This document shows positions 1 through 64,000 of a DNA stretch of 64,000 bases, piece by piece. The notes beneath the pieces are model-generated. The model worked only from the letters and a program-made list of their open reading frames with translations, did no database searches and was not told where the DNA came from. The stretch spans positions 1 to 64,000 of the forward strand of contig CAILNT010000056.1 of assembly GCA_903835655.1 (NCBI GenBank), written 5' to 3'. How positions within the stretch are numbered: position 1 is the stretch's first letter; the number at the start of each line of letters is the position of its first letter. The position numbers were made by a program, and so were the translations under genes. Source of the stretch: an uncultured Pseudomonadota bacterium. Its GTDB lineage: Bacteria; Pseudomonadota; Gammaproteobacteria; Burkholderiales; Thiobacillaceae.

Positions 1-91
1 CCTTAAATACAACGATTCGGAGGTTTGCAAAATCCCAGGAAAACCACCGAAAATCACCCCGTCCGGAACTCGAAAAACCACACCTTTTACT

Positions 92-135
92 GGCTCCATT
101 AAGCCGCGATTCGGTGGCTCCAATGGGGCGCGATT
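92..135. repeat. Pair of imperfect 20-bp direct repeats, possible mobile-element end
   Basis: Two neighbouring copies of a motif of the form GGCTCCAwkrrGSCGCGATT lie at 92-111 and 116-135. Short multiple end repeats of this kind are known from the ends of some insertion sequences, the IS21 family for example, so this may be the edge of an element lying to the left of the window. No transposase is visible. I see nothing else in 1-200. Confidence 0.3.
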
Positions 136-200
136 TGCCAAGACCAACCCTGAAGGTCAGCATTGGCGGTGATGGATAAGACGTGTGTTTCTGTGGCGGT

Positions 201-602
201 TCAGTCGGTATCTACGGCTGCGTTTGCATAGGTCTGGCACAGAGCCAACAGACCGGGCGGGATACCTTCTTCGGCAGGGATGAACAGGGTGACACCAAGC
301 CCATCATCGCTGGTGTCAGCATGGGCCTCGAAACAGTAGATTCTTCCGTTTGCATAGTGAGCCTCGATGTAGTCGAACGATGGTGAAAAGTAGGGATGCC
401 CGAATGGAACATCCTCGAAGGGGTCGTACAGGACTGCCGCGCCGCTGACTGCTTCCAATTCCTCCACGCTATCGCCCACCTCGACTACAAGCAGCAGGCC
501 ATCGCTGAATGTGCCTAGTTGCTGGAAGCGAAGATCGACAAGCGAGCGGATATGAGGATTGGCGATGCGACTGGCATCCGCAAGATTACGGATGAGGTGC
601 AT
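201..602 (-). CDS. Conserved hypothetical protein, 133 aa
   Basis: The function is unknown. The frame can be extended upstream to 656, but I chose the ATG at 602 (MHLIRNLADASRI) because it overlaps the last 17 bp of the upstream small membrane gene, as in translational coupling. The protein is acidic and soluble, with aromatic stretches (PYFSPSFDYIEAHY) and no signal peptide or membrane segment. Codon use is less GC-rich than in the housekeeping genes to the right, as in the rest of this left-hand patch. From memory, this protein and its partner resemble pairs found in integrated elements; no search supports that here. Confidence 0.6.
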   Translation of the reverse strand: MHLIRNLADASRIANPHIRSLVDLRFQQLGTFSDGLLLVVEVGDSVEELEAVSGAAVLYDPFEDVPFGHPYFSPSFDYIEAHYANGRIYCFEAHADTSDDGLGVTLFIPAEEGIPPGLLALCQTYANAAVDTD

Positions 603-768
603 TGCGGATGTCTTTGAGATGGCGCCACAGCAAAGCCAGTCCCAGCGATAGGGCAACGGCAGCAGTGACAGCCAATATTGCCTTGTACATCGACAGCAAG
701 ATGGTCAACATTCCAAGCTTGACGAGGCCGATGGCGGCGGCAAAAATCGCGATTACAGGCCAGAACAT
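586..768 (-). CDS. Small two-helix membrane protein, 60 aa
   Basis: The 60-residue product is almost entirely hydrophobic. It has two predicted membrane helices (about residues 3-24 and 28-48) and a short basic tail (WRHLKDIRN). It lies directly upstream of, and overlaps, the 133-aa hypothetical gene, so the two are probably cotranscribed. Minus strand position 777-770 carries an AAGGAG-like ribosome site just before the ATG. No family can be named with confidence. Confidence 0.55.
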   Translation of the reverse strand: MFWPVIAIFAAAIGLVKLGMLTILLSMYKAILAVTAAVALSLGLALLWRHLKDIRNAPHP

Positions 769-800
769 AGTTGCTCCTTGTGGATGAATTCCGGGAATAG

Positions 801-842
801 AAAAAGCAAAAGCCCCGCGACCGAGGTGGCCAACGGGGCTTT
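801..842 (-). terminator. Rho-independent terminator after the TonB-C-domain gene
   Basis: A 9-bp stem (AAAGCCCCG at 809-817 with CGGGGCTTT at 834-842) encloses a 16-nt loop. Read on the minus strand it is followed by a T-rich tail, matching A-rich 801-811. It lies about 100 bp past the stop codon of the minus-strand gene ending at 940. A hairpin with the same arm core occurs at 2516-2551. Confidence 0.65.
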
Positions 843-939
843 CACAGGGGTGTGACGCTTTCTAGTTTATTGAGCCCATAGCGTCACCGAAGGCTCTTAT
901 TGCTGTAAGGAGACAGCCGGTCACGAAGAGCGACGGTTG

Positions 940-2079
940 TTACTTCGGGGTGAGGAAGTCGCCGTATGGGTCACTTGCATAGTTTTGGCTGAAGTTGAAC
1001 TTCACCGTTGCTAAACCTTCTACCGGCGTTCCGTCTCGTCTGGCGGGTTTGAAGCGACACTTTCCGATGGACTTCAGTGCCTTGTTGTCAAGATGCTCAA
1101 ATCCTGTGGACTTCTTTATTGATCTGTTTTGAACGCTGCCATCTGGGTTGATTACAAACTCCAGTTCCGCGACAAGATTGAAGTTTGGCAGTTCTCTCTT
1201 GCTGTAATGAGGGTAATCGCAGGCGCCTCCTTTTAAACCTCCTGCAAGGCTCGCCTCGGAGTTCATAAAGAAACCCTTTTCCTTGGCCAACACATGTCCG
1301 GTTACGGTATTAACTACCCAAACGTCGTCAGGCTTAAGCACCAACGAGCGTGTCAACTTGTGGATTTCGACAGGACTCGTCATCGTCGGAGATTCGCCAC
1401 TGGCATCCCTTTTAGCATACGGCGGCGATAAGCGTCCAATAATGACGAGGCTAAGGGACTTCCCCACCGTAGACGCCTCTTTCCTCGGAATACTGAATGA
1501 AAAGGTTAGGTCGTCAACTTTTACATCGCCCCCTTCAGCGAGTTCAAGGCAGGTTTCGGCTTCATCAGCCACAGTGACTTCAACCTTTTTGCCGAAATTG
1601 TTTGTTGCTGTGTAACTGCGCTTCGGTGTGACGGTTCTCTTCAACGGGATGCCACACATACTCCATGACTTCAGCCTAACAGACATAACTTCCGTCTCAG
1701 CGCTATATGTCACTTCGGTAGTCTTATTGCCGCCCCGCCAAAGAGGGGGGAATGACGACACCGGATGAATTACGGCAACTGTCGAGTTGACCATTTGCCT
1801 TGAAAAAATAGCCTCGCCAAACTTTCTCGTTTTTTCCTCGAAGTCTGTATTTGTCTCGTACTCGCTCTTTACTGGCGGTGCCTTGCGCAATGCAGTAGTT
1901 ATCAAAGACTCAACATCCAAGCCCTTCGTGTTCGGTCTAATGACAGCATCGGTTGGCAAAAATGACGGAGTTGCCGCAACAGGATTGGATGTTGAGTCCT
2001 GCGCCACACTGATGCTGGGGAGTGTGAAAGCAAGTGTCAAGACGACAGCGCTCGATTTGGTCATGCACTGGATTTTCAT
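940..2079 (-). CDS. Exported protein with C-terminal TonB-like domain, 379 aa
   Basis: The N-terminus is a cleavable signal peptide (about residues 1-26, ending SISVAQ). The last 85 residues look like a TonB C-terminal domain: an amphipathic strand (LVAELEFVINPDGSVQ), a serine/threonine-rich turn, a helix (LDNKALKSIGKCRFKPA) and a final strand (VEGLATVKFNF). The middle third has no recognised domain. There is no N-terminal membrane anchor or proline-rich spacer, so it is probably not a canonical energy transducer. It is transcribed divergently from the XRE gene at 2133, with 53 bp between them. Its lower GC than the core genes suggests acquisition. Confident as a gene, moderately so for the domain. 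Confidence 0.75.
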   Translation of the reverse strand: MKIQCMTKSSAVVLTLAFTLPSISVAQDSTSNPVAATPSFLPTDAVIRPNTKGLDVESLITTALRKAPPVKSEYETNTDFEEKTRKFGEAIFSRQMVNSTVAVIHPVSSFPPLWRGGNKTTEVTYSAETEVMSVRLKSWSMCGIPLKRTVTPKRSYTATNNFGKKVEVTVADEAETCLELAEGGDVKVDDLTFSFSIPRKEASTVGKSLSLVIIGRLSPPYAKRDASGESPTMTSPVEIHKLTRSLVLKPDDVWVVNTVTGHVLAKEKGFFMNSEASLAGGLKGGACDYPHYSKRELPNFNLVAELEFVINPDGSVQNRSIKKSTGFEHLDNKALKSIGKCRFKPARRDGTPVEGLATVKFNFSQNYASDPYGDFLTPK

Positions 2080-2132
2080 AGTTGTGTATCCCGATTCTCG
2101 GAGCCTGTTGAGATATATGAATTAGTGTTTAT

Positions 2133-2432
2133 GTGAATAAGAGCATATCGCAGAAAGTACGCGATGTGCCCTCTACTCTCCAACAAAGACTTGGCAGTTG
2201 CATACGCACTCTACGGCAAGAAGCTGGAATGAGTCAGGTAGTGTTCGGGGAAAAGTGCGGGTTCTACCAGACGTACCTGAGCAGAGTTGAGCGAGGACTG
2301 GCAAATCCCACGATCAATGCCGTTGAGGTCATCGCCAATGCGCTTGGCCTGACTGTGTTCGAGTTATTCGAAAGGGTACGGGAACAGTCGCCGCCATCGC
2401 GGAGACGTAGGCAGGCTAAAGCCCCGAACTGA
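2133..2432 (+). CDS. XRE-family helix-turn-helix regulator, 99 aa
   Basis: Residues about 18-78 form a typical Cro/C1 helix-turn-helix: RLGSCIRTLRQEAGMSQVVF, then YLSRVERGLANPTI, then VIANALGLTVFELF. The first codon is GTG. The C-terminus is basic (SRRRRQAK). It is divergent from the exported TonB-C-domain gene and is the natural candidate to control that promoter region. Small regulators of this type are common at the edges of genomic islands, which fits the tRNA gene 126 bp downstream. Confidence 0.8.
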   Translation: MNKSISQKVRDVPSTLQQRLGSCIRTLRQEAGMSQVVFGEKCGFYQTYLSRVERGLANPTINAVEVIANALGLTVFELFERVREQSPPSRRRRQAKAPN

Positions 2433-2515
2433 CGCGCAGGCTGCTGGCGGTGATGGCGACGCTTATCCTCTAATTCGCCAAAATTATTTCCACCACCCCT
2501 ACACCCCGAATAAGA

Positions 2516-2551
2516 CAAAGCCCCGCAGGTCCGAAGACGAGCAGGGCTTTG
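2516..2551 (-). terminator. Terminator hairpin just 3' of tRNA-Ile
   Basis: CAAAGCCC (2516-2523) pairs with GGGCTTTG (2544-2551) around a GC-rich loop. On the minus strand it follows the encoded CCA of the tRNA by 6 bp and is followed by a T-rich run. It may also stop transcription arriving from the XRE gene on the plus strand. Confidence 0.65.
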
Positions 2552-2557
2552 GTGTGT

Positions 2558-2896
2558 TGGTGGGCCCGGTCAGACTTGAACTGACGACCAAAGGATTATG
2601 CTTACCACCACGACTTTCGTCGCCCCTTTCGGGTTTGTGGTCTGGACTATACCTTCCCATTACAGGCTGGCCGTCTAGTCTCTACACCTTCAACGATACT
2701 TGCGCATCGAAGCTTGGCTCGGTATTGGCTGACTCGGATATCGAGTGGAAGCTTTCACCGACTTTGACCAGTTCTACCTGTCACCAGAGCAAACTTGGCA
2801 ACAGGCAACCCAGTAGAAACTCACCATGCACCGATGCTTTGGTGTTTAGGCTTGTTTCGTTAAGTCCTCTGCTCTAACCAACTGAGCTACAGGCCC
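2558..2896 (-). tRNA. ileX-like: tRNA-Ile(CAU), interrupted by a group I intron
   Basis: Exon 1 is 2896-2863 and exon 2 is 2600-2558, giving a 77-nt tRNA with encoded CCA. The acceptor stem pairs GGGCCTG with CGGGCCC. The D arm has the AGTTGGTTA loop, the anticodon stem is GAGGA/TCCTT with loop CTCATAA, and the T arm is GTCAG-TTCAAGT-CTGAC. The CAU anticodon could mean elongator Met. The ACTCATAATCC anticodon arm followed by TTGGTC, and the position after rpoD, fit the minor isoleucine tRNA whose C34 is modified to lysidine by TilS; tilS begins at 63364. The intron separates U33 from C34. Confidence 0.9.
2601..2862 (-). ncRNA. Group I intron (IC3-like ribozyme) in tRNA-Ile(CAU), 262 nt
   Basis: On the minus strand the segment has the hallmarks of a group I core. 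GGTGTAGAGACTAGACGGC lies at 2689-2671, and its GACTA pairs with TAGTC at 2651-2643 to form P7. A P8 hairpin (CGAT...ATCG) lies just upstream, preceded by ACCGAGCCAAGCTTCG. This arrangement is nearly identical to the Azoarcus tRNA-Ile intron as I recall it. GAAA-capped hairpins follow (CCC-GAAA-GGG and CGAC-GAAA-GTCG). The intron ends in G next to CATAATCC. The 5' exon ends in U. The P2 region is larger than in Azoarcus. No homing endonuclease is encoded. I could not find the usual U.G pair at the 5' splice site: the best P1 (GACTU with AAGCC) gives U-A. Confidence 0.88.
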
Positions 2897-3023
2897 GAAA
2901 ACGTAAATATTCTAACTGCACTCCCGATCTACAACACCAAAACAGGTTCGGTTTTCGGGTTTTTTTACTTCGGTTAACCCCCGGTTATGGGGACTCTCCG
3001 ATTACTCTCAATCACCATACCGC

Positions 3024-3088
3024 AAGGCCTCCGGGAGGTTAGGAGGATTATGAGTCCGCTGCTCTAACCAAGCATGAGCTAGAGGCCC
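3024..3088 (-). pseudogene. Decayed intronless tRNA-Ile(CAU) relic
   Basis: Reading from 3088 on the minus strand, the 5' half of a tRNA is clear: acceptor GGGCCTC, D arm AGCTCA...TTGGTTAGAGC with two extra loop bases, and anticodon arm GCGGA-CTCATAA-TCCTC. It closely resembles the intron-bearing tRNA but has no intron. The T arm is missing, although GAGGCCT at 3031-3025 could still pair with the 5' acceptor strand. No CCA follows. It lies between the rpoD stop codon and the intact tRNA, so it is probably a truncated ancestral or duplicate copy. Confidence 0.65.
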
Positions 3089-3112
3089 TTTGGGGTTGCC
3101 CCCGTGAAATGT

Positions 3113-5071
<1,959 letters not shown>

Positions 5072-5221
5072 TGTTGATGCTCCGTGAGAACCTGCGGAAA
5101 AACGCGATAGTATACATGAGGTTGGGCGATCCGCGCCGTAGCGGATGGGCGCATCGGGCAAATCAGATGGGGTCGGGTTGGCGTGAACAAGCGCTCGCGG
5201 CCGGACGCGCCAGGGGCGGTT

Positions 5222-6949
5222 TCAGCCGGAGGGGGCTTTTCGGCGTTGCAGACTGGCCAACAGGCGGAACTTCTCTTCCGGCGTGAGTTCGCTCGGGCGG
5301 CGGCCGGAGAGTTCTCGCGCCTGGGCGCGGCCGGCCTGGGCGGCGAGGGTGTTCAGCGCGCCCTGGAAATCGGCCTCCACGTCATAGCTCTCATCCCAGG
5401 CCAGGAGGCCCGCGGCAGCTTGTTCCAGCGCGGTTTGTTCCTCGCGCCCGCGAAAGCGCTCGACGAGATCGCGCGCGGAGAGTTCTGGATGCTCCCGCAG
5501 CAGGGCGATCAGTGTGGCCAGGGCGAGCGCCTCGGGGCGCTCGCTGTGCGGCAGTTCCCCCATGCGCGTGGCGCGCACGGGGTCGTGTAGCACTGCCTGC
5601 AGCGCGATCTGCCAGGAGGAGTTCTGTACCGCGGCGCGGCCGCTGGGGCGAGTCGGGTATCGATTCGGCGCCACCCGTTGATTTCCACGCGGCGCCTCCA
5701 GGCCGGTGAGGCCGGCCAGGCGCTGTTGCAGCGCGCGCTTCAACAGGGGGGCCTGGCCCAGCTTTTCGAGATGGGGTTCCATTAGTTTGGCCAGACGTAC
5801 CTGGCCTTCTTGCGAGCCCAGGTCGGTTTGTGCGGTGAGCTCGGCAAAGAGGAAGTCGGATAAGGGGGCCGCGGTGCCGCACAGGGTGCGGAAGGCATCC
5901 GCACCCTGGGCGCGGACGTAGCTGTCCGGGTCCTCGCCTTCGGGCAGGAACAGGAAAGACAGGCGTTTGCCATCCTGGATTTGCGGCAGGCTGTTTTCCA
6001 GGGCGCGCCAGGCGGCCTTGCGGCCCGCGTTATCGCCATCGAAGGCGAACACCACGTCCTCGGCCAGACGCAACAAACGGGTCGCCTGGTCGGCTGTGAT
6101 TGCCGTGCCCAGGGTGGCGACCGCGTTCTGTACCCCGTACTGGTCCAGCATCACCACGTCCATGTAGCCCTCCACCACCACCACCCGGTTGTCACCCTGG
6201 ATGGCGCGGCGGTGTTCGTGCAGGCCGTAGAGCTCGCGGCCCTTGTGGAACAAGGGCGTTTCCGGCGAGTTGAGGTATTTGGGCTCGCCGTGGCCGAGTA
6301 CCCGGCCGCCGAAGGCGATGGTCTGGCCGCGTTCGTTGCGGATGGGGAACATCACGCGATCACGGAAACGGTCGTAGCGCTTGTCCTCCTGGGAGATGAC
6401 CAGGCCGATTTCCACCAGCAAGGGGTCGGCGTAATCGGCTATACCAGCGGCCAGCGCTTCACGCAGTCCCTGCCAGCCTTCGGGTGCGTAGCCGATGCCG
6501 AAGCGAGCGGCGGTCTCGCCGCTGAGGCCGCGCAGCTTCAGGTACTCGACGGCCTTCTCGCAGCCCTTGAGGTTCTTGCGGTACCAGTTCGAGGCGGCTT
6601 CCATGCGCTCGAACATCCGTTCGCGGCGGCTTTCCTCCTCGGGCGGACGCCGGCTACCGTCGTCCGGAACCTGCATGCCGACGCGTCCGGAAAGCACCGA
6701 CACGGCTTCCACGAAGGGCATGCCGGCGTGTTCCATGAGGAATGTGATGGCCGTGCCGTGGGCGCCGCAGCCGAAGCAATGATAGAACTGCTTGGTCGGG
6801 CTGACCGAGAACGAGGGGGATTTTTCGTTGTGGAAGGGGCAGCGCGACTGGTAGTTGGCGCCCGCCTTCTTGAGGGGAACGTATTGCTCGACGACGGCGA
6901 CGATGTCCGTGCGGTCGAGCAGTTGCTGGAGGAAATCCTGGGGGATCAT
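5222..6949 (-). CDS. dnaG: DNA primase DnaG, 575 aa
   Basis: DnaG makes the RNA primers for the replication fork. The N-terminal CHC2 zinc finger is visible (C37, H40, C58, C61 in RCPFH...YHCFGCG). The Toprim core follows with VVVVEGYMDVVML and the acidic FAFDGDNAGRKAA motif. The C-terminal third is less conserved and would be the DnaB-interacting region. Length is normal for betaproteobacteria. It is upstream of rpoD and downstream of yqeY on the same strand. Confidence 0.98.
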   Translation of the reverse strand: MIPQDFLQQLLDRTDIVAVVEQYVPLKKAGANYQSRCPFHNEKSPSFSVSPTKQFYHCFGCGAHGTAITFLMEHAGMPFVEAVSVLSGRVGMQVPDDGSRRPPEEESRRERMFERMEAASNWYRKNLKGCEKAVEYLKLRGLSGETAARFGIGYAPEGWQGLREALAAGIADYADPLLVEIGLVISQEDKRYDRFRDRVMFPIRNERGQTIAFGGRVLGHGEPKYLNSPETPLFHKGRELYGLHEHRRAIQGDNRVVVVEGYMDVVMLDQYGVQNAVATLGTAITADQATRLLRLAEDVVFAFDGDNAGRKAAWRALENSLPQIQDGKRLSFLFLPEGEDPDSYVRAQGADAFRTLCGTAAPLSDFLFAELTAQTDLGSQEGQVRLAKLMEPHLEKLGQAPLLKRALQQRLAGLTGLEAPRGNQRVAPNRYPTRPSGRAAVQNSSWQIALQAVLHDPVRATRMGELPHSERPEALALATLIALLREHPELSARDLVERFRGREEQTALEQAAAGLLAWDESYDVEADFQGALNTLAAQAGRAQARELSGRRPSELTPEEKFRLLASLQRRKAPSG

Positions 6950-6985
6950 GATCCGCCCGATTCTAGACCAGGCGGTGGGCCAGGA

Positions 6986-7429
6986 TCAGCCGAGTGCGTT
7001 CTTGACCAGACCCGAGACGCCGTTCATATCGGCGCGACCGGCCAGTTTCGGTTTCAGCCACGCCATGACGCGGCCCATGTCGCGCGCGCTCGCCGCGCCG
7101 GTCTCGCTCACGGCCTGGGCGATGAGCGCCGCGACTTCTTCGGCACTCATAGGTTGTGGCATGTAGGCCGAGAGGACTTCGATCTCGAAGGCCTCCTGGT
7201 CGGCCAGATCCTGGCGCGCCGCGGCCTGGTACTGGCTGAAGGAATCGCGACGCTGCTTCAGCAGCTTCTCGACGATGGCCACGACGGCGGCGTCGTCGAG
7301 TTCGATGCGTTCGTCCACTTCCCGCTGTTTCATGGCGGCCAGCAACAGGCGGATGGCACCGAGGCGAGCGGCATCCTTCGCGCGCATGGCGTTCTTCATG
7401 TCGTCACTGATACGCTGCCGGAGGGACAT
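6986..7429 (-). CDS. yqeY: GatB/YqeY domain protein, 147 aa
   Basis: This small soluble protein matches the YqeY family across its whole length: MSLRQRISDDMKNAMRAKD at the start, an ARLGAIRLLLAAMKQ helix, and an ending GRVMAWLKPKLAGRADMNGVS that resembles the tail domain of GatB amidotransferase. A role linked to tRNA-dependent amidation is inferred from that similarity only. It lies between rpsU and dnaG, its usual position in proteobacteria. A terminator separates it from rpsU. Confidence 0.93.
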   Translation of the reverse strand: MSLRQRISDDMKNAMRAKDAARLGAIRLLLAAMKQREVDERIELDDAAVVAIVEKLLKQRRDSFSQYQAAARQDLADQEAFEIEVLSAYMPQPMSAEEVAALIAQAVSETGAASARDMGRVMAWLKPKLAGRADMNGVSGLVKNALG

Positions 7430-7462
7430 GGTGTGTACTCGCGTGAGTAAGACTGCGACCGG

Positions 7463-7491
7463 AAAAGAAAAGAGCCTGAAGGCTCAGGCTC
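7463..7491 (-). terminator. Rho-independent terminator after rpsU
   Basis: GAGCCTGA (7472-7479) pairs with TCAGGCTC (7484-7491) around a 4-nt loop. On the minus strand the stem is followed by TTTTCTTTT (7471-7463). It lies 36 bp after the rpsU stop and would let rpsU be expressed at a higher level than yqeY-dnaG-rpoD. Confidence 0.85.
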
Positions 7492-7526
7492 GTGGCGGCG
7501 CGACCGGTTACCCCGGTAGCCGGAGT

Positions 7527-7739
7527 TCAGTACATCTTCGGCGGCAGGGTCTGGCTGCGCAGGCGCTTGTGTTGGCGCTTCACGGCGGCGGCCAGTTTGC
7601 GCTTGCGTTCCTGGGTGGGCTTCTCGTAGAACTCGCGAGCACGCAGCTCGGTCAGCAGGCCCATCTTCTCGATGGTGCGCTTGAAACGGCGCATGGCTAC
7701 TTCAAACGGCTCATTTTCTTTAAGGCGAACGCTCGGCAT
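7527..7739 (-). CDS. rpsU: 30S ribosomal protein S21
   Basis: This basic 70-residue protein has the S21 signature ([20 protein letters not shown]...[14 protein letters not shown]). S21 sits near the anti-Shine-Dalgarno end of 16S rRNA and aids initiation. It is the first gene of the rpsU-yqeY-dnaG-rpoD run and is divergent from tsaD, with about 105 bp of shared upstream DNA. Confidence 0.98.
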
Positions 7740-7845
7740 CTGTGGTGTTCCTGGTTGCAGGGAGGCAAAAAAAGATGGGAGATTCTATATCAGCCGTGGA
7801 CGACGTTTCAATAGAATTGCCGGCTTGATTTCAATGGGCCCTCCC

Positions 7846-8853
7846 ATGCTTGTTCTCGGCGTCGAATCTTCCTGCGATGAAACCGGTCTGGCCCTGTTCG
7901 ATACCGAACTCGGGCTGCTGGCCCACGCCATACACACCCAGGTCGCCATGCATGCGGAATATGGCGGCGTGGTGCCGGAACTGGCTTCGCGCGACCACAT
8001 CCGCCGCGTGATTCCGCTTACGCGCCGGGTACTGAACGATGCCGGCCTGGCCTTGAGCGATCTCGATGCCATTGCTTATACCCAGGGGCCGGGGCTGGCC
8101 GGGGCCTTGCTGGTGGGGGCGGGTTTCGCCAATGCACTGGCGCTGGCGCTGGAGATACCGGCGATGGGCGTGCATCACCTGGAGGGCCACCTGCTCTCGC
8201 CCCTGCTGGCTGTGCCACGCCCGGATTTTCCTTTCGTGGCATTGCTGGTTTCTGGCGGTCACACCCAGTTAATGCAGGTGGAGGGGGTGGGCCGCTACCG
8301 GTTGCTGGGCGAGACCGTGGATGACGCGGCGGGCGAGGCCTTCGACAAGACCGCGCAACTGCTGGGCCTGGGCTATCCCGGAGGCCCGGCGCTGGCACAG
8401 CTGGCTGAAGGCGGCGCACCCGATCGCTTCAAGCTGCCGCGGCCGATGCTGCATTCCGGTGACCTGGATTTCAGCTTTTCCGGCCTGAAGACGGCGGTGC
8501 TGACCCTGGTGCGCAAGGAGGGCGTCGCCGCGCGCGTCGACATTGCCGCCGCTTTCCAGGCTGCGGCCGTCGACGTGCTGGCCGGCAAGAGCTTGAAAGC
8601 GCTGCGCGAAACCGGGCTGCGGCGTCTGGTCGTGGCCGGCGGGGTCGGCGCCAACCATGCACTGCGCGCGCGCCTGGATGCGCAAGCGCGGCAGCACGGC
8701 TATGCGGTGTTCTACCCGCCTCTGGCGCTGTGCACCGACAACGGCGCCATGATCGCCTTCGCGGGTGCCCAGCGCCTGGCGCAAGGGGCTTCGGCCGATG
8801 GCCGCTTCACGGTACGACCGAGATGGGAGCTGGGAGGGTTGACGCCAGCCTAG
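7846..8853 (+). CDS. tsaD: tRNA N6-threonylcarbamoyladenosine synthase subunit TsaD
   Basis: TsaD transfers threonylcarbamoyl from the TsaC product to A37 of ANN-decoding tRNAs, working with TsaB and TsaE. The N-terminus ([14 protein letters not shown]), the metal-binding HHLEGH motif, LVSGGHTQL and the C-terminal [13 protein letters not shown] are diagnostic of the ASKHA fold enzyme. I start at the ATG at 7846 because family members begin exactly there; the ATG at 7834 (MGPPM) is an alternative, and neither has a strong ribosome site. Length is 335 aa, as expected. Confidence 0.96.
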
Positions 8854-8899
8854 GGCGCGATCCGCTACGGTTTGTCGGAACCGCCTTCGGCGTTCCGGG

Positions 8900-9610
8900 C
8901 TACGGCCTGAGTATGGGCTGACCGATCAGGTGCAAGGCCTGGTGCGGGAACATCAGCACCAGGGACAAGACTCCGAGGATGGCCAGCACCAGCAACGTGG
9001 AGAAGATGTCGGCGGGGCGCAGCCAGCCCCAGTACCGGGCGGCGAGGAACACCAGATCCTTCCTGTGCTCGGTCATGCGCAGCCAGCCGCGCAGTAGCGA
9101 TGCCGCCAGCCAGACGCCATAGCCACCGGCCAGCGAGGCCAGGACCACACGAAACACCGTGAGCAGATCCCATTCGCGCACGCCCTTGTAGAACAGCGAT
9201 ACGGCGCCCACGGAGAGCGCCGTGCCGGCGGCCAGGACGATATTGATCACCATGCGGCGGCGCTCGCGCGCCAGGTCCTGCTGCCTTTTGATGAAGAAGT
9301 CGTCGATTTCCCGCTTGAAGTATTCGGTCTTTTCCTCGACCAGGCCGGTGATTTCCGAACGCATCACGGCGATGCGCTGATCCAGCACGTCGGAAAATCT
9401 CATGGCGGCATAGTCCACCAGTTCGCGCACGTCATCCTTGGTGAACTGGCGCTGGCTGTGCAGTTCCAGGGAAATTTTGTCGAGCTTCTGGTCGATCGTC
9501 CGGCTGGCGTTGTCCACCACCTGCCCCAGGCGGTCACCGGCCTTGTCGACGGCTGCTTCGGCCGCCGCGATCAGGCTTGTGCGGGCGTAGTCGATGGTTT
9601 TTTCGAACAT
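8900..9610 (-). CDS. Membrane protein of unknown function with coiled-coil N-terminal half, 236 aa
   Basis: I do not recognise the family. The start is the ATG at 9610 (MFEKTIDYARTSL), with AGAGGTG directly upstream. Residues 1-125 are amphipathic and charged, probably a cytoplasmic coiled coil (DQKLDKISLELHSQ, EKTEYFKREIDDFF). Four hydrophobic segments follow: VINIVLAAGTALSVGAVSLF, VFRVVLASLAGGYGVWLAAS, a short linker, then FSTLLVLAILGVLSLVLMF. It starts 2 bp after the plsY stop, so the two are cotranscribed. A membrane-remodelling or phospholipid-related role would be only a guess from that neighbour. Confidence 0.75.
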   Translation of the reverse strand: MFEKTIDYARTSLIAAAEAAVDKAGDRLGQVVDNASRTIDQKLDKISLELHSQRQFTKDDVRELVDYAAMRFSDVLDQRIAVMRSEITGLVEEKTEYFKREIDDFFIKRQQDLARERRRMVINIVLAAGTALSVGAVSLFYKGVREWDLLTVFRVVLASLAGGYGVWLAASLLRGWLRMTEHRKDLVFLAARYWGWLRPADIFSTLLVLAILGVLSLVLMFPHQALHLIGQPILRP

Positions 9611-9612
9611 GG

Positions 9613-10209
9613 TCACCTCTTTTTGAAGGCGGCTTCCTCGCCGGAGAGCAGTTTTCGGATGTTGCCGTGATGGCGCGCCAGCACCAGTGCACAGAGCAGG
9701 GCGAGCAGGCCGGTTTCCGTGCCGGAGCCCAGCAACAGCCAGCCATAGAAAGGCGCCAGGGCCGCGGCGACCAGGGCGGACAGCGAGGAGATGCGGGTGA
9801 GGGCGAAGACGATCGCCCAGGTCGCCACGGTCAGTCCGCCCAAACGGGCGTCCAGGGCGAGCAACACGCCCAGCGCGGTGGCCACCCCCTTGCCGCCCTT
9901 GAAGCCGAAGAAAACCGGAAACAGATGCCCCAGGAAGGCGGTCAGCGCCGCCAGATAGGGCGTATACGCGGGAAGCCCCCAGGTTGTGCTCGCCCATTGC
10001 GCCAGCCACACGGCGACGTAGCCCTTGAGCGCATCGCCCAGCAAGGTCAGCGCGGCAGCCGATTTCCTGCCAGTGCGCAGCATGTTGGTCGCACCTGGGT
10101 TGCCGGAACCGTGTTTGCGCGGATCCGGCAGGCCGTAGCCGCGGGCGACCAGTATCGCGAAGGAGACCGAGCCCAGGAGGTAGGAGGCGACGAGAAGCAA
10201 TTCAGTCAT
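9613..10209 (-). CDS. plsY: Glycerol-3-phosphate acyltransferase PlsY
   Basis: PlsY transfers an acyl group from acyl-phosphate to glycerol-3-phosphate, the first step of phospholipid synthesis in the PlsX/PlsY route. The 198-aa membrane protein shows the family's conserved cytoplasmic motifs: GSGNPGATNMLRTG near residue 34 and the glycine-rich FGFKGGKGVATALG near residue 100. Several membrane helices are evident. It is divergent from folB with a 59-bp gap, a common neighbourhood near tsaD. Confidence 0.96.
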   Translation of the reverse strand: MTELLLVASYLLGSVSFAILVARGYGLPDPRKHGSGNPGATNMLRTGRKSAAALTLLGDALKGYVAVWLAQWASTTWGLPAYTPYLAALTAFLGHLFPVFFGFKGGKGVATALGVLLALDARLGGLTVATWAIVFALTRISSLSALVAAALAPFYGWLLLGSGTETGLLALLCALVLARHHGNIRKLLSGEEAAFKKR

Positions 10210-10268
10210 TTGCGCGGTCCGTGCGTAAAATCCGCGGCAATTCCAGAAGCAAAAGGGCCGGGGGTTGG

Positions 10269-10625
10269 ATGGACATACTGTTTTTGCGGGATTTCCGCCT
10301 GGAGCTGATTATCGGGCTCTACGAATGGGAGCGCAAAGCGCCGCAGCCGGTGATGATCGACCTGGAGATCGGTTTGTACGATCACAAGGCGGGGCATACC
10401 GACGAGATCGGCGACACCATCCACTACGGCGAGGTGGCGCGGCGCATACGCGAAAGCGTGGCTACGCGCGAGATCCGCCTGGTGGAAACCCTGGGCGAAC
10501 ATATCGCCGAGATCGTGCGCGGCGAATTCGGCGCACCCTGGGTGAAAGTCACCGTGCGCAAGCTCGCCATCCTGCGCGGGGTCAAGGAATTGGGCATCAT
10601 CGTCGAGCGTGGTTCGCGGCTGTAG
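10269..10625 (+). CDS. folB: Dihydroneopterin aldolase FolB, 118 aa
   Basis: FolB cleaves 7,8-dihydroneopterin to 6-hydroxymethyl-7,8-dihydropterin in folate synthesis; folP, a later step, is at 47613 in this window. The start is the ATG at 10269 (MDILFLRDFRLELIIGLYEWER), preceded by a G-rich ribosome site; upstream in-frame codons carry no conserved sequence. The IHYGEVARRI and LVETLGEHIAEIV segments carry the conserved pterin-binding residues. Confidence 0.95.
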   Translation: MDILFLRDFRLELIIGLYEWERKAPQPVMIDLEIGLYDHKAGHTDEIGDTIHYGEVARRIRESVATREIRLVETLGEHIAEIVRGEFGAPWVKVTVRKLAILRGVKELGIIVERGSRL

Positions 10626-10640
10626 CAGGCCCGTCCCGTT

Positions 10641-11240
10641 TCATCCACCCCAGGGCTGCATCAACTCGTGCGCGACGCCGAGGTGGTCGAGGATGCGCGC
10701 GACGATGAAGTCCACCACCTGTTCCACGTTGCCAGGGCGGTGGTAGAAGCCGGGGTTGGCCGGCAGGATGGTGGCGCCGGCCTCGGCCAGGGCAGTCATG
10801 TTGCGCAAATGGATGAGCGAGAACGGGGTCTCCCTGGGCACCAGGATCAGCGGCCGCTTTTCCTTCAACATCACATCGGCTGCGCGTTCGATCAGATTGT
10901 CGGCCAGACCCTGGGCGATGGCCGCCAGGGTGCCCATGGTGCAGGGACAGACCGCCATCGCGGCGGCCGGGTTGGAGCCGGAGGCGGCGGGTGAGAACCA
11001 CTCCTCCTTGCCGTAGGCGGTGAGCCGCCCCCCGTGTCCACGGTAGCGGGCGTCGAAGAAAGCCACCACCTCGGCGTTGCCGGTGGGGAGTTGGAGGTCG
11101 AGCTCCTGTTTGGCGACGATGCGCGCGGCCTGGGAGATCAGCAGATCGACCTGGCAACCGGCGCGTAGCAGGCATTCCAGCAGACGCAGGCCATAGGCCA
11201 TGCCGGAGGCGCCGGTGAGCGCTAAGGTGATGCGATTCAT
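10641..11240 (-). CDS. ubiX: Flavin prenyltransferase UbiX
   Basis: UbiX makes the prenylated FMN cofactor of the UbiD decarboxylase in ubiquinone synthesis. The 199-aa product begins MNRITLALTGASGMAYGLRL, a flavin-binding loop, and has VCPCTMGTLAAIAQG and the C-terminal PANPGFYHRPGNVEQVVDFI. The ATG at 11240 overlaps the stop of the upstream Gx-transporter gene by 4 bp, so it ends a coupled rapZ-NusG-II-Gx-ubiX run. Confidence 0.95.
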   Translation of the reverse strand: MNRITLALTGASGMAYGLRLLECLLRAGCQVDLLISQAARIVAKQELDLQLPTGNAEVVAFFDARYRGHGGRLTAYGKEEWFSPAASGSNPAAAMAVCPCTMGTLAAIAQGLADNLIERAADVMLKEKRPLILVPRETPFSLIHLRNMTALAEAGATILPANPGFYHRPGNVEQVVDFIVARILDHLGVAHELMQPWGG

Positions 11241-11752
11241 GATTTGCTCTCTTGCGGGTTCAACAGATGGACGGCTGCGTATCCGTTCACCAGCCCGGTG
11301 ATCCAGGCGGCCGTCAGGAATAAGGGCATCAGTCCGAGGATGCTGGCCCCGGGCAGTAGCCAGGCATTCACTACCCATAGCTGCGTGCCGACGTGGGCGA
11401 AGGCGGCCAGCAGAGATAGACCCACCGGGCCGAACCAGCGCGCCGGCAGGCGGATCGCCGCAGCCAGCAGCAGCAGGCTGGCGACCCCGCCGGAGAGGCT
11501 CAGCACGAAAGCCGGGGTGAGAAACTGGCCCAGCGCCAGGGCGCCGGCGACGATGCGCAGCCCCGCCACCCAGGCGGCGGTGCGCCAGCCGTAGCGATAC
11601 AGCACGACCAGGGTGACGATGTTGGCGAGGCCGGGTTTGACGCCGGGAATCGGCAACGGAATCGCCGCTTCGGCCAGGGTCAGGCCGATGGCCGCGGCAG
11701 CCAGCGCGGCCACGCGGCGGTCTTCTCCGCTGGCATGGAGTTCGATGTGCAT
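11237..11752 (-). CDS. Gx transporter family membrane protein, 171 aa
   Basis: The family (once annotated as heptaprenyl diphosphate synthase component I) consists of small integral membrane proteins of unproven substrate. The signature IPLPIPGVKPGLANIVTLVV near residue 30 is clear, followed by about four more helices. It starts 1 bp after the NusG-domain-II gene, its usual partner. In other bacteria this pair often lies near Rnf or flavin-transferase genes; here ubiX, another flavin-related enzyme, follows directly. Confidence 0.88.
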   Translation of the reverse strand: MHIELHASGEDRRVAALAAAAIGLTLAEAAIPLPIPGVKPGLANIVTLVVLYRYGWRTAAWVAGLRIVAGALALGQFLTPAFVLSLSGGVASLLLLAAAIRLPARWFGPVGLSLLAAFAHVGTQLWVVNAWLLPGASILGLMPLFLTAAWITGLVNGYAAVHLLNPQESKS

Positions 11753-11753
11753 G

Positions 11754-12116
11754 TCAGTAATTGAGCGTGTCGTACCCCGCCGCGGCATTTTCCACGCTGA
11801 CGCGGTTGGGCAGGCAGATGGCGGCCCCGCCAGGCGGAATCCAGCCCTGTCGCACGCACAGTTGGCGCGGGCCGGGGTCGCTGGCGACGCGCACACGGCC
11901 GTCGCGAATCTCGATGCGGCTGTAGCCCAACGGGCCCCGGATGTCGATCCGGCGATTCAGACGCAAGCTGGCATCGAGCGCCACCTTGCCGTCCAGGCGC
12001 ACGATGACCCGCCCTTCCAGGCTGTCCGACTGATGCATCCACAAGCTGCCCACCAGGGCGAGTCCCGCGAGCAGGATCAGCCAGTCGCCAGGGCGGGGCG
12101 TTGCGAGCAGGTTCAG
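11754..12116 (-). CDS. NusG domain II-like protein, 120 aa, probable CTG start
   Basis: One N-terminal membrane helix (WLILLAGLALVGSLW) is followed by an extracytoplasmic beta domain (EGRVIVRLDGKVALDASL, YSRIEIRDGRVRV, RQLCVRQGWI) ending in LPNRVSVENA. This is the NusG-II-like family that pairs with Gx transporters. The frame has no ATG before the helix. The CTG at 12116 overlaps the rapZ stop codon (cTGA) and has GGGAG 5 nt upstream, so I take it as start; the ATG at about residue 30 would cut into the helix. Confidence 0.75.
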   Translation of the reverse strand: MNLLATPRPGDWLILLAGLALVGSLWMHQSDSLEGRVIVRLDGKVALDASLRLNRRIDIRGPLGYSRIEIRDGRVRVASDPGPRQLCVRQGWIPPGGAAICLPNRVSVENAAAGYDTLNY

Positions 12117-12946
12117 GAAAGCTCCCGGTGCCGGATCAACACCTGCTGGGCATCGCGGAAATGGTCGGCCAGGGCTTCCGCGAAATAGACGGAACGATGC
12201 TGGCCACCGGTGCAGCCCAGTCCCACGGTGAAGTAGCTGCGGTTGTCCCGGATGTAGGATGGCAGCCACTTGGTGATGAAGGCGCGGAGATCCTCGAGCA
12301 TCTCCGCCACCTGTTCCTGGGCCTGCAAGAAGGCGATGACCGGCGCATCGCGCCCGGTCAGCGGCCTCAGGATGGGGTCGTAATGCGGATTGGGCAGGCA
12401 GCGCATGTCGAAGACGAGATCGGCATCCATCGGGATGCCGTGCTTGAAGCCGAAGGATTCGAACACCAGGGTGAAACTGGCGTTGTGCAACTCGAGGAAG
12501 TCCTTGATCCAGTTGCGCAGGGTGTTGGCGGAGAGATCGCTGGTGTCCATCTGATGCGCGTTTCCGGAAAGCCACGCCAGCATCTCGCGCTCCTCGCGGA
12601 TGCACTCTTCCAGGGAGCGCTCACCGGTGTTGAGTGGATGGCGCCGCCGCGTCTCCGAAAAACGTTTGACCAGGGTTTCGTCCTTGGCGGTGAGGAAGAT
12701 GATGCGCAGGTCGACCTTGCCTCGCAGGCGTTCCAGTTCCTCGGGCAAGCCGACCAGGCTGCCGCCGCTGCGCGAGTCGATGCTCAACGCCGCGTCCTGG
12801 ATGCCGAGTAGTTCCAGGTACTCGACGGCCTCCAGCAGCAAGGCGGCCGGCAGGTTGTCGACGCAATAGAAGTTGGCGTCTTCCATGGCCTTGAGGGCGA
12901 CACTCTTGCCCGATCCGGACAGTCCGCTGACGACGACGACTCGCAT
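12113..12946 (-). CDS. rapZ: RNase adapter protein RapZ, 277 aa
   Basis: RapZ is a nucleotide-binding adapter that in enterobacteria delivers GlmZ sRNA to RNase E; in other groups its target is less clear. A Walker A motif is at residues 8-15 (GLSGSGKS). The conserved C-terminal domain reads FTVGLGCTGGQHRSVYFAE. The ATG at 12946 is chosen because conserved sequence starts there; upstream in-frame sequence belongs to the intergenic gap. No PTS or rpoN genes are adjacent, unlike in many relatives. Confidence 0.95.
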   Translation of the reverse strand: MRVVVVSGLSGSGKSVALKAMEDANFYCVDNLPAALLLEAVEYLELLGIQDAALSIDSRSGGSLVGLPEELERLRGKVDLRIIFLTAKDETLVKRFSETRRRHPLNTGERSLEECIREEREMLAWLSGNAHQMDTSDLSANTLRNWIKDFLELHNASFTLVFESFGFKHGIPMDADLVFDMRCLPNPHYDPILRPLTGRDAPVIAFLQAQEQVAEMLEDLRAFITKWLPSYIRDNRSYFTVGLGCTGGQHRSVYFAEALADHFRDAQQVLIRHRELS

Positions 12947-13050
12947 GATTCCATGGCCCCAGGTTGAAGTGCCGAGATTATGCCTGTCTCGCACGGTAAT
13001 CTGCTCGCCGTGACCGTGCATACTCGCCGCCTGAGCCAGGAACGCGCCCG

Positions 13051-13485
13051 TTAGCCTGGGGTGGTCGCAGGCTCCTCGATGATCTCGAAGTCGTGGGTCA
13101 TCACCGCGCTCTTGCCCAGGATGATGCTGGCGGAACAGTATTTTTCCGCCGACAGCTTGATGGCGCGGTCGACGATCTCCGGCTTGATGCCGCGGCCGCG
13201 CACGGTGAAATGCATGTGTATCCTGGTGAATATCTTGGGATGATCGCTTGCCCGATCGGCACTGATTTCCACTTCGCAGCCGGTCACGTCCTGGCGGCTC
13301 TTCTTCAGGATCATCACCACGTCCACCGAGGTGCAGCCACCGGTGCCCATGAGCAACATCTCCATCGGTCGCGGGCCCAGGTTGCGCCCGCCGACCTCCG
13401 GCGCGCCGTCCATGATGAGGGCGTGGCCGCTGTCCGACTCGGCCATGAAACAGACGTCTTCCACCCATTTGACGCGGGATTTCAT
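13051..13485 (-). CDS. OsmC family protein (YhfA-like), 144 aa
   Basis: OsmC-fold proteins reduce organic hydroperoxides through two cysteines. Here the first conserved Cys is in GTGGCTSVDVVMIL and the second in SAEKYCSASIILGK, both in the expected positions. The short form and the start MKSRVKWVEDVCFMAES place it with YhfA-type members, whose substrate is uncertain. Its start overlaps the stop of the ElyC-like gene by 4 bp (ATGA). Confidence 0.9.
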   Translation of the reverse strand: MKSRVKWVEDVCFMAESDSGHALIMDGAPEVGGRNLGPRPMEMLLMGTGGCTSVDVVMILKKSRQDVTGCEVEISADRASDHPKIFTRIHMHFTVRGRGIKPEIVDRAIKLSAEKYCSASIILGKSAVMTHDFEIIEEPATTPG

Positions 13486-14246
13486 GCGTGTTCTCCAAAT
13501 TGATTGAGGATGCGATACCAGAGGAGGCCGATGCCTTCATGCATGGCCAGATGGGATTTCAGCAGGGCCTTGGGACTGGGCAGCCAGTCCAGCGGCAGGA
13601 TGGAGCCGGGGCAAAAATAGCCGGTGCCGGCGGGAATGACCACCAGTCCCGCGCGCTCGAATTCCGCCGTGGCACGTTTCAGATGCCAGGAGTGGCTGAC
13701 CAGATAGATGCGCCTGATGCCCTCCTGCTTCAGGATCGCGGCGGAAAAGCGCGCGTTTTCTAGCGTCGTGAGGGAGCGATCTTCCACCCACTTTACCGGC
13801 ACGGCGAATTCCCGCTCCAGCACGGCCCGCATGAGCCGGGCTTCCGGTATTCCCGACTGCGGCGCGCCCCCGGTCACCAGAACGGGCTTCTCGACCCGGC
13901 GCGCGAGCCAGGCGCCATACCGCATCCGTTCGAGGGTGAACTGATTGACGCTGTCGCCGCCATATTCCAGGCTGTGCGCATAGATGCCACCGCTCAGTAT
14001 CACGATAGCATCCGCCTGCGCACCGGTGATCGGCCGAGGCACGGGGTCGAGCATGCCGAGCAGGCGATCGGCCACGACCGGCGTCGACAGCAGCCAGAGC
14101 AGCACCAGGCTGGACGCGATCAGTGCCTTGCCGAGTGCCTGCCGCCGCTTGAGCAGCCACAACCCGGTGAAGGCCAGCAGGAGCAGGTTGAGCGGGGGCA
14201 GGAGGAGGGCTGCGGCCAGGTTGGTGGCCAGAAAGGCGGGCGACAT
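13482..14246 (-). CDS. YdcF/ElyC family membrane protein (DUF218)
   Basis: Two N-terminal membrane helices (residues about 5-30 and 37-60) precede a periplasmic DUF218 domain with DAIVILSGGIY, KPVLVTGGAPQSG, SLTTLENARFSA and LVSHSWHLKRA. ElyC in E. coli affects undecaprenyl-phosphate use in the cell envelope, so a related role is likely but not shown. It is first in a two-gene unit with the OsmC-like gene and divergent from rplM. Confidence 0.88.
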   Translation of the reverse strand: MSPAFLATNLAAALLLPPLNLLLLAFTGLWLLKRRQALGKALIASSLVLLWLLSTPVVADRLLGMLDPVPRPITGAQADAIVILSGGIYAHSLEYGGDSVNQFTLERMRYGAWLARRVEKPVLVTGGAPQSGIPEARLMRAVLEREFAVPVKWVEDRSLTTLENARFSAAILKQEGIRRIYLVSHSWHLKRATAEFERAGLVVIPAGTGYFCPGSILPLDWLPSPKALLKSHLAMHEGIGLLWYRILNQFGEHA

Positions 14247-14290
14247 GAGCCGCGATTATCCGGATGCCCGTGATTCAGGCAAATACTGGT

Positions 14291-14320
14291 TTGACATGAA
14301 AACGTAAAACACCATAGAAT
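14291..14320 (+). promoter_or_regulatory. Sigma-70 promoter of rplM-rpsI
   Basis: A perfect -35 TTGACA (14291-14296) is followed after 18 bp by TAGAAT (14315-14320), 37 bp upstream of the rplM start codon. It suits the high, constitutive expression needed for ribosomal proteins. Confidence 0.8.
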
Positions 14321-14357
14321 TCCGCGCTTTCCGAAGCTCCCCTTTGGGTACGACAAT

Positions 14358-14786
14358 ATGAAAACCTTCTCCGCTAAGCCCCATGAGGTCCAGCACGACT
14401 GGTATCTGGTGGACGGCACCGACAGGGTGCTGGGACGTCTGGCGTCCGAGATCGCCCGCCGTCTGCGCGGCAAGCACAAGGCCATCTTCACTCCGCACGT
14501 GGACACCGGCGACTACATCGTCGTGGTCAACGTCGAAAAGCTGCGCGTGACCGGCAACAAGGCCGAAGGCAAGAAATACTACAGCCACACTGGCTACCCC
14601 GGCGGTATCAACGAGACCACCTTCGGCAAGATGCAGGACCGTTTCCCCGGCCGTGCGCTGGAGAAGGCGGTCAAAGGCATGTTGCCCAAGGGTCCGTTGG
14701 GCTATGCGATGATCAAAAAACTCAAGGTCTATGCCGGCGGCGCTCACCCGCATACCGCGCAGCAGCCCAAAACCCTGGAAATCTGA
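14358..14786 (+). CDS. rplM: 50S ribosomal protein L13
   Basis: The 142-residue protein matches L13 over its length: [60 protein letters not shown] and the [12 protein letters not shown] tail. L13 is an early assembly protein of the large subunit. It forms the conserved rplM-rpsI pair, with 8 bp between the genes. Confidence 0.98.
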
Positions 14787-14794
14787 GGTCCCGA

Positions 14795-15187
14795 ATGATC
14801 GGTAACTACTACTACGGCACTGGCCGCCGCAAGAGCTCAGTCGCTCGTGTGTTCATCAAGGCGGGTTCCGGCAACATCGTCGTCAACGGCAAGCCCGTAG
14901 ACCTCTATTTCGCCCGCGAAACCGGCCGCATGATCGTGCGCCAGCCTTTGGTGCTGACCGAACGCGATATCACCTTCGATATCATGGTGAACGTCAACGG
15001 CGGTGGTGAAACCGGCCAGGCCGGCGCGATCCGCCATGGCATCACCCGCGCCCTGATCGAATACGACGCGGGCCTGAAACCCACTCTGAAGAAAGCCGGT
15101 CTGGTGACCCGCGACGCCCGCGAGGTCGAACGCAAGAAGGTCGGCTTCCACAAGGCGCGCCGTCGCAAACAGTTCTCCAAACGTTAA
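14795..15187 (+). CDS. rpsI: 30S ribosomal protein S9
   Basis: This 130-residue basic protein begins with [18 protein letters not shown] and ends [10 protein letters not shown], the C-terminal tail that reaches the P-site tRNA in the ribosome. [15 protein letters not shown] is the family core. It is cotranscribed with rplM and followed by a strong terminator. Confidence 0.98.
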
Positions 15188-15210
15188 TTTTGTTTGGAGC
15201 CACGAGAAGG

Positions 15211-15231
15211 CCGCCCATGGGGCGGTTTTTT
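15211..15231 (+). terminator. Rho-independent terminator of rplM-rpsI
   Basis: CCGCCC (15211-15216) pairs with GGGCGG (15220-15225), followed directly by TTTTTT. It lies 24 bp past the rpsI stop. Confidence 0.9.
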
Positions 15232-15294
15232 CGTTTGAGGTGGCTTCAACGCCATGTTCGTACAGCGGATTGATACTCGAATGGGAGTGACAGC

Positions 15295-16335
15295 ATGATC
15301 AAGGTAGGCATCGTTGGCGGCACCGGCTACACCGGGGTCGAGCTTCTCAGGTTGCTGGCACAGCATCCGGAGGTGGAACTGGCCGCCATCACCTCTCGCA
15401 AGGAGTCGGGTATGGCGGTAGCGGACATGTTCCCCTCCCTGCGCGGCCGGGTATCGCTGGCCTTTACCACGCCCGAGGACGCGCCGCTTGCGTCCTGCGA
15501 CGTGGTGTTCTTCGCCACGCCCAACGGTGTGGCCATGAAGCAGACGCGCGAACTGCTCGACGCCGGGGTCAAGGTCATCGATCTGGCCGCCGACTTCCGC
15601 ATCCAGGATGTCGCTGAGTGGTCGAAATGGTACGGCATGGAGCATGCCTGCCCGGATCTCGTGGCCGAGGCGGTCTATGGCCTGCCCGAGATCAACCGGG
15701 AAAAAATCAGGGGCGCGCGTCTGATCGCCAATCCCGGCTGCTACCCCACCGCCGTGCAGCTGGGCTTCCTGCCGCTGGTGGAAGCCGGCGTGGTCGATAC
15801 CGCCTGGATGGTGGCCGATTGCAAATCGGGCGTGTCCGGCGCCGGTCGCAAGGCGGAGGTCGGCGCGTTGTTCGCGGAAGCTTCCGACAGTTTCAAAGCC
15901 TATGCCGTGCCCGGGCACCGCCACTGGCCGGAAATTCGCCAGGGCCTCGCACGCATGGCGGGCGACGCGGCTGGGAAAAACGTGGGCCTGACCTTCGTGC
16001 CCCACCTCACCCCGCTGATCCGCGGCATCCATGCCACCTTGTATTGCAAGCTGACGCAAGAGGTCGATGTACAGGCACTGTTCGAGCAGCGCTATGCCAA
16101 CGAGTATTTCGTCGATGTCCTGCCGGCGAAATCGCACCCGGAAACCCGGTCCGTGCGCGCCTCCAACCTGTGCCGCATCGCCGTGCACCGCCCCCAGGGT
16201 GGAGACACGGTGGTCATCCTCTCCGTGATCGACAACCTGGTGAAAGGCGCCGCCGGCCAGGCGGTGCAGAACATGAATCTGTTGTTCGACCTGCCAGAGA
16301 ATACGGCGCTCACACAGATTCCAGTCATGCCTTGA
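15295..16335 (+). CDS. argC: N-acetyl-gamma-glutamyl-phosphate reductase ArgC
   Basis: ArgC reduces N-acetylglutamyl phosphate to the semialdehyde with NADPH in arginine synthesis. The 346-aa protein has the nucleotide-binding start [18 protein letters not shown], the catalytic cysteine in [15 protein letters not shown] and the conserved [23 protein letters not shown] sequence just before the ATG supplies the ribosome site. It stands alone among arginine genes here, between rpsI and erpA, a common betaproteobacterial order. Confidence 0.97.
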
Positions 16336-16367
16336 TTTTTTGTGACTGATCCCTACTTGACACGTGG

Positions 16368-16396
16368 TTGACGGACGCTGTCCTGGCGCCAATAAT
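16368..16396 (+). promoter_or_regulatory. Probable promoter of erpA
   Basis: TTGACG (16368-16373) and AATAAT (16391-16396) are spaced by 17 bp, 34 bp upstream of the erpA ATG. I see no clear IscR-type operator. Confidence 0.55.
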
Positions 16397-16430
16397 GTCC
16401 CGCACTTTGACCTGATATAGGAGTTTCGCG

Positions 16431-16778
16431 ATGAATGCCGCGACCGAAATGAGCCCCTTCAATTTCACCGACAATGCCGCCAACAAGGTGAAAGCCCTGA
16501 TCGAGGAAGAAGGCAACCCTGAACTCAAGCTGCGGGTATTCGTCACCGGCGGCGGCTGTTCCGGCTTCCAGTACGGTTTCACCTTCGATGAAGTGACCAA
16601 CGAAGACGACATGATCATGGAAAAGAACGGCGTCACGCTGTTGGTCGACCCCATGAGCATGCAGTACATGTTGGGCGCGGAAGTCGATTACACGGAAGGG
16701 CTGGAGGGCGCGCAGTTCGTCATCAAGAACCCGAACGCCACGTCCACCTGTGGCTGTGGTTCCTCCTTCTCGGTCTGA
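16431..16778 (+). CDS. erpA: Iron-sulfur cluster insertion protein ErpA
   Basis: ErpA is an A-type carrier that hands iron-sulfur clusters to apoproteins. The three cluster-binding cysteines are present: C43 in [11 protein letters not shown], and C107 and C109 in the C-terminal TCGCGSSF. The length of 115 aa is typical. A GGAG lies 9 nt before the ATG. The gene has its own promoter and terminator, so it is monocistronic. Confidence 0.97.
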
Positions 16779-16794
16779 GTTTGACGCGACCCGC

Positions 16795-16819
16795 AAAGGC
16801 GGCGCAAGCCGCCTTTTTT
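16795..16819 (+). terminator. Rho-independent terminator of erpA
   Basis: A 9-bp stem, AAAGGCGGC with GCCGCCTTT, has a GCAA loop and ends in a run of T residues. It lies 17 bp past the erpA stop. Confidence 0.92.
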
Positions 16820-16833
16820 ATTTGGAGTAGCCC

Positions 16834-17016
16834 ATGCCGGAGAAGAAAGTCGCCTGCCCCACGTGCGGCAAGAAGGTCGTCTGGAGCCCGGAAAATCCCT
16901 GGCGGCCCTTTTGCAGTGAGCGCTGCAAGATGATTGACCTGGGCGAATGGGCCGCCGGGAAATTCAAGATTCCCATGGAGGAAAGCGATGGATTGGACGA
17001 AACCCTGGGCGAATAG
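16834..17016 (+). CDS. yacG: DNA gyrase inhibitor YacG, 60 aa
   Basis: This zinc-ribbon protein binds GyrB and inhibits gyrase in E. coli. Its four zinc ligands are in VACPTCGKK and [15 protein letters not shown]. It ends 13 bp before the radical SAM gene. In many proteobacteria yacG lies near coaE; that is not the case here. Confidence 0.94.
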
Positions 17017-17029
17017 CGTGTAGCAGACC

Positions 17030-18934
17030 ATGCGCGTCTTGTCTGTCATCCCGCCGATGACGCAGCTCAACACGCCGTATCCGTCGACGGCGTTCCTGAC
17101 CGGTTTTCTGCGTTCGCGCGGGCTGGACGCGGTGCAGGAAGATCTCGCCTTGGGGCTGGTGCTGCGCCTGTTTTCGCCGCAAGGGTTGCGGGCGATGCGC
17201 GCCTGCATCGAGGCCTTGCCGCGGCGCACGCCGCTGCTTGCTGCCTTCCTGGAACGATACGAACGCTATCTCTCCAGCATTACCCCGGTCATCACATTCC
17301 TGCAGGGACGTGACCCCAGCCTGGCCTATCGTATCGCCGGAAGGCAATTTCTGCCCGAAGGATCGCGCTTCGACGCCCTCGATGTCTACATCGACCCTGA
17401 TGGCAATGACCCCCTGGCCTGGGCTTTCGGCAGCCTGGGGATGCAGGATCGCGCCCGCCACTTCGCCACCCTGTATCTGAACGATGTCGCCGACGTGTTG
17501 CGCGAGGGGGTGGATGCGCGCTTCGAATTCGTGCGCTACGCGGAATCCCTGGCGCAAAGCCAGCCTACCTTCGATCCGCTGGCCGCGGCCCTCGCGGCCC
17601 CCTTCAACCTGGTCGATCAGACGCTGCACGACCTGACCCTGGACGCGGTGGCGCGGCATGGCCCGGCGCTGGTTCTGGTGTCGGTCCCCTTCCCGGGCAA
17701 TGTCTACGCGGCGTTTCGCATCGCCCAGGCGATCAAGGCGCGCCATCCGGCGATCGTCATTGCACTCGGTGGCGGCTACGTCAACACGGAGTTGCGCGAA
17801 CTCACCGAGCCGCTGGTGTTCGATTATTTCGATTACGTCACCCTGGACGATGGCGAGCGCCCGCTCCTGGTCCTGCTGGATCACCTGCGCGGGGAGCGGG
17901 GGGTGGACGGTCTGGTGCGGACCTTCGTGCGTCTGGATGGAGCCGTCCACTACATCGACGCGGCAGAGGCCGACATTCCCTATGCCGAAGTCGGCACGCC
18001 CACCTGGGATGGCCTGCCCCTGGATCGCTACCTCTCCGTGCTCGACATGCTCAACCCCATGCACCGGCTCTGGTCGGACGGGCGCTGGAACAAGCTGACC
18101 GTGGCGCATGGCTGTTACTGGAAGAAATGCAGTTTTTGCGACGTGACGCTAGATTACATCGGCCGCTACGACGGGCTCAAAGCCCCGGCCCTGGTGGATC
18201 GCATCGAAGCCATCATCGAGGAAACCGGGCAGAGCGGTTTTCACTTCGTCGACGAGGCAGCACCCCCGAAGGCCTTGCAGGCGCTGGCCGTGGAGTTGGA
18301 GCGGCGTAATCGCACGATTTCCTGGTGGGGCAACATTCGCTTCGAGAAGTCGTTCACCCCGGAGCTATGCCAGCGGCTCGCGGACAGCGGCTGCATCGCC
18401 GTCTCCGGTGGCCTGGAAGTGGCTTCCGACCGCCTGCTCAAGCTCATGCAGAAGGGCGTTTCGGTCGAACAAGTGGCCCGCGTCACCCGCGCGTTCTCGG
18501 ATGCCGGCATCCTGGTCCACGCCTACCTGATGTACGGCTTTCCCACACAGACCCTGCACGACACGGTGGACGCGCTGGAATACGTGCGCCAACTGTTTGC
18601 CGCGGGCTGCATCCAGTCCGGTTTCTTCCACCGCTTCGTCTGTACGGTGCATGCGCCGGTGGGGCTGCATCCTGAGCAATACGGGGTCACCTTGCAGCCT
18701 CTGCCGCCCACTTCCTTCGCCCGCAACGATGTCGGTTTCAACGACCCCACCGGGGTGGACCACGACGCGCTGGGCGTGGGGCTGAACAAGGCGCTGTACA
18801 ACTACATGCACGGACTTGGCCTGGAGGAGGACGTGCGTCTATGGTTCGCGGGCTACCCCGCCGAACGAATACCCAAGCCACGCGTATCGCGTCACTTCAT
18901 CGAGCGGGCCCTGGCGAAAAGCGCCGGGGGATGA
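17030..18934 (+). CDS. B12-binding-type radical SAM protein of unknown substrate, 634 aa
   Basis: The order fits the cobalamin-binding/radical SAM class. An N-terminal Rossmann-like region (LVLVSVPFPGNVYAAFRIAQ, then VIALGGGYVNTEL, around residues 215-260) precedes the radical SAM cluster motif GCYWKKCSFC near residue 365. That motif has CX4CX2C spacing instead of the common CX3CX2C. HFVDEAAPP and CIAVSGGLEVASDRLL are further barrel segments. The longer than usual N-terminal 200 residues have no match I recognise. The natural substrate is unknown; similar enzymes methylate or rearrange unactivated carbons. It may be cotranscribed with yacG. Confidence 0.85.
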   Translation: MRVLSVIPPMTQLNTPYPSTAFLTGFLRSRGLDAVQEDLALGLVLRLFSPQGLRAMRACIEALPRRTPLLAAFLERYERYLSSITPVITFLQGRDPSLAYRIAGRQFLPEGSRFDALDVYIDPDGNDPLAWAFGSLGMQDRARHFATLYLNDVADVLREGVDARFEFVRYAESLAQSQPTFDPLAAALAAPFNLVDQTLHDLTLDAVARHGPALVLVSVPFPGNVYAAFRIAQAIKARHPAIVIALGGGYVNTELRELTEPLVFDYFDYVTLDDGERPLLVLLDHLRGERGVDGLVRTFVRLDGAVHYIDAAEADIPYAEVGTPTWDGLPLDRYLSVLDMLNPMHRLWSDGRWNKLTVAHGCYWKKCSFCDVTLDYIGRYDGLKAPALVDRIEAIIEETGQSGFHFVDEAAPPKALQALAVELERRNRTISWWGNIRFEKSFTPELCQRLADSGCIAVSGGLEVASDRLLKLMQKGVSVEQVARVTRAFSDAGILVHAYLMYGFPTQTLHDTVDALEYVRQLFAAGCIQSGFFHRFVCTVHAPVGLHPEQYGVTLQPLPPTSFARNDVGFNDPTGVDHDALGVGLNKALYNYMHGLGLEEDVRLWFAGYPAERIPKPRVSRHFIERALAKSAGG

Positions 18935-18994
18935 ATCAGTCGGAGCACGATCCTCGGTAGTATCCCTGCCATTCTTCAGGTTACCGTGCCCCCC

Positions 18995-19305
18995 ATGTCT
19001 TTCTTCCGACGAAGTGCCTGCGCCTTCATCGCCGCCTGCCTGCTGCTCACGTTGCCCGGTCTGGCTGCCAGCAGAACGGAGGACAGCCGCGGCCTCAGAC
19101 CCATCAGCCTGGCCATCCCCGGCGAAACCCAGCCGGTTGCGCTCTACGGCGAGAGCCATGCCCTGGTCACGGCGTATCCGACTACAACAACGGCTGGCCT
19201 AAGCTGCCCGTAGTCAAGAGCGACGTGGAAGCGGTGGCCGGGGAGCTGGAGAAACAGGGCTTTGACGTCACCAAGGTGGTGAATCCCACGGGATGCAACA
19301 CGTAA
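18995..19305 (+). pseudogene. Remnant of an exported caspase-like (peptidase C14) protein
   Basis: A signal peptide (MSFFRRSACAFIAACLLL...GLAAS) leads into a segment ending GESHALV. The reading frame then breaks: in a second frame from 19171 the sequence continues GVSDYNNGWPKLPVVKSDVE and AVAGELEKQGFDVTKVVNPTG, a clear caspase/metacaspase N-terminal core (normally ALVIGVSDY). A single base is missing near 19169, where ATC became AC. The gene also stops abruptly at 19303 where it meets a reversed Uma2 fragment. The catalytic His and Cys regions are absent. Confidence 0.75.
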
Positions 19306-19403
19306 GTCTTACCGGCCACGTACTCGCGTTTCCTTGGGGCGCGTTCCTCGCTTTCGAGGTATTCGGCCTCGCTCAGCGTCTCGTGCTTCAGCGCCATGCC
19401 CAT
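19295..19403 (-). pseudogene. N-terminal fragment of a Uma2/DUF820 family nuclease-like gene
   Basis: From the ATG at 19403 the minus strand encodes MGMALKHETLSEAEYLES and EERAPRKREYVAGKTYV, the first 35 residues typical of Uma2-family putative endonucleases. The frame then runs into antisense caspase sequence. The rest of the roughly 190-residue protein is missing. Two truncated genes abutting head to head suggests a deletion between two accessory genes. Confidence 0.65.
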
Positions 19404-19489
19404 GTCAGTTCCGCAAGGTCGTTCCGAAGGCCTCCCCCTCGTGGGGAAACGAGCGCAGAGAGTCAGGGGGCTGTTTCATTTCAGCCGCC

Positions 19490-20149
19490 TCAGCGCTTGA
19501 AGGTCTGTACGCCTTCCTGGGTACCCATGAGGCAGATATCGGCGCCGCGGCGAGCGAATAGGCCGACGGTGACCACACCGACGATCTGGTTGATCTCGGT
19601 TTCCAGCGCCACCGGGTCGAGGATGGACATCCCATGGACGTCGAGGATGACATTGCCGTTGTCGGTGGTGAAGCCGGAACGCAACACCGGGTTGCCGCCC
19701 AGTTTGACCAGTTGCCGGGCCACATAGGAGCGCGCCATCGGGATCACTTCGACGGGGAGCGGGAAGGTGCCCATCACGTCCACCAGTTTGCTCTGGTCAA
19801 TGATGCAGACGAATTTCTTGGCACAGGCGGCGACGATCTTTTCGCGCGTGAGCGCCCCGCCACCGCCCTTGATCATGGCCAGGTGCGGGGTGATTTCGTC
19901 GGCGCCGTCGACGTAGACTTCCATTTCGCCGGCTTCATTCAGGTCGATCACGCGGATGCCGTGGCTTTTCAGGCGCTCGGCGGTCGCCACGCTGGAGGCC
20001 ACGGCGGCGTCGATCCGGCCCTTGATGTGGGCGAGTTCATCGATGAAAAAATTGGCGGTGGAGCCGGTGCCCACGCCGATGATGCCGGCCGGGACATATT
20101 GGATTGCGGCACGCGCCGTGGCTTGTTTCATTTCGTCTTGAGTCATCAT
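19490..20149 (-). CDS. rpiA: Ribose-5-phosphate isomerase A
   Basis: RpiA interconverts ribose-5-phosphate and ribulose-5-phosphate. The 219-aa protein shows [26 protein letters not shown] with the catalytic aspartates, [16 protein letters not shown] and the C-terminal [15 protein letters not shown]. Two start codons lie in tandem (MMTQDEM); either would serve. It is divergent from ilvA. Confidence 0.97.
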
Positions 20150-20286
20150 GATACGCTCCGTCGTTTACGGCTTTGTCGTTTGCAGCCAAGCCGCGAGAAT
20201 AGCACCCGGCCCTCCCTTTGGGGTGGCGCGGCCTTGGGGACGTGCCCGTGGCGCAGCGTATTTCTCGATAGCGACGGATAAATGAA

Positions 20287-21795
20287 ATGACCGATTACCT
20301 TGAGCGCATCCTGCTCGCGCGCGTTTACGACGTGGCGATCGAATCTCCCCTGGAGGAGGCCGCGAATCTTTCCCGACGTCTGGGCAACACCCTGCTTCTG
20401 AAGCGCGAGGACATGCAGCCCGTGTTTTCCTTCAAGTTGCGCGGTGCTTACAACAAGATGGTCGGATTGACCCGCGCCCAGTTGAAACGCGGCGTGGTGG
20501 CGGCTTCCGCCGGCAATCATGCCCAGGGGGTGGCACTTGCGGCCCAGGTATTGGGGTGCGAGGCGACCATCGTCATGCCCGCGACCACGCCCACGATCAA
20601 GGTGGACGCGGTGGCCAAGCGCGGGGCCAGGGTGGTGCTGCATGGCGACTCTTACGATGACGCCTATTCACACGCGAGGACCATCGCCAAACAGGAAAAG
20701 AAGGTCTTCGTTCACCCCTATGACGATCCGGAAGTCATCGCGGGGCAGGGCACCATCGGCATGGAACTGCTGCGTCAGGCGCGCACGCCGATCGACGCGG
20801 TATTCGTGCCGGTGGGCGGCGGCGGTCTGATCGCCGGGATCGCCGCCTACCTCAAGCGCCTGCGGCCGGAAATCAAGGTGATCGGCGTCGAACCGGAGGA
20901 TGCCGATGCCATGGCGCGCAGCCTGTGCAAGAAGGAACGCATCGTCTTGCCCCAGGTCGGACTGTTTGCCGATGGCGTGGCGGTGAAACAGGTGGGCGAG
21001 GAAACCTTCCGTCTCTGTCAGCTCTACGTGGACGAAATTATCCGCGTCAGCAACGACGCCATCTGTGCCGCGATCAAGGACGTGTTCGAGGATACGCGTT
21101 CGATTCTGGAGCCGGCCGGCGCCCTGGGGGTGGCCGGCGCGAAATTCTGGGTCGCGCGCGAGAAGGCGAAGAACAAGCATCTGGTCGCCATCGCCAGCGG
21201 CGCCAACATGAATTTCGACCGCCTGCGTTTCATCGCCGAGCGCGCCGAACTGGGCGAGAAGCGGGAAGCCGTCCTGGCGGTTTCCATTCCGGAGGCGCCC
21301 GGCAGCTTCAAGGCCTTCTGCTCGCTCCTCGGCACCCGTGCCATCACCGAATTCAACTACCGCTACTCGGATGCCGGGGTGGCGCACATCTTCGTGGGCG
21401 TGCAGGTACACAACCGCGCGGAAGTAGACAAGCTGCTGGCGACCCTGGAGAGGCACGAGCTACCGGTGCTGGATCTGTCGGACAATGAGATGGCCAAGCT
21501 GCACATCCGCCACCTCGTGGGGGGGCGCGCGCCCCAGGCGGAAAACGAGGTGCTCTACCGCTTCGAGTTCCCGGAGCGCCCCGGCGCCCTGATGAAGTTC
21601 CTCAACAGCATGAGCCACACCTGGAACATCAGCCTGTTCCATTACCGCAACCACGGCGCGGACTACGGCCGGGTGTTGGTGGGCATTCAGGTGCAGTCTG
21701 GACAGAAGGCCGAATTTCAGGCGTTTCTCGATGGACTTGGTTACCGCTACTGGAACGAATCGCGCAACTTGGCCTACAGCCTGTTCCTCAAATGA
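20287..21795 (+). CDS. ilvA: Threonine ammonia-lyase, biosynthetic type IlvA
   Basis: IlvA deaminates threonine to 2-oxobutanoate, the entry to isoleucine synthesis. The PLP lysine is K50 in VFSFKLRGAYNK, and the phosphate-binding loop is VGGGGLIAGI. At 502 residues it has the two C-terminal ACT-like regulatory domains (about 330-410 and 420-500) of the isoleucine-inhibited form. A symmetrical terminator begins at the stop codon. Confidence 0.96.
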   Translation: MTDYLERILLARVYDVAIESPLEEAANLSRRLGNTLLLKREDMQPVFSFKLRGAYNKMVGLTRAQLKRGVVAASAGNHAQGVALAAQVLGCEATIVMPATTPTIKVDAVAKRGARVVLHGDSYDDAYSHARTIAKQEKKVFVHPYDDPEVIAGQGTIGMELLRQARTPIDAVFVPVGGGGLIAGIAAYLKRLRPEIKVIGVEPEDADAMARSLCKKERIVLPQVGLFADGVAVKQVGEETFRLCQLYVDEIIRVSNDAICAAIKDVFEDTRSILEPAGALGVAGAKFWVAREKAKNKHLVAIASGANMNFDRLRFIAERAELGEKREAVLAVSIPEAPGSFKAFCSLLGTRAITEFNYRYSDAGVAHIFVGVQVHNRAEVDKLLATLERHELPVLDLSDNEMAKLHIRHLVGGRAPQAENEVLYRFEFPERPGALMKFLNSMSHTWNISLFHYRNHGADYGRVLVGIQVQSGQKAEFQAFLDGLGYRYWNESRNLAYSLFLK

Positions 21796-21822
21796 AAAAC
21801 GCCCCGGTCCGGGGCGTTTTTC
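21795..21822 (+). terminator. Bidirectional terminator after ilvA
   Basis: AAAAACGCCCCGG and CCGGGGCGTTTTT form a near-perfect palindrome with A and T runs on both sides. It can therefore end both ilvA and the converging DUF2892 gene. Confidence 0.92.
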
Positions 21823-21840
21823 ATTCCTGCGTTTGAGCGA

Positions 21841-22029
21841 TTAGTCCTTCTGGCAGGTGTTGATGCCCAGCAGCGGGTAGAGCGCGCAAAACTTGACCAG
21901 TCCGGTGGCCAGGGGCACTACCCCAACCCAGGCCCAGACCGGGCCACCCAGGGCTGCGGCCCAGGCGACGAGCGCCAGGCCGACGACGATGCGCAAGATC
22001 CGATCGATACCACCAACATTCGCTTTCAT
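21841..22029 (-). CDS. DUF2892 (YgaP-like membrane domain) protein, 62 aa
   Basis: Two membrane helices (ILRIVVGLALVAWAAAL and VVPLATGLVKFCALYPLLG) and the closing GINTCQ motif match the small DUF2892 family, which is found alone or fused to rhodanese domains as in YgaP. The ATG at 22029 has GGAG 8 nt upstream; a Met four codons earlier is less likely. Function unknown; a link to sulfur or thiosulfate chemistry is only suggested by the fusion proteins. Confidence 0.85.
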   Translation of the reverse strand: MKANVGGIDRILRIVVGLALVAWAAALGGPVWAWVGVVPLATGLVKFCALYPLLGINTCQKD

Positions 22030-22218
22030 GACGTGCTCCAAAGTAGAAGGCAGGGTCCCTCGCGGGAGTGCCGCCAGAGTATGCCCGACCCGATGTCCGT
22101 TCAGTGACTTAGGTTACAGGCCACAAAAAATCTCCATGCGAACGCGGTAGAGCATGGAAGTGTATTTGTCTACGGGTAAATATTGTACTACTAGGTTGCG
22201 TGCAGTGAATAATTCGGG

Positions 22219-22245
22219 TTTTCCCTACTTTGTAGGCGTTATACT
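22219..22245 (+). promoter_or_regulatory. Candidate regulated promoter of the PAS-LuxR gene
   Basis: A good -10 (TATACT, 22240-22245) has only a weak -35, and the spacer contains a dyad, CCTAC-TTT-GTAGG (22224-22236). The region 22030-22326 is AT-richer than its surroundings. A regulator-dependent promoter is plausible; nothing else is evident in this gap. Confidence 0.4.
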
Positions 22246-22326
22246 ACACCTTAATGAATAAGGGGAAACGATAGGTGTTTTTCTCCGAGTTCAGCCTTGG
22301 GTTTTTCCTGTGCTAGGAGTCTTAAA

Positions 22327-23040
22327 ATGGATACGGATGTGTTGGGGTTGGAATTCTCTCCCGAAATGAAGAAGGCGCTGGACTGGGTGCCCGCGATGAT
22401 CTGGGTCGCCGATCTGGCTGGAGGGTGCGATCACGTCAACCAGGCCTGGTTGACGTTCACCGGGCGCAACCTGGAGGACTGCGTCGGCGACGGCTGGGTT
22501 TCCGCCATGCACCCTGAAGACGGGCCTGTGTGGCAGGGCTTGGTGGCGGAGGCGATTCGCAACGTGGCGCCCGTGTCCATGGAATGTCGCTTGCGCCGCC
22601 GTGATGGGCGTTATCGCTGGTTGCTCAAGAGCGGCGCGCCGGTTTTTTCGGGTGAGAACAAATGCATCGGCTTTGTCGGCCATTGCAGCGATGTCAGCAC
22701 CCAGAGACAGGCGCTGGAATCGCTCAGCCAGGCCAGGCAGAAGCAGCGTTCCCTGCTCTCCAGCCTGCGCGAGGCGGTCACGGTCGTGGATGATTTCCTG
22801 CACGTCGAAGAGTCCGGCAAGAAAGCGCATCAGGATGAGCGTCTGACCCCGCGGCAGCGCGAGATACTGCATCTGATCGCGCGTGGTTTCGCCACCCGTG
22901 AGATCGCCACCCAGTTGCACGTCAGCGTGAAGACCGTGGAGAGCCACCGTGCTCAGCTCATGCAGCGCCTCAACATCCACGATGTCGCCGGATTGACCCG
23001 TTATGCCATCCGTACCGGCCTGGTGGCGTCGGATCTGTGA
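22327..23040 (+). CDS. PAS domain-containing LuxR-type regulator, 237 aa
   Basis: An N-terminal PAS fold (about residues 17-130: [20 protein letters not shown]...[11 protein letters not shown]...[16 protein letters not shown]) is joined through a coiled linker to a C-terminal LuxR/GerE helix-turn-helix ([20 protein letters not shown], then [19 protein letters not shown]). There is no receiver domain, so the signal is likely sensed directly by the PAS domain. The start at 22327 has AGGAG 8 nt upstream. The ligand is unknown; divergent DUF2892 and a nearby Crp/Fnr gene are its neighbours. Confidence 0.88.
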
Positions 23041-23054
23041 CGCTCGGCCCGTGA

Positions 23055-23708
23055 CTACGTGCCTGCCACCCTTTGCCTGAGGGCAGCGGGCGCGAGCACT
23101 TCGATGCGTTCGCGCCCCAGGCGCACATGGCCTTCTTCCTCGAATTGCTTCAACAGGCGCGAGACGATTTCGCGCACGCTGCCCAGCTCATCCGCCACCA
23201 CTTGGTGTGAGACAGTAACCAGCGGTCCGCGCTCCAGCAACCACGCCGCCAGACGTTGATCCAGCTTGCGAAAGGCGACTTCCTCGACCAGTTGCATGAG
23301 GCCGGAGAGGCGATCGGAGAACAGCTTGAAGGCCATTTCCCGAAAGGGTGGGTGTTCCGCCACCATGCGCAGGATCAGCGTGCGTGGCAGCGCCAGGGCG
23401 CGCACGGCGGTTTCCGATACGCCGGTAGCGGGGTAGGGGTCGCCGCCCAGGAGGCAGCTCACGGTGACGATGCACAATTCCCCAGGACGCACGCTGTAGA
23501 GGCGGATTTCCCGTCCGTTTTCCGCGCGCTTGCTGACCTTGATGCGGCCCGCGATCACCAGAGGCAATGCCTGGCAACTCATGCCGGCGTCGAACAGCAG
23601 GGTGCCGGGCGGAACCTCCAGGTTCACGCCCTGACGCTCGACTTCGCCTACCAGCGCTTCGGACAGTCCGGTCAGGGCGGGAAACAGCCTGGTGAGTTCC
23701 GGTGTCAT
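23055..23708 (-). CDS. Crp/Fnr family transcriptional regulator, 217 aa
   Basis: An N-terminal cyclic-nucleotide-binding-type beta barrel ([20 protein letters not shown], then [17 protein letters not shown]) is followed by a dimerisation helix and a winged helix-turn-helix ([20 protein letters not shown]). It lacks the four N-terminal cysteines of FNR, so it is not an iron-sulfur oxygen sensor of that type. Its start overlaps the cca stop by 4 bp, making it the last gene of the slt-NDUFA9-cca-crp overlap chain. The effector is unknown. Confidence 0.9.
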
Positions 23709-24982
23709 GATTGCAACGCCGCGGCGATGGCGGCGATTCTGGCCTGGGCAATAGCCTGGGCGATGGCAGCCGGCTCCACTCCCTGGGCAATCGCGCCGGC
23801 ATCGACGCGGCGTGCCGCGCCCAGCGCGCGGCGCAGATGCTCCGCCTGGGGGTAAGGGCGCGCCTCATGGCCTTCGCGGCCATGGAAGTCGGCGGCGCAG
23901 GCGGCGAGGAAATCCTCGAAGCGTTCCGGGCGGCGCAGGGCATCTGTCCGTTGCAGCAGTTCCAGCAGGGTGGCGGGGCGCAGTTCCAGGGCGCGATGCG
24001 CGTTGCCGTGATCGCGTGCCACCAGCATCGCCAGGTCGCGGCATTCGAGCGGTGCGCGCAGACGCTCGCACAGGCCGCGCACCAGTTCGACGCCGCGGCC
24101 CTCGTGGCCGTGGTGTTTCGGCCAGAATTCCCGCGGCGTGGCCCCCTTGCCGAGATCATGCAGCAGTGCGGCCACCCTGGCCGGCAGGCCGAGGCCCTGG
24201 CGCGCGGCTGCGTCGATCACCCGCATGACGTGCTCACCCGTATCGATCTCGGGATGATGTTGCGCGGGCTGCGGCACGCCGAAGAGCCGGTCGAGTTCGG
24301 GCAGCAGGCGCGCCAGGGCGCCACATGCGCGCAACATCCGGAACATGCGCGACGGACTGGCTTCCATCAGGCCGCGTGCGAGTTCCTGCCAGACTCGCTC
24401 CGGCACCAGCGCATCCACTTCACCTGCCGCGACCATCGCTTGCATCAGCGCCAGGGTTTCCGGCGCCAGCTCGAAGCGGGTATCCCCCGCGCCGAAGCGC
24501 GCGGCGAAGCGCGCCACCCGCAGGATGCGCACCGGATCTTCCGCGAAGGCGGCGGAGACGTGCCGGAACACGCGCCTCTCCAGGTCCGCCCTGCCGCCAT
24601 AAGGGTCGATCAGGCTGCCGTCCGGGGCCAGCGCCATCGCGTTGATGGTGAGGTCGCGACGCAGCAGATCCTGTTCCAGGGTGACGTCCGCGGCCGCGTG
24701 TACCGCGAAGCCCTTGTAGCCGCGCGCGGTCTTGCGCTCGGTGCGTGCCAGCGCGTACTCCTCGCCGCTGTCGGGGTGCAGGAAGACGGGGAAGTCGCGG
24801 CCCACGGGGCGAAAGCCCAGAGCGACCATGGCTTCCGGCGTAGCCCCCACTACGACGTGGTCGCGATCCTGTACCGGCAGGCCGAGCAGGCCATCGCGCA
24901 CCGCGCCGCCGACGATGTAGCTGCGCAGCGTCGCGAGTCGCGAGTCGCGAGTCGCGCGAGGCAAGCTCTCAACGTCCCGCAC
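23705..24982 (-). CDS. cca: Multifunctional CCA-adding tRNA nucleotidyltransferase
   Basis: The enzyme adds or repairs the 3'-CCA of tRNAs. The nucleotidyltransferase head starts [20 protein letters not shown], followed by the [10 protein letters not shown] and [15 protein letters not shown] motifs. An HD phosphohydrolase domain follows ([15 protein letters not shown], then HHGHEGRG), as in the gammaproteobacterial/betaproteobacterial multifunctional form. The start is uncertain: GTG at 24982 gives 425 aa and overlaps the upstream gene by 14 bp, while CTG at 24928 would give the usual M-x-x-Y-[IV]-VGGAVRD beginning. The stretch between carries a 7-nt tandem repeat. Confidence 0.94.
24931..24955. 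repeat. Heptanucleotide tandem repeat at the cca 5' end
   Basis: Three full copies plus a partial copy of TCGCGAG lie within the first codons of the annotated cca frame (encoding TRDSRLA). Since seven is not a multiple of three, a change in copy number would shift the frame if translation begins at the upstream GTG. Confidence 0.7.
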
Positions 24983-25898
24983 GGGTGCGGAAAGCCATGT
25001 AAGCGCTGCGCGGACCGGCTTCTTTCAGGTAGCCGATCACGCTCGCCAGGGCGGTGGACCCACCCGGGGGCCGGGCACCCGCGCAGACGTTGTCGCTTTG
25101 CATGGCATAGAAGTTATCGCGGGTCATGAGCTTCGCACCCGGCTTCAGCTCCATCAGGCGCGCGAACCAGTACGAGGCCGTATCGCCCAGAGGCAGCACG
25201 CTACGGCGCAGGCCCAGGGTGGCGGCGGTCAGGCGCAGCAATTCGGCCAGGGTATATATGTCGGGGCCGCACAGGTCGTAGCTCCGTGCGCTCGCCTCCG
25301 GACGATCCAGTGCGTCGGCGAAGGCTCGCGCCACATCCCCCACGAACACCGGCTGGAAGCGGGCATGCGCCCCGGCCAGGGGAACCACCGGGGCGAGCCT
25401 GAGCAGTTCGGCGAACATCGTCAGAAAGCGGTCGCCCGGGCCGAAGATCACGGACGGGCGAAATGCCGTCGCGCCTGCCGCCGCCAGGACCAGCGTCTCG
25501 CCCGCGGCCTTGGTCTGCTGATAGCGGCTCTTCGAGCCCGCTTCGGCACCCAGCGCGCTCATGTGCAGGAGCCGCGGCACGCCGCAGGCCAGGCAGGCGG
25601 CCAGCAGCTTGCGCGGCAGTTCCACGTGGGCGCGCTCGTAGTCTCCGGGTTGGTGTTCGTGCAGGATACCGACCAGGTTGATGACCGCATCCATGCGCGT
25701 GCACAGGGCGTGCAGCGCCGCGGGATCGTGGATATCGGCTTCCACCACGTCCACACCGGGTAGCACGAACAGAGGCTTGCAGCGCTCGCGCCTGCTCGTC
25801 GCCACGCGGATGCGGTGACCGCGCGCGGCCAGGAGGGGAAGCAGATGCGAACCGACGAAGCCGCCGCCGCCCAGGACACAGATGTTTTGGCTTTTCAT
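24969..25898 (-). CDS. NDUFA9-like NAD(P)-binding protein, 309 aa
   Basis: This atypical short-chain dehydrogenase starts [20 protein letters not shown], a Rossmann dinucleotide-binding loop, and has the family's [20 protein letters not shown] and [16 protein letters not shown] segments. It resembles the complex I NDUFA9/39-kDa relatives found free in many bacteria, whose role is poorly known. It overlaps slt by 4 bp and cca by 14 bp. Confidence 0.9.
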
Positions 25899-27820
25899 GG
25901 TTGCGGCGAGGTCTCGTCTTCGGGGGGGGGCGGCAGGGAGGGATTGCGCGCGGCGATGGTGCCCAGGCGGTCCTTGAGGGTACGCGCTTCGCCACCGAAA
26001 CGGTTACGGTAGAACATGGCGTTGCTCAGCACTTTTTTTACGTAGTCCCGGGTCTCGGCGAAGGGGATGCTTTCCACGTAGATGGCGCCTTCCAGCGGGA
26101 TTTCCCCCTGCCACCTGCGGGCGCGGCCCGGGCCCGCGTTGTAGGCGGCGGTCGCAAGGACCGGCGACTGGTCGAGCGCGTCGTAGATGCGCTTGAGATA
26201 GAAAGTGCCGAAACGGATGTTGGCGGCCGGGCTGGCGACGCTGCACTTGCGCCCCAGACCCAGCTGGCGGGCGATCCATTTGGCGGTGGCCGGCATGATC
26301 TGCATCAGGCCGCTGGCGCCGACGCCGGAGCGGGCGTAGTCGACGAAACGCGACTCCTGGCGCATCAGGCCGAATACCCACGCTTCGTCCAGGCCGTTGT
26401 CGTGCGCGTAAGCCGTGGCCAGGTCGCGATAGGGGGCGAGGTAGCGCAGATCGAAATCGTGTTCACCGCGTGTCTTCTCGGCGGTGCTGATGGCGCGGTC
26501 GTACCAGCCCGCGCGCCGCGCCAGCTCCGCCGCTGCCAGGATCTGGCGGTCGCTCATGCCGCGTAGCGCCCACTCCCACTCCGACACGGCATTGCCGGCA
26601 TCCCCCAGGCGGCGCAGCAGGAGCGCGCGTTTCAGCCCGAGTTGCGCTTCGGCGGCCTGTAGATCGTCCGGCGTGACCTTGTATTGCAGCGGCTGCGTTT
26701 CCAGGCGGGCGGGCAATTCCTCTTCCGCGAGCAGGCCGTAGTAGTTGATTTCCTGCGAGAGCTTGGCGAAGAGCACGTTGGCCGGGTAGCTCGCATTCAA
26801 TGCCTTGAGCGAACGCGCCTTCCAGTAACGCCAGACCGGCTCGTTGCGCAGCGACTCGGGCATCACCTCGATGCCGTTGTAGACCTCCGTCCATTTTCCG
26901 GCGCGCAAGGCTGCGCGCACCTTCCACTGGAGTTGCAGTTCGCTTTGCGGCGTACCCGCGCGGGCGTACCAGGCCAGCGCTCGGGCGTCCTGGCGCCGCG
27001 CCGCGTGCAGGCCGATCTGGCCCCAGCCGTAACGCTGCACAGCTTCCGGAAAACGGCTCGATTGCGCCTCCCAGGCACGCGCGGCGGCCTCCGGATCATT
27101 CTTCGCGATCTGGGTGAGCGCCAGGAGCGCGGCCTCGCGCTGACCGGCGGTGCTCAACGGGCTTTCCAGAAACTTGGCGGGCTCGCGCTGGGCTCGGGTC
27201 AGCGCGTCGTCTTCCATCGCCAGGTCGTGGCTCAGGCGGACGTTCACCTGGCGCGCCAGGCGCAGGTTGCCGGCCTCCAGGGCCAGGCGCAGGCGCGCCA
27301 AACGATCCTCCTGGGTCAGCACGCCGCGTTCGGCCAGGGCGCCGAACAGCGGGTCGCAACTGGAGGGGAGGTCGCGCGGCGTGCGCCAGAGTGCCACACC
27401 CGCGGCATCGACCGATTCGCCCGCGGCCATGCGGCGGCGCAGGTCGAAGCATTGCAGTTCCTGATCGGGGCGGGAACGGGCCTGGAGCACGGCCTGGTAT
27501 TGCTCCTGGAACGCTTCCCAGTTCTCGCTGCGGCCATATTGCCGCGCAAGGTCGAAGCGCAAGCGGTCGGAGAGCGGCGTGTCGGGGTTATCGTCGATGA
27601 ATTGTTGCGCGGCAGCATTGCCAGGGGAATAGGCCTTGAGTCGCCAGAATCGCAGGTAAGGTGCGAGCACATAGGTCTCGGGTACTTTGTCCGAGAATTT
27701 CTGGAAACGCTCGAATTTTCCCTTCTGGTAGGCTTCGCGTGCAGACTGGAAATTGGCGTCCACGGAGGCCAGAGCGGGCAAGGAGAGGAGCAGTAGTAGC
27801 AGAAAGGTCGGTAAACGCAC
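25895..27820 (-). CDS. slt: Soluble lytic murein transglycosylase (Slt70-like)
   Basis: The enzyme cleaves peptidoglycan glycan strands to 1,6-anhydro products in the periplasm. A signal peptide (residues 1-18) is followed by a long alpha-helical superhelix domain. The C-terminal SLT domain carries the catalytic glutamate in LMRQESRFVDYARSGVGASG, then GLMQIMPATAKWIA and the TAAYNAGPGRARRW signature. At 641 aa it is close to E. coli Slt70. It heads an overlapping four-gene run. The gap 27821-28052 between it and amrS holds nothing I can identify. Confidence 0.95.
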   Translation of the reverse strand: MRLPTFLLLLLLSLPALASVDANFQSAREAYQKGKFERFQKFSDKVPETYVLAPYLRFWRLKAYSPGNAAAQQFIDDNPDTPLSDRLRFDLARQYGRSENWEAFQEQYQAVLQARSRPDQELQCFDLRRRMAAGESVDAAGVALWRTPRDLPSSCDPLFGALAERGVLTQEDRLARLRLALEAGNLRLARQVNVRLSHDLAMEDDALTRAQREPAKFLESPLSTAGQREAALLALTQIAKNDPEAAARAWEAQSSRFPEAVQRYGWGQIGLHAARRQDARALAWYARAGTPQSELQLQWKVRAALRAGKWTEVYNGIEVMPESLRNEPVWRYWKARSLKALNASYPANVLFAKLSQEINYYGLLAEEELPARLETQPLQYKVTPDDLQAAEAQLGLKRALLLRRLGDAGNAVSEWEWALRGMSDRQILAAAELARRAGWYDRAISTAEKTRGEHDFDLRYLAPYRDLATAYAHDNGLDEAWVFGLMRQESRFVDYARSGVGASGLMQIMPATAKWIARQLGLGRKCSVASPAANIRFGTFYLKRIYDALDQSPVLATAAYNAGPGRARRWQGEIPLEGAIYVESIPFAETRDYVKKVLSNAMFYRNRFGGEARTLKDRLGTIAARNPSLPPPPEDETSPQP

Positions 27821-28052
27821 GCGAAACAGGGCAGTTTTCTGAAGGGCGCACTCTATCAGGAGTAGCCGCCTGCATACCCGCTACCTCATCATTCGTTTAC
27901 CGCAGCGTAAGCATGGCTCCCGAAATCGATACCGAACAGGGAACGCTCACGACCGATCCGGCGGGCGCATCGTGGGTTGCAACCCGTGCCCCTGCGCGGA
28001 GCCATCGCGGGTGGCTATTCGCATCGCTGCCGGAAGCCGCCCCCACGAAGGT

Positions 28053-29150
28053 TCAAGCCAGCCGCATGTTCACCGGCACCCGCCGCGCTCCGAACGGTTG
28101 CCCGAAGGCCTTGAAACGGCCGGCGATGCTGGTTCCGCAGTGCGGACAGCGGCCGGCGGCGTCGAGGCGGTAGTCCCTGAAGTCATAGCCGTCGCGCACG
28201 ATCAAGGCAGCGTCGCAGCCGGGACAATAGGTGGTGCCGCCCTCCACGTCGCGGACATTGCCGGTGTAGACATGGTGCAGGCCGACTTCACGGGCGATGC
28301 GGCGCGCGCGGCTCAAGGTGGCCGCGGGCGTGGGCGGCAGGTCGACGAGCTTCCAGTCGGGATGGAAGGCGGTGAAGTGCAAGGGCACATCGGGGCCGAG
28401 TTCCTGGCCCACCCAGTGCGCCAGTGCCCCGAGCTCCGCGTCGGTGTCGTTGAGGCCGGGAATGAGCAAGGTGGTGATCTCGAGCCACACCTTCGTCTCG
28501 CGCTTCAGGTAGATCAGGGTATCCAGCACCGGTTGCAGGTGGCCGCCGCACTGTTTGACGTAGAAGGCATCGGTAAAGCCTTTCAGGTCGACGTTGGCGG
28601 CGTCCATCTTCGCATAGAACTCGACCGCGGCGGCAGGCTGGATGTAGCCGGCGGTGACTGCCACACTCTTGATGCCGCGTGTGTGGCAGGCGTCCGCCGT
28701 ATCGAGGGCGTATTCGGCGAAGATCACCGGGTCGTTGTAGGTGTACGCCACGCTGGTGCAGTCCATGCGCTGGGCGACCCGGGCGATTTCCTCGGGGCTG
28801 GCCGAGTCCATCAGACGGTCCATGTCACGCGACTTGGATATATCCCAGTTCTGGCAGAACTTGCAGGCCAGGTTGCAGCCGGCGGTGCCGAAGGAGAGCA
28901 CCGAGGTGCCGGGATAGAAGTGGTTGAGCGGTTTCTTCTCGATAGGGTCGACGCAGAAGCCGGAACTCCTGCCATAGGTGGTGAGCCGCATGCGGCCGCC
29001 TGCCATCTCGCGCACGAAGCAGGCGCCGCGCTGGCCTTCGTGCAGGCGGCAGTCGCGCGGGCAGAGGTCGCACTGGATGCGGCCGTCCGCGAGCGTGTGC
29101 CACCAGCGCGCAGGCGGGGTGCTTTCGGGCGCGTACTTGGGGGTGTTCAA
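28053..29150 (-). CDS. amrS: AmmeMemoRadiSam system radical SAM enzyme AmrS
   Basis: The radical SAM motif is GTAGCNLACKFCQNW (CX3CX2C). N-terminal cysteines (CDLCPRDCRLHEGQRGAC) and a C-terminal pair (YCPGC...CPHC) probably bind further metal. These features define the AmrS member of the conserved AmmeMemoRadiSam trio, whose reaction is unknown to me. The start is TTG at 29150: it overlaps the amrA stop codon (TTGA) and has AAGGAGG directly upstream, while upstream in-frame codons run through amrA. The downstream gene order ends here. Confidence 0.93.
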   Translation of the reverse strand: MNTPKYAPESTPPARWWHTLADGRIQCDLCPRDCRLHEGQRGACFVREMAGGRMRLTTYGRSSGFCVDPIEKKPLNHFYPGTSVLSFGTAGCNLACKFCQNWDISKSRDMDRLMDSASPEEIARVAQRMDCTSVAYTYNDPVIFAEYALDTADACHTRGIKSVAVTAGYIQPAAAVEFYAKMDAANVDLKGFTDAFYVKQCGGHLQPVLDTLIYLKRETKVWLEITTLLIPGLNDTDAELGALAHWVGQELGPDVPLHFTAFHPDWKLVDLPPTPAATLSRARRIAREVGLHHVYTGNVRDVEGGTTYCPGCDAALIVRDGYDFRDYRLDAAGRCPHCGTSIAGRFKAFGQPFGARRVPVNMRLA

Positions 29151-29698
29151 CTCGCCTCCTTGAACTTCTCCACCGCGTACAGCGACAGGCGCAGGTCCCT
29201 GGACCAGAAGTCGCCGCTCAAACCGGCTTTCTGCTTGAGTTGGGACAGGAACTGGCGCGGTTCTGGCAGTTGTTCCCACACCTGTGGCAAGAAGGTGGAA
29301 CGGTGCCAGCCGTATTCCAGGATCACGCCATCCACTTCCGGGCGCAGTTGGCGCAAGGCTTCGGCCTCGTCGCCGAAAGTCATGGGCGTGGCCGGGGTGA
29401 GCACGGAGACTTCCAGCCGCACCTCGTGCAATTCCCCGCACAGCAGGGGCGGGAAGCGCGGATCGCGGAAAGCCGCGGCGCGCGCGTTCTCTTCCACGTC
29501 CTCCCGCAGTGGCCGATGTGCCTCGAGCGAGCCGATGCAGCCGCGCAAGCGGCCCTCCTTGGTAAGGGTGACGAAGGTGGCTCCGGGTGCGTCCAGCCAG
29601 TCCGCGTGGGGCGGGTGGGTGGCAGGCTCGTCGAATTCGCGGGCGATGGCTGCGCGCGCCAGGAGGAGAAGTTGCCGGCCCTGGGTTTCAGTGAACAT
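29147..29698 (-). CDS. amrA: AmmeMemoRadiSam system protein A (AMMECR1 domain)
   Basis: The 183-aa protein is an AMMECR1-domain protein: FVTLTKEGRLRGCIGSLEAH is the near-invariant family signature, followed by AFRDPRFPPL and the C-terminal LPQVWEQLPEPRQFL. It overlaps amrB by 11 bp and amrS by 3 bp, so all three are translated from one message in fixed proportion. Confidence 0.95.
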   Translation of the reverse strand: MFTETQGRQLLLLARAAIAREFDEPATHPPHADWLDAPGATFVTLTKEGRLRGCIGSLEAHRPLREDVEENARAAAFRDPRFPPLLCGELHEVRLEVSVLTPATPMTFGDEAEALRQLRPEVDGVILEYGWHRSTFLPQVWEQLPEPRQFLSQLKQKAGLSGDFWSRDLRLSLYAVEKFKEAS

Positions 29699-30488
29699 GG
29701 TCGGACTCGGTGAAAGCCAATGAGGCGTAGCCGACCACGCGCGCGCGCTCGCCGGCGGTATCTCCCGAATTGCGCATGTCCAGCAGATGTGCCGACAGGC
29801 CGCGCCTCTTCGCTGCTAGCAGCAGGCCGTTGATGACATGGCAGCCGCAGGCTTGTTCGCCGATCAGATGATTGTTGAAGTGGAGAATTTCCTGGATGGT
29901 GGCGTGGTCCTTTTGCAAGGCTTGTTCGTAGGTCAGGAAATGGGAGAGATCGGAGCTCGCCACGATCAGCGTTTCCGCACCGCCCCAGAGCCGCTCCAGC
30001 ACACTGGCCACCGCATCCGGGCTGGCGCCACCCACGGCCAGGGGGACCAGGGTGAAGTCGCCTAGCACGCTCTGCAGAAAGGGTAGATGCACTTCCAGGG
30101 AATGTTCCTGGGCATGGGCATCGGGATGCACCTGAACCTGATTCAGGTCGGCGATGGACGCGATGGCGTCCTTGTCCAGCGCTATTCGGCCCAGAGGTGT
30201 CTCGAAGACGGCCACTCCGGGCAGTGCCAGACCGGGGGTCCAGACTCGATGTACCGGCCCCAGCAGGATCACCCGCGAGATGCTGTCGCGCAGCGGTTGC
30301 AGCAGCGCGTAGGCACTGGCAGCGACGGCGCCGGAATAGACGTAGCCGGCGTGCGGCGCGATCAACGCCTTGGGTCGTAGCGGGGTGCGGTGGGTGGCGG
30401 CGAGCAAGGCGTTCAGCATGGCCTGGAGTTCGGCCGGGTCGTCGGGGTAAAACGTGCCGGCGACGGCGGCGGGGCGGACGAATTGCAT
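29688..30488 (-). CDS. amrB: AmmeMemoRadiSam system protein B (Memo family)
   Basis: This Memo-family protein of 266 aa begins VRPAAVAGTFYPDDPAEL and has the metal-site-like histidines in LIAPHAGYVYSG, LLGPVHRVW and QEHSLEVHLPFLQ, plus SSDLSHF. Memo proteins resemble non-heme iron dioxygenases. I start at the ATG at 30488, where the conserved sequence begins. It is the first gene of the trio and has its own promoter at 30632-30604. Confidence 0.95.
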   Translation of the reverse strand: MQFVRPAAVAGTFYPDDPAELQAMLNALLAATHRTPLRPKALIAPHAGYVYSGAVAASAYALLQPLRDSISRVILLGPVHRVWTPGLALPGVAVFETPLGRIALDKDAIASIADLNQVQVHPDAHAQEHSLEVHLPFLQSVLGDFTLVPLAVGGASPDAVASVLERLWGGAETLIVASSDLSHFLTYEQALQKDHATIQEILHFNNHLIGEQACGCHVINGLLLAAKRRGLSAHLLDMRNSGDTAGERARVVGYASLAFTESDHVH

Positions 30489-30603
30489 GCGGCCTCCAGA
30501 AGCGCTTCTCGCCCGCGTGCGGGCGAGGGGTGAGTGGGTTTCCGCCGTCCGCATCGCGAGAGCGGCCTTCTGGTAGCGATGCGAAGCAGACTCTGAATGG
30601 ATA

Positions 30604-30632
30604 AATATACCTAGGTAATAAACACCATGCAA
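30604..30632 (-). promoter_or_regulatory. Promoter of amrB-amrA-amrS with a palindromic spacer
   Basis: On the minus strand TTGCAT (30632-30627) and TATATT (30609-30604) are separated by exactly 17 bp. The spacer contains the 10-bp palindrome TACCTAGGTA, a possible operator. The promoter lies about 115 bp upstream of amrB. The remaining part of 30489-30603 contains a GC-rich hairpin (CTCGCCCGC-GT-GCGGGCGAG) but no gene. Confidence 0.6.
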
Positions 30633-30707
30633 TCGCGAGCTTACGATTTAGGACGTCCGGGCGATCAGGTCGTAAAATCCGATCTGCCCAGACCCGAAAT
30701 CAAGCCG

Positions 30708-31412
30708 ATGCCGCGCCATTTTGCACTCCTTCCCGCCGCCGGTGTGGGTGCCCGCATGGGCGCCGACCATCCCAAGCAATATCTGGACATCCATGGCCGG
30801 CCCATGATCTGGCACGCCATCCGCGCCTTCGAGCGGCATCCCGCGATCGAGCGCGTATATGTGGTGCTCTCGGCGGAAGATGCCTGGTGGGCCGGGTACG
30901 ACTGGTCGGCGTTCACCCGTTTGAACGCGCTGCGTTGCGGCGGCGCCAGTCGCGCCGAGAGCGTTGCCAACGGCCTGCGCGCCATGCAGGCCGAGGTGGG
31001 CCGCGAAGACTGGGTGCTGGTGCACGACGCCGCCCGGCCCTGCCTCTCGCGCGGATTGCTGGACAAACTCCTGGGGGAACTGGCCGACGATGAAGTCGGA
31101 GGCATCCTCGCGGCACCCGTGGCCGATACCCTGAAGCGCGCGGGTCGCGCGCCCGTGGAACGAGGCGAGCGGCGCATCCGGGAAACCGTGCCGCGGGAGG
31201 GCCTCTGGGGCGCGCAAACCCCACAGATGTTCCGTCATGCCATGCTGCTGGATGCCCTGGAGCGGGCCGGCCATGCCGTCACCGACGAGGCTTCCGCCCT
31301 GGAGTCGATCGGCCTCTCGCCGCGTCTGGTGGAAAGCGATCTCACCAACCTGAAGGTGACTTACCCGCGCGACCTGGAAGTGGCTGCCTGGCTGCTGGGC
31401 CGTCAGGCGTAG
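30708..31412 (+). CDS. ispD: 2-C-methyl-D-erythritol 4-phosphate cytidylyltransferase IspD
   Basis: IspD couples CTP to MEP in non-mevalonate isoprenoid synthesis. The CTP-binding loop LLPAAGVGARMGADHPKQYL is at the very N-terminus, and VLVHDAARPCLSRG, GLWGAQTPQMFR and TDEASALE follow. The ATG at 30708 (MPRHFALLPAAG) fits the family; the frame open back to 30627 would run across the amrB promoter. ispF, the usual partner, is not next to it. Confidence 0.96.
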   Translation: MPRHFALLPAAGVGARMGADHPKQYLDIHGRPMIWHAIRAFERHPAIERVYVVLSAEDAWWAGYDWSAFTRLNALRCGGASRAESVANGLRAMQAEVGREDWVLVHDAARPCLSRGLLDKLLGELADDEVGGILAAPVADTLKRAGRAPVERGERRIRETVPREGLWGAQTPQMFRHAMLLDALERAGHAVTDEASALESIGLSPRLVESDLTNLKVTYPRDLEVAAWLLGRQA

Positions 31413-31509
31413 CCATATTCCAGGCCATGGCCTGACCGGGGAATCCCGTGATGTATTCGTCCGCGCCGTCGCCGGTATGATCGGCTCTCGTTCGCGGTAC
31501 GGCTGAAAT

Positions 31510-32193
31510 TCAGAACAGGGACGCGGCGCCGCAATTGGGTTCGTTGTCGGCGGCGCGCCAGAGGCCGGTCTTGGTGTCGTAGCAGTTTTGCGCCGAGGGG
31601 GCGGAGCCACCGCCGTTGAAATTGCTGAAACGGAACTGGCCGCTGTCGGCGCGGCCATCGTCGATCTTGCGGTCGATCTCCGCCAGCACTTTCGCGGGGA
31701 TCTGGTTTCCGGTCTTCAGGTTGAGGCGGGGCGAGGCCCCGGCATTGGCGAAGTGGTTGTCGTACTGGATCTGCAAATAGGCGTTGTAGGGGTTGCGTGG
31801 CCATTCGCCGTTGCGCTCGGGCAGGCTGCCTTCGGCGCGGTAGTTGCCGGTGATCAGGTTGGCATGCGACAAATGTACCCACAGCAACAGCGTCTCCCGC
31901 GCCTGTTCCGTGTCGCGCACCACGCCGTCGCCGTTGCCACCGACCTGGGCCGATGCGATTCCCGTCAGGTTGGCGTAGGCCAGGCTGCCGGGGTAATCGC
32001 CGGGTGCCGCCCGGTATTTGTCCTGGAACGCGTAATACGCGGCTTTGAGGCTGTCGATCTGGGAAATGATGCTGCGCGCGCGCGCGCTTTCGATCAGTTC
32101 CTGGCCCTTAAGCACGCCACCCAGAAGCAGCCCGATCACGACCAGCACGATGGCGAGCTCGATCAGCGTGAAGCCACGCGGCTCTCGCGTCAT
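31510..32193 (-). CDS. Type II/IV pseudopilin-like protein, 227 aa
   Basis: The N-terminus carries a class III prepilin signal: short basic leader, then G-FTLIELAIVLVVIGLLLGG, with Glu at position 5 of the mature helix, cleaved and methylated by PilD. The rest (QELIESARARSIISQIDSLK, then ...KYRAAPGDYPGSLAYANLTG) is a globular pilin domain with a possible C-terminal disulfide (NCYDTK...PNCGAA). No secretion or pilus genes are nearby, so it is an orphan minor pilin or pseudopilin. It is convergent with ispD. Confidence 0.85.
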   Translation of the reverse strand: MTREPRGFTLIELAIVLVVIGLLLGGVLKGQELIESARARSIISQIDSLKAAYYAFQDKYRAAPGDYPGSLAYANLTGIASAQVGGNGDGVVRDTEQARETLLLWVHLSHANLITGNYRAEGSLPERNGEWPRNPYNAYLQIQYDNHFANAGASPRLNLKTGNQIPAKVLAEIDRKIDDGRADSGQFRFSNFNGGGSAPSAQNCYDTKTGLWRAADNEPNCGAASLF

Positions 32194-32277
32194 GGACGGG
32201 TGTGGGCCGGTCGCGGACGCCGCGACCCTATGCCACGGACAACTTCATCGTGAACATCGCGCGGCGATGCTCGAGGC

Positions 32278-32375
32278 TCCCTTCTTCCGCAAGCGGGAGG
32301 GGGGCTGGGGCTGAGGGAACAGGCATGGCGCGGGAGGTTCATGATTCGTGGTGGCACCGTTCGCCATGCCCGTTG
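32278..32375. repeat. Dispersed palindromic repeat, copy 1
   Basis: An imperfect hairpin of CT-rich and GA-rich arms (around 32279-32302) precedes a palindromic core with arms near AACAGGCATGGCG (32318-32330) and CGCCATGCCCGTT (32362-32374). The same architecture recurs at 32578 and 52038. This copy is the most diverged. Nothing else is recognised in 32194-32577. Confidence 0.6.
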
Positions 32376-32577
32376 GGTTGTGTGGTTTTTTTCATGCCAG
32401 TAGGGCCTCAAGCAAGTAACGGGCCTGGCTTATGTCTCAGTTGGAACAATGGCTTGAGTATAGGGCAGGGGCGGGGATTGACGAAATCTCGCCGGATTTG
32501 TCAAATTTCCCGGCAGCCCGCCGCTTCGTGGTGGGTAGTCTGCGGTTAGTGTGAACGTCGCAAGGCGACGCACGCAG

Positions 32578-32733
32578 CTCCCCTCTCCTTTTGGGAGAGG
32601 GGTTGGGGCAGACAGAGACCTGGTCGACGTATTCCGGCGGCTTGGTCGGTTGGCTGGTCGTTCCATCAGTGAGGGAAACGGGCATGGCCAGACGTTCATC
32701 ATCCGCGAGCGGCTTACTCGACATGCCCGTTAA
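32578..32733. repeat. Dispersed palindromic repeat, copy 2
   Basis: The CCCCTCTCC-TTTT-GGGAGAGGGG hairpin (32580-32602) is followed, after about 70 bp of extra sequence, by GAGGGAAACGGGCATGG (32671-32687), then CGTTCATCATCCGCG and CATGCCCGTT (32722-32731). The 60-bp core closely matches copy 3. It ends 41 bp before the sensor kinase start. Confidence 0.7.
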
Positions 32734-32773
32734 TCCCGCTCAACTTTGCCTGGAATCGGTCGATAACCCGACC

Positions 32774-34489
32774 ATGACCAGAGCGATCGCGCCCACTCCC
32801 GCACCGGCTGGCGACGATGTCGTGCGCCTGCAACGCTATGGCAACCGCATCCTGGCCCTGATGCTGCTGCTATTGCACGCGGCCTTCGTCTGGGGGCAAG
32901 ACGCGACGTGGGGACAGGCCGTGGTGCTGGCGCATTACGGCGTGTTTCTGCTCTGGCAACCATTTTTCAGCGGCCAGCAGCGCCTGCCCTGGCTGCGTAC
33001 CCTGGGCGTGCTGCTGGTGGGCGTGCTGCTCGCGGGCCTGCATAACGTTTGGGTGGCCGCGCTCTGGAGCGTGATGCTGGCCGGCCTGCTGGGTGCGGTG
33101 GCGGTCACTCTGCCGACGGTGCGTGAACGCGCGGGCCTTTGGTCGGCCGTACTCTATCTGCTGCTGCTGCTCTTCGTCTGGCTGTTGCCGCAGGGGTATG
33201 GTTTGCCGGTGCGCCAGGTCAGCCAGATTGCGTTCTGGCGAGACAGCCTGCTCTTCCTGCCCTTGCTGGTACTGGCGTTTCCATCGCCCCGGCTCGGCCG
33301 GGAGGGCTCGGCGATGGACCTGCTCTATGCCCTGGTGTTCGTGCTGATCATCGGCGTCCTGGCCCTGGGCAGTTATGTCGCCATGCATCTGCGGCAGAGC
33401 GATTACGCGGGCGGCCTGCTCCTGAGCATGGCCACCCTGGCCGCAACCTTGCTCATCTTCGCCTGGCTATGGCAGCCGCGCGACGGCTCTGCCGGCCTGC
33501 GCACCCTGTTTTCCCGCTATGTGCTGTCGCTGGGCCTGCCGCTGGAAGACTGGCTGAAGCAACTCTCCCTGGCCGCCGAGCAGGAGCCCGACCCGGATGT
33601 TTTTCTGCGCAGCGTGATGGCGGGTTTTACCCATCTCCCCTGGTCTACCGGGGTGGCCTGGAAAACCGCGATCATCGACGAGTCTCTGGGGGCTACGAGT
33701 CCGCATGAGACCCGCTTCACCCACCGGGGCGTGGAGGTGATTTTTTATACGGAAGCCGAGGTCAACCCCGCGTTCGCCCTGCATTTGCGCTTGTTGACCG
33801 AGATCATCGGTTATTTCTACGCGGCCAAGACGCGCGAGCGCCTCATGAGCGCGAACGCCTACACCCAGGCGATCTACGACACCGGGTCGCGCCTGACCCA
33901 TGATGTGAAGAACCTGTTGCAGTCGCTCATGACGCTTTGTTCCGCCGCCGAGCACAGCCGTCCCGAGCAGGCCATGTCCTTGCAATCCCTGATGCAACGG
34001 CAGTTGCCGCAGATGGCAAAGCGTCTGGAAATCACCCTGGACAAGCTCAAGGCGCCGCAGATGGCGCTCGACAACCACCCCATCTCGGCGCGCGAATGGT
34101 GGCGGGGACTGAAGTCGCGATACGCACGCGAGATATTGGACTTCGCCAAGGATGAGGGCGAGGCTACGCTGCCCCAGGAATTGTTCGACAGCGTCGCCGA
34201 CAACCTCGTGCAAAATGCGCTGCGCAAGCGCGTGGGGCAGCCGGACGTGACCATCAGTGTCGAATTGGAGACGCAGCCCTGTACCTGCCTGATCGTCTGC
34301 GACTCCGGCGAGGCCGTGCCCGCGCCGATCCGGGAGCGCTTGTTCCATGCCCCGGTGTCGAACTACGATGGACTCGGCATCGGCCTGTACCAGGCCAGCA
34401 AGCAGGCCAGCAGCCTGGGGTACCGCCTGGAACTGGTCAGCAACCGCAACGGCGAGGTGTGTTTCAGCCTGAAGCAGGGAGAGAAGTAG
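32774..34489 (+). CDS. Sensor histidine kinase with multi-helix membrane domain, 571 aa
   Basis: About seven hydrophobic segments occupy residues 25-240 (for example ILALMLLLLHAAFVW, VLLVGVLLAGLHNVWVAAL, LWSAVLYLLLLLFVWLL). After a cytoplasmic linker the phospho-acceptor region reads DTGSRLTHDVKNLLQSLMTL with His in the H-box. A weakly conserved ATP-binding domain follows (DSVADNLVQNALRKR, then GLGIGLYQASKQASSLGYRL). No response regulator is adjacent, so it is an orphan kinase. The ATG at 32774 is chosen; the frame also opens at an ATG inside the upstream repeat (32724), which would add 17 residues without conserved content. Confidence 0.85.
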   Translation: MTRAIAPTPAPAGDDVVRLQRYGNRILALMLLLLHAAFVWGQDATWGQAVVLAHYGVFLLWQPFFSGQQRLPWLRTLGVLLVGVLLAGLHNVWVAALWSVMLAGLLGAVAVTLPTVRERAGLWSAVLYLLLLLFVWLLPQGYGLPVRQVSQIAFWRDSLLFLPLLVLAFPSPRLGREGSAMDLLYALVFVLIIGVLALGSYVAMHLRQSDYAGGLLLSMATLAATLLIFAWLWQPRDGSAGLRTLFSRYVLSLGLPLEDWLKQLSLAAEQEPDPDVFLRSVMAGFTHLPWSTGVAWKTAIIDESLGATSPHETRFTHRGVEVIFYTEAEVNPAFALHLRLLTEIIGYFYAAKTRERLMSANAYTQAIYDTGSRLTHDVKNLLQSLMTLCSAAEHSRPEQAMSLQSLMQRQLPQMAKRLEITLDKLKAPQMALDNHPISAREWWRGLKSRYAREILDFAKDEGEATLPQELFDSVADNLVQNALRKRVGQPDVTISVELETQPCTCLIVCDSGEAVPAPIRERLFHAPVSNYDGLGIGLYQASKQASSLGYRLELVSNRNGEVCFSLKQGEK

Positions 34490-34572
34490 GCTCCCGCTGT
34501 GGGGCGCGGTGATGCCCTGTTGGCCGTCCTGGCCGCGTAAGGTATCCGCGCCCCGACGTGCCCGTCCGGCGC

Positions 34573-34860
34573 TCAGGCGTAGACATCCAGGGTCATGCCC
34601 GGGCCTGCACTCGGCCCGGAGACGGGTTTTTCGGCCCCGCTTTTTCGAGTGTCCGCCGCCGCGATGCGGTTCTTGATCTCACTGATTTGTTCTTCGAGAT
34701 GCTTGATATTTGCCCGGCCCTCGGGCGTTTTTCCGGAGGGACAGGTTTCCTGGTCGGAAAGCTTGCCCTTGTAGCGGTCGAGTTGGGCTTCGAGTCCCGC
34801 GTTCGTTTTCACGGGGCTCGAATATCCGTAGGACGCGGGGGAACCTATGGCGCCGACCAT
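34573..34860 (-). CDS. Hypothetical protein with short coiled coil, 95 aa
   Basis: No family is recognised. A Ser/Gly-rich N-terminus (MVGAIGSPASYGYSSP) precedes a coiled-coil-like stretch (LEAQLDRYKGKLSDQ... IKHLEEQISEIKNRIAAA) interrupted by ETCPSGKTPEGRA, and the tail is Gly/Pro-rich. It lacks a signal peptide. It lies between the kinase and msrB, in msrB's orientation but upstream of neither. Confidence 0.65.
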   Translation of the reverse strand: MVGAIGSPASYGYSSPVKTNAGLEAQLDRYKGKLSDQETCPSGKTPEGRANIKHLEEQISEIKNRIAAADTRKSGAEKPVSGPSAGPGMTLDVYA

Positions 34861-34887
34861 GCCCGTGTCGCTCGGCCGGGGTGTGGG

Positions 34888-35376
34888 TCAGCCGGGCACG
34901 AACTTCAGCGCCAGGCCGTTGCTACAGTAGCGCAGGCCGGTGGGCCGGGGCCCGTCGTCGAAAACATGGCCATGGTGGCCGCCGCAGCGCGCACAGTGGA
35001 ACTCGGTGCGCGGCAGGGACAGTTTCAAATCGGTGCGGGTTTCCACATGGCCGGGCAGGACATCGTAGAAGCTGGGCCAGCCGGTGCCGCTGTCGTATTT
35101 GAACCGGGAAGGGAATAGCGGCAGGCCGCAGGCCACGCAGGCGAACAGGCCGCTGCGCTTTTCATGGTTGAGCGGGCTGGTGAAGGCGCGTTCGGTGCCT
35201 TCTTCGCGCAGGATGTCGTACTGTTCCGGCGTGAGTCGTTTCTTCCACTCGGTATTGCCGCGCACGAGTCTTTCGATGCGCTCCCCCGCCATGGCTCGCC
35301 CGGTCAGGATGAAGCGCGACAGGGCCAGCGCGGAGACGCTCCCCGCCGCCAGTTTGAAGAATGTGCGTCTGTTCAT
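34888..35376 (-). CDS. msrB: Exported methionine (R)-sulfoxide reductase MsrB
   Basis: MsrB reduces the R isomer of methionine sulfoxide. A twin-arginine-like signal ([20 protein letters not shown]) predicts periplasmic or exported location. The catalytic domain has the zinc-binding CVAC and CARC pairs, SGTGWPSF, and the catalytic cysteine in [13 protein letters not shown]. It ends the cytochrome b-MsrP-MsrA-MsrB run, 27 bp after msrA. Confidence 0.96.
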
Positions 35377-35403
35377 GATTTCTTCCTCATGCGGTGAATA
35401 ATC

Positions 35404-36063
35404 TCACCGGCTCTCCGCCGGGTTCATGTACAGGGCCGGCAACTGCTGCCGCAGATGCTCGATCTTGGGCGCATCATTGACGACGATGTAAGGCTGGTTC
35501 GGGTGATGCGCCAGGTAATCCTGGTGGTGGGCTTCGGCATCGTAGAAGCCCGTCAGGGGCGAGACCTGGGTGACGATGGGCTGGGAAAACACGTGCGCTG
35601 CCTGTAGTTGGGCGATATAGGCCAGCGCCACCCGCTTCTGTTCGGCGTCGACGTAGAAGACCGCCGAGCGATATTGCGTGCCGCTGTCCGGGCCCTGGCG
35701 GTTGAGTTGCGTCGGATCATGCGCGACGGAAAAAAACACCTTCAGGAGTTGTCCATAGCGGATACGCGCGGGGTCGTAGGTGATGCGCACCGATTCGGCG
35801 TGACCGGTCTGGCCGGAACTCACCAACTCGTACCGGGCGGTGTCCGCCTTGCCACCGGCGTAGCCCGCCACGACCCGGGTGACGCCCTTGACGTGTTTGA
35901 ATACCCCGTCCATGCCCCAGAAACAACCGCCGGCCAGCACCGCCGTGCCGGAGGACTTGGACAGGGGGACATCGATGGCCGGGTCAGGCAAGGCTACGGC
36001 CGGGGTCGAGGACGCGCAGAAGGCGCTGGCCGCCGCGAAGGCGCCGGGTATCAGGCGATTCAT
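35404..36063 (-). CDS. msrA: Exported methionine (S)-sulfoxide reductase MsrA
   Basis: MsrA reduces the S isomer. A Sec-type signal peptide covers residues 1-25 (ending PAVALPDP). The active-site motif GGCFWGMDGVF, then GYAGGKADTARYE, GQTGHAESV and YRSAVFY are all present. The ATG at 36063 opens the signal peptide. An exported MsrA beside an exported MsrB covers both sulfoxide isomers outside the cytoplasm. Confidence 0.96.
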   Translation of the reverse strand: MNRLIPGAFAAASAFCASSTPAVALPDPAIDVPLSKSSGTAVLAGGCFWGMDGVFKHVKGVTRVVAGYAGGKADTARYELVSSGQTGHAESVRITYDPARIRYGQLLKVFFSVAHDPTQLNRQGPDSGTQYRSAVFYVDAEQKRVALAYIAQLQAAHVFSQPIVTQVSPLTGFYDAEAHHQDYLAHHPNQPYIVVNDAPKIEHLRQQLPALYMNPAESR

Positions 36064-36122
36064 GAAATTACTCCTTGGATGCTCTAGGTTGGTATTGGCG
36101 GCCTGGTTCGGGCGGTCGCGAC

Positions 36123-36890
36123 TCAGCTGCCGCCGAACCAGTTGTATCCCCGGTCTTCCCAATAGCCGCCGGGGTAGGTATTGCTGACGAAGATCGCCTG
36201 GATGTGCTTCGGGTTCTTGTAACCCAGCTTGGTGGGCATGCGCAGCTTCAGCGGAAAGCCATGGCGTATCGGCAGGATCTTGCCGTCATGGCTGAGCGTC
36301 AGCAGGGTCTGCGGGTGCAGCGCGGTGGGCATGTCGATGCTGGTGTAGTAATCGTCGGCGCACTTGAAGCCGACATATTTGGCGCTCAGATCCGCGCCCA
36401 CTCGGCGCAGGAAGGCCGAGAACGGCACCCCGCCCCATCTGCCGATGGCGCTCCAGCCCTCGACGCAGACGTGGCGCGTGATCTGATCGGTTTGCGGCAA
36501 GGCATGGAGTTCCGGCAAGGTCCATGCGTGCTTGTCAGAGACCAGGCCGCTCACCTCCAGCCGGAAAGCGTCGGCATCCACACGGGGCGCCTTGTCCTCG
36601 CCGTAGTACGCGTTGAAGGGGAAGGGACGCGTGATCATGGACTCCGGATAGGTCGGCGCCAGCCGCTTCGGGTCGAACAGCCAGGCCTGAACCCGATCGT
36701 TCATGCGCGAAATTCTCTGCAAGGCGGTTTCCGCACTCTTGCCGTCTCCGAGCGAGCAACCGGTCAGCAAGGACAGACCGCCCAGCGTCAGGGAGTCGCG
36801 CAGGAACAGGCGCCGTGTGGGCAGGTCCAGGCGTTTGAGCGCCTCTTTCACGAGCGCGTCGGCGTCGCTCCGGGGGGGAAGGCGGTCCAT
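36123..36890 (-). CDS. MsrP/YedY-like molybdopterin-dependent sulfoxide reductase
   Basis: This sulfite-oxidase-fold protein of 255 aa has the molybdenum-ligand cysteine in TRHVCVEGWSAIGRWGGVPF. Its N-terminus contains a twin-arginine-like RRLFLRD followed by a hydrophobic stretch ending LLTGC, so it may be a Tat-exported lipoprotein. KLRMPTKLGYKNPKHI near the C-terminus is typical of the YedY/MsrP group, which reduces protein-bound methionine sulfoxide in the periplasm. The membrane cytochrome b 10 bp upstream would supply electrons. Confidence 0.88.
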   Translation of the reverse strand: MDRLPPRSDADALVKEALKRLDLPTRRLFLRDSLTLGGLSLLTGCSLGDGKSAETALQRISRMNDRVQAWLFDPKRLAPTYPESMITRPFPFNAYYGEDKAPRVDADAFRLEVSGLVSDKHAWTLPELHALPQTDQITRHVCVEGWSAIGRWGGVPFSAFLRRVGADLSAKYVGFKCADDYYTSIDMPTALHPQTLLTLSHDGKILPIRHGFPLKLRMPTKLGYKNPKHIQAIFVSNTYPGGYWEDRGYNWFGGS

Positions 36891-36900
36891 CCTATTCTCC

Positions 36901-37509
36901 TCAACGGCCGCGTATCATCGCGAGCAGGGTACGCGGCAGCAATGCCACCATCGCCAGGTGGACCGCCAGGAAGCAAAGCAGACCGGTCATGGCGAAGAAG
37001 TGCACGCGCCGCGCCGTCTCGTAGCCGCCCAGCAGTTCGCGCAGCAGGGGGAACTGTACAGATTTCCACAGCACCAGACCCGAGAGCACCAAGAGCGTGG
37101 TATCGAGCATGACGAACAGATAGGCCGTGCGTTGCACGCTGTTGTAGCTGCGCGGGTCGGCGTGGGCCAGGCGCCCGTGCAGGGCGGCGCGCAGGTCGGC
37201 GTACAAAGCGCTTGCGGACAAGGGGAAAAACTTGCGCGTCATGCGACCGCTGCCGGCGTTGAGCAACAGGTAGATCAGGCCATTTCCGGCCAGCAACCAC
37301 ATGGCGGCGAAGTGCCACTGCAAGGCGCCGCCCAGCCAGCCGCCGAGGGTGATGCCGGAGGGGAAGCGAAAGGCGAACAGCGGCGAGGCATCGTAGATGC
37401 GCCAGCCGCTCATCGCCAGTATCCCCGCGGCCAGGGCATTCAGCCAGTGCGTCAGGCGCAGCCAGAGCGGATGGATCGTGTCTTGCGTCCTCGCGGATTG
37501 CAAATGCAT
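36901..37509 (-). CDS. Cytochrome b561-type membrane protein, probable electron donor to the MsrP-like enzyme
   Basis: This 202-aa protein has four membrane helices with histidines suited to two b hemes (RLTHWLNALAAGIL; ALQWHFAAMWLLA; RRVHFFAMTGLLCFLAVHLA). It belongs to the cytochrome b/b6 type rather than the classic MsrQ fold. The ATG at 37509 has AAGGAG nearby. It is first in the sulfoxide-repair run and divergent from the ECF sigma gene across 154 bp. Confidence 0.88.
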   Translation of the reverse strand: MHLQSARTQDTIHPLWLRLTHWLNALAAGILAMSGWRIYDASPLFAFRFPSGITLGGWLGGALQWHFAAMWLLAGNGLIYLLLNAGSGRMTRKFFPLSASALYADLRAALHGRLAHADPRSYNSVQRTAYLFVMLDTTLLVLSGLVLWKSVQFPLLRELLGGYETARRVHFFAMTGLLCFLAVHLAMVALLPRTLLAMIRGR

Positions 37510-37559
37510 GCGGACGTCTCCTTGGGGTGGACGGGGTTTCGCGGGTGTGGTGCAGTTTA

Positions 37560-37588
37560 GTTCGCAGCGCATGCGTACCTGGTTACAA
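37560..37588 (-). promoter_or_regulatory. Putative ECF promoter of the sulfoxide-repair operon
   Basis: On the minus strand TGTAACC (37587-37581) and CGAAC (37564-37560) are separated by 16 bp, 50 bp upstream of the cytochrome b start. This is the GTAAC-type layout of many ECF promoters. The same pattern appears on the plus strand in front of the sigma gene. Confidence 0.55.
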
Positions 37589-37637
37589 GCCCTGGCACAA
37601 TGTGTCACATTTTGCGGGGGCGCAAACCTTGTCGACC

Positions 37638-37665
37638 TGTAACCCAAACCCCTCGGGCAACGAAT
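37638..37665 (+). promoter_or_regulatory. Putative ECF autoregulatory promoter
   Basis: TGTAACC (37638-37644), a 16-bp spacer and CGAAT (37661-37665) repeat the pattern of the opposite-strand promoter. The -10 box overlaps the annotated sigma start at 37664, so either translation begins further downstream or this copy is not the active promoter. Confidence 0.4.
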
Positions 37666-38266
37666 GACGGATCAGGGACGGCTGAATGCCAACGAGGCCA
37701 GGCTCAAGGGCTTGCTGCTGCGTGCTCTCGCTGGCGAAGCCCCCGCTTACCAGGCTTGGCTCAAGGAATTGAGCGCGCATCTGCGTGCTTATTTCAGGAA
37801 GCGCCTGACCCGCTTTCCGGACGAAGTGGAAGATCTCGTGCAGGAATCCTTGCTGGCCATACACAACCAGCGTCACACCTACGACGCCGACTTGCCCTTG
37901 ACGGCCTGGGTGCATGCCATCGCCAAATACAAGCTGGTCGATCTGCTGCGCCGGCGCGCGCGCCGCGATGCGCTTACCGATCCGCTGGAGGACGAAAGCG
38001 ATTTTCTGGTCGCCACGGATAGCGAAGCTGCCGAGGCGAAAAGGGATGTGGGCAAACTCCTCGGCCAACTGCCCGATCGGCAGCGACTGCCTATCGTCCA
38101 CACCAAGCTGGAAGGCCTGTCGGTGGCCGAAGCGGCGCGGCTCACCGGCATGTCGGAGTCGGCGATCAAGGTGGGTGTACACCGCGGCATGAAGGCGCTG
38201 GCGGTGATGATCCTTGAATCCTCAGTTGACCGCTCATTTTCCCCCGTGAGGCCCCATGAACATTGA
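37664..38266 (+). CDS. ECF sigma factor (SigF/NrsF-type), C-terminus altered by an insertion
   Basis: The 200-aa protein has sigma region 2 ([60 protein letters not shown]) and region 4 ([40 protein letters not shown]). The downstream DUF1109 gene marks it as a sigma of the kind paired with NrsF in Azospira, which controls hypochlorite defence. The last 18 or so residues ([17 protein letters not shown]) come from a 243-bp insertion: without it the gene would end AVMIRGAS and overlap the next start codon as ATGA, giving 187 aa. Confidence 0.9.
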
Positions 38267-38452
38267 GGTTTGCGCCTTCGGTCACGCTCACCCTTTGGCT
38301 GAACCCGCTACGCACCCGATTGCACGCCTGGCTGCGTTGCACCCGCAAGGGGTAGGCCGGATTCGTACGCGCTCAAGCGCTACGACTCCGCGCCCTTGCC
38401 AGACAACTCGCCAGACGCACACTCGGGCGTGTTCAACTGAGGATTCAAGGAT
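38210..38452. mobile_element. MITE-like insertion, 243 bp, with 20-bp TIRs and GATG duplication
   Basis: The ends are perfect 20-bp inverted repeats: ATCCTTGAATCCTCAGTTGA at 38210-38229 and its exact complement at 38433-38452. GATG flanks both sides (38206-38209 and 38453-38456), as a 4-bp target duplication would. Removing the element with one GATG restores sigma-gene codons ending in TCA TGA, overlapping the ATG of the anti-sigma gene. No transposase is encoded within it, so it would need a partner element elsewhere. It also explains the 204-bp gap 38267-38470. Confidence 0.85.
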
Positions 38453-38470
38453 GATGATACGAGGTGCTTC

Positions 38471-39112
38471 ATGAAAACCGATGATCTGGTCATGTTGCTG
38501 GCGAATGGGGGGGGCGCGGCGGAAAGACATGCGCTCGCGCGCCGTTATGCGCTGGCCATCGCGCTGGGCCTGGCTACCGCGACCTTGCTGCTGCTTGCTC
38601 TGCTGGGCGTGAGTCACAGCTTTGGGGCGTCGTTACTCTCGCCGATGTTCTGGGTCAAGTTGGGCTATGTCGCGAGCCTGGCCGTGGCCAGCCTGCTGGC
38701 GGTTCTGCGCCTGTCGCGGCCGGGTGCGCGGCTCGACTGGGTGCCAGCGGCGACAGCCGTGCCCGTGTTGCTCATGTGGGCGCTGGCGGTGGCCGTGCTG
38801 CTCGCGGCCGACCCGGTGCAACGCCTGGGATTGCTGCTGGGTGCCACCTGGGCGGTGTGCCCGTTCCTCATCGCCATGTTGTCCGTGCCACTGCTCGTCG
38901 CGAATTTGTGGGCGATGCGCGGCCTGGCCCCGACTCGGCTCACTCTGGCGGGGGCCGCCGCGGGCCTGTTGTCCGGAAGCTGCGGGGCGCTGGTTTACTG
39001 CCTGCACTGTCCGGAACTGGGCGCGCCCTTTCTCGGAGTCTGGTATCTGCTGGGCATGCTGATCCCCACCGCCGCGGGCGCCCTGCTGGGACGATATACG
39101 CTACGCTGGTAG
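38471..39112 (+). CDS. DUF1109 (NrsF-like) anti-sigma factor, 213 aa
   Basis: Six membrane helices (for example YALAIALGLATATLLLLALL, VKLGYVASLAVASLLAVLRL, ATAVPVLLMWALAVAVLLAA) and cysteines in SGSCGALVYCLHCPE match DUF1109, the family of NrsF. NrsF is thought to release its sigma factor when oxidants such as hypochlorite modify it. The short cytoplasmic N-terminus (MKTDDLVMLLANGGG) would bind the sigma factor. The MITE-like element now separates the two genes. Confidence 0.88.
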   Translation: MKTDDLVMLLANGGGAAERHALARRYALAIALGLATATLLLLALLGVSHSFGASLLSPMFWVKLGYVASLAVASLLAVLRLSRPGARLDWVPAATAVPVLLMWALAVAVLLAADPVQRLGLLLGATWAVCPFLIAMLSVPLLVANLWAMRGLAPTRLTLAGAAAGLLSGSCGALVYCLHCPELGAPFLGVWYLLGMLIPTAAGALLGRYTLRW

Positions 39113-39134
39113 TTCGCCCGTCGCGCAGCGCCAC

Positions 39135-39857
39135 TCATCTTGCTTCCAGCAGCAGGCGCTTCATTTCCCGCACCGCGTTTTCCCAGCCCACGAACAGGGC
39201 CTGGGCGACGATGGCGTGGCCGATGTTGAGCTCCTCGATGCCGGGCAGGGCGGCGACCGCCTGGACATTGTGGTAATGCAGGCCGTGGCCGGCGTTCACC
39301 CGCAGGCCCAGGGCATTGCCGGTCTCCACCGCCACGCGGATGCGTTCCAGTTCGTGTGCGGCTGTGTCCTCGGTTACTGCGTCGGCGAAACGGCCCGTGT
39401 GGATTTCCACCACCGGCGCGCCGGCCTCGACCGCGGCTTGCAGCTGCCGGGCATCGGCGTCGATGAACAGCGAAACGCGCACGCCCGCATCCGCCAGCAC
39501 CCGGCAGGCGTGTTTGACCTGTTCGAAATGCGTGGCGACGTCGAGCCCGCCTTCGGTGGTGAGTTCCTGGCGTCGTTCCGGTACCAGGCAGGCGTCGTGC
39601 GGACGAATTTGGCTGGCAATGGCCAGCATCTCGTCGGTGATCGCCATTTCCAGATTCATCCGGGTTTGCAGCAGGCCGCGCAGGATGTGCACGTCGGCGT
39701 CCTGGATGTGGCGGCGGTCTTCGCGCAGATGCAGGGTAATCAGGTCGGCGCCGGCGGCTTCCGCCAGCAAGGCGGCCTGGACCGGGCTGGGATAACGGGT
39801 GCCGCGCTGCTGTCGCAGGGTGGCGATGTGGTCGATGTTGACGCCGAGACGAATCAT
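39135..39857 (-). CDS. pdxJ: Pyridoxine 5'-phosphate synthase PdxJ
   Basis: PdxJ condenses 1-deoxyxylulose-5-phosphate with 3-amino-2-oxopropyl phosphate to make pyridoxine phosphate. The TIM-barrel protein of 240 aa has [20 protein letters not shown] at the N-terminus, [39 protein letters not shown] and [11 protein letters not shown]. It is the last gene of the lepB-to-pdxJ run, 15 bp after recO. Confidence 0.97.
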
Positions 39858-39872
39858 GTTAGGGGCAGAGAT

Positions 39873-40589
39873 TCAGGGTTGAAGATTTTGCACGCGTTGC
39901 AGGTCCAGCAACATCTGCCGGGTGGCCAGCGGTTTGTCGCCCAGGTAATGAGCGAGGAGGGTGCGCATCAGGCGTTTACCTTCGGTCAGGACGCCGGGCT
40001 GACTGAAGTCGCCCGCAGCCAGGGCCAGCAGGGTGCGGCCGCTGTAGTGCGTGTCGCCGTTCGCCAGGGTGACGCCTTTTTCAATCTCATAGCCGTAGCG
40101 CGCTTCCGGGTCGAGTTCGCCGCCGCGGGCCAATTGCCCGAGCGGCTGAGCATAGCCCAGTTCCGAGAGCAGATCGAGTTCGAAGCGGCGCAACACCGGT
40201 TCCACGTCCTGGCGGGTATCGAGTTCGCCCAGCGCCTGGGCGTAGTAATCGAACAGGACTTCGTGGGCGTCGCCTTCCGGCAGCAGACGCAGCAGCAATT
40301 CGTTGAGGTAGAAGCCGCACATCAGGGCGTGGCCGCGCAACAGCAGGCCGCCACCCTGCCACTCCGCCGTGTGCAGGGTGCGCAACTGGCTCTTGCCGAA
40401 CCAGGAGAGTGTGAGCGGCTGGAACGGGATCAAACGCGTCTTTACGGCGGCGCCCGCGCGCCGTGCGCCGCGCGCCACCAGCCCCAGGCGGCCGTGGTGG
40501 CGCGAGAGGACGTCGACGATCAGGCTGGTTTCGCGCCAGGGCCGGGTGTGCAGGACGAAGGCGGGATCGCCGTCGACGCGTTCACTCAT
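39873..40589 (-). CDS. recO: DNA repair protein RecO
   Basis: RecO helps load RecA on SSB-coated DNA. The N-terminal OB-fold segment (AFVLHTRPWRETSLIVDVLS, RHHGRLGLVARGARRAGAAV) and the alpha-helical remainder match betaproteobacterial RecO. The usual zinc cysteines are not evident. Its ATG directly abuts the 139-bp hairpin element, so no standard Shine-Dalgarno sequence is visible upstream (the element ends in GGCGCTCCGGGC on this strand). Confidence 0.93.
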   Translation of the reverse strand: MSERVDGDPAFVLHTRPWRETSLIVDVLSRHHGRLGLVARGARRAGAAVKTRLIPFQPLTLSWFGKSQLRTLHTAEWQGGGLLLRGHALMCGFYLNELLLRLLPEGDAHEVLFDYYAQALGELDTRQDVEPVLRRFELDLLSELGYAQPLGQLARGGELDPEARYGYEIEKGVTLANGDTHYSGRTLLALAAGDFSQPGVLTEGKRLMRTLLAHYLGDKPLATRQMLLDLQRVQNLQP

Positions 40590-40590
40590 G

Positions 40591-40729
40591 CCCGGAGCGC
40601 CGGCGCCTCGCCGGCTTTGCTGTTCCAGGTAGCGAAGTAACCCACCCCAGGAGGGCCGGCGTGTTGAAGCAGCGCTGGCATCCTTGCCGGCGTCTTTGAA
40701 AACAGCCGGCTGGACGCTGGCGCTCCGGG
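40591..40729. repeat. Long imperfect hairpin element filling the era-recO gap
   Basis: An 11-bp perfect inverted repeat, CCCGGAGCGCC (40591-40601) and GGCGCTCCGGG (40719-40729), bounds the element. A second inner pair, GCCGGC/CTGTT with AACAG/CCGGC, continues the stem. GCCGGCGT also recurs directly inside. The element begins 4 bp after the era stop and ends 1 bp before recO's start codon, as read on the minus strand. Confidence 0.65.
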
Positions 40730-40733
40730 TGCT

Positions 40734-41645
40734 TCATTCATACCCGAATTGCTTGATCAAGCGGGTATCGTCGGCCCAGCCACCTTTCACCTTCACCCAG
40801 AGAGTGAGGAAGACCTTGCGGTCGAACAGCTTTTCCATGTCCTGCCGCGCTTCCGTGGCGATGCGCTTGATGTGTTCGCCGCCGCGTCCGAGCAGTATGG
40901 GTTTGTGCGCGTCGCGATCCACCCAGACCACGGCACCGATGCGGAACAGCGTCGGCTCCTCGCTGAATTCCTCGATGGTCACCGCCACCGCATAGGGGAT
41001 CTCGTCGCCGGTGAGGCGGAATACCTTTTCGCGCACCAGTTCGGCGGCGAGGAAGCGGGAACTGCGGTCGGTGATGTCGTCCTCGGCGAACCACGGTTCA
41101 CCCTCCGGCAGATAGGGCTTGAGGATGGCGGGGAGGCGCTCGGCGTCGCGGGTCTTCTCCGCGGAAAGCGGCACGATCTCGGCGAACTTGTATTGCTGCG
41201 ACAGGGTTTGCAGATAGGGGAACAGCGTGGCCTTGTCCGCCACCGTGTCGACCTTGTTGACCACCAGGATCACCGGCTTGTCACGCGGCAACAGCGGCAG
41301 GATGCGCTGGTCGGCGGGGACGAACTTGCGCGCTTCCACCAGCCAGAGCACCACGTCCACTTCCGTCAGCGCCTGGGTCACCGAGCGGTTCATCGCAGTA
41401 TTGAGCGCGCTCTTGTACTGGGTCTGGAAGCCGGGCGTGTCGGCGAAGATGAACTGCGCACCGGTCTCGGTGCGCACACCCAGGATGCGGTGCCGGGTGG
41501 TCTGCGGCTTGTTCGAGACGATGCTGACCTTCGCGCCCACCAGGGCGTTGACCAGGGTGGACTTGCCCACGTTGGGCCGGCCGATGACGGCGATGACGCC
41601 GGTCCTGAAAGGGGGCGAGGGGGCGTGATTAAGGGAGTGGTTCAA
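40734..41645 (-). CDS. era: GTPase Era
   Basis: Era is a 16S rRNA-binding GTPase in 30S maturation. G1 (GRPNVGKSTLVNALVG), G2 (KPQTTRHRILG), G3 (FADTPGF) and G4 (LVVNKVD) are present, and a KH domain closes the protein (KLFDRKVFLTLWVKVKGGWA). The start is TTG at 41645: it overlaps the rnc stop as TTGA and has GGAGGG 8 nt upstream; upstream in-frame sequence is antisense-like rnc coding. The protein has 303 aa. Confidence 0.97.
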   Translation of the reverse strand: MNHSLNHAPSPPFRTGVIAVIGRPNVGKSTLVNALVGAKVSIVSNKPQTTRHRILGVRTETGAQFIFADTPGFQTQYKSALNTAMNRSVTQALTEVDVVLWLVEARKFVPADQRILPLLPRDKPVILVVNKVDTVADKATLFPYLQTLSQQYKFAEIVPLSAEKTRDAERLPAILKPYLPEGEPWFAEDDITDRSSRFLAAELVREKVFRLTGDEIPYAVAVTIEEFSEEPTLFRIGAVVWVDRDAHKPILLGRGGEHIKRIATEARQDMEKLFDRKVFLTLWVKVKGGWADDTRLIKQFGYE

Positions 41646-42343
41646 GGTTTTGACCCTCCGGTGCTGCCCTGGCCCTCGACCTTTTTCAGCGCGGCTTCCG
41701 CCGCCACCTGTTCCGCGGTCTTGCGGTTGCAGCCTTCGCCCATCGTGGTGATCTTCAAGGCGGCGATCTGGCATTCCACATGGAAAGTCTGGGCATGCGC
41801 CTGGCCACTGGTATCGATCAGGGTGTAGCGCGGCAGGCAGTGATGCCGCGATTGCAGCCATTCCTGCAATCGGGTCTTGGCGTCCTTTCCTTGCACCGTG
41901 GGGTTGATCGCGTGGATGCGTGCACTGAACAGTCGCTCGATCATCGCCCTGGCCGCATCGAAGCCACCATCTAGAAAAGCCGCACCGAACAGCGATTCGA
42001 GCGCGTCGGCGAGGATGGATGGGCGGGCGGCGCCGCCGCTCTTCAGTTCGCCCTCGCCCAGACGCAGGTGGCGGCCCAGATCGAGCTCCTTTGCGATCTC
42101 GTGCAGCGACTCCTGGTTGACCAGATTGGCGCGCAGGCGCGACAAACGGCCTTCCGGCAGGTCGGAAAATCGCTGGAACAGCATGATGCCCACGACGCAG
42201 TTGAGCACCCCGTCGCCCAGGTATTCCAGGCGCTCGTTGTTGTTGGCTCCGTGGCTGCGGTGAGTCAGGGCCTGGGTCAGCAGGTGGCGTTCTTGCCAGG
42301 TATGGCCCAAGCGAGCCTCCAGAGTGCGGTTGGCGAGCGGCAT
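41642..42343 (-). CDS. rnc: Ribonuclease III
   Basis: RNase III cuts double-stranded RNA, including rRNA precursors. The catalytic signature NNERLEYLGDGVLNCVVG and the second acidic motif LADALESLFGAAFLDGG are clear, and a double-stranded RNA-binding domain lies at the C-terminus (KTRLQEWLQSRHHCLPRYTL, then GEGCNRKTAEQVAAEAAL). The ATG at 42343 gives 233 aa. It overlaps era and follows the DUF4845 gene by 10 bp. Confidence 0.97.
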   Translation of the reverse strand: MPLANRTLEARLGHTWQERHLLTQALTHRSHGANNNERLEYLGDGVLNCVVGIMLFQRFSDLPEGRLSRLRANLVNQESLHEIAKELDLGRHLRLGEGELKSGGAARPSILADALESLFGAAFLDGGFDAARAMIERLFSARIHAINPTVQGKDAKTRLQEWLQSRHHCLPRYTLIDTSGQAHAQTFHVECQIAALKITTMGEGCNRKTAEQVAAEAALKKVEGQGSTGGSKP

Positions 42344-42353
42344 CGCGGCGGGA

Positions 42354-42728
42354 TTAGTCGCCGCCGCCGGAGCGAGCGGTGGACTGGAAGTCCAGGCACA
42401 GGCTGACGCGGCCGAGAAAGGGCTTCTTGGTCGAGAATGCCACGGACAGGCGGATGCCACTGGGCGTGCGTTCGATCGACAGATCGTCGCGCGTGATCTG
42501 GGTGATGTTGTTCAGGCCCAGCTGCTTGGCGAATTGATCGCGTATGCTCGTATCGCTGCTGTTCTGGATGTCGGGCAGCGCCACCAGATCTTTCAGCGTC
42601 TTGTCCACCACCCAGTTGTCCATGTAGGCGGGGACGATGCGAGTGGCCGTGTAGAGCGCCAGGACGATCACCAGCAGAAACATCATCATGCCGCTCAGGG
42701 TGAAACCGGCCTGCCGCTGCGTACTCAT
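42354..42728 (-). CDS. DUF4845 membrane-anchored protein, 124 aa
   Basis: A pilin-like N-terminal helix (GFTLSGMMMFLLVIVLALYT) anchors a small periplasmic or cytoplasmic domain. The family is regularly found between lepB and rnc in beta- and gammaproteobacteria, and its function is unknown to me. The ATG at 42728 overlaps the lepB stop (ATGA). The GFTLSG motif resembles a prepilin site but lacks the Glu at +5. Confidence 0.88.
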   Translation of the reverse strand: MSTQRQAGFTLSGMMMFLLVIVLALYTATRIVPAYMDNWVVDKTLKDLVALPDIQNSSDTSIRDQFAKQLGLNNITQITRDDLSIERTPSGIRLSVAFSTKKPFLGRVSLCLDFQSTARSGGGD

Positions 42729-43561
42729 ACGATGCTGTGGCCGATGCGCTGAGGCAGGGAGAAGGTCTTCAGGGTGTTCAGGAGATCGTCGAAGTTCCAC
42801 CAGATGAAGAAGGCGTGGCCGACGATGTTCGCGTCCGGGACGAAACCCCAGTAGCGGGAATCGTTGGAGGCGTCGCGGTTGTCTCCCATCATGAAGTAGC
42901 TGCCCGCGGGCACCAGGCACTTGAAGCCGGAGTCGTCGTAACTGCAATTCTCCCGATGCGGGAAATTGCCATCGACCTGGGGCACGACGACCGGCGGCAT
43001 GTCGCGCTGGGTCATGGCGATGTGGTTGTGGGTGCCCAGTTGCTCATGCCAGGTATCGCCCTGGACGATGTTGAATCCGCTGGCGGTGTATTCGTACTTG
43101 CCGTTGGGCTTCATTTCGCTGGCCTGGCCATTGATAGTCAGGTGCTTGTCGCGATATTCGACGACATCGCCAGGCGTGCCCACCACGCGCTTGATGTAAT
43201 CCAGCGATGGGTCGTTGGGGTAGCGGAAGACCATGACGTCGCCGCGCTGCGGATTACCCAGTTGAACGATTTTCTTGTCGATCACCGGCAGGCGGATGCC
43301 GTACTCGTACTTGTTCACCAGGATGAAGTCACCGATCAGCAGAGTCGGCAGCATCGAACCGGAGGGAATCTTGAACGGTTCCACCAGGAAGGAGCGCAGC
43401 AGGAACACGATCAGGATGACGGGAAAGAAACTCTTCGAATAATCGACCAGGAGCGGCAGCTTGGCCTGGTCCGCGCGGTTCTTGGCGAGGAACAGGATGT
43501 CGAGCAACCAGATGCTCCCGGAGATGACCAGGGCGACGAATAGGATCAGGGCGAAGTTCAT
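42725..43561 (-). CDS. lepB: Signal peptidase I LepB
   Basis: LepB removes Sec and Tat signal peptides at the membrane. Two N-terminal helices are followed by the catalytic serine in FKIPSGSMLPTLLIGD and the catalytic lysine in SLDYIKRVVGTPGD. A GDNRDASNDSRYWG box lies near the end. The 278-aa length is usual. lepA, normally immediately upstream, is 1.9 kb away here. Confidence 0.97.
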   Translation of the reverse strand: MNFALILFVALVISGSIWLLDILFLAKNRADQAKLPLLVDYSKSFFPVILIVFLLRSFLVEPFKIPSGSMLPTLLIGDFILVNKYEYGIRLPVIDKKIVQLGNPQRGDVMVFRYPNDPSLDYIKRVVGTPGDVVEYRDKHLTINGQASEMKPNGKYEYTASGFNIVQGDTWHEQLGTHNHIAMTQRDMPPVVVPQVDGNFPHRENCSYDDSGFKCLVPAGSYFMMGDNRDASNDSRYWGFVPDANIVGHAFFIWWNFDDLLNTLKTFSLPQRIGHSIV

Positions 43562-43898
43562 GTGGTTATCTTGCTGGGCGTGAGGTTGCGAGCGAGAGGC
43601 ATTCTACCGGGAAAGTGCTTGGCCCTCGCGCGCAAGGGAAACACGGATGCGCACGCGCCGAAATTGCCTGGCGGAAAAATACGGCTTGCCGTTCTGCTGG
43701 CCGATGATACAAATAGCTGAAGCGTGGTTAGTGCACGGGCAAGTGCCCAAGGGTTTTTATCGGTCGTCAGGGTTTCGGACGGCGCTGGTGGGCGCGGCCT
43801 GGGGTGCCGACATTCCAGCCGCGTTGGGGGTCGGGCCGGTTCTTCTTCGGCGCGCCTGGCCTTGGGGCGGTTACTTCGCTAACGAGCAGGAGTCGTTC

Positions 43899-44666
43899 AT
43901 GACACGCAAGATACAGCGCTACGGTTGGGTCCCGGACCTGCCCGACCAGCGAGACCACCTCTACGCCGTCCCACCCGGGGTGATGGCGATCCTCCCCAGC
44001 CGCGCCGACTTGCGGCCGGCCTGCCCGCCGGTGCTGGACCAGGGCGAACTGGGCAGTTGCACCGCCAACGCCATCGCCAACGCTCACTTCTACGATCAGC
44101 TCAAGCAGAAGGACACCAACCCCTTCCCGCCTTCGCGCCTGTTCATCTACTACAACGAGCGCGTCATGGAAGGCTCGGTCAGGAGCGATGCCGGCGCCCA
44201 GATCCGCGACGGCATCAAGACCCTGGTCAAGCAGGGTGCTTGTCCGGAGTCTCTGTGGCCCTATGTCATCGCCAAGTTCGCCACCAAGCCCCCCGCACCG
44301 GCCTTCAAGGAAGCCGAGAAGCACCAGGCCATCCTCTATCGGCGGCTCACCCAGACCCTGGTCCAACTCAAGGGCTGTCTGGCCGAAGGCTATCCTTTCG
44401 TATTCGGCTTTTCCGTCTACGAAAGCTTCGAATCCGACGCCGTTGCCAAAACCGGCAAAGTCCCCATGCCCGGCCACAGCGAAAAGAATCTGGGTGGCCA
44501 CGCGGTACTGGCGGTGGGCTACGACGACACCCAGCAGGTCTTCATCGTCATGAATTCCTGGTCGGACGGCTGGGGCGACAAGGGCTATTTCTACATGCCT
44601 TACGCCTATTTGACCGATGCCAATCTGGCGGCGGATTTCTGGACGGTTCGCGCGGTGGAGGGATGA
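43899..44666 (+). CDS. Papain-like C1 family cysteine peptidase, 255 aa
   Basis: The papain triad is visible: Cys in VLDQGELGSCTANAIANA, His in LGGHAVLAVGYDD and Asn in IVMNSWSDGWGDKGYFYMPY. The oxyanion Gln precedes the Cys. There is no signal peptide and no propeptide of note. The start is the ATG at 43899 with AGGAG upstream; the in-frame extension to 43647 looks non-coding. With the next gene it splits lepA from lepB and runs against them. Its substrate is unknown. The region 43562-43898 holds no other gene I can support. Confidence 0.85.
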   Translation: MTRKIQRYGWVPDLPDQRDHLYAVPPGVMAILPSRADLRPACPPVLDQGELGSCTANAIANAHFYDQLKQKDTNPFPPSRLFIYYNERVMEGSVRSDAGAQIRDGIKTLVKQGACPESLWPYVIAKFATKPPAPAFKEAEKHQAILYRRLTQTLVQLKGCLAEGYPFVFGFSVYESFESDAVAKTGKVPMPGHSEKNLGGHAVLAVGYDDTQQVFIVMNSWSDGWGDKGYFYMPYAYLTDANLAADFWTVRAVEG

Positions 44667-44739
44667 TCAAGGCTGCAACCTTCTATCGGCTGTGGTCCGC
44701 TCGGGTGCGGCAGCTTTCCGTTTTTGTTGAGGGGATAAG

Positions 44740-45321
44740 ATGAAAATCGATGTCTTGTTGGAAAGAGTCCTGGTGGCGGAGAACGGGAGTACACGAAAAT
44801 CCTGTCCAGGCCTGGTGTTGGTCAAATTCTTTCCGGCCGGCGAGGTGCAGCAAGCCAACGCGGGCGGGCGGAAAGTGGACTTGCAGGACAATGTCGATAT
44901 TCTTTATTCCGGTTACCAGGCGCAGTTTGAATTACGTGCCAATGTGACCGGCAGGTCATGGATTGAAGTCCAGGTGATCAGCGTGATTGACTTTGGCACC
45001 CTGGGCAAGTTGATCGTTGATCTGTTGGCGCTCGGCAAAAAATCCTGGCCATTGCCGGTGGGGACGTTCTTGATCGACGCGGTGAGCGAAGATGTAAAAA
45101 AAGGCGCGCCACAGGTCGTGGCTTTCGGGAAGTCCGGGGTCTTGTCCCCGGATTCGATCATTGCGCCACTGCGAATCGATATGGAGGCGCCGTCCAATGT
45201 GTTGGATTATGCCTGTCGCGATCCGGTTACGAATATGCCCGTCGAATGCGCGCAGCGTTCCGTGTTGTTGGAGAAGGGCAAGCCGAACGGGTCTGTCTTT
45301 CTCAGCATCGAGGCGGCGTGA
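44740..45321 (+). CDS. Hypothetical protein, 193 aa, partner of the C1 peptidase
   Basis: I do not recognise this protein. It is soluble and beta-rich in appearance (KIDVLLERVLVAENGS, QAQFELRANVTGRSWIEVQV), with a hydrophobic middle helix (LGKLIVDLLALGKKSWPLPV) and no signal peptide. It follows the peptidase by 73 bp on the same strand, so a substrate, inhibitor or cofactor role is conceivable. Codon use is less GC-rich than in lepA or lepB, suggesting recent arrival. Confidence 0.7.
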   Translation: MKIDVLLERVLVAENGSTRKSCPGLVLVKFFPAGEVQQANAGGRKVDLQDNVDILYSGYQAQFELRANVTGRSWIEVQVISVIDFGTLGKLIVDLLALGKKSWPLPVGTFLIDAVSEDVKKGAPQVVAFGKSGVLSPDSIIAPLRIDMEAPSNVLDYACRDPVTNMPVECAQRSVLLEKGKPNGSVFLSIEAA

Positions 45322-45436
45322 AGGTCCTCCTATCGTTGCCGTCGCGGACTGGCCCACGGCCTAACTCTCGCGGCCAGGCCGGCGCCGCTGATCGAGTCTT
45401 GTGACGGGCTCCGGGCGAACGCCCGACCCGGTGCGT

Positions 45437-47230
45437 CTACTTGTCGCCCACCTGCAATATGGCCAGGAAGGCTTCCTGGGGAATCTCGACGTTGCCGACC
45501 TGCTTCATGCGCTTCTTGCCTTCCTTCTGTTTTTCCAGAAGTTTCTTTTTGCGGCTGATATCGCCGCCGTAACATTTCGCCAGCACGTTCTTGCGTAGCG
45601 CTTTCACGGTCTCGCGGGCGATGATGTGGGCGCCGATCGAGGCCTGCACGGCAACGTCGAACATCTGGCGCGGAATCAGTTCCCGCATCTTCGCGGCCAG
45701 TTCGCGGCCGCGATATTGCGAGGTGGAGCGGTGCACGATCAGGGCCAGGGCATCGACCTTCTCGCCGTTGACCAGGATGTCCAGCTTGATGAGGTCGTCG
45801 GCGCGGAATTCCTTGAATTCATAGTCCAGCGAGGCGTAGCCGCGCGAGGTCGATTTCAGGCGGTCGAAGAAGTCGAGCACCACTTCGTTCAAGGGAATGT
45901 CGTACTTGATCATGACCTGGCGGCCCAGGTATTTCATGTCCACCTGGGCGCCGCGCTTCAGGTTGCACAGCGTCATGACGTTGCCCAGATACGCCTCGGG
46001 CACCAGGATGGTGGCGGTGATGATGGGCTCGCGAATCTCCTCGACCTTGGTGAGGTCGGGCAGGCGCGAGGGGTTTTCCACGATGATCAGCGAGCCGTCC
46101 TTCATCACCACCTGGTACTCGACGGACGGCGCGGTGGTGATCAGGCTCTGGTCATACTCGCGTTCCAGGCGTTCCTGGACGATGTCCATGTGCAGCAGGC
46201 CCAGGAAGCCGCAACGGAAGCCGAAACCCAGCGCTTGCGAGGTTTCCGGCTCGAAGCGCAGCGCGGCGTCGTTGAGTTGCAGTTTGGTGAGCGCATCGCG
46301 CAGGCTGTCGTATTCATGCGACTCCACCGGATACAGGCCGGCGAATACCTGCGGCTTGATTTCCTTGAAGCCGGGCAGCGCATCGGGCGCGGGGCGCGTC
46401 GCCAGGGTGATGGTGTCGCCCACCTTGGCGTGTTTCAGATCCTTGATGCCGGCGGTGACGAAGCCCACTTCTCCTGCGGAAAGCTGGAGTCGCGGCAGCG
46501 ACTTGGGCGTGAATACCCCCACGGTCTCGGCCAGGTAATCGGCGCCGGTGGCCATCAGGCGTATCTTGTCCTTCAGCTTCAACACGCCGTCCACGACCCG
46601 CACCAGCATCACCACGCCGACGTAATTGTCGAACCAGGAGTCGATGATCAGTGCCTTCAGGGGGGCGGCTGCGTCTCCGCCGGGGGGGGGGATGTATTTG
46701 ACCACGGCTTCGAGCACGTCGATGATGCCCAGCCCGCTCTTGGCCGAGCAGTGCACCGCGTGGTCGGCCGGGATGCCGACGATCTCCTCGATTTCGTGGA
46801 CCACCCGTTCCGGGTCGGCGGAAGGCAGGTCGATCTTGTTGAGTACAGGGAACACTTCCACGCCCAGTTCGGTGGCCGTGTAGCAGTTCGCCACGGTCTG
46901 CGCTTCCACGCCCTGGGATGCGTCCACCACCAGGATCGCACCCTCGCAGGCCGAGAGCGAGCGGGAAACCTCGTAGGAGAAGTCGACGTGGCCGGGGGTG
47001 TCGATCAGATTGAGCTGGTATTCCTGGCCGTCCTTCGCCTTGTAGAGCAGGGCCGCGGTCTGCGCCTTGATGGTGATGCCGCGCTCGCGCTCCAGGTCCA
47101 TCGAATCGAGTACCTGCGCCTCCATCTCGCGGTCGGCCAAGCCCCCGCAGGTCTGGATGAGGCGGTCGGCCAGCGTGGACTTGCCGTGGTCGATGTGGGC
47201 GATGATGGAGAAATTGCGGATGTTGCGCAC
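45437..47230 (-). CDS. lepA: Elongation factor 4 (LepA)
   Basis: LepA is a ribosome-associated translational GTPase. The G1 motif [34 protein letters not shown] and VLNKIDLP are followed by EF-G-like domains and the LepA-specific C-terminal domain ([40 protein letters not shown]). The length of 597 aa is typical. The 380 bp upstream (47231-47612), shared with divergent folP, contains no gene I can identify. Confidence 0.98.
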
Positions 47231-47612
47231 AGGTTCTGGACTCTCAGAAAGCTACGAAGGACTCGTGGTGAAGAAATTCATGGGATGGGGTCACGCCGCG
47301 ACTGCCCGGCCCTCGCCGGGGCGGCAGCAGGCCAAGAGTGACGTGCCCGTGGCGGAGGATAGGCGCGCGATTGTATATCGAGATCGTCGCCTCGGGCTTT
47401 CCGTGGCGCAAGCGGCGATCGGCCCGGCCACACCACGGTAGCCGGGCCGAGTTCATGGCAGAGACGGATCGGGCCGGGGGGGCGTGACGCATGGCCGGTG
47501 CGGATTGAACCTTGCAGGCCAAGGGGGCGGCCGTTACAGTCGGGCATCCCGCGCGGGTGTCCAGCGTGGGTGTCCAGTTTCCCGCTCCGTCCCACAATCC
47601 CAGGCGCTCTCC

Positions 47613-48431
47613 ATGTTTCGCTGCGGCCGCACCGTTTTCTCCCTGGATCGCCCGCTGGTCATGGGCATCGTCAATGTCACCCCAGACTCTTTCTCCGACG
47701 GCGGTCGCCACTTGGGCCCACATCAGGCGATCCTGCATGGCCTGAGCCTGGTCGAGGCGGGGGCGGACATCCTCGACATAGGCGGTGAATCCACTCGGCC
47801 CGGAGCCGCGGCGGTGAGCGTTCAGGACGAACTCGAGCGCGTGCTGCCGGTCCTGGAAGGTTTGCGCGATTGCGGCGCGGCGCTCTCGCTCGATACCATG
47901 AAGCCGGAGGTGATGCGCGCGGCGCTGTCGCTGGGGGTCGACATGATCAACGACGTGCGCGCGCTTCAGGCGCCCGGCGCCCTGGAAGCGGTGGCGGAAT
48001 CGGACTGCGGCTTGTGCCTGATGCACATGCAGGGCGTGCCGCGCGCCATGCAGTGCCAGCCTCGCTACCAGGATGTGGTGGCGCAGGTGAGCGCATTCCT
48101 GCGCGCGCGCCTGGACGTGGCCCTGCGCGCCGGAATCGCTCGAGAACGGCTGGTGATCGACCCCGGTTTCGGTTTTGGCAAGAATCTGGAACACAACGTC
48201 GCCTTGTTCCAGGCGCTCGGTCAGTTCACACAAATCGCGCCCACGCTGGTCGGCGTGTCGCGCAAATCCATGCTTGGCCTGATGACCGGCCGCGAGGTCG
48301 GGGAGCGTCTGGCGGCGAGCATCGCTGCGGCCCTGGCTGCCGCGCAGCGTGGAGCGGCGATCTTGCGCGTCCACGATGTCGGGGAAACCGTGGATGCCCT
48401 GAAAATCATGGCAATCCTGGGGAAGCCCTGA
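47613..48431 (+). CDS. folP: Dihydropteroate synthase FolP
   Basis: FolP joins the pterin pyrophosphate to p-aminobenzoate, and is the sulfonamide target. The conserved loops are MGIVNVTPDSFSDGG, DIGGESTRPGA, INDVRAL and LVGVSRKSMLG. The ATG at 47613 matches the family start. It is not followed by glmM as in many relatives; the converging gene is dcd. Confidence 0.96.
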   Translation: MFRCGRTVFSLDRPLVMGIVNVTPDSFSDGGRHLGPHQAILHGLSLVEAGADILDIGGESTRPGAAAVSVQDELERVLPVLEGLRDCGAALSLDTMKPEVMRAALSLGVDMINDVRALQAPGALEAVAESDCGLCLMHMQGVPRAMQCQPRYQDVVAQVSAFLRARLDVALRAGIARERLVIDPGFGFGKNLEHNVALFQALGQFTQIAPTLVGVSRKSMLGLMTGREVGERLAASIAAALAAAQRGAAILRVHDVGETVDALKIMAILGKP

Positions 48432-48443
48432 TTTTCTCCGAGT

Positions 48444-49010
48444 TCAGATCTTCGGCAGGGTGACGCCCACCTGGCCCTGGTATTTTCCGCCGCGGTCGCG
48501 GTACGAGGTCTCGCACACTTCGTCTGCCTCGAAGAACAGCATCTGCGCCACGCCCTCGTTGGCGTAGATCTTCGCCGGCAGCGGCGTGGTATTGGAGAAT
48601 TCCAGCGTCACATGGCCTTCCCATTCCGGCTCCAGCGGCGTGACGTTGACGATGATGCCGCAGCGGGCATAGGTGCTCTTGCCCAGGCAGATGGTGAGTA
48701 CGCTGCGCGGAATGCGGAAGTATTCGATGGTGCGCGCCAGGGCGAAGGAATTGGGCGGGATGATGCAGACCTCGCCCTTCACGTCGACGAAGGAATCCGG
48801 ATCGAAATTCTTCGGGTCGACGATGGTGTGGTTGAGGTTGGTGAACAGCTTGAATTCGCTGGCGCAGCGCACGTCGTAGCCGTAGCTGGAAGTGCCGTAG
48901 GAGACGATTTTCTCGCCATTGACGCTCTTGACCTGACCGGGCTCGAAGGGCTCGATCATGCCGTTCTCCGCCGCCATGCGACGGATCCATTTGTCGGATT
49001 TGATGCTCAT
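48444..49010 (-). CDS. dcd: dCTP deaminase
   Basis: Dcd deaminates dCTP to dUTP for thymidylate synthesis. The trimeric enzyme's active-site region [20 protein letters not shown] and [13 protein letters not shown] are present, along with the C-terminal [14 protein letters not shown], typical of the monofunctional gammaproteobacterial-type enzyme of 188 aa. It is downstream of uvrA, separated by 68 bp. Confidence 0.96.
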
Positions 49011-49078
49011 GGTCTGTGTCCAGCGTCAGAAGGGGGCCGATTTTACCGGCGTTTTCGGCCCCGGTTGCAGCCGAAAGT

Positions 49079-51940
49079 TCATGAAACCTGGCGCGCCAGC
49101 ACCGGCTGCAAATAACGTCCGGTATGGCTGGCGGGGTTGGACGCCACGGTTTCCGGCGTACCCTCGGCGATGATGCGTCCGCCACCCTCGCCGCCTTCGG
49201 GCCCAAGGTCGATGACCCAGTCCGCCGTCTTGATCACGTCGAGGTTGTGCTCGATCACCACCACGGTATTGCCGTTTCCGACCAGGCGGTGCAGGACCTT
49301 CAGGAGCATGTCGATGTCGTGGAAATGCAGGCCGGTGGTGGGTTCGTCGAGGATGTAGAGGGTGCGGCCGGTGTCGCGTTTGGAGAGCTCCAGGGCGAGT
49401 TTGACGCGCTGCGCTTCGCCGCCCGAGAGCGTGGTGGCGGACTGGCCCAGGCGCACGTAAGAAAGCCCGACATCGATCAAGGTCTTCAGCTTGCGCGCCA
49501 CGGTGGGCACGGCGTTGAAGAAGTCGTGGGCTTCCTCCACGGTCATCTTCAGGACTTCGTGGATGTTCCTGCCCTTGAATTGCACTTCCAGGGTCTCGCG
49601 GTTGTAGCGCTTGCCGTGGCAGACATCGCAGGGGACATAGATGTCGGGCAGGAAATGCATCTCCACCTTGATCATGCCGTCTCCCTGGCAGGCCTCGCAG
49701 CGCCCGCCCTTGACGTTGAAGGAGAAGCGGCCCGGCTCGTAGCCGCGTTCGCGCGCCTGCACGGTGCCGGCGAACAGGTCGCGGATGGGGGTGAACAATC
49801 CCGTATAGGTGGCGGGGTTGGAGCGCGGGGTGCGGCCGATGGGGGCCTGGTCGACGCTGACCACCTTGTCGAAATACTCCACGCCTTCGATCGTTTCGTA
49901 GGGCGCCACTTCCTTGGCGGCGCCATTCAACTGGTTGGCGGTGAGGGCGTAGAGGGTGTCGTTGATGAGGGTCGATTTGCCCGATCCCGATACGCCGGTC
50001 ACGCAGACGAAGATGCCGGTGGGCAGGTTCAGGGTGACGTTCTTCAGATTGTTGCCATAGGCGTTGACGAGTTTCAGCATCCGGCCCTCGCGCTCCGTGC
50101 GTCGGGATGCCGGCATGGGGATGGACTTCTGGCCGGAGAGATACTGCCCGGTCAGCGAGGACGCGCAAGCGAGGATGTCGGCAAGCGTGCCTTCGGCCAC
50201 GATCTCGCCACCGTGTTCGCCCGCGCCCGGTCCCATGTCGACGATGTAGTCGGCATGGCGGATGGCGTCCTCGTCGTGCTCGACCACGATCACCGAATTG
50301 CCCAGGTCGCGCAGGTGCTTCAGGGTGCCCAGCAGACGATCGTTGTCGCGCTGGTGCAGGCCGATGGAGGGCTCGTCCAACACATACATCACCCCGGTCA
50401 GCCCCGAGCCGATCTGGCTAGCCAGGCGAATGCGCTGCGCCTCGCCACCGGACAGGGTGTCGGCGGAGCGGTCGAGCGAGAGGTAATCGAGGCCGACGTC
50501 GTTGAGGAAAGTGAGCCTCGCGGAGATTTCCTTGACGATGCGTTCCGCGACCTGGGCGCGATTTCCCTCCAGTTTCAGTTCCTGGAAGAAGTCCAGCGAC
50601 TGGCGTATGGGCAGGCGCGAGAGATCGTGCAGAGTCCAGCCACCGATGGTGACGTTGCGCGCTTCGATGCGCAGGCGCGACCCGCCACACTCGGGACACG
50701 GACGGGTGGCGATGAGCTTGGCCAGTTCCTCGCGCAGCAATTGCGATTCGCTGTCCTTGTAGCGCCGCTCCAGGCTGGGGATGACGCCGTCGAATGCATG
50801 TTTGCGCGTGACCTTGCGGCCCCCTTCACCGAGATACTGGAAGGCGATTTCCTCGCTGCCGCTGCCATGCAGGATGACCTGCCTGAGGGCCTCCGGCAGA
50901 TCCGCGTAGGCGCTATCCAGGTCGAAGCCGTAATGCTGGGCCAGCCCTTCCAGCATGCGGTAGAAAAAGGCGTTCCTGCGATCCCAGCCCTTGACGGCGC
51001 CACCGGCGAGGCTCAAGTGAGGGTGGGCAACCACGCGTGCCGGATCGAAGAAGGTCACCTGGCCGAGGCCATCGCACTTCGGGCACGCACCCATAGGGTT
51101 GTTGAAGGAGAAGATGCGCGGCTCCAGTTCCGGCAGCGCGTAATCGCATACGGGGCAGGCGAATTTCGCGGAGAACAACATCTCCCGCCCGCCATCTCCC
51201 TCGGCTGCGTCCATCAGCACCGCCAGCGCGCGGCCGTCGGAATGGCGCAGCGCCGTCTCGAACGATTCGGCCAGGCGCTGCTTCACACCTGCCCCGGAGG
51301 CCGATCCGGGGTCCTGTCGTATTTTCAGCCGATCCACCACCGCCTCGATGGTGTGCTTCCTGTTCTTCTCCAGCGGCGGCAGGCTGTCGATGTCATAGAC
51401 CTCGCCATCCACGCGCAGGCGCACGAAGCCTTGCGCGCGCAACTCGTCGAACAGCCCCAGTTGCTCCCCCTTGCGGCCGACGACGAGCGGCGCCAGGATC
51501 ATCAGCCGGGTGTCCTCGGGCAGTTGCAACACCATGTCCACCATCTGCGAGACCGTTTGCGCCGCCAGTTCGATGCCGTGATGCGGGCAGCGTGGCGTGC
51601 CGGCGCGGGCGAACAGGAGACGCAGGTAATCGTGGATTTCCGTGACCGTGCCAACGGTGGAGCGCGGATTGTGGCTGGTGGCCTTCTGCTCGATGGCGAT
51701 CGCGGGCGAGAGTCCCTCGATCAGATCCACGTCGGGCTTTTCCATCAATTGCAGGAACTGTCGGGCGTAGGCGGAGAGCGACTCCACATAGCGCCGCTGG
51801 CCTTCTGCGTAGAGGGTGTCGAACGCCAGCGAACTCTTGCCCGAGCCGGAAAGGCCGGTGATCACCACCAGCTTGTGCGGCGGCAGATCGATGTTGACGT
51901 TCTTGAGATTGTGGGTGCGGGCGCCGCGGACGCGGATCAT
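49079..51940 (-). CDS. uvrA: Excinuclease ABC subunit UvrA
   Basis: UvrA recognises DNA damage in nucleotide excision repair. The 953-aa protein has two ABC modules with Walker A motifs ([18 protein letters not shown] near residue 32; [18 protein letters not shown] near residue 640) and signature loops ([32 protein letters not shown]). Zinc cysteines are in CPVCDY, CPKCDG and CEACQGDG. Its start is the GTG/ATG region at 51940. It is transcribed toward dcd. Confidence 0.98.
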
Positions 51941-52037
51941 GGTTCAGGCCGTTCGGTCGGAGCGGTCGAATATACGCGCCTGGGGCACTCTGGCTCAAAC
52001 CGGGAAGTGCGCCGCCGAGTCCATCGCGCTCCCGGCC

Positions 52038-52126
52038 TCACCCCTCTCCGCTCGGGAGAGGGTGAGGGAAACGGACATGGCTGGTGCGTTCATCATCCGC
52101 GGGCGGCTTGCTCGCCATGCCCGTTG
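52038..52126. repeat. Dispersed palindromic repeat, copy 3
   Basis: CCCCTCTCC-GCTC-GGGAGAGGG (52041-52062) leads directly into GAGGGAAACGGACATGG, CGTTCATCATCCGCGGGCGG and GCCATGCCCGTT (52114-52125). It is the most compact copy and lacks the 70-bp spacer of copy 2. It lies between uvrA and the Fic remnant. Confidence 0.7.
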
Positions 52127-52137
52127 AACTGACGGCT

Positions 52138-53020
52138 TCAATCTTTTGCCACTACTGTGTCGTACAGCCCGTAATGACTCAAGCCGTCGTGGCTCTCGAT
52201 GCCGGTATAGCGTAGCGATGCATCTTCATAGCGACGGAAGGCAAAAACGGCTTGGTTCATCTGCTCGGTATTGAACACCTTGAGCCGCACGAGCAGGTGA
52301 AAGTCCTGCACCGTCAGGCCAGTGACCGTCAGGAATAAGTCCGGTTCCAGCTTGGTGATCACGTCCTGGAGTGTGTTCTCGCGGAAGTCGGTGAGGTACA
52401 TGAAGGCCGGGATGCAACAGGTAGCCACCTCTTTGGCCGACAAATTGGGGGCTTGTCGCAACAGTTCCAGAACCTGCTCATTGGCCCCCATATTTACACC
52501 GACATTTACAGGGACATCTGCCGGAGCATCCGCCACCGTCCGGGTTGCCACATCGATGAATTTGTAGAGCGAATTGGCAATGGCATCGAGCATGAAGTCG
52601 ATGAACGGGCGGCAATCCACCGTGCCCGCTTGAGAATCCTGTAGAGCCTGGTAGTACAGCGCCTGATGGTGATGCACCAGGGTTTCGATCGGCATCCAGG
52701 CAAACAGCGGGTTCCATTGCGCAAGAATCAGCGTCTGCCACAGCCGCCCGATCCGGCCATTGCCATCGCGGAAGGGGTGGATGTATTCCAGCCGGTAGTG
52801 AACAGCGGAACTCTTGATAAGCGGATGCACCGGGCTGGCCTTGCCCCAATCCAGAAGTTGCTCCACCAGGGCGGGGACTTGCGCCGAGGGCGCGCCGCGA
52901 TGCAAGGGCAGGCCATCGCTCCCCACCACGGCCACCCCCACCGAGCGGAAGTGGCCCGACTCGCCGATCAGCGACTCCGTCAGGTTCGCGTGCGCCCGCA
53001 ACAAGTCGCTCACCGACCAC
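52138..53020 (-). pseudogene. Fic-family protein, N-terminally truncated
   Basis: The Fic motif HPFRDGNGRIGR is intact near the middle (minus strand about 52785-52750), preceded by YRLEYI and followed by a winged-helix-like C-terminal domain (LRQAPNLSAKEVATCC...YLTDFRENTLQDVITKL). Recognisable Fic sequence begins DPWSVSDLLRAHANLTESLI; the usual 80-100 residues before that are absent and the frame runs upstream into methyltransferase sequence in another frame. Fic enzymes transfer AMP or similar groups to proteins. Whether this truncated frame is expressed is unclear. Confidence 0.7.
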
Positions 53021-53261
53021 GGATCAAAGCCAGGAAGTTCCCGCTGCCACAGGCCGGTTCCAGAAAGCGGGAATCGATGCGCTCGGCTTCCTCCTTCACG
53101 AGGTCGAGCATGGCCTCGACCATCCACGCCGGGGTGAATACTTCTCCGTGATCCGCAACGCGTTTTCGGGACTTGATCAGGCTCACGGGAAAAGGCTTCA
53201 GGTGATCGCTTGTACGAGACGCGACAGTATGCCTGACAGGTTTGAGATGCATGTTGAGCAT
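53010..53261 (-). pseudogene. N-terminal fragment of an adenine-specific DNA methyltransferase
   Basis: Residues KSRKRVADHGEVFTPAWMVE and EEAERIDSRFLEPACGSGNF form the beginning of a type I/IIG-like N6-adenine methyltransferase, including motif I (PACGSGNF). Immediately after motif I the sequence is joined to the Fic gene, out of frame, near 53020. The catalytic NPPY motif is missing. A restriction-modification gene and a fic gene were apparently fused by deletion. No gene is recognised in 53262-53603. Confidence 0.7.
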
Positions 53262-53603
53262 CAGCTATCTGGAGCATGTCCGGAATGACCGCTTCTGGCC
53301 GGGTACGGTCCGAAGCCCACGTCCCCGATTGTTGACGTTCACACAAATCTGGCGTCGCAGCCCGGCCGGCCGTTGATGCTGATCACCAGTCTCCGCAATA
53401 CTCTCACGAATGTCGGCGAACTGGTGGATTGTTGCCGTTAAAGTTCCACTTTCCGTGCGCACAGTAGGGCATGCTCGATACGGCCCGACACAGTCAGCGA
53501 TACCTGCTACGCCTACGCGACCGCTATTGACCGCATCGCCCCGTTTCCCGCAGCATCCACGGACTTCGCATCCCTGTGACGCGGATCATCCTAGGATCAT
53601 TCA

Positions 53604-54290
53604 GTGGAGCGTTTCGTGAGTAATGGCCTGCAACCGGACTTCTTGCCGGCTTTCTGGTGCTGGATTTCCCGCTTCGGCCAGGCCGAGGTGGCTTTGCCCT
53701 GCGTACTCGCCATCGTGCTGTGGATGTCGTGGTCACGGGTGCGTTATCAGGCCGGAGTCTGGCTGGCCTTGCTGTCCCTGGCCGCGGCCGTGACGGTGGC
53801 GACCAAGCTGGCCTTCATGGGCTGGGGCGTGGGTATCGCCAGCCTCGATTTCACCGGCGTCTCCGGCCACGCCACGTTGTCGGCGGCGATCTGGCCGGTG
53901 TTGTCGAGCATCCTCATCGCCCGGTTCCATCCGGCCTGGCGGAGGGCCGCTCTGGTTTTCGGTTTTGGCATGGCGTTTCTGGTGGCGTGTTCCCGCCTGG
54001 CGCTGGGCGCGCATTCTCCCGCGGAGGCCGTAGCCGGTTTCCTCCTGGGGTCCTTGGTCAGCGGCCTTGTGCTGGGGCGCTTCCCCAGCCCGCCAGCACC
54101 CCCCTGGCTGTCCCTGGTTTTGCTGCTCTGGCTCATCGTCGTTCCGGCCCAGGAGCCCCTTCCTCATGCGCAGGGCATGATCAGCCACCTGGCGCTGCGG
54201 CTTTCCGGGCATGCCCAGCCCTTCACCCGTGCGCATCTGCACCGGCAGTTGCAGCGCGTGCAGTCGTTTCAAGACCGTTTATTTCGCTGA
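53604..54290 (+). CDS. PAP2-superfamily membrane phosphatase, 228 aa
   Basis: Membrane helices surround the phosphatase motifs VSGHATLSAAIWPV (C2) and SRLALGAHSPAEAVAGFLLG (C3). C1 (KxxxxxxRP) is not obvious. Such enzymes dephosphorylate lipid phosphates, including undecaprenyl pyrophosphate, on the periplasmic face. The start is GTG at 53604. The C-terminal 50 residues are polar. The phosphohexomutase gene follows after 66 bp. Confidence 0.85.
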   Translation: MERFVSNGLQPDFLPAFWCWISRFGQAEVALPCVLAIVLWMSWSRVRYQAGVWLALLSLAAAVTVATKLAFMGWGVGIASLDFTGVSGHATLSAAIWPVLSSILIARFHPAWRRAALVFGFGMAFLVACSRLALGAHSPAEAVAGFLLGSLVSGLVLGRFPSPPAPPWLSLVLLLWLIVVPAQEPLPHAQGMISHLALRLSGHAQPFTRAHLHRQLQRVQSFQDRLFR

Positions 54291-54356
54291 TGTATCGTCA
54301 CCGCGCCGCGGACAGGCCGCCGTAATCGGATGAAAGTTCGAGACCAAGGAGATGCC

Positions 54357-55778
54357 ATGAAAATTCAAGATCTTATGGACAGCAGCGGGGTGCGTTTCGG
54401 CACCAGCGGCGCGCGCGGCCTGGTGGCCGACATGAGTGACGCGGTCTGTTTCGCCTACAGCGCCGCGTTTCTCCAGGCGATCGCGGTACCCGCCGGTAGC
54501 CGCGTGGCTCTGGGTATCGACCTGCGCCCGAGCAGCCCCGGGATCGCGGCCGCCTGCGCCGCGGCCATCCGCTTCGCCGGCCTGGAAGTGGATTATTGCG
54601 GCCCGCTTCCCACTCCGGCGCTGGCCTTCTACGCCCAGGAGCAAGGCTTGCCCGCGATCATGGTCACCGGCAGCCACATTCCCTTCGATCGCAACGGCAT
54701 CAAGTTCTATCGTCCCGGCGGCGAGATCACCAAGGCGGATGAAGCCGGCATTGCCGCGGCCGACGTGGAGTTGCCCGCAACGCTGCGTAATCCCCTGACG
54801 CAGATCAATCCCGCCGCCCGGCGGCTGTATCTGGATCGCTATCTGGCCTTTTTGAAGCCCCATGCCCTGGCCGGGATGCGCCTGGGTTTCTATGAGCATT
54901 CGAGTGTGGCGCGTGATCTGCTGCGGGAATTGCTCGAAGCGCTCGGCGCCGAGGTGGTCTCCCTGGGGCGCACCGATGAATTCACCCCGATCGATACCGA
55001 AGCCGTGAGCGAAGTCGACGTGCTGCAAGCGCGCCGCTGGTCCGCCGAATACGGCTTCGACGCCCTCCTGTCCACCGATGGCGACGCGGATCGCCCCTTG
55101 ATCGGCGACGAGCAGGGAAACTGGTTTCGTGGCGATCTCGCGGGCCTCCTGTGCGCGCGCTATCTCGGCGTCGAGGCGCTCGCCACCCCGGTCAGCAGCA
55201 ACAGTGCCATCGAGAAATGCGGCGCCTTCCGGCAAGTCGTGCGTACCCGTATCGGCTCGCCCTATGTGATCGAAGCCATGGAGCGTCTGGCCGAGTCGGG
55301 CGCGCACAAGATCGCCGGTTTCGAGGCCAATGGCGGTTTTCTGCTGGGCAGCCGCCTGGAAAAAGAGGGCCGCGGCTTGCAGGCCCTGCCCACCCGCGAC
55401 GCCGTCTTGCCCATGCTCGCACTCCTGGCCAGCGCGCGCGAGCAGGGGATCGCGCTCTCGCAACTGGCGCGGGGTCTGCCCTTGCGCCACACCGCCAGCG
55501 ACCGCATCCAGGCCTTCCCCGCGGAGCACAGCCAGGCGTTGTTGCAAAAGCTGGCGACCTCGAGCGCGGCCTTGAGCGACCTTTTGGGCGATTTGTGCGG
55601 CGAAGCCACGGATATGAATCAGATCGACGGCCTGCGCATCACCTTCGCGCGGGGGGAAATCGTGCATCTGCGCCCCTCCGGCAACGCCCCGGAATTGCGT
55701 TGCTACGCCGAGGCGGACACGCCGGAGCGCGCCGCCGAACTCGCCAGGGCGTGTCTGGCGAGAATCCGGGCTTCGTGA
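54357..55778 (+). CDS. Phosphohexomutase (phosphomannomutase/phosphoglucomutase type)
   Basis: The family converts hexose 6-phosphates to 1-phosphates. The start at 54357 has AAGGAG in front. RFGTSGARGLV, the phosphoserine loop VTGSHIPFDRNGIKFY, metal loop STDGDADRPLIGD, sugar-binding GFEANGGFLLG and the phosphate-binding RPSGNAPELR all occur in the right order. The serine loop reads SHIPFDRNG rather than SHNPxxxNG, so substrate preference cannot be told. 473 aa. Confidence 0.9.
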   Translation: MKIQDLMDSSGVRFGTSGARGLVADMSDAVCFAYSAAFLQAIAVPAGSRVALGIDLRPSSPGIAAACAAAIRFAGLEVDYCGPLPTPALAFYAQEQGLPAIMVTGSHIPFDRNGIKFYRPGGEITKADEAGIAAADVELPATLRNPLTQINPAARRLYLDRYLAFLKPHALAGMRLGFYEHSSVARDLLRELLEALGAEVVSLGRTDEFTPIDTEAVSEVDVLQARRWSAEYGFDALLSTDGDADRPLIGDEQGNWFRGDLAGLLCARYLGVEALATPVSSNSAIEKCGAFRQVVRTRIGSPYVIEAMERLAESGAHKIAGFEANGGFLLGSRLEKEGRGLQALPTRDAVLPMLALLASAREQGIALSQLARGLPLRHTASDRIQAFPAEHSQALLQKLATSSAALSDLLGDLCGEATDMNQIDGLRITFARGEIVHLRPSGNAPELRCYAEADTPERAAELARACLARIRAS

Positions 55779-55786
55779 CGCCGGCC

Positions 55787-56425
55787 TTACGCGTCCTCGC
55801 CCACGTAGGGGTTGCAGTGCCGCTCGTGCCCCAGGGTACTCATCGGTCCGTGGCCGGGAATGAAGGCCACGTCGTCCCCCAGGGGGAAGAGCCGCTCGCG
55901 GATCGAGCGTATCAGTTCCTCGTGGTTGCCGCGTGGGAAGTCGCTGCGGCCGATGCTGCCCTTGAATAGCACGTCGCCGACGAAGGCATGCCGGCTCCGC
56001 GCCTCGAACAGCACCACGTGACCCGGGGTGTGGCCGGGGCAGTGGATGACTTGCAAGGCCAGTTCTCCCAGTTCCACGGTGTCGCCGTCGTTCAGCCAGC
56101 AATCCGGGGTGAAGGCGGTTGCAGGGGGGAAGCCAAACATCTCGGCCTGCAAGGGCAGGCTCTCGAACAGGAAAGCATCCTCCTTCTGCGGCCCGACAAT
56201 GGGCAGTCGCAAGCGCCGCGAGAGTTCCAGCGCGCCGCCGACATGGTCGAGATGACCATGGGTGAGCAGCAGTTTTTCCAGGACGACGCCGGCCCGAGCG
56301 ACGCCGGCGAGCAGCGTTTCGACATCGCCACCCGGGTCGACCAGCGCGGCGCGGCGCGTGGCCTCGCACCAGAGCAGCGAGCAATTCTGCTGGTAGGGCG
56401 TGACCGGGAGGATGGCGAATCTCAT
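55787..56425 (-). CDS. MBL-fold metallo-hydrolase (GloB-like), 212 aa
   Basis: The zinc motif LTHGHLDHVGG, plus CPGHTPGHVVL, FVGDVLF and the C-terminal IPGHGPMSTLGHER, place it with glyoxalase II-like hydrolases, probably acting on a thioester or related compound. The ATG at 56425 overlaps the stop of the upstream old-yellow-enzyme gene by one base, so the two are coupled. Confidence 0.93.
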   Translation of the reverse strand: MRFAILPVTPYQQNCSLLWCEATRRAALVDPGGDVETLLAGVARAGVVLEKLLLTHGHLDHVGGALELSRRLRLPIVGPQKEDAFLFESLPLQAEMFGFPPATAFTPDCWLNDGDTVELGELALQVIHCPGHTPGHVVLFEARSRHAFVGDVLFKGSIGRSDFPRGNHEELIRSIRERLFPLGDDVAFIPGHGPMSTLGHERHCNPYVGEDA

Positions 56426-57510
56426 CAGGCGCCCAGGAAGGGGTAATCCGTGTAGCCCTCGGCGCCGCCGCCATAGAAGGTCGCCGGGTCGGGGGCGTTG
56501 AGCGGGGCTCCGGCTTTGAAGCGAGCGGGCAGGTCTGGGTTGGCGATGAAGGGGACGCCGAAGGCCACCAGATCGGCACGTCCGGCTTCCAGCACGGCGT
56601 TGGCGCGGTCGCGGTCGTAGCCGGCGTTGGTCATCAGCACGCCCGTCCAGACCTCGCGCAGTTCCAGGGGGTCGAAGTAGGGGCCGGCCGCGCCTGGCGC
56701 ATCTTTCCCCATCTCGGCGAGGTGGAGATAGGCCAGGCCGAAGCGGCCCAGCAATTCGACGACACGGAAGAACGTGGCCTTGGGCGCCGAGTCGCGCATG
56801 TCGTTGGCCGGCTGGATGGGAGACAAACGCACGCCGACGCGCTCTGCGCCCCATACCGGGCAGACCGCCTCCAGCACTTCCAGCAACAGTCGGGCGCGAT
56901 GGTCGACGCTGCCGCCATAGGCATCGGTACGCTGGTTACTGCCGTCGCGCAGGAATTCGTCGAGCAGGTAGCCGTTGGCGGCATGCACTTCGATGCCGTC
57001 GAATCCGGCCGCTCGTGCCATCTCCGCGGCGTGGCGGTATTGCGCGACGAGGCCAGGCAACTCGGTGGTTTCCAGCGCACGCGGGGTGACAAAGGCTTGC
57101 GGTCCCTCATAGGTGAAGGCGTCGCCCGCCGGGGTGATGGCCGAGGGCGCGACCGGCAGTTGCCCGTTGGGTTGCAGCGACGGGTGCGAGATGCGGCCGA
57201 CATGCCAGAGTTGGCAAAAGATGCGCCCGCCCGCGGCATGTACCGCGTCGGTCACCGTTTTCCAGCCGGCCACCTGGGCTGGGCTCCATATCCCGGGGGT
57301 GAGCGGGTAGCCCACGGCTTCCGGTGTGATACAGGTCGCCTCACTGATGATCAGGCCGGCGCCGGCGCGTTGGCGGTAGTATTCGACGTTGAGCGCTTGC
57401 GGCACACCTTCCCGTGTGGTGCGGCAGCGCGTCAGCGGTGCCATGACCAGACGGTTGTGCAGCGTGATCGGGCCGAGTGCGAGTGGGGTGAAGAGATCGA
57501 TGGCGGACAT
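56425..57510 (-). CDS. Old yellow enzyme family alkene reductase
   Basis: This FMN-dependent, NAD(P)H-using TIM barrel reduces activated C=C bonds and sometimes nitrate esters or maleimides (NemA-like). LFTPLALGPITLHNRLVMAP, FCQLWHVGRISH, FDGIEVHAANGYLLDEFL with the substrate-binding His-Asn pair, and RVGVRLSP are all typical. The length of 361 aa fits. It is first in a pair with the MBL hydrolase. Confidence 0.95.
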   Translation of the reverse strand: MSAIDLFTPLALGPITLHNRLVMAPLTRCRTTREGVPQALNVEYYRQRAGAGLIISEATCITPEAVGYPLTPGIWSPAQVAGWKTVTDAVHAAGGRIFCQLWHVGRISHPSLQPNGQLPVAPSAITPAGDAFTYEGPQAFVTPRALETTELPGLVAQYRHAAEMARAAGFDGIEVHAANGYLLDEFLRDGSNQRTDAYGGSVDHRARLLLEVLEAVCPVWGAERVGVRLSPIQPANDMRDSAPKATFFRVVELLGRFGLAYLHLAEMGKDAPGAAGPYFDPLELREVWTGVLMTNAGYDRDRANAVLEAGRADLVAFGVPFIANPDLPARFKAGAPLNAPDPATFYGGGAEGYTDYPFLGA

Positions 57511-57644
57511 GCGGACTACTCCTTGGGTTTCGAGGCGAGCATGATGCCACGTTCACGGTTTCGCGGTCGCGGCGTGGACGGGCAGGACTGCCAGCCCCGC
57601 CGGCCCGACACGGGTGCGGCCCGTTCCATTCCCAGGAGACCCGG

Positions 57645-58292
57645 ATGTATCCACCCGTTCCCGACGCCCAGTTATTTCTCTCCAGCCTGTGCCCGCACTG
57701 CCCCGCCATCCTGGCCGCCATGGCCGGACTGGTGAAGAGCGGCGGCATCGGCCGCCTGGAGGTGGTGAACCTCGAAGCCCACCCCGAGGCCGGGGCAGCC
57801 CTGGGGGTGCGTTCCGTGCCCTGGCTGCGCCTGGGTCCGTTCACGCTGACTGGCGCGCGCAGCGCCGCGGAGCTGGAAGTCTGGGTGCGGCAGGCGACGG
57901 CCCCCGAGGGCATGGCCTGGGCTTGTCATGAATTGCTCAAGACTGGCGATCTCCATCAGGTGCTGGCGTTGGTGGCCGCCGACACGGCGCGGCTGGCCGC
58001 GCTGCTGCCCATCGTCGCCAACCCCGAGGCGAGCATGCAGGTGGGCTTGGGCGCGGGCGTGGTGTTCGAGGAGTATGCCGGCACGCCGGCTTTAAGGGCG
58101 CTGATCCCGGCGTTGGGTGCATTGTCCACACGGGACGATGCGCGGGTGCGTGCCGATGCCTGCCACTATCTCGGCCTGTGCGACGATGCAGCCGCGAGGC
58201 TTTGGCTCGTGCCGCGTCTGGATGACGCGGACGCGCAGGTGCGTGAGATTGCGCGCGAGGCCATGCAGGGGCCCGCCTACCCCCTGGTCTAG
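57645..58292 (+). CDS. Thioredoxin-fold plus HEAT-repeat protein, 215 aa
   Basis: Residues about 1-75 form a thioredoxin-like domain with the redox pair in LFLSSLCPHCPAILAAM and a cis-proline region SVPWLRLGPF. Residues about 130-215 are HEAT-like helices (ALIPALGALSTRDDARVRAD, then VPRLDDADAQVREIAREAM). No signal peptide is present. The combination is unusual and its partner is unknown; it may be a scaffolded thiol-redox protein. It stands alone between nemA-like and cytochrome genes. Confidence 0.8.
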   Translation: MYPPVPDAQLFLSSLCPHCPAILAAMAGLVKSGGIGRLEVVNLEAHPEAGAALGVRSVPWLRLGPFTLTGARSAAELEVWVRQATAPEGMAWACHELLKTGDLHQVLALVAADTARLAALLPIVANPEASMQVGLGAGVVFEEYAGTPALRALIPALGALSTRDDARVRADACHYLGLCDDAAARLWLVPRLDDADAQVREIAREAMQGPAYPLV

Positions 58293-58391
58293 CCGCCGCC
58301 GGCTGTGTTTTCCCTGGATCGATACGCCCGATATCTTCCGCGGACGGGCCTATCTGGGGTACAAACGCGTGTCCAGCATCAGGAGTCGAGC

Positions 58392-58445
58392 ATGAAATCC
58401 AGCGCCATCGCCGCCGCCGGCGAGTCTTGCCACGAAGGCCAGTGA
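58392..58445 (+). other. Mini-ORF upstream of the cytochrome b gene
   Basis: A 17-codon frame (MKSSAIAAAGESCHEGQ) ends with a TGA overlapping the GTG start of the cytochrome b gene. It begins like a signal peptide and ends like a short cytochrome c tail, so it may be the deletion scar of a small exported heme protein gene (the SHP/DUF1924 member usually found here). It may equally be a coupling leader. Confidence 0.3.
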
Positions 58446-59071
58446 GTCCTTCCGTGGCTTTACTCGAACGCGAGCGGGTCTACGATCCCGTCTTGAGGAG
58501 TATCCACGCCTGGAATGCGCTGGCCGTCGTCCTGCTGCTGCTGGCGGGACGCGCCGGAGACTGGCTGGGGTACACGCCGGAGGCGGCCAGCCTGTGGCGG
58601 TTTCATGTCTGGATCGGCTACGGTCTGGCGTTGGGCCTGGTCGCCCGGGTCACCTGGGGACTGGTCGGTCCGGCCCATGCCCGTCTCGCCGCCCTGTGGC
58701 AGCCGCGTGCGTGGAAGACGGCGTTGCGCGGGGGCAAGCTGTTTTCCGCACCCGAGGGCTGGGGCCATCATGCGCCGGCTACCCTGGTCTATCTGCTGTT
58801 CTATCTGCTGTTGTTCGGCATGGCGGCGACCGGCCTGGCGCTTGCGGCCATCGAACAGGGACGGGGTCCGCTCTACCTCTGGCTGGGGCACGATGTCGTT
58901 TTGAAACATCGCTTCCTGGCACCCCACGCATGGATGGAAAACGCCATCCTGGGCTTCGTGGTCGTGCACCTGGCCGCCCTGATTCTGCATGAAGCACGCC
59001 ACGGCGTTCCCCTGGCGCAGGCGATGCTGAGCGGCTTCCAGTATCGCAAGACCGACAGGGAGGCGCAGTGA
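58442..59071 (+). CDS. Cytochrome b561-family membrane protein, 209 aa
   Basis: Four membrane helices with heme-ligand histidines (SIHAWNALAVVLLLLAG; WRFHVWIGYGLALGLVARV; ATLVYLLFYLLLFGMAATGL; FVVVHLAALILHEARHG) match the cytochrome b561/b6-like group that works with periplasmic c cytochromes. The start is GTG at 58442, coupled to the mini-ORF; a TTG at 58427 or GTG at 58457 are alternatives. The diheme cytochrome c gene follows after 78 bp. Confidence 0.9.
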   Translation: MSPSVALLERERVYDPVLRSIHAWNALAVVLLLLAGRAGDWLGYTPEAASLWRFHVWIGYGLALGLVARVTWGLVGPAHARLAALWQPRAWKTALRGGKLFSAPEGWGHHAPATLVYLLFYLLLFGMAATGLALAAIEQGRGPLYLWLGHDVVLKHRFLAPHAWMENAILGFVVVHLAALILHEARHGVPLAQAMLSGFQYRKTDREAQ

Positions 59072-59149
59072 GGCCTGTCCGCGCAGGCCACGGAATCGTG
59101 CGTTCCCGCGGCTGCAAATGCGCGGGTGTCGCGGTCTGGGTGACGGGCG

Positions 59150-59680
59150 ATGCATAACGGCGTTACCTGGAAAAACCTGGGTATTTTCACGGCTTGCGTG
59201 GGCTTGTTCGCGCTATGGCTGGGCAATGCGCCGGCACACGACGATGCGGTGTTTCCCATGGCGCGCGGCAAGGCCCAGGTAGGCGAATGCGGCTCCTGTC
59301 ATACGACTTACGCTCCCGGCCTGCTACCGGCGCGTTCCTGGAGGAAGATGCTGGGTCAGCTCGGCCATCATTTCGGTGAGGACGCCAGCGTTCAGGAACC
59401 GGTGCGCCTGGCTTTGCTTAAGGATCTGGAAGACATGGCAGCAGACGGCGCCTATGCCGACATGCGCATGCACCGCATCGCCGCTTCGGTGCCGGTCGAT
59501 GTCACGCCGCTGCGCATCACCGAAACCGCCTATTTCCGTTTCATGCACGACGCGGTGCCCAAGTCCTTCTGGCGCCGAAAGTCGATCGCCAACCCGGGCA
59601 ATTGTGCCGCCTGCCATCCGCGCGCCAACGAAGGTCACTTTGGTGTGAGGGAGTTACGCATTCCCTCGGAGCAACGCTGA
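59150..59680 (+). CDS. Diheme cytochrome c (DHC family), 176 aa
   Basis: Two heme-binding CXXCH motifs, CGSCH and CAACH, lie near the two ends of an exported protein whose N-terminus (VTWKNLGIFTACVGLFALWL) is a signal or anchor. SWRKMLGQLGHHFGEDAS and FWRRKSIANPGNCAACHPRA fit the DHC family. DHC passes electrons between the membrane cytochrome b and a small heme protein (SHP) in phototrophs and other proteobacteria. Confidence 0.93.
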   Translation: MHNGVTWKNLGIFTACVGLFALWLGNAPAHDDAVFPMARGKAQVGECGSCHTTYAPGLLPARSWRKMLGQLGHHFGEDASVQEPVRLALLKDLEDMAADGAYADMRMHRIAASVPVDVTPLRITETAYFRFMHDAVPKSFWRRKSIANPGNCAACHPRANEGHFGVRELRIPSEQR

Positions 59681-59712
59681 TCCCATCGCGGTTGGCGAAA
59701 AAAAGGCGAAAA

Positions 59713-59736
59713 AAAACCGGCCCGAAGGCCGGTTTT
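59713..59736. terminator. Bidirectional terminator between diheme cytochrome c and lipoprotein genes
   Basis: AAAACCGGCC and GGCCGGTTTT pair around a CGAA loop. T-rich sequence lies on the plus side, and a run of A residues on the left supplies the T run for the minus strand. Confidence 0.88.
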
Positions 59737-59751
59737 GCATTTCACGCCGAA

Positions 59752-59982
59752 TTACTTGGCGGGAGCAGCGGGGGCAGCGGCGGGAGCGGCAGCGGGAGCA
59801 GCAGCGTCGGCCGGAGCGGCGGCGGGAGCAGCCATTTCGGCCGGGGCGGCAGGTGCGGGGGCAGCAGCCGGGGCAGCCGCTTCAGGAGCGGGGGCGGGAG
59901 CAGCTTCAGGAGCGGCTTCTTTCTTGCCACAGGCGGTCAGGGAGAAAGCGAGCAGGGCGGCGAGCAGGAGGGAATATTTCAT
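59752..59982 (-). CDS. Ala/Pro-rich lipoprotein, 76 aa
   Basis: A lipoprotein signal peptide (MKYSLLLAALLAFSLTAC, lipobox LTAC) is followed only by GKKEAAPEAAPAPAPEAAAP-type repeats of Ala and Pro with a few Glu. Such low-complexity lipoproteins are common in betaproteobacteria and have no known activity. The near-perfect triplet reuse makes the coding strand GC-skewed. A ribosome site (GGAAA) lies upstream, and a terminator follows. Confidence 0.8.
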   Translation of the reverse strand: MKYSLLLAALLAFSLTACGKKEAAPEAAPAPAPEAAAPAAAPAPAAPAEMAAPAAAPADAAAPAAAPAAAPAAPAK

Positions 59983-60144
59983 TTGGGTTTCCTAATAAGC
60001 AAAGTTGATCAAGGGGAAATTCAATCGGTCGGAGAGCTTGATGCTTTTCGATCGATCGCGCGGATTCTAGCAAAAAAAAAGCATTTCACCAGGGGTAGAC
60101 GGAAATGTTGTTGCCGGCTTCGCGAGGAAAGTCTGGAAGGGGGG

Positions 60145-61326
60145 TCAGGGGAGGCTGCCCGTGGCGACGAAACCCGCCACGTACCATTCGTGCAATAGCG
60201 GCAGCAGTTCCGTGAGCGTGGTGGGCGGCAGGTGACGGCGGTCGGCCAGGGTTTGCAGCAGCGCGCAGGTTTCCCGTGTGCATTCCAGGCGTTCGCCGTT
60301 CATGTAAAAGCGATGGCCGCGAAACAGGAGCTGGCTGCGCGCATCCAGGCGCAGGCCCTTTTTCGCCACCGCCTTGCCGAAAGCGGCCGGTTTCAGGGGG
60401 CGTTCCGGCGGGTCGAAGAAGATGTGTGCCTTGGGTTCCGAGAGATAGCGGCCCAGGAAGTCTTCGACCACGGTTTTGTCCCAGTGGATCGCCTTGAGCA
60501 TTCCCTCGACCTGATCGAGCATGGTCTCGGGAATCTCGGCGGGGTGGGGCGAGCGCATCAGATCAGGGTCGCTGTAGTGGCCGACCGGTTTCAGGTGATC
60601 CTGCATATAGTTGAGGAAATTGCCGACCATGTCCTCGGCAGTCGGCACCCGGAAGCCCACCGACCAGGTCATGCAATCGGAGAGGGCCACGCCGTTATGG
60701 GCATATTGCGGCGGCAGGTAGAGCATGTCGCCGGGTTCCAGCTCCCAGGACTGGGTGGGGGCGAAACGCTTGAGGATGCGCAACGGCGCGTCGTCCATCA
60801 CTTCCAGATCGTCCTGGGCACTGATTTCCCAGCGGCGGCGCCCCAGTCCCTGGATCAGGAAGACGTCGTAGGAGTCGAAATGCGGCCCGACTCCGCCGCC
60901 GGTCGGGGCAAAGCTGACCATGAGGTCATCCAGCCGCGCGTAGGGGATGAAGTCGAAGGCGTGCAGCAGGGCGTCGCCATCCGGAAGAAAATGATTCACC
61001 CCGGAAACCAGCAGGCTCCAGTTCTTTTTTGGCAAGCCGGCGAGATCGTCTTCCTCGAACGGCCCACGGTCGAGCAGGCATTGTCCGCGAATGAAGCGGA
61101 CCAGGCGGCTCTCCGCGTCGTCGCGCAGGGCCAGTTTGGAGAGGCGGTCGCGGTCGAGCCAGCCGCCGAAGCCGGGCAAGGCTTGGCGCACCAGCAACGG
61201 TTTTTTCTGCCAATATTCGGTCAGGAACACCTCCGGGCTGATTCCACCCAGCAGGCGTTCCAGTGAAAATGCCGACATGGAGAATGTGCCGGACGGCGCG
61301 CTGAGGGGGAGGTGAGGTTTACCCAT
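60145..61326 (-). CDS. RoxA/YcfD-like cupin (JmjC) ribosomal oxygenase
   Basis: This Fe(II)/2-oxoglutarate oxygenase family hydroxylates an arginine of ribosomal protein L16 in E. coli (RoxA). The HxD metal pair lies in VGPHFDSYDVFLIQGLGRRR, with the distal His in LPPQYAHNGVAL. EYWQKKPLLVRQALPGF at the N-terminus and a C-terminal winged helix are typical. Start is ATG at 61326 (AAGG upstream) or ATG at 61278; the second gives a more usual length of 377 aa. Confidence 0.9.
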   Translation of the reverse strand: MGKPHLPLSAPSGTFSMSAFSLERLLGGISPEVFLTEYWQKKPLLVRQALPGFGGWLDRDRLSKLALRDDAESRLVRFIRGQCLLDRGPFEEDDLAGLPKKNWSLLVSGVNHFLPDGDALLHAFDFIPYARLDDLMVSFAPTGGGVGPHFDSYDVFLIQGLGRRRWEISAQDDLEVMDDAPLRILKRFAPTQSWELEPGDMLYLPPQYAHNGVALSDCMTWSVGFRVPTAEDMVGNFLNYMQDHLKPVGHYSDPDLMRSPHPAEIPETMLDQVEGMLKAIHWDKTVVEDFLGRYLSEPKAHIFFDPPERPLKPAAFGKAVAKKGLRLDARSQLLFRGHRFYMNGERLECTRETCALLQTLADRRHLPPTTLTELLPLLHEWYVAGFVATGSLP

Positions 61327-61360
61327 ATAATCGCCTTCGGCCTATATCGAGGAGCGGGTG

Positions 61361-61834
61361 ATGCTGAACCAGGGTGCGGGTATCGGTCAATTGGCGCCTG
61401 ATTTTGAATTGCCAGACGCGGACATGACCATCGCCAGTTTGGCGGACTATCGGCACAAGACACTCGTGCTGTTCTTCTATGTGCGCGATGATACGCCTGG
61501 CTGTACCACCGAGGCGCTCGAGTTCAGCGATCTGGAGTCGGTGTTCACGCGCCTGGGCTGCTCGGTGATCGGCATTTCGCGCGACGATTGCATCCGCCAC
61601 GGCGCCTTTCGCGACAAGCACGGTATCACGGTGCGCTTGCTTGCCGACAAGGAAGGCGTCGCCTGCAAGGCTTACGATGTCCTGGTTACGCGTGAGGTGG
61701 ATGGCGTGCGGCGGGTGGGCGTGAATCGTTCCACCTTTATCATCGACGCGGCGGGGGTGATCCGTCACGTCCTCCAGGGTGTGGTCCCCAAGGGGCACGC
61801 CAAAGAAATTCTCAACTTAGTCAAGGAGTTATGA
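61361..61834 (+). CDS. bcp: Peroxiredoxin Bcp (PrxQ family)
   Basis: Bcp reduces hydroperoxides with thioredoxin. The peroxidatic Cys is in YVRDDTPGCTTEALEFSD. A second Cys (LGCSV) lies 21 residues further on. The start follows GAGGAG at a good distance. The gene is divergent from the RoxA-like gene and overlaps nothing; slyD starts 1 bp after its stop. Confidence 0.93.
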   Translation: MLNQGAGIGQLAPDFELPDADMTIASLADYRHKTLVLFFYVRDDTPGCTTEALEFSDLESVFTRLGCSVIGISRDDCIRHGAFRDKHGITVRLLADKEGVACKAYDVLVTREVDGVRRVGVNRSTFIIDAAGVIRHVLQGVVPKGHAKEILNLVKEL

Positions 61835-61835
61835 A

Positions 61836-62321
61836 GTGAATATCGGCAAGGATACGGTCGTTACCCTGACCTACCAACTCACCACGCTGTCCGGCGAAGT
61901 GCTGGAAGAAGCGACCCTGGAGTCGCCCGCCACCTATCTCCACGGCGGTTATGACGGCATTTTCCCCAAGGTGGAAGCGTCCCTGGAAGGCAAGTCCGCG
62001 GGCGACGAACTCGAGGTGCTGCTGGAGCCAGACGATGCCTTCGGCGAATACGATGCCGAACTGGTGCGGGTGGAACCGGCCGATCTCTTCCCCAAGGATG
62101 TCCATGTCGGCATGCAAATGGAGGGAGCCAGCGAGGATGGCGAGCACGCCATGCTCTATACGGTCACCGACGTGGCCGAGGGCCAGGTGGTGGTGGACGG
62201 CAATCATCCCCTGTCCGGCCAGAAACTCCGGCTTCAGTGCCATGTGCGCGAGATCCGCGCCGCCTCGCTCGAGGAAGTGGAACACGGCCATGTGCATGGC
62301 GCCCATGGTCACCATCACTGA
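61836..62321 (+). CDS. slyD: FKBP-type peptidyl-prolyl isomerase SlyD
   Basis: SlyD is a proline isomerase and metallochaperone. FKBP strands (VVTLTYQLTTLSGEVLEEAT, ALEG-like loop ASLEGKSAGDELEVLLEPDD, FGEYDAELVRVEP) flank the insert-in-flap domain, and a short His-rich tail (HGHVHGAHGHHH) can bind nickel. The start is GTG at 61836, with AAGGAG ahead. It is coupled to bcp. Confidence 0.95.
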   Translation: MNIGKDTVVTLTYQLTTLSGEVLEEATLESPATYLHGGYDGIFPKVEASLEGKSAGDELEVLLEPDDAFGEYDAELVRVEPADLFPKDVHVGMQMEGASEDGEHAMLYTVTDVAEGQVVVDGNHPLSGQKLRLQCHVREIRAASLEEVEHGHVHGAHGHHH

Positions 62322-62383
62322 CCGCACGTCAACCGGGCAGCTTTAAGTAGAATGGTTGCCCTTTTACCCAGGCTCAACACTCC

Positions 62384-63349
62384 ATGAAAGTCACTTTTCT
62401 CGACTTCGAACAGCCTGTCGCCGAACTCGAAGCCAAGATCGAGGAGCTCTTCGAGGTTCAGGGCGATTCTTCCCTGGATCTCTCCGAGGAAATCGGTCGC
62501 CTGCGCAAGAAGAGTTCGGCGCTGACCAAACAGATCTACGGGAAGCTCAACGCCTGGCAGGTTTCCCAGGTCGCCCGCCATCCGCAACGCCCGTACACCC
62601 TGGATTACATTCAGGCCTTGTTCACCGAGTTCGAGGAGCTGCACGGCGATCGCGCCTATGCCGATGACCCCGCCATCGTCGGGGGTATCGCCCGTTTCGA
62701 AGGCGAGCCGGTGATGGTGATCGGGCACCAGAAGGGCCGTGACGTGAAGGAGCGGCAATACCGCAACTTCGGTATGCCTCGCCCCGAGGGCTATCGCAAG
62801 GCCCTGCGCCTGATGCGCCTGGCCGAGAAGTTTCACCTGCCGGTGCTCACCTTCATCGACACGCCCGGCGCTTATCCCGGCATCGATGCGGAGGAGCGCG
62901 GCCAGTCCGAGGCAATCGCCCGCAACCTCTATGTCATGGCTGAACTCAAGACCCCGGTGATCTGTACCGTGATCGGCGAAGGCGGTTCCGGTGGCGCCCT
63001 GGCCATCGGCGTGGGCGATGTGGTGATGATGCTGCAATATTCCACGTACTCCGTGATTTCTCCGGAAGGTTGCGCCTCCATCCTCTGGAAGAGCGCGGAC
63101 AAGGCGCCCCTGGCGGCCGAATCCCTGGGCATCACGGCGCCGCGCTTGAAGACCATGGGCTTGATCGATCGCATCGTCAACGAGCCGCTGGGCGGCGCCC
63201 ACCGCGATGTCGAAGCGATGATGGCCTCCTTGCGCACCAGCCTCTCCGAGGTCCTGCACGAAATCGGCGAGCGCCCGCGCAATGCGATGCTCAACGACCG
63301 TTACGCCCGCCTCATGGGGTACGGCAAGTTCAAGGAAACGCGCACCTGA
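62384..63349 (+). CDS. accA: Acetyl-CoA carboxylase carboxyltransferase subunit alpha
   Basis: AccA and AccD transfer carboxyl from biotin-BCCP to acetyl-CoA, the first step of fatty acid synthesis. The 321-aa protein has [51 protein letters not shown] and [20 protein letters not shown]. It precedes tilS by 14 bp, the usual order in proteobacteria. Confidence 0.98.
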
Positions 63350-63363
63350 ACGGCGGCACCGGC

Positions 63364-64000
63364 ATGTCCCGCTCCGCCCGGGGCGGGGCGCTGCGGGATA
63401 CGGTCGCCGACTTCCTGCGGCAGCATCCACCCGGCCCGCGCCTGTGTGTAGGCTATTCGGGCGGGGTGGACTCCACGGTCCTCCTGGCCTTGCTCGCCGA
63501 CTTGCGCCGCGAGTTCGCCTTACATCTGTCCGCCGTGCATGTGCATCATGGTTTGTCCTCGCAGGCCGACGCCTGGGTGACGCACTGCCGCGAGCAATGC
63601 GCCAGCCTGGACGTTCCTCTGCGGGTGGAACGGGTCGTGGTGGACCGCGCCGGTCTGGGCCTGGAAGCCGCCGCGCGGGAAGCGCGTTACCGCGTCTTCG
63701 CCGGTTTGGACGCGGATGCGCTGGTGCTGGCGCACCAGCGCGACGACCAGGCCGAGACGCTGTTGTTGCAATTGCTGCGCGGCGCTGGCATGAAAGGCCT
63801 GGCGGCCATGCCGGAGGAACGCGGCCTCGGCCGAATGAAACTGCTGCGTCCGCTGCTCGCCGTGCCGCGCGGCGAGATCGAGAGCCACGCCCGAGCGCAC
63901 GGCCTGGTCTGGGTGGAAGACGCCAGCAACGGCGATACTGCGCTGCGGCGCAATGCCGCGCGCCACCTCCTGCTGCCGATACTCGAAGACCTATTCCCCG
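63364..64000 (+). CDS. tilS: tRNA(Ile)-lysidine synthase TilS (cut by window end)
   Basis: TilS modifies C34 of tRNA-Ile(CAU) to lysidine, which changes its reading from AUG to AUA; the window's own tRNA-Ile(CAU) gene at 2558-2896 would be its substrate. The PP-loop motif VGYSGGVDSTVLLALL is near residue 30, and LVLAHQRDDQAETLLLQLLR follows. Only the N-terminal 212 residues are visible, ending in the catalytic domain. The start is the ATG at 63364. Confidence 0.95.
   Translation, partial: MSRSARGGALRDTVADFLRQHPPGPRLCVGYSGGVDSTVLLALLADLRREFALHLSAVHVHHGLSSQADAWVTHCREQCASLDVPLRVERVVVDRAGLGLEAAAREARYRVFAGLDADALVLAHQRDDQAETLLLQLLRGAGMKGLAAMPEERGLGRMKLLRPLLAVPRGEIESHARAHGLVWVEDASNGDTALRRNAARHLLLPILEDLFP

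Follow-up and report, generated by a model that had tools for sequence, protein, structure and literature searches.

A non-autonomous transposable element (MITE) is inserted at ATGAT in the last codons of the ECF sigma factor gene sigF, immediately upstream of the anti-sigma gene nrsF. Both genes lie in the window (the whole 64,000-nucleotide stretch of DNA that was analyzed), which comes from contig C56 of a draft genome of 3.67 Mb in 132 contigs. The features of the locus are as follows.

37664..38266, plus strand: ECF sigma factor gene (sigF); Pfam Sigma70_r2 and r4_2, NCBIfam PRK12536 above cut-off; last codons replaced by 57 nt into the element
38207..38211: left target copy, ATGAT, assigned by family comparison and the WTNAW rule
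38212..38450, plus strand: MITE, 239 bp, defined by its terminal inverted repeats (TIRs) and by family copies; its RNA folds into one long hairpin
38212..38229, plus strand: left TIR, CCTTGAATCCTCAGTTGA
38433..38450, minus strand: right TIR, reading outward TCAACTGAGGATTCAAGG, in which GAGG precedes the target-copy ATG by 8 nt (anti-Shine-Dalgarno duplex −5.9 kcal/mol)
38451..38455: right target copy, ATGAT, assigned by family comparison
38451..38474, plus strand: putatively translated 7-codon ORF, MMIRGAS*, which the insertion created from the former end of sigma and which terminates in a TGA overlapping the nrsF ATG
38471..39112, plus strand: nrsF anti-sigma gene, intact, with its native Shine-Dalgarno sequence at 38461–38464; Pfam NrsF over residues 10–213

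The score of NrsF against the corresponding NCBIfam equivalog is 160 bits, below its cut-off of 300. The protein has cysteines at positions 130, 171, 177 and 180, whose correspondence to Caulobacter C131/C181 was judged by eye. Genes matching msrB, msrA, a molybdopterin oxidoreductase and cytochrome b561 are transcribed divergently from sigF. A 95-residue ORF on the minus strand (34573–34860) adjoins msrB and has no Pfam match.

The TIRs of the element are perfect over 18 bp, and no transposase gene lies between them. Taken with the flanking target copies, the inverted arms (38207–38229 and 38433–38455) span 23 nt with 96% complementarity, and form the longer of two inverted repeats in 37900–38700. 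An initial annotation of this DNA had described a 243-bp segment with perfect 20-bp inverted repeats and a GATG duplication. The inverted repeats are confirmed, but the element was redrawn as 239 bp with 18-bp TIRs and ATGAT on both sides, because comparison of family copies assigns the outer bases to the target: the conserved family TIR, CCTTGAWTCCTCAGTTGA, is 18 bp long and adjoins WTNAW. The target duplication of this copy is identical over all five bases, and its target lies 20 nt before nrsF, off the stop/start overlap.

The predicted RNA hairpin of the element has a folding energy of −114.5 kcal/mol (z −7.7 relative to shuffled sequences). An Rfam scan of 37600–39200 yielded no match at E values up to 1, and a promoter consensus scan of 37500–38520 found none. 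One terminator-like site was detected in the latter region, within sigF, where shuffled sequences give 0.9. A coding role for the element was judged unlikely by eye, the indels in the alignment not being multiples of three.

The sigF-nrsF junction before and after insertion

Virtual removal of the element restores the sigma reading frame and its ATGA overlap with nrsF, as initially annotated, and does so under either a 4-bp or a 5-bp duplication. The sigma protein then ends in ...KALAVMIRGAS* (4 bp) or ...KALAVMMIRGAS* (5 bp); the latter version has one extra Met codon, and there is a GATGATGAT run at that spot. The closest relative sigma tail (locus L077) reads ...KALAALIRGAS*, with the TCATGAAAACCGAT that the window also shows after removal.

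Junctions were read in 46 relative loci, 44 from named genomes and two from the genus (L071 and L151 probably stem from a single genome). The 4-nt ATGA stop/start overlap, which the removal had implied for the ancestral junction, is present in 42 of the 46 (40 by script; L094 and L109 by re-reading). Among the remaining four, L070 and L087 have a 1-nt overlap, L107 an 11-nt overlap and L152 a 9-nt gap. None of the 46 junctions carries a TIR pair, allowing up to two mismatches per end, and the site is thus empty in these relatives. The gene pair is patchy within the genus, with nrsF detectable in only 3 of 23 genomes, and L151 is the only close in-genus empty site. Relatives of nrsF in named genomes are mostly from Betaproteobacteria, with some from sulphur Gammaproteobacteria.

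The sigma stop codon is now 204 nt upstream of nrsF. Sigma is not expected to lose its activity, because region 4 extends only to residue 179 of 200, before the altered tail, and because sigma tails vary among relatives. The native GAGG of nrsF remains intact, and the right target copy opens the short MMIRGAS* frame, whose TGA overlaps the nrsF ATG just as the sigma stop formerly did. The earlier proposal of an altered sigma C-terminus and broken coupling therefore holds in part: direct stop/start coupling has been lost, but nrsF has not simply been orphaned. Sigma takes on a new tail, and nrsF would be served by its own Shine-Dalgarno sequence and by a 7-codon leader ending on its ATGA. Production of sigma and NrsF is expected to be less tightly linked as a result, with NrsF not abolished.

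The element family and its likely origin

The genome of origin contains 91 TIRs (20-mer, up to 2 mismatches), compared to none for a reversed-pattern control, and 73 pieces matching a 251-bp query. The inverted ends are not a product of chance. Other copies of the ends, one of two things for which the initial annotation proposed to search, are thus abundant, while the other, a matching transposase, was not found. Together with the empty sites in relatives, this abundance goes against both outcomes that the annotation had named as refuting its reading. Several contigs of the draft genome end within a copy. Family matches occur in 22 of 23 genomes of the genus (including that of the window) and in 34 of all 61 genomes searched.

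Copies sit in WTNAW and duplicate TNA. Within the genome of the window, 17 of 28 element pairs agree at all five bases of the target duplication. A larger set of 120 element pairs from 20 genomes was assembled by keeping only pairs with identical TNA on both sides, which dropped 32 pairs with unequal core; 1 duplicate and 4 pairs whose flanks fell short of 300 nt were also dropped. All five bases are equal in 93 of the 120, with the first base differing in 14 and the fifth in 14, a pattern that arises partly by construction. Before the TNA filter too, mismatches fall mostly at the first and fifth bases, as if 3 bp were strict. The target core is TGA or TCA in 96 pairs, and TTA or TAA in 24.

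Copies reach 404 bp (L063 and others), with length varying by internal modules that are present once or twice. One such module (query 126–186) is more than 90% identical in several other species. Solo TIRs (L036, L039, L062 and others) are seen at the 3' ends of genes, with the stop codon of the gene apparently in or near the TIR. They look like decayed copies, perhaps retained for supplying a stop codon, and were left uncounted.

The ends of the element suggest a likely origin from an IS1380-type system. Elements around PF13701 transposases in related genomes have the ends CCCTGAATCCGCAAGTT (L135), CCTGAATCCGTGG (L156) and CCTGAYTCCGTGACC (L165), and MITE end variants follow CCTNGAWWCC. The L165 element has duplicated 5 bp, TGAAA; IS1380 elements make target duplications of 4–5 bp. 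The MITE may thus have been moved by an IS1380-type transposase that is absent from the assembly. Searches of the genome of the window, the examined genus loci, phages, plasmids and IMG/VR revealed no complete element in which exactly these ends enclose a transposase. The phage search gave no match to the element, and IMG/VR gave none to the exact TIR plus target; plasmids gave one weak partial match (72%, Polaromonas CP087967). When the element was compared by BLAST with PF13701 loci of the genus, the only match with a low E-value was at L137. The IS1380 fragment beside a TIR at that locus was rejected as an autonomous element, as the TIR is part of a short remnant and the intervening sequence looks unrelated. 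The element is filed as an IS1380-like MITE, and not as a member of the IS1380 family, because it contains no PF13701 gene and because the PF13701 copy in its own genome has different ends.

Copies at gene starts and stops

Positions of insertion were analyzed after removal of each element and one target copy by script, with gene prediction by a scorer of codon usage that had been trained on the window. The resulting counts refer to loci chosen by similarity to the window element or by an exact TIR, not at random, and copies within a genome share ancestry. Insertion fell exactly at a predicted start for 33 of 120 elements, compared to 57 of 1,792 motif controls, at a predicted stop for 38 (controls, 24), and at both for 21 (controls, 8). 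Only 20 elements lie inside genes, versus 1,488 controls. Avoidance of gene interiors explains much of this placement. An excess at gene edges remains when only sites outside genes or on their edges are considered (50/100 elements versus 73/304 controls, p=2.6e-6), as does, among edge sites, an excess at stop/start overlaps (21/50 versus 8/73, p=1.6e-4).

In the genome of the window (30 elements), the target copy contains a predicted start in 9 cases, compared to 7 of 347 motif sites in the flanks and 20 of 411 in the window. The equivalent counts are 7/30 for stops (3/347 flanks, 14/411 window) and 5/30 for start and stop together (0/347 flanks, 4/411 window). Restricted to non-interior sites, 13 of 26 elements are on edges, versus 11/52 flank sites (p=0.018) and 31/98 window sites (p=0.11). 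For other species of the genus (60 rows, with L193 counted twice), starts account for 20/60 versus 22/818 and stops for 22/60 versus 16/818; the conditional edge test on these rows gives 29/52 versus 32/144 (p=1.8e-5).

One example lies outside the window on the same contig (79037–79326, L012), where a copy sits exactly on the ATGA overlap of hflK and hflC. This junction has no insert in 22 other genomes of the genus, where the two genes are in contact (19 ATGA and 3 TAATG overlaps), including a sister genome (G008) whose HflC is 97% identical. Ten proteins encoded downstream of copies in the genome of the window were scanned against family profiles. HflC, MlaE, NtrB and a YfcE-type phosphodiesterase score above family cut-offs. 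Matches below cut-offs, for which names are approximate, are leucyl-aminopeptidase-like, QseC-like histidine kinase (at a TTGA overlap), TolC-like and oligopeptide-permease-like; two of the ten gave no family match. For mlaE and the permease-like gene, the target copy is one codon within the predicted start. At L034 (1554–2999), a copy is found on a stop/start overlap, upstream of a large gene resembling by eye an SMC-type ATPase, with no NCBIfam match at 1e-10.

Most TIRs read outward as TCAACTGAGGAWTCAAGG followed by the target copy, which places GAGG 8 nt before an ATG or TTG. GAGG ends form anti-Shine-Dalgarno duplexes of −5.9 to −6.3 kcal/mol, near the value that delimits the strongest quarter of 67 genes of the window (−5.95). 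Other TIR variants in the genus have ACGGC, ACAGC or ACCGC in place of GAGG, with duplexes of −2.6 kcal/mol or weaker. Of 35 insertions at starts (exact or off by one codon), 27 have a TIR whose strength equals or exceeds that of the native sequence that it displaced; the end serving the gene is left-type in 14, right-type in 12 and unclear in 9. Start insertions are more frequent for elements with GAGG (31/82) than for those without (2/38, p=1.3e-4), and were likewise in a smaller set (28/71 versus 1/34), while stop-only insertions show no such difference (9/82 versus 8/38, p=0.16). One of the two exceptions that start a gene without GAGG, L233, carries GAAGG. Permutation within genomes gives p=0.053 for the GAGG effect, or 0.017 with a wider Shine-Dalgarno definition that was set after seeing L233. 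Since the effect vanishes when ATG target copies alone are compared (25/44 versus 2/6), differing target preferences of the TIR variants could explain part of it.

These patterns raise the possibility that the TIR acts as a portable ribosome-binding site, with TGAGG and an 8-nt spacer followed by a target copy beginning [A/T]TGA. For copies at ATGA overlaps, duplication of the target would preserve both the upstream stop and the downstream start, so that the genes are parted undamaged. In the folded mRNA of the sigF copy, the GAGG of the right TIR is predicted to be fully paired, a point against this role. Keeping the left TIR single-stranded in the prediction frees the last two G (probabilities 0.93 and 0.99), with the first G and the A still mostly paired (0.14 and 0.25). 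Speculatively, the TIRs may pair in the mRNA and bury the right-hand GAGG, and a ribosome translating sigma through the left TIR could then partly expose it, preserving some coupling.

Interpretation and relation to known systems

Considering the locus as a whole, the explanation that we find somewhat probable is a MITE with IS1380-like ends in sigF, whose TIR is a candidate portable ribosome-binding site. It is possible, if not probable, that this is instead an ordinary MITE with a WTNAW target, where the motif simply occurs in start and stop codons (ATGA, TTGA) and insertion there is tolerated, interior insertions are lost, and GAGG is a coincidence of the sequence bound by the transposase. 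The strong avoidance of gene interiors is as such an element would show, as are the non-significant conditional test against window sites and a GAGG effect that is weak within genomes and absent among ATG copies. However, the edge excess over all data and the enrichment of stop/start overlaps even among edge sites argue against it, and insertions at start codons are common only with GAGG ends, even though they move the native Shine-Dalgarno sequence away. A more elaborate version of the favored reading is tentative and, taken whole, rather unlikely: an operon-adapted family that settles in stop/start overlaps and duplicates them harmlessly, with a ribosome-binding site in both ends and an mRNA hairpin whose base joins stop and start, opened by the upstream ribosome so that coupling survives.

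The family assignment may also be mistaken, although we doubt that the likeness to IS1380 ends is coincidental and the element belongs with another insertion-sequence family. Such an assignment would fit the failure to find an exact partner beyond one weak partial plasmid match, and the apparently strict 3-bp duplication compared to the longer one of IS1380, but the resemblance of the L135, L156 and L165 ends to the MITE end variants speaks for the IS1380 connection. As for the consequence at this locus, the initial annotation held that coupling was simply broken, so that NrsF is under-made and the regulon partly on. The distance now separating the sigma stop from nrsF is in its favor, as are findings in other bacteria: in Caulobacter, sigma F is kept in check by NrsF, and attempts to delete nrsF did not succeed where sigF was functional (PMC3511200), and in Azospira, deletion of nrsF raised resistance to reactive chlorine (PMC5748585). 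Nevertheless, an intact nrsF with its own Shine-Dalgarno sequence and a leader ORF ending on its ATGA makes this outcome unlikely. We retain the reading in which the TIR is a candidate ribosome-binding site and the production of NrsF continues.

Gene disruption and the supply of promoters are known effects of MITEs. If the favored reading is correct, a MITE that makes good the ribosome-binding site lost on its insertion would illustrate how selfish DNA can settle in operons at little harm, and how the balance between paired genes, such as sigma and anti-sigma, HflK and HflC, or response regulator and kinase, could shift in a single step. In the open-licence PMC literature, we found no report of an element inserting at stop/start overlaps or providing a ribosome-binding site. 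Natural copies that have GAGG and others that lack it coexist in the same genomes, which makes the idea of a portable ribosome-binding site directly testable.

The element resembles MITEAba12 in being short and non-coding, with TIRs like those of an insertion sequence, a target duplication, many copies and effects on neighboring genes (PMC6382973). For MITEAba12, duplications of 9 bp, disruption of genes and outward-facing promoters are described, whereas the present element duplicates TNA within WTNAW, has no promoter by consensus scan and has GAGG in its ends, spaced from the target ATG like a Shine-Dalgarno sequence. Compared to IS1380-family elements (PF13701), it shares ends that begin CC(T)nGA(A)TCC, as in L135, L156 and L165, one of which has a 5-bp duplication. 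It differs from them in lacking a transposase gene and in having GAGG where the insertion-sequence ends have GCGG or ACGG, and its exact partner was not found among the sequences searched. The host locus is similar to the sigma F/NrsF systems of Caulobacter and Azospira, where, in the parts of those studies consulted, an ECF sigma factor gene is followed by that of the membrane anti-sigma factor NrsF, with genes of methionine sulfoxide reductase type nearby (PMC3511200, PMC5748585). Here, however, a MITE parts sigma from nrsF, and msrB, msrA and the molybdopterin oxidoreductase and cytochrome b561 genes run divergently. The pneumococcal BOX and RUP repeats are likewise small and interspersed, and contribute ORFs to transcripts; BOX-derived ORFs are without good Shine-Dalgarno candidates, and the sections consulted describe no placement at start codons (PMC3049150). 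The new findings on the present family are that its copies lie in WTNAW and duplicate TNA, and that they cluster at start and stop codons as predicted by the scorer.
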